Source: Oscillospiraceae bacterium
GTDB lineage: Bacteria; Bacillota; Clostridia; Oscillospirales; Oscillospiraceae
DNA length: 10,562 bases
Direction: 5' to 3'
Assembly (NCBI GenBank): GCA_017646545.1
Contig: JAGCMI010000119.1
Coordinates: forward strand, 1 to 10,562
Shown here piece by piece: positions 1-10,562 of this stretch. The translations under genes and the position numbers were made by a program. Below the pieces are notes generated by a model. The model was not told the origin of the DNA, did not search any database, and worked only from the letters and a program-made list of their open reading frames with translations. Position 1 is the stretch's first letter; every line of letters begins with the position of its first letter.

Positions 1-35
1 CAATCCAGTGCTCTGCCAATTGAACTACACCCACC
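1..35 (-). tRNA. tRNA-His(GTG), 3' half beyond window edge
   Basis: Only the 5' half is present, read on the minus strand from position 35. The acceptor strand GTGGGTG is followed by TA, the D stem GTTC/GAGC, A26, the anticodon-stem half CTGGA, and then T32, T33, G34 at the window edge. An extra G stands before the acceptor at position 35, where tRNA-His carries its G-1 identity base. Anticodon position 34 is G, which fits GTG, but the other two anticodon bases lie outside the window. The His call therefore rests on G-1, G34 and overall similarity to clostridial tRNA-His. It is the third gene of the tRNA cluster, 34 bases downstream of tRNA-Arg. Confidence 0.8.
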
Positions 36-69
36 ATATTCATTTACGAAACCGTCACAACCTTAAAAG

Positions 70-146
<77 letters not shown>

Positions 147-154
147 ATATTAGA

Positions 155-228
155 TGGAGCGGGTGACGGGAATCGGACCCGCGTATCCAGCTTGGAAGGC
201 TGGTGTTCTACCATTGAACTACACCCGC
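155..228 (-). tRNA. tRNA-Gly(TCC), T-loop C55 variant
   Basis: This is a complete cloverleaf of 74 bases on the minus strand with an encoded CCA (155-157). The acceptor is GCGGGTG/CACCCGC, the D stem GTTC/GAAC with GG in the D loop, and the anticodon stem CCAGC/GCTGG encloses CT-TCC-AA. The variable region is ATAC and the T stem GCGGG/CCCGT pairs with one G-T. The T loop reads TCCGATT instead of the usual TTCGATT, so position 55, normally the universal T (pseudouridine), is C. Everything else looks functional. It is the first gene of the cluster, starting about 22 bases after the predicted transcription start. Confidence 0.95.
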
Positions 229-256
229 AGGTCCCATACTGTGATTCAGCTATTGG

Positions 257-285
257 ATTCTACCACAGCTTTCCCCGCTTGTCAA
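257..285 (-). promoter_or_regulatory. sigma-A promoter of the tRNA cluster
   Basis: On the minus strand a perfect -35 TTGACA (285-280) is followed by a 17-base spacer and -10 TAGAAT (262-257), preceded by TGG, which gives an extended -10. The predicted start is near 250, about 22 bases before tRNA-Gly. The -35 hexamer overlaps the TGA stop codon (284-282) of the upstream HAD gene, so the promoter begins inside that coding region. No terminator separates the HAD gene from the tRNAs. Confidence 0.85.
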
Positions 286-1136
286 GCCTGATTTTTTAGA
301 ATCTGTGGAATTTTTTCGTAAATCACATCCGCTACCGCACCCTCGCTGCAGGGGCACACATTGGGAAAGTGCTTTGCAACGATGGCATCGCTGGGGCTGA
401 AGGCATAATCTGCCCCATAAAGCATGGAAAGATCATTCTCTCCGTCGCCCACGCAAACAAGAATTTCCCGACCCAACTGCCGCTGCAGCGCCCGGGCGGC
501 ATTGGCCTTGGAAACCCCCTTGGCATGGACATCCAAAATCTTGGGGGCGGCACGGAACACTTCGCAGGAGTCGCCAAATTCCTGCCGCAGAGCCTTTTCT
601 ACCTCATCAAAGCGGGCCAGTTCTTCTGCCGAACCCTCATAAAGAGCGGCCACACTACTGCTGCCGATGCGTCCGTACAGGGCAAATTTCATAAAGGGAC
701 CCAGATCTTCCTCCGGCTGGGCATGAGCCCAGGTGCAGTTATTGCCTTCGGTGAAATCATCCCAGGCCTCATTTTTTTCGAAAATATAATGGGCATCCAA
801 ACCTTGAATTTCCACCGTCATATCCGGGAACAGTTCCATTGTCCGACGGATGGTAGCAGCCTGATCCAGCTCGATGAGGGCGGGATTGAGAATTTGCTTC
901 TTCTGCAGATCGTAGGCAGCAGAGCCGTTATACAGCAGCAAGGGAGCGTTCACCGGCACCTTGTCCCGGAACACTTTGGTCATGGGCAGGCTGCGGCCGG
1001 TATTGACGGTGAAAGCGCCGCCGTTTTCCATAAAATAGCGGATGGCTTCGATATTCCGCTCCGGGATGGTGGAATCCGGGGCGGTGAGGGTACGGTCGTA
1101 ATCCACCGTCAGCAGTACCTTGTCAAAATGTGCCAT
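282..1136 (-). CDS. HAD-IIB (Cof-type) phosphatase, copy 1
   Basis: This 284-residue protein belongs to the haloacid dehalogenase superfamily, Cof/IIB type. Such proteins are cytosolic Mg-dependent phosphatases of sugar phosphates, nucleotides or cofactors. Visible motifs are motif I DYDRT (D12 nucleophile, D14 acid/base), motif II NTGR with T46, motif III GVSK with K210, and motif IV GDGEND (D231, D235). The segment between motifs II and III is the substrate-selecting cap. Motif I carries R where many relatives have G, but that position is variable and all catalytic residues are present. The start has an AAAGGA ribosome site 7 bases upstream that lies in the last codons of the preceding paralogue, only 4 bases away, so the pair is probably translationally coupled. 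The substrate cannot be told from the sequence. Confidence 0.9.
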   Translation of the reverse strand: MAHFDKVLLTVDYDRTLTAPDSTIPERNIEAIRYFMENGGAFTVNTGRSLPMTKVFRDKVPVNAPLLLYNGSAAYDLQKKQILNPALIELDQAATIRRTMELFPDMTVEIQGLDAHYIFEKNEAWDDFTEGNNCTWAHAQPEEDLGPFMKFALYGRIGSSSVAALYEGSAEELARFDEVEKALRQEFGDSCEVFRAAPKILDVHAKGVSKANAARALQRQLGREILVCVGDGENDLSMLYGADYAFSPSDAIVAKHFPNVCPCSEGAVADVIYEKIPQILKNQA

Positions 1137-1140
1137 AGCC

Positions 1141-1965
1141 TTATCCTTTCAAAATCTTGGGAAGTTCCTTGTAAATCACATCTGCGATAGCGCCTTCACC
1201 GCAGGGGCAGACATTGGCAAAGCGGTCTGCCACCGCGCCGTCGCTGGGGCAGAAGGCGAAGTCCGCGCCTTCCAGCATGGGAATGTCGTTGCCCTCATCG
1301 CCTACGCAGACAAGAATTTTCTTGCCCAGCTTTTCCTGCAATTTTTTAGCGGCTTGCAGTTTGGAAGCTTCCTTGGTGTGGACATTGATGATCCGGGGTG
1401 TGGCACGGAATACCACCAGTTTGTCCTCAAATTCCCGGTTTAAAAATGCTTCCACCCGGTCAAACAGCGGCTTTTCGTCCTGCTCATGGGGGACGGCCTT
1501 GCCCTGCAGATCGCCGTAGACACCGATTTTCACAAAGGGTCCCCGGTGGATTTCGGGGTCTGCCAGTTCATGGGGAAAGCCGCTTTCTTTATAATAAGCG
1601 GCGTAAGCATCGCTGGGATTGACCAGATAATGGACATCCGGATTCTGGAATTCCAGATTCACCCCGGGAAACTCCTCTGCCACCCGTTTTGCCGTGGGCC
1701 AGACATCCACGGGCAGGTACTGAACATCCACAAATTTACCGTTATCGAAACCTGCGCTGCCGTTCATCAGCAGCAAAGGCGCATTGTGGGGCACCCGCTG
1801 CAGAAAGGGCAGGAAACTGACATAGCTTCTGCCGGTATTGACGGTGAAGCTGCCGCCATTTTCCATAAAATAGCGGATGGCTTCGATATTGCGTTCCGGG
1901 ATGGAGCCGTCGGGCGCGGTGAGGGTGCGGTCAAAATCCACGGTCATCAAAATGTCAGAAAACAT
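1141..1965 (-). CDS. HAD-IIB (Cof-type) phosphatase, copy 2
   Basis: This 274-residue tandem paralogue precedes copy 1 in transcription order. Motifs are DFDRT (D10, D12), NTGR (T44), a motif III lysine near K202, and GDEGND (D223, D227). The N-terminal block after motif I (TAPDxxIPERNIEAIRYFMENGG, residues about 16-38) is nearly identical to copy 1, as is the C-terminal NVCPC.EGA.ADVIY block. The cap domain (about 80-190) diverges strongly, so a tandem duplication followed by change of substrate is likely. A GAGAGG ribosome site stands about 11 bases before the ATG. Upstream lies a minimal repeat element (1990-2038) and then the pseudouridine synthase gene. The substrate is unknown. Confidence 0.9.
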   Translation of the reverse strand: MFSDILMTVDFDRTLTAPDGSIPERNIEAIRYFMENGGSFTVNTGRSYVSFLPFLQRVPHNAPLLLMNGSAGFDNGKFVDVQYLPVDVWPTAKRVAEEFPGVNLEFQNPDVHYLVNPSDAYAAYYKESGFPHELADPEIHRGPFVKIGVYGDLQGKAVPHEQDEKPLFDRVEAFLNREFEDKLVVFRATPRIINVHTKEASKLQAAKKLQEKLGKKILVCVGDEGNDIPMLEGADFAFCPSDGAVADRFANVCPCGEGAIADVIYKELPKILKG

Positions 1966-1989
1966 AAAAGCTTAAACCTCTCTGTGGGG

Positions 1990-2038
1990 GAAATTTCAAT
2001 TTATCAAGAAGAAGGCTTGCGCGATAAACTGCAATTTA
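1990..2038. repeat. Palindromic repeat element 1, minimal form
   Basis: This copy is the two terminal inverted repeats with only about a dozen bases between them. The right end is GCGATAAACTGCAATTTA (2021-2038), a perfect match to the consensus. The left end, aAATTTCAATTTATCAAG (about 1991-2008), matches its complement with a few changes. The heptad arms and the ACACCGGTGT centre of the full copies are absent. The last three bases (2036-2038) are also the stop codon of the adjacent pseudouridine synthase gene. Confidence 0.6.
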
Positions 2039-2944
2039 CTGTCCCATTTTCTCCAGTTTTTCAATCACCTTGGCAAAATACTCCGGCAAAGGCGCCATCA
2101 CCATGACGGGTCTGCCGTCTTTGGGGTGGGCAAAGCACAGCGTACCTGCGTGCAAAACCTGACTGTCCTGCCCCAGTTCTGCCTTTTTGTGGCCATAGAC
2201 CATGTCACCCAAAATGGGATGACCGATATGGGCCATGTGGACACGGATCTGATGGGTGCGTCCCGTTTCCAAGCGGCAGCGCACATGGGTGTAGCCCCGG
2301 TAACGGGCGACAACTTCCCAATGGGTGACGGCTTCTTTGGAATTGCGGGCGGTGACGCACATCTTTTTCCGGTCGGAAGGATGGCGGCCAATGGGGGCAT
2401 TGACGGTGCCGCTGTCTTCCTTGAAAGAGCCGCAGACAATGGCCTCATACACCCGGTACATGGAATGATCCTTTAACTGGCTGGCCAGAAAGGTGTGGGC
2501 AAAATCGTTTTTCGCCACCGCCAGCAGACCGGAAGTGTCCTTGTCGATGCGGTGGACAATGCCGGGGCGCAGTTCTCCGTTGATACCGGAAAGATCATCG
2601 CCCAAAGCATGCAGCAGACCGTTGACCAAAGTGTCATCCTGATGGCCTGCGGCCGGGTGCACCACCAGACCCTTGGGTTTGTTGATGACGATGATATCTT
2701 CGTCCTCGTAGGCGATGTCCAGCTGCATTTCGGTGGGGGTGATGTCCACCGCCTTGGGTTCGGGGATGGAATATTCCACCTTGTCCCCAAGTTGCAGCTT
2801 GTCGTTTTTCTTGCCGGGCTTGCCGTTGAGGAAAACAGTTCCCTCTTCGATCAGTTTCTGGGCGGCGCTGCGGCTTAAATTTTCTCCACAGCGGGCGAGG
2901 AATGCATCCAGCCGCTCGCCGGGCATATCAGCATAAAGTATCAT
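2036..2944 (-). CDS. rluD: RluA/RluD-family 23S rRNA pseudouridine synthase
   Basis: This 302-residue enzyme isomerises uridine to pseudouridine in structured RNA, most likely the 23S rRNA helix-69 type of target typical of RluD. An N-terminal S4 RNA-binding domain (about 8-70: RLDAFLAR..ENLSRSAAQKLIEEG..FLNG) precedes the catalytic domain. That domain has the signature HRIDKDTSGLL with catalytic D134, INKPKGLVVHP (about 87-97), and RTHQIRVH near the C terminus. I start it at the ATG at 2944 because TGAGG lies 6 bases before it; an in-frame TTG at 2956 is upstream of that site. It follows lspA, a common Firmicutes order (B. subtilis lspA-ylyB), but a 149-bp repeat element separates the two. 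The RluD versus other RluA subfamily choice is not certain. Confidence 0.92.
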   Translation of the reverse strand: MILYADMPGERLDAFLARCGENLSRSAAQKLIEEGTVFLNGKPGKKNDKLQLGDKVEYSIPEPKAVDITPTEMQLDIAYEDEDIIVINKPKGLVVHPAAGHQDDTLVNGLLHALGDDLSGINGELRPGIVHRIDKDTSGLLAVAKNDFAHTFLASQLKDHSMYRVYEAIVCGSFKEDSGTVNAPIGRHPSDRKKMCVTARNSKEAVTHWEVVARYRGYTHVRCRLETGRTHQIRVHMAHIGHPILGDMVYGHKKAELGQDSQVLHAGTLCFAHPKDGRPVMVMAPLPEYFAKVIEKLEKMGQ

Positions 2945-2953
2945 AAAATACCT

Positions 2954-3102
2954 CAAAATCCAGTTTATCGCTTGATGAATTAGGAATTAGAGATTAGAAA
3001 TTAGGAATTTGAATAAATAAACACCGGTGTATTTTCCGGGCAATTCCTAACTCCTCATTCCTCATTCCTAATTAGGCGATCGGTGCGATAAACTCCAATT
3101 TA
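2954..3102. repeat. Palindromic repeat element 2, full length
   Basis: This is a complete 149-bp copy between lspA and the pseudouridine synthase gene. The left terminus contains AGTTTATCGC (2962-2971) and the right terminus is GCGATAAACTCCAATTTA (3085-3102). Inner arms are made of 7-bp units: on the plus strand TTAGGAA, TTAGAGA, TTAGAAA, TTAGGAA on the left, and TTCCTAA/CTCCTCA-type units on the right. The centre is the perfect palindrome ACACCGGTGT (3021-3030), within about 3 bases of the geometric middle. The copy is in opposite orientation to element 4, with which it shares nearly all its sequence. The right terminus includes the lspA stop codon; the left terminus abuts the ribosome site of the synthase gene. 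Confidence 0.85.
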
Positions 3103-3576
3103 CTTCTTCTCTTCTTTCCAGAATGCCTTGTTGAAAAAAGCCAGATGCAGAATCAGCAGAATACAGCCGCAGGTGATGAAGCAATCTGCCACATTGAATA
3201 CGGCAAAATTCATGAAATCCACTTCAATCATATCCACCACATAGCCGAAGCGGATGCGGTCGATCATATTGCCCACACCGCCACCGTAGATGGCAGCGAT
3301 GAGCCAGCGCTCGAAGGTGGTAAAGGGCTGTCTGCTTTTGAAATATTCATAGAAAATGGCCACGGTCAGCAAGAGGAAAATAATGGCAAAGAGCCATTGC
3401 GCGCCTTCAAAGGCGGAAAAGGCAGCGCCGGTGTTGCGGACATAGGTCAGGTGGAACAGACCCGGGATTGCATCCACATGACCGTAAAGGGGGATGTTCT
3501 GCAGCACCAGAAATTTTGTCCACTGATCCAGAGCCACAATGCCTGCGGCAAATAAACTCATTAACAGAAATTGCAT
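3100..3576 (-). CDS. lspA: Lipoprotein signal peptidase II
   Basis: This 158-residue integral membrane aspartyl protease cleaves the signal peptide from prolipoproteins after diacylglyceryl modification. It has four hydrophobic segments: about residues 2-17, 60-77, 90-100 extending into the GGGVGN region, and 126-148. Conserved elements are DQWTK (17-21), VRNTGAAFS (46-54), GNMIDRIRFGYVVD (102-115) and FNVAD (127-131). Asp106, Asp115 and Asp131 are the conserved acidic residues from which the catalytic pair is drawn. Length is normal for the family. The start has GGAG 8-9 bases upstream, and a good promoter lies at 3610-3638. The TAA stop falls inside the terminus of repeat element 2. It is the first gene of the minus-strand run. 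Confidence 0.97.
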   Translation of the reverse strand: MQFLLMSLFAAGIVALDQWTKFLVLQNIPLYGHVDAIPGLFHLTYVRNTGAAFSAFEGAQWLFAIIFLLLTVAIFYEYFKSRQPFTTFERWLIAAIYGGGVGNMIDRIRFGYVVDMIEVDFMNFAVFNVADCFITCGCILLILHLAFFNKAFWKEEKK

Positions 3577-3609
3577 AGGTTTTACTCCGTTTCCTGCATA
3601 GTTGCATAC

Positions 3610-3638
3610 ATTTTACCATGATAGCAGAACAAAGTCAA
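3610..3638 (-). promoter_or_regulatory. sigma-A promoter of lspA
   Basis: On the minus strand, -35 TTGACT (3638-3633) and -10 TAAAAT (3615-3610) are separated by 17 bases, and TGG just before the -10 gives an extended -10. The start is near 3603, giving a leader of about 27 bases before the lspA ATG. The first four bases of the -35 come from the inner end of half-repeat element 3, whose plus-strand edge is TCAAATTCC. Confidence 0.8.
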
Positions 3639-3693
3639 ATTCCTAATTCCTAATCTCTAATTTCTAATTCACCAAGCGACAAACTAAAATTTG
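3635..3693. repeat. Palindromic repeat element 3, one half only
   Basis: This is the right half of the repeat in the same orientation as element 4. The inner edge TCAAA is followed by four 7-bp units (TTCCTAA, TTCCTAA, TCTCTAA, TTTCTAA), then TTCACCAA and the terminal sequence GCGACAAACTAAAATTTG (3676-3693). No left half or ACACCGGTGT centre is present; the sequence before 3635 is lspA promoter. The half-copy sits exactly between the two divergent -35 hexamers. Confidence 0.8.
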
Positions 3694-3700
3694 AAATTCA

Positions 3701-3729
3701 TTTACAAAACTTATTTTATGGTATATAAT
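3701..3729 (+). promoter_or_regulatory. sigma-A promoter of mtaB operon
   Basis: -35 TTTACA (3701-3706), a 17-base spacer and a perfect -10 TATAAT (3724-3729). The predicted start is near 3736, giving a leader of about 26 bases. It diverges from the lspA promoter; only half-repeat 3 lies between the two -35 boxes. It is the only clear promoter I see for the plus-strand genes from mtaB onward. Confidence 0.8.
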
Positions 3730-3761
3730 GTATAGTTAAGTTAAAGAAAATGGTGAAGTAT

Positions 3762-5051
3762 ATGAAATTTGCATTTTACACCCTTGGGTGCAAGACAAAT
3801 CAATATGAAACCCAGGCCATGGAGCAGCTGCTTTTGGCCAAGGGGCATAGTATCGGTGCTTGGGATGCGGAGTGCGACGGCTATGTGGTCAACACCTGCT
3901 CCGTTACCGCGGTGGCGGACAAGAAAAACCGCGCCATCATCCGTCGCTGCCGACGGGAACATCCGGATGCCGTCATTGCCGTCTGCGGCTGTTACAGCCA
4001 GCATGATGCGCCTGCGGTAAAAGCATTGGGGGTAGATGTGATTGGCGGCAGCGCCAATCGGCAGGAATTTGTACAGTTGCTGCTGGAAGCTGCTGCGGAA
4101 AAGAATTATCAGGAATCTGTGGACATCGCCCTGCGGCGCCGGGAATTTGAGATTCTGCCGGCCGGCGGTTTGGAAGAGCGAACCCGCGCCATGCTGAAGG
4201 TGCAGGATGGCTGCGTGAATTTCTGCTCTTACTGCATCATTCCCTATACCCGCGGTCCCATCCGTTCCGCCCCTGCAGAACTGGCGGTGGAGCAAGCCAA
4301 GGAATTGGCGCAGCGGGGCTACCGGGAAATTGTCATCACCGGCATTGAGATTGCCTCTTGGGGCGCGGATCTGCCGGGAAAACCGGAATTGGCGGTGCTA
4401 CTCAAGGCGGTGTGCGCCGCTGTGCCCCATGTGCGGGTGCGGCTGGGCAGCTTAGAGCCTCGGATTATTACCAGAGAATTCTGTGAGGAATTGAAACTGC
4501 TTCCCAATATTTGCCCCCAGTTCCATCTGTCCATGCAAAGTGGCTGCGACACGGTGCTCTGTCGCATGAAGCGCAAATACGATACCGCCCGGTACTATGA
4601 AAGTGTGGCGCTGCTGAAGGAATTTTTCCCCGGCTGCGCTGTGACCACGGATATGATTGTGGCATTCCCCGGTGAAACGGAGGAGGAATTTGCCCAGAGT
4701 TTGGAATTTATCCAAAAATGCGGCTTTGCGGATATGCACATCTTTCCCTACTCCCGTCGCCCCGGCACCCCGGCGGACAAGATGCCCGGTCAGCACGACA
4801 ATGCCACGAAAGAAGCCAGAAGCCGGAAAGCCATTGCGGTGGCGGAGGAAATGAGCCTTGCCTTCCGGAAAGAGATGGTGGGAAGTGTGCAGGAAATTCT
4901 GTTTGAAGAGCAGGACGGTGACTTCTTTACCGGCCATGCCCCCAATTATATGAAGGTGTATGCCAAGGGGGAAAATTTGCACAACGAAGTGAAAAATGTC
5001 CGCATCACCGGCCTTTACAAAGACGGCCTCACCGGCGAAATAGAAGGATAA
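3762..5051 (+). CDS. mtaB: tRNA t6A37 methylthiotransferase MtaB
   Basis: MtaB is a radical-SAM methylthiotransferase that turns t6A37 into ms2t6A37 in tRNAs reading ANN codons, which supports decoding accuracy. The order is an N-terminal UPF0004 domain with cluster ligands C10 (TLGCKTNQYE), C46 (NTCSVT) and C77 (CGCYSQ); a radical-SAM domain with C151, C155 and C158 (GCVNFCSYC); and a C-terminal TRAM RNA-binding domain (about 368-429). The opening FYTLGCKTNQYE marks MtaB rather than MiaB or RimO. At 429 residues it has family length. I prefer the ATG at 3762, 6 bases after GGTG, over the in-frame ATG at 3750, because relatives begin just a few residues before TLGCK. queH follows 26 bases later. 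Confidence 0.95.
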   Translation: MKFAFYTLGCKTNQYETQAMEQLLLAKGHSIGAWDAECDGYVVNTCSVTAVADKKNRAIIRRCRREHPDAVIAVCGCYSQHDAPAVKALGVDVIGGSANRQEFVQLLLEAAAEKNYQESVDIALRRREFEILPAGGLEERTRAMLKVQDGCVNFCSYCIIPYTRGPIRSAPAELAVEQAKELAQRGYREIVITGIEIASWGADLPGKPELAVLLKAVCAAVPHVRVRLGSLEPRIITREFCEELKLLPNICPQFHLSMQSGCDTVLCRMKRKYDTARYYESVALLKEFFPGCAVTTDMIVAFPGETEEEFAQSLEFIQKCGFADMHIFPYSRRPGTPADKMPGQHDNATKEARSRKAIAVAEEMSLAFRKEMVGSVQEILFEEQDGDFFTGHAPNYMKVYAKGENLHNEVKNVRITGLYKDGLTGEIEG

Positions 5052-5077
5052 ACCGCAACTTACAAGAGGAACATCAT

Positions 5078-5623
5078 ATGAAAACACTCATGCACATCTG
5101 CTGCGCGCCCTGCGCCAACATGCCCATTGAGGTGCTGCGGGGCGACGGCATCGAGGTCAGCGGATTTTGGTATAACCCCAACATCCACCCCTTCACGGAA
5201 TACAGAGCCAGAAGAAATTGCCTGCAGGAATATGCCAAGGTGATTGAACTGCCCCTTATTTTGAAGGATGAATACGGCCTGCGTCCCTTCGTGCGGGAGG
5301 TGGCGGAAGATATCGAAGGCAGATGCGTCAAATGCTATGAAATGCGTCTGTTTGAAACGGCAAAAATGGCAGCCGAAGGCGGCTTTGACAGCTTCACCTC
5401 TTCCCTCTTTATCAGCCCCTATCAGAATCACGAACTGATGCAGGAGGTGGCGGAAAGAGCTGCCCATGAATATGGTGTGGAATTTCTCTACCGGGATTTT
5501 AGACCCTATTTTAAGCCCGGTCAGGAAAAAGCCAGAGAGCTTGAAATGTATATCCAGAAATTCTGCGGTTGCATCTTCTCCGAGCAGGAGAGATATTTGA
5601 AAAAGAGTAAGATTATTCCGTAA
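5078..5623 (+). CDS. queH: Epoxyqueuosine reductase QueH
   Basis: QueH (former DUF208) reduces epoxyqueuosine to queuosine at the wobble base of GUN-anticodon tRNAs. It is the B12-independent alternative to QueG. The 181-residue protein shows the family cysteines: HICCAPCA (C8, C9, C12), RCVKCYEMR (C83, C86) and KFCGCIFSE (C163, C165). The first two groups include the 4Fe-4S and metal ligands in the family. A YNPNIHP segment (32-38) and SSLFISPYQ (108-116) also match. An AAGAGGAA ribosome site stands about 7 bases before the ATG. With mtaB upstream it forms a tRNA anticodon-loop modification pair (positions 37 and 34). No other queuosine genes are in view. Confidence 0.94.
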   Translation: MKTLMHICCAPCANMPIEVLRGDGIEVSGFWYNPNIHPFTEYRARRNCLQEYAKVIELPLILKDEYGLRPFVREVAEDIEGRCVKCYEMRLFETAKMAAEGGFDSFTSSLFISPYQNHELMQEVAERAAHEYGVEFLYRDFRPYFKPGQEKARELEMYIQKFCGCIFSEQERYLKKSKIIP

Positions 5624-5640
5624 TATACAACCAAAGAAGG

Positions 5641-5692
5641 AAGAGTTGAGGGTGAAGATATCTCCACTCTTTACTCCTCAATCTACACTCTG
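5641..5692. repeat. Second type of heptad-armed palindrome
   Basis: In the 81-base gap between queH and the methyltransferase gene, the perfect palindrome AGATATCT (5656-5663) is the centre of an imperfect inverted repeat reaching from about 5643 to 5676. Most positions pair; there are two mismatches and two G-T pairs. The right side continues as 7-base units CACTCTT, TACTCCT, CAATCTA, CACTCTG. The plan resembles the other repeats in this window, but unit and centre differ and the 18-bp termini are absent. It could form an RNA hairpin in the polycistronic message. There is no T-tract, so it is not a standard terminator. Confidence 0.6.
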
Positions 5693-5704
5693 AATGGAGG
5701 AACT

Positions 5705-6835
5705 ATGTCTAAATTTGAATTTGCCATCCCTACCCTCTTTGGTTTGGAGGGCATTGCCGGTGACGAACTGCGCCGGCTGGATATTGAAAATGTAAGAGTA
5801 GAAAATGGCCGTGTGCTGTTTTCCGGCGACGAAACTGCTCTGGCAAGAGCCAATATGAACATCCGCACCGGTGAGCGTGTGCTTCTGGTGCTGGCGGAAT
5901 TTGAGGCAAAGACCTTTGAGGAATTGTTCCAGGGTGTGTATCGCACCCCCTTGGAAAATTATATCCCCCTGGGCGGTCAGTTCCCGGTGAAGGGTCACAG
6001 CCTCAACAGCCAGCTGGTGTCCATCCCCGATTGCCAGGCCATCATCAAGAAGGCTGCCAGTAAGCGTTTGGGCGAAAAGTATGGGGTTTCCTGGCTGCCG
6101 GAAGAAGGCGCCAAATATCAGCTGCAGTTTGCCATTATGAATGACAAGGTGACGCTGTATCTGGATACCTCCGGTGCCGGTCTGCACAAGCGTGGCTACC
6201 GCGCCCAGGGCAACGATGCCCCCCTGCGGGAAACCTTGGCTGCTGCCATGGTAATGCTGACCAAGTACCGCGGCCGGGATTTCATCTGGGATCCCTTCTG
6301 TGGCAGCGGTACCATCCCCATCGAGGCAGCGCTGATCGCCAAGAACCGCGCCCCCGGTCTGCAGCGCCGCTTTGCTGCGGAGCATTTTGCCTGGATGAAC
6401 GAGGAAATTTGGCGGCAGGCCCGCAGTGAAGCCATGGACAAGGAGTTCAGAGGCGATTACCGCATTTTGGGTTCTGACAACGATCCCAAGTGCATTTCCC
6501 TGGCCATGTCCAATGCCCGCAAGGCCGGTGTGGACAAGATCATCGAATTCAAAGACGGCGATGCCACCAAGATGAGCCTGCCCACCGATACGGGCGTGAT
6601 CATCTGCAATCCCCCCTACGGTCAGCGTATGGGCGAGCAGAAGGATGCCCAGCGGCTGTATGCTGCTCTGGGACGGCATCTGAAATATGCCGACGGCTGG
6701 AAGAAGTATATCATCACCTCCGAACCGGAATTTGAGCACTATTTCGGCAAGCGCGCCGATAAAAAGCGCAAACTCTACAACGGCATGATCAAGTGCGACT
6801 ACTATATGTACACCGAAAATAAGAGAAAGAAATAA
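5705..6835 (+). CDS. THUMP-domain class I SAM RNA methyltransferase (RlmL-like)
   Basis: This 376-residue protein is predicted to methylate a guanine N2 in RNA. Its closest functional model is the N-terminal half of RlmL (m2G2445 of 23S rRNA), and B. subtilis YpsC is the same type. Residues about 1-60 form the ferredoxin-like lead-in, and about 65-155 a THUMP RNA-binding domain. The Rossmann methyltransferase follows, with SAM motif DPFCGSGT (196-203), an acidic SDNDP near 257-261 and catalytic NPPYG (302-306). LHKRGYRAQGNDAPLRE before motif I is typical of the family. The start is firm: GGAGG lies 5 bases before the ATG. The exact target base is an inference. Downstream, the lipid kinase gene begins 27 bases after the stop. 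Confidence 0.92.
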   Translation: MSKFEFAIPTLFGLEGIAGDELRRLDIENVRVENGRVLFSGDETALARANMNIRTGERVLLVLAEFEAKTFEELFQGVYRTPLENYIPLGGQFPVKGHSLNSQLVSIPDCQAIIKKAASKRLGEKYGVSWLPEEGAKYQLQFAIMNDKVTLYLDTSGAGLHKRGYRAQGNDAPLRETLAAAMVMLTKYRGRDFIWDPFCGSGTIPIEAALIAKNRAPGLQRRFAAEHFAWMNEEIWRQARSEAMDKEFRGDYRILGSDNDPKCISLAMSNARKAGVDKIIEFKDGDATKMSLPTDTGVIICNPPYGQRMGEQKDAQRLYAALGRHLKYADGWKKYIITSEPEFEHYFGKRADKKRKLYNGMIKCDYYMYTENKRKK

Positions 6836-6862
6836 ACCCCCAGAAAAAGATCGGAGGGAAAT

Positions 6863-7789
6863 ATGACTCATTTATTCATCATCAATCCCGCAGCCGGCAG
6901 CCGTGACCGGACTGCTGACTACTCTGAAAAAATCCATACCGCCTGCCATGACCGGGGTCTGGATTATGAGATTCGTGTGTCCCAAGCACCGGGTCAGTGC
7001 AGCCAGATTGCCCGTGAGGCAGCGGAAAGCGGCAGACAGTACCGCATCTATGCCTGCGGCGGCGATGGCACATTGAATGAAGTGGTGCAGGGTGCAGCCG
7101 GGTTTGACAATGTGGCAGTCACCGTGTTCTCCGGCGGCAGCGGCAACGACTTTGTGAAGCTTTTTACCGATCCCAAGGCCTTTTTTGAACTGGAGCGGCT
7201 GCTGGATGCCCAGGAGGATACCTTCGATCTCATCGATTGCAACGGGGATATCTCCCTGAATATCTGCTCCGTGGGTCTGGATGCCAGAATCGGCACCGAT
7301 GTGGCTACTTACAAGCGATTGCCTTTGCTGCACGGCTTTTCTGCCTATGCCGCTTCCACTGTGGTGAATGTGGTCAAGGGTATTGCCGAGCATTATGTAG
7401 TGGAAGTTGATGACCAAATCATTGACGGTGATATGACCATGATCTGCGTATGCAACGGCCGCTATTACGGCGGCGGTTTCAACCCCGTGCCGGAGGCAGA
7501 TCCTGCCGACGGTCTGCTGGATGTGCTGGTGGTCAAGAAAGTGTCCCGCCTGCAGGTGGCAGGAGTGATCGGCAAGTATAAAGAGGGGCGCTATAAGGAA
7601 CTGCCCCATCTGGTGCAGCATTTCCGCACCAAGCATATCACCATCCATTGTGACAAGGAAACCCCCATCAACTTAGATGGCGAGCTGCGCTTGGGCAAGA
7701 CGGTGAAGATGACCGTGTCCGACAAGAAACTGCGTTTCTTCTACCCCAAGGGTCTTACTTGGCGCCTGAAGGAAAGAGCCAAGGTTTGA
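6863..7789 (+). CDS. Diacylglycerol/lipid kinase, YegS/BmrU/DgkB type
   Basis: This 308-residue cytosolic lipid kinase of the DAGK catalytic family probably phosphorylates diacylglycerol or a related lipid at the membrane face. Seen motifs are NPAAGS (8-13), the nucleotide-binding GGDGTLNEV (66-74) and GGSGNDF (91-97). Further on are NICSVGLDARI and a C-terminal beta-sandwich domain with CNGRYYGGGF and INLDGE. Length and layout match bacterial DgkB/YegS proteins. GGAGGG 5 bases before the ATG fixes the start. DgkB in Firmicutes recycles diacylglycerol from lipoteichoic acid synthesis, but that exact role is not shown here. The gene ends at a TGA just before repeat element 4. Confidence 0.9.
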   Translation: MTHLFIINPAAGSRDRTADYSEKIHTACHDRGLDYEIRVSQAPGQCSQIAREAAESGRQYRIYACGGDGTLNEVVQGAAGFDNVAVTVFSGGSGNDFVKLFTDPKAFFELERLLDAQEDTFDLIDCNGDISLNICSVGLDARIGTDVATYKRLPLLHGFSAYAASTVVNVVKGIAEHYVVEVDDQIIDGDMTMICVCNGRYYGGGFNPVPEADPADGLLDVLVVKKVSRLQVAGVIGKYKEGRYKELPHLVQHFRTKHITIHCDKETPINLDGELRLGKTVKMTVSDKKLRFFYPKGLTWRLKERAKV

Positions 7790-7794
7790 TGCGG

Positions 7795-7934
7795 TAACGC
7801 TCAGTTTGTCGGGCTGATCGCCTAATTAGGAATGAGGAATGAGGAGTTAGGAATTGCCAAGAACACACCGGTGTTTGTTTGTTCAAATTCCTAATCTCTA
7901 ATTCCTAATTCTCCAAGCGATAAACTTCAATTTC
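7795..7934. repeat. Palindromic repeat element 4, full length
   Basis: This 140-bp copy lies between the lipid kinase gene and thiN. The left terminus keeps TAA......AGTTTGTCG (7795-7811), and the right terminus is GCGATAAACTTCAATTTC (7917-7934). The left arm carries heptads TTAGGAA, TGAGGAA, TGAGGAG, TTAGGAA; the right arm TTCCTAA, TCTCTAA, TTCCTAA. The central palindrome ACACCGGTGT is at 7865-7874. Compared with the reverse complement of element 2 it is near identical through GATCGCC and the left arm, and lacks one 7-bp unit in the right arm. It begins 5 bases after the kinase stop codon and ends 3 bases before the thiN ribosome site. Confidence 0.85.
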
Positions 7935-7952
7935 GATAAAGGTATGTATGAC

Positions 7953-8579
7953 ATGAAAAAGTGCATCATTTTCTGTGCCGGCGGCTTTGAGTCGCTGGCA
8001 GCGCCCATTGGGGCAGACGATGTGGTGATCGCCGCCGACGGGGGCGTTGCCCACACCGAAAAACGGAATATTACGCCCCATGTGGTGCTGGGAGATTTCG
8101 ACTCTTTGCAGTATGTGCCCATGGGCGCAGAGGTGCACCCGGTGGAAAAGGATGACACCGATGCCATGCTGGCCATCAAAAAGGGACTCTCCATGGGCTG
8201 CCGGGAATTTGTGATCTACGGCGGTCTGGATGGGGATCGGCTGGAGCATACTGTGGCCAATTTTCAGGCGCTGCAGTACCTTGCCGACCGTGGTGCAAGA
8301 GGCACATTGGTGGGCTTGAAGCAGATGGTCACCCTTATTCAAAACGAAACCATCACCTTCCCTGCCTTTTTTCAGGGGTATATTTCCGTGTTCTGCATGG
8401 GTGCGCAGGCCACGGGTGTGACCATCAAAGGCTTGCATTACAATGTGGAAAATACCACCCTTACCTGCGGATTTCCCTTGGGTGTCAGCAATCGCTTCGA
8501 GGGAAAAGAAGCGTCCGTGGCGGTGGAAAAGGGCAGTTTGCTGCTAATTTGGGAACGGAAAAACGGCCTGCCTTCATAA
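7953..8579 (+). CDS. thiN: Thiamine diphosphokinase
   Basis: This 208-residue enzyme transfers pyrophosphate from ATP to thiamine to make thiamine diphosphate, the active cofactor. Family motifs are in order: IFCAGG (6-11), AADGG (27-31), GDFDS (47-51), KDDTDAM (66-72) and GGLDGDRLEHTVAN (90-103). These form the nucleotide- and metal-binding catalytic domain. The C-terminal beta-sandwich thiamine-binding domain follows (about 125-205). I start at the ATG at 7953, 10 bases after AAAGG (7938-7942), because the in-frame ATG at 7944 would sit only one base from that site. Repeat element 4 ends just upstream and no promoter is evident, so it is probably read from upstream genes. The regulator gene follows 28 bases later. 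Confidence 0.95.
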   Translation: MKKCIIFCAGGFESLAAPIGADDVVIAADGGVAHTEKRNITPHVVLGDFDSLQYVPMGAEVHPVEKDDTDAMLAIKKGLSMGCREFVIYGGLDGDRLEHTVANFQALQYLADRGARGTLVGLKQMVTLIQNETITFPAFFQGYISVFCMGAQATGVTIKGLHYNVENTTLTCGFPLGVSNRFEGKEASVAVEKGSLLLIWERKNGLPS

Positions 8580-8607
8580 TGGCAACCTGAAAGGGGTGTC
8601 TGAGATT

Positions 8608-9966
8608 ATGTTAACCTATGAACTAAAAAAAGCCCCGGGTATCCCGTTGTACGAAGCATTGTACCGGTGCATCCGGGGCGATATTCTTTCCGGCAAACTT
8701 CCTGCCGGCACCAAGCTGCCCTCCAAACGGGCGCTGGCGGTGCATCTGGAAGTGAGCAAAATCACGGTGGAAGCGGCCTATAACCAGCTTTCTGCCGAGG
8801 GGTACATCCTGCCGGTGGAAAAGGTGGGCTATTTTGTGGAGGCGGTGGAAACCCTGCCTGCCCCCTCCCCTGCGGTTCCGGCGGCAGAGGTGAAACCGGA
8901 GGCAGATCTGTTGGATCTGACCACCAATGCCCCTGCCCATTTCCCCTTCTCCGTGTGGAGCCGCCTGCAGCGGCAGGTGCTACTGGATTACGGTCATCAG
9001 CTGCTGCAGCCCATGCCCAGCTGCGGCTGCCTTGATCTGCGCCGGGCCATTGCCAAGCATTTGGCAGGTTTCCGGGGCATGCAGGTGGATCCGGAGAATA
9101 TCATCATCGGTGCCGGCACCGACTTTCTTTATAATCTGCTGCCCCAACTGCTGGGGCAGGATAAAATTTTTGCATTGGAAGAGCCGGGCTATGAAAAGAT
9201 CCACCGCATCTACAGCGCTGCCGGTGTTCGTGTGCACCGGGCGACCATGGATGGACAGGGTGTGATTCCCGAAGCCTTGGCTGAGGCAAAAGTGCTCCAC
9301 TTCTCCCCTTCCCACCATTTCCCCACCGGCATCGTCACCCCCATGCTGCGGCGGCAGGCGCTGCTGAAATGGGCATCCTCCGGGGAAAACTGGATCGTGG
9401 AAGATGATTACGATTGCGAATTCCGCTTTGATACCCACCCCATGCCCGCCCTTTACGGACAGAGCGACCGGGTGGTGTATATCAACAGCTTTTCCAAATC
9501 CTTGGCTCCTTCCATCCGTCTGGGATATATGGTGCTGCCCCCTTCTTTGATGGAAAAATTCCGCAGGGAACTGTTCTTTTACAGCGGCACGGTGTCCGGC
9601 TTTGAACAGCATACGCTGGCGCGGTTTTTAAGTCAGGGACATTTTGAAAAGCATATCAACCGCATGCGGAAATTCTATCGCAGCCGCCGCAATCAGCTGC
9701 TGCAGATCATCCGCGCTTGCCCCCTGCAGGACAGACTTACCATTGAGGAGGCGGATGCGGGTCTGCATTTCATCGTGAAAGTGGACACGCCCCTTTCTGA
9801 CGAACAATTGCAGGCATATTGCCTTGGTCTGGGACTGAAGATCCGCACTCTGAGCAGCTATTATCACGGCGCTGCCCCCATGGAGAGCCAGCACCGCATC
9901 GTGGTGAACTATTCCGGTCTGCAGGATGAAGATGTGCACAAGCTGGAAGCCATTTTAAAGGGGTAA
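8608..9966 (+). CDS. MocR/PdxR-type GntR regulator with aminotransferase-like domain
   Basis: This 452-residue fusion has an N-terminal GntR winged helix-turn-helix (about 8-76: IPLYEALYRCIRGDI...LPSKRALAVHLEVSKITVEAAYNQL). A short Pro/Ala-rich linker (84-98) leads to a fold-type I aminotransferase domain that binds pyridoxal phosphate. K297 in NSFSKSLAPSIRLGY is the Schiff-base lysine, and D266/Y268 in EDDYD and PSHHFPTG (234-241) match the cofactor pocket. Such proteins are DNA-binding sensors, not enzymes; PdxR of pyridoxal synthesis is the best-known member, but no pdxST is in view and the target is unknown. I choose ATG 8608, 11 bases after AAAGGGG; a GTG at 8596 would overlap that site. 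It probably shares the thiN transcript. Confidence 0.92.
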   Translation: MLTYELKKAPGIPLYEALYRCIRGDILSGKLPAGTKLPSKRALAVHLEVSKITVEAAYNQLSAEGYILPVEKVGYFVEAVETLPAPSPAVPAAEVKPEADLLDLTTNAPAHFPFSVWSRLQRQVLLDYGHQLLQPMPSCGCLDLRRAIAKHLAGFRGMQVDPENIIIGAGTDFLYNLLPQLLGQDKIFALEEPGYEKIHRIYSAAGVRVHRATMDGQGVIPEALAEAKVLHFSPSHHFPTGIVTPMLRRQALLKWASSGENWIVEDDYDCEFRFDTHPMPALYGQSDRVVYINSFSKSLAPSIRLGYMVLPPSLMEKFRRELFFYSGTVSGFEQHTLARFLSQGHFEKHINRMRKFYRSRRNQLLQIIRACPLQDRLTIEEADAGLHFIVKVDTPLSDEQLQAYCLGLGLKIRTLSSYYHGAAPMESQHRIVVNYSGLQDEDVHKLEAILKG

Positions 9967-9978
9967 GGGTATATCATA

Positions 9979-10021
9979 TAATCTCTAATTTCTAATTCAG
10001 CAGGCTATAAACTGCAATTTA
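9979..10021. repeat. Palindromic repeat element 5, right-end fragment
   Basis: This 43-base fragment of the right arm and terminus has heptads TCTCTAA and TTTCTAA, then TTCAGCAG, then GCTATAAACTGCAATTTA (10004-10021), one mismatch from the terminal consensus. The rest of the element is missing. It lies 12 bases after the regulator's stop codon and upstream of the rimP promoter. Confidence 0.7.
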
Positions 10022-10068
10022 TCTTATGAAAAAAGTGAAAAAAGTCACAAAAAATATACAAAAACCCC

Positions 10069-10097
10069 TTGCAAAGTGGAAAAGATAATGCTATAAT
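10069..10097 (+). promoter_or_regulatory. sigma-A promoter of the rimP operon
   Basis: -35 TTGCAA (10069-10074), a 17-base spacer and a perfect -10 TATAAT (10092-10097). Runs of A (10029-10065) directly upstream resemble an UP element, so the promoter should be strong. The start is predicted near 10104. A dyad CGTATA-C-TATACG (10111-10123) follows just after the start. Confidence 0.85.
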
Positions 10098-10123
10098 ACC
10101 AGTAATCTAGCGTATACTATACG

Positions 10124-10153
10124 AAAGAGAGGGGTTCAGCCCCTCTCTTTTTT
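10124..10153 (+). terminator. Intrinsic terminator in the rimP leader (attenuator candidate)
   Basis: GAGAGGGG (10127-10134) pairs perfectly with CCCCTCTC (10140-10147) around a 5-base loop TTCAG. The stem can extend with A-U pairs, and a run of six T (10148-10153) follows. This is a textbook rho-independent terminator. It begins about 20 bases after the predicted rimP start site and about 30 bases before the rimP start codon, so transcripts from that promoter must read through it. It would also stop read-through from the upstream regulator gene. Confidence 0.85.
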
Positions 10154-10183
10154 CTAAGACTTTTTACGAAAGAAGGGGATTTT

Positions 10184-10562
10184 TTGAAGATCACAGATCG
10201 TGTTCAGCAGTTGGTTCTGCCCATTGTGGAGGCGCAGGGCTGCAGTTTGTGGGATGTGGAATATGTCCGGGAGGGCGACCAGCGTTTCCTGCGGCTGTAC
10301 ATCGACAAAGACGGTGGTGTGGACATCACCGAATGTGAAGCAATTTCCCGGGCAGCCGATCCCATTCTGGACGAGGCTGATCCCATCCCCGAAAGCTATC
10401 ACTTTGAAGTCTGCTCCGCCGGCATCGAGCGGGCGCTGAAGCGGCCTTCCGATTTTGAAGAATTCATGGGCAGCTTGATCATGGTCAAGCTCTACCGCCC
10501 CAAAAACGGCGTCAAGGAGATCCCCGGCATCCTGCGGGGCTATGAAGACGGCCGTGTGACCG
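10184..10562 (+). CDS. rimP: Ribosome maturation factor RimP, TTG start, 3' end beyond window
   Basis: RimP is a cytosolic factor for 30S subunit maturation and usually heads the rimP-nusA-infB operon. The visible 126 codons cover most of a protein normally about 150 residues long. Family features are an opening of the type KITDRVQQLVLPIVEAQGC, LWDVEYVREG, LRLYIDKDGGVDITECEAISR, and the N-domain end YHFEVCSAGIERAL, equivalent to the usual LEVSSPGLDRPL. The C-terminal SH3-like domain begins near FMGSLIMVKLY. No ATG is available at the right place; the TTG at 10184 has AAGGGG ending 5 bases before it and gives the correct N terminus. Transcription starts at the promoter at 10069-10097 and passes a leader terminator. 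Confidence 0.93.
   Translation, partial: MKITDRVQQLVLPIVEAQGCSLWDVEYVREGDQRFLRLYIDKDGGVDITECEAISRAADPILDEADPIPESYHFEVCSAGIERALKRPSDFEEFMGSLIMVKLYRPKNGVKEIPGILRGYEDGRVT

Follow-up and report, generated by a model that had tools for sequence, protein, structure and literature searches.

A widespread inverted-repeat shell with exchangeable palindromic interiors in Oscillospiraceae, and the heptad palindrome as its probable passenger

What kind of sequence is 149 bp long, codes for nothing, reads as a palindrome in units of seven bases and recurs between the genes of one bacterium, and what could have carried it there? The question is raised by a window of 10,562 nucleotides, by which we mean the whole stretch of DNA analysed, from an uncultured gut bacterium of the Oscillospiraceae (assembly GCA_017646545.1, contig JAGCMI010000119.1). 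It is one contig (C135) of a host genome (G000) that comprises 1,065,638 bases in 169 contigs and is 62% complete. An earlier note on this stretch had described two near-identical copies of a single palindromic element, strictly intergenic and MITE-like, together with three partial copies, and had left room for a structural DNA or RNA role. Throughout, the outer inverted-repeat pair is called the shell, the sequence that it encloses the interior, and the two together a composite; the genes of the window, among them lspA, rluD, dgk and thiN, carry the names that we take, by eye, to fit their translations.

The elements of the window and the reach of their termini

The composite between rluD and lspA, both of them minus-strand genes, fills positions 2954..3102 (plus strand; element 2) and consists of a shell around a heptad palindrome of GAATTAG type. 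It begins with the left shell terminus AAAATCCAGTTTATCG (2955..2970, plus), one mismatch away from the consensus AAATTNNAGTTTATCG, continues through a left arm of AATTAGG, AATTAGA and GATTAG units (2978..3009, plus), a central 10-bp palindrome ACACCGGTGT (3021..3030) and a right arm of TAACTCC, TCATTCC and TAATT units (3042..3073, plus) that is 81% complementary to the left one, and closes with the right shell terminus (3086..3102, minus). A second composite (7796..7933, minus; element 4) lies in the opposite orientation between dgk and thiN, with one heptad fewer in one arm and the same ACACCGGTGT at its centre (7865..7874). The opposed orientation, the two intergenic gaps, the seven-base periodicity of the arms and the shared centre are thus as the earlier note had them. 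Its 'near-identical' was generous, direct comparison giving 85% identity over 7803-7926, and its inverted termini hold good for element 2, where they agree at 14 of 18 positions, and for the intact right end of element 4 (7918-7933), but not for the left end (7796-7811), which has decayed to four mismatches in 16.

The three partial copies do exist. One, between a HAD-like gene and rluD (1991..2038), is a bare shell that lacks heptads; its termini lie at 1991-2006, with two mismatches, and at 2022-2037, with none. The other two are half copies on the minus strand: the divergent gap lspA/mtaB (3635..3694) holds a heptad arm with one terminus (3677-3692), and part of an arm with one terminus (10005-10020) follows a GntR/MocR-like gene (9979..10020). 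The elements do lie between genes, if not as strictly as had been claimed, for their ends supply the TAA stop codons of rluD (2036-2038, from the bare shell) and of lspA (3100-3102, the last three bases of element 2). Elsewhere in the window, two adjacent HAD-like genes (282-1136 and 1141-1965) resemble tandem duplicates, with DNA segments 71-85% identical, and in the queH/rlmKL gap (5624-5704) we read by eye a palindrome, GAGTTGAGGGTGAAGA ... CTCCACTCTTTACTCCTCAATC, that resembles a degenerate heptad array with a different type of unit and has no shell termini.

On both strands element 2 is predicted to fold more stably than its shuffles, as RNA (z = -3.8 and -5.7, with none of 200 shuffles as good) and as DNA (z = -4.2 and -4.1), and element 4 does so more weakly (RNA z = -3.6 and -2.4, with 1 and 2 of 200 shuffles as good; DNA z = -3.6 and -2.9). 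A described Rfam RNA was rejected as the identity of the elements: at gathering scores, the only ones considered, a search of the window returned two tRNAs and left the elements unmatched.

Searched with element 2, the host genome returned 16 matches, in some cases both strands of a single copy. Nine near-full copies, element 2 included, are 81-100% identical and dispersed, with differing flanks. The 17-base terminus, allowing up to three mismatches, occurs 34 times in the host against 0 for the reversed pattern, and several of these termini stand alone. Its consensus may be written Y-AAATTNNAGTTTATCG, about 16-18 bp long, inverted and sometimes ending in TAA/TTA.

The idea that the element is private to the host was rejected, since a 16-base form of the motif, allowing one mismatch, is present in 111 of 136 genomes of the genus; 33 of the 136 hold at least 10 copies and the range is 0-184, with controls of 0-2 per strand, so that counts of one or two are near background. 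Shell-rich genomes include G090 (184), G159 (121) and G186 (94). In G159, our deep sample (1,930,249 bases in 119 stretches of a genome of ~2.1 Mb, 95% complete), 183 termini with up to two mismatches were found against 7 for the control, and 48 of these strong termini fall inside mechanical ORFs, some of which are probably spurious. Across 300 genomes sampled from the whole family, the host's genus included, most counts were near background, the exceptions being G441 (55) and G232 (18). The 55 matches of G441 lie in a single genome of another genus, which suggests transfer or independent spread.

A phage origin of the termini was sought among viral sequences without success. A first scan gave two hits, with ~500 bases of each examined; a stricter form of the terminus matched 116 viral stretches, with one match each among the 80 matches listed. 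One contig classed as viral (L305, IMGVR_UViG_3300029305_008700) carries at 1609-1785 a shell around heptads of AATTGAA type, with a bare heptad palindrome nearby.

Exchangeable interiors and the period of seven

The earlier note had treated all this as one element, and that view gives way: what recurs is a shell with exchangeable interiors, and the heptad palindrome is a separate class, found also standing alone, and a passenger of a shell widespread across the genus. Within the host genome itself, the same ends also enclose another hairpin, of CTCCCTT type, at L063, L066, L069 and L073 (the contigs of the first two, C102 and C168, look like one locus seen twice). Short shells without a palindrome occur in the window (1991-2037) and at L016 (G000:C159, ~3424-3474), where a single AGTTAGG stands between the halves; the latter is either a shell from which the heptad palindrome was deleted between its outermost heptads or a form that precedes the growth of the palindrome. 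The nearest named relatives belong for the most part to Oscillospiraceae or Clostridia; three are labelled Faecousia, and many come, by their titles, from the gut of animals. Within 66 named loci of relatives (842,507 bases), terminus pairs enclose CATTGCGAG, GTAGGGGCGG, CCTTCCCC and CTCCCT repeats, while the pair in L105 encloses heptads like GAATGCA.

In G159, adjacent strong termini within 460 bp of each other are convergent in 56 cases, point the same way in 20 and are divergent in 0, and 71 convergent pairs span 48-427 bp. Their interiors fall into at least five families of 27, 13, 11, 9 and 6 members, plus small ones, two of which overlap larger families. Members of these families also occur with no terminus on either side (9/43, 10/24, 4/28, 1/10 and 6/17 loci, some of them fragments or at the edge of a stretch) or with a terminus on one side only (5, 1, 13, 0 and 5, in order of family size). 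Because the interior families are seen outside shells as well, the enclosed palindromes look like independent repeat families; and because copies of any one composite have the same junctions between shell and interior, composites appear to have been amplified as units. In G159, too, a module of ~83 bp, GGGATGCCCCGATGGGCAATGCG ... CCTGCGGTAGTC, lies between same-direction termini (for example in L177, L184, L185, L195, L198 and L206) and gives several shells an outer layer in the manner of BIMEs.

The interior seen most often in the host is the heptad palindrome, with two inverted arms of about four to five seven-base units each. Three of the nine host copies lack exactly 7 bp from an arm, C143 and the copy at 7796 from one arm and C95 from the opposite one, in keeping with slippage of entire units; the remaining indels among the nine, of 2 and 1 bp, both lie outside the arms. 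Heptads are 0.77 identical within an arm and 0.83 from arm to arm, the latter being a best-of value, figures that do not discriminate how the arms arose. Unit sequences vary between palindromes (GAATTAG, GAATGCA, AGTTGAC, GAGATAC, GAGTGGA and AATTGAA), and three of the types occur inside shells: GAATTAG in the host, GAATGCA in G159 and AATTGAA in the viral contig L305. A common ART motif among the units was noticed, on which we make no claim.

The period itself is strict. Arrays with periods of 5-13 were scanned at one threshold and called palindromic where an inverted partner lay within 200 nt. Period 7 gave 38 arrays in the named relatives, 21 of them palindromic, and 60 in G159, 50 of them palindromic and many of them copies of one composite; at the eight remaining periods, taken together, the arrays numbered 9 and 34, of which 0 were palindromic in either set. 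A stricter scan at period 14 found six arrays (four palindromic) in the named relatives and two (one) in G159, which are probably doubles of seven. With a looser threshold for the partner (14 of 20), distinct palindromic arrays number 38 over the named relatives, G159 and the window. In more distant loci from outside the genus (204,037 bases) period 7 gave no array and period 12 a single palindromic one, and in viral contigs (906,508 bases) there were six period-7 arrays, all six palindromic and all in two contigs, of which L305 is one.

Empty sites and candidate mobilisers

If a non-autonomous mobile element is at work, its sites should be empty in most relatives, and the comparison of orthologous gaps bears this out. 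Between lspA and rluD, the place of element 2, the genes abut or overlap in 17 of 18 relatives, the exception (L111) holding an unrelated repeat; three further loci, L081, L094 and L117, in which both genes lie on the other strand, stand outside this count, with gaps of ~43, 6 and 9 bp. The gap between rluD and the HAD-like gene is at most 52 bp in 14 of 17 relatives, while the other three hold other repeats, in L100 a heptad palindrome of a different unit. Between dgk and thiN, leaving aside gaps longer than 420 bp and rearranged loci, the gap is at most 36 bp in 6 of 14 relatives and holds other sequences in the other 8, several of CCTCCC type; the composite of the window is in 0 of the 14, and L133 has a shell with another interior. 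The two outcomes that the earlier note had said would argue against a mobile family, a lack of further copies and gaps conserved without empty sites, did not occur. The case for mobility lies in dispersal and in sites empty between species, and the family appears to have inserted at the sites of the window after the split from the relatives compared. In loci L078-L143 the repeats found in each of the orthologous gaps mtaB/queH, queH/rlmKL, rlmKL/dgk and dgk/thiN vary from species to species (CATTGCGAG, GTAGGGGCG, CCTTCCCC, CTCCCTC and heptad types) and alternate with gaps of 10-20 bp.

We consider it probable that a non-autonomous shell of MITE or REPIN kind captured the heptad palindrome, spread with it as a unit and was mobilised in trans. 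The outer shell, with its inverted termini of ~16-18 bp, would be the unit that spreads, presumably moved by an apparatus that recognises the termini whatever lies between them. Palindromic intergenic repeats would have been inserted at its centre or have grown there, and each composite would then have been amplified as a unit. The heptad number changes by whole units, probably through replication slippage, and insertion would be tolerated between genes, where in two cases in the window the terminal TAA supplies a stop codon.

The MITE-like reading of the earlier note stands in so far as this is a short, non-coding, dispersed family with terminal inverted repeats and with sites empty in most relatives. 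Two hallmarks that should accompany it, a target duplication of fixed length and a parent transposase gene bearing those ends, did not turn up in the incomplete genomes and the families searched. No clear target-site duplication was found at 70 elements of G159 over lengths of 2-9 and offsets of -6 to +4, the best excess of flanking direct repeats being 12 observed against 7.2 expected from shuffled pairings. In the 1.93 of ~2.1 Mb of G159 that was searched, no autonomous copy or terminus-framed transposase gene was recognised among termini with up to three mismatches, spaced 600-4500 bp apart, not already paired, and with ORFs over more than half of the span. Three candidates emerged, with 3, 1 and 1 ORFs, and the single ORF of ~508 aa in one of them is, as far as we can judge by eye, presumably a 4-alpha-glucanotransferase. 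From the other direction, none of 69 transposase loci (30 Y1 matches and 39 others of DDE type) is framed by a convergent pair of termini; the Y1 locus L254 shows a single close match to the terminus, and L247 shows two matches with three mismatches, one of them inside the gene. The family works like a MITE or a REPIN, although the MITE hallmarks looked for were not found and a place among the REPINs is tentative.

In anatomy the nearest system is that of the REPINs, which are tied to Y1/RAYT proteins (Bertels and Rainey 2011, PMC3116915). On a REPIN- or BIME-like account the terminus would be a REP-type sequence, two of them would pair into the hairpin of the shell as a REP doublet, and a Y1 (RAYT) protein would move the shell in the form of single-stranded DNA; we hold this unlikely, though it would furnish the preferred explanation with its mobiliser and does not exclude it. 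Like REPINs and BIMEs as PMC3116915 describes them, the family consists of extragenic inverted doublets with variable spacers, is non-autonomous and of high copy number, is arranged in mosaics, in G159 with extra flanking modules, and is predicted to form hairpins in single-stranded DNA or mRNA. The lack of target duplications agrees with such a mechanism, as does the distribution of Y1 (PF01797), which has matches in 76 of 136 genus genomes, in the host (three partial matches over cut-off), and in 9 of 12 shell-rich genomes against 4 of 12 motif-free ones. Yet G159, G090 and G186, with 121, 184 and 94 termini, have no Y1 match, although nine other shell-rich genomes do, the 30 Y1 loci lack framing termini, and most variants of the terminus do not, by eye, make a clear hairpin by themselves. 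The family differs from REPINs, moreover, in that one terminus carries unrelated palindromic families and in the seven-base periodicity of the host's interior. A tag of the GTAG or CGTC type that marks REP sequences (PMC3733652) is absent from the consensus AAATTNNAGTTTATCG; the flanking modules of G159 contain GGTAGTC. A Y1 protein is a live candidate for the mobiliser and, as assemblies are incomplete and the families searched limited in number, an enzyme that escaped view is possible.

The shell might instead be a classical MITE of a DDE insertion sequence whose parent has been lost, left unassembled, or carried on a visiting plasmid or phage, an account that we regard as doubtful. Its size, lack of coding capacity, terminal inverted repeats, copy number and occasional TAA/TTA ends would suit, as would the related composite on the viral-classed contig L305. 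Five DDE-type families (PF01609, PF00872, PF00665, PF13358 and PF12762) were searched in 24 genomes, 12 shell-rich and 12 motif-free, and some shell-rich genomes do carry genes over cut-off: PF01609 in 4 of 12 (G186, G029, G075 and G070), PF00665 in 2 (G160 and G063), PF13358 in 1 (G185), and PF00872 and PF12762 in 1 each (both in G075, the latter as a fragment). Against this, the motif-free genomes have PF01609 in 6 of 12, PF00665 in 6, PF13358 in 0, PF00872 in 2 and PF12762 in 1, while the four richest genomes, G090, G081, G059 and G159 (assemblies 78%, 62%, 95% and 95% complete; that of G186 is 92%), have nothing over cut-off in any of the five, G159 offering one sub-threshold rve hit (E 8.7e-4). 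All six transposase families searched, Y1 and the five of DDE type, yield nothing over cut-off in G159 and G090. The absence of target duplication tells against a DDE parent too, and the interiors, far from being one transposon with internal parts deleted, are palindromes with no relation to each other.

Among MITEs that contain a tandem repeat the closest parallel is BrickBuilt of Porphyromonas gingivalis (PMC4596501), described there with direct repeats of 23 nt, 19 copies, ends akin to those of IS5-family elements and duplications at three of four tested copies. It shares with the present family an intergenic, non-autonomous, inverted-repeat-bounded form with a tandem repeat inside, and in two strains another MITE lies inside one copy. 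Here, by contrast, the units are of 7 nt and set in inverted arms, several interiors are interchangeable, no duplication was found at the 70 elements of G159, and the searches of G159 and of the 69 transposase loci turned up no matching transposon.

A more adventurous account, to which we give little credence, does without a transposase: a terminus of 16-18 bp would spread any palindrome that it encloses, possibly coupled to replication or repair, while a second process writes palindromes by sevens, with unit sequences that differ from one palindrome to the next. If true, the cargo would be nested hairpins, not genes.

That the elements are not mobile at all, being a conserved functional RNA or DNA structure (for 3'-end processing or attenuation, or as a site for the nucleoid or for repair) and changing where they stand through slippage and copying templated by hairpins, seems very improbable: hairpins stronger than shuffles, stop codons supplied by element ends and a paucity of elements in divergent gaps would suit it, but most orthologous gaps are empty or contain repeats of another kind, whole units of 150 bp recur at different sites, and no Rfam family matches at gathering score. 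The paucity is plain in G159, where the 48 of 71 elements that could be placed lie in codirectional (36), convergent (9) and divergent (3) gaps, against 128,681, 42,533 and 64,235 bp of such gap available (by mechanical ORFs of at least 100 or 120 aa, covering 86% of the sample), and where four ORFs stop at element ends; its cause could be some function at the ends of transcripts and not tolerance alone.

Heptads in other bacteria and what the family offers

The shell that we favour as a mobile unit is distinct from its passenger, and the passenger has counterparts of its own. The heptads described here are tandem, intergenic 7-nt units whose arrays change in length unit by unit, as befits heptameric repeats. 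Those of Xanthomonas and Nostoc (Rehm et al. 2015, PMC4692102) are likewise intergenic, in Xanthomonas mostly with four units to an array, and some pairs are inverted on the two strands; polymerase-footprint slippage is cited there as a proposed cause. The units followed in that study are G-rich (GGGAATC, GGGGA(C/T)T), whereas here several AT-richer unit types occur in close relatives, most arrays are palindromic and some sit in shells. The TAACTGA heptamers of Beggiatoaceae (MacGregor 2015, PMC4679880; also PMC4853749), intergenic too and patchy across phyla, consist of one unit in direct orientation, mostly close to start codons, the main genome having 169 direct sets and a single indirect repeat; the abstract of PMC4679880 mentions no shell. 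A known family was sought in print by literal sequence and rejected: only GTCATTGCGAGG was matched, in papers none of which, to judge by title, deals with such repeats. In the open-access literature, subscription journals being scarcely covered, no account was found of shells with exchangeable palindromic interiors or of heptad palindromes in the host's group.

Heptameric repeats and miniature hairpin elements are joined here in one group for which sequence data are abundant. That group poses a puzzle, for genomes with 121 and 184 termini yield nothing over cut-off in six transposase families. Copy number differs between species of the genus over a range of 0 to 184, which allows a comparative search for the mobilising factor, and the strict period of seven bases lets ideas on polymerase slippage be tested directly.
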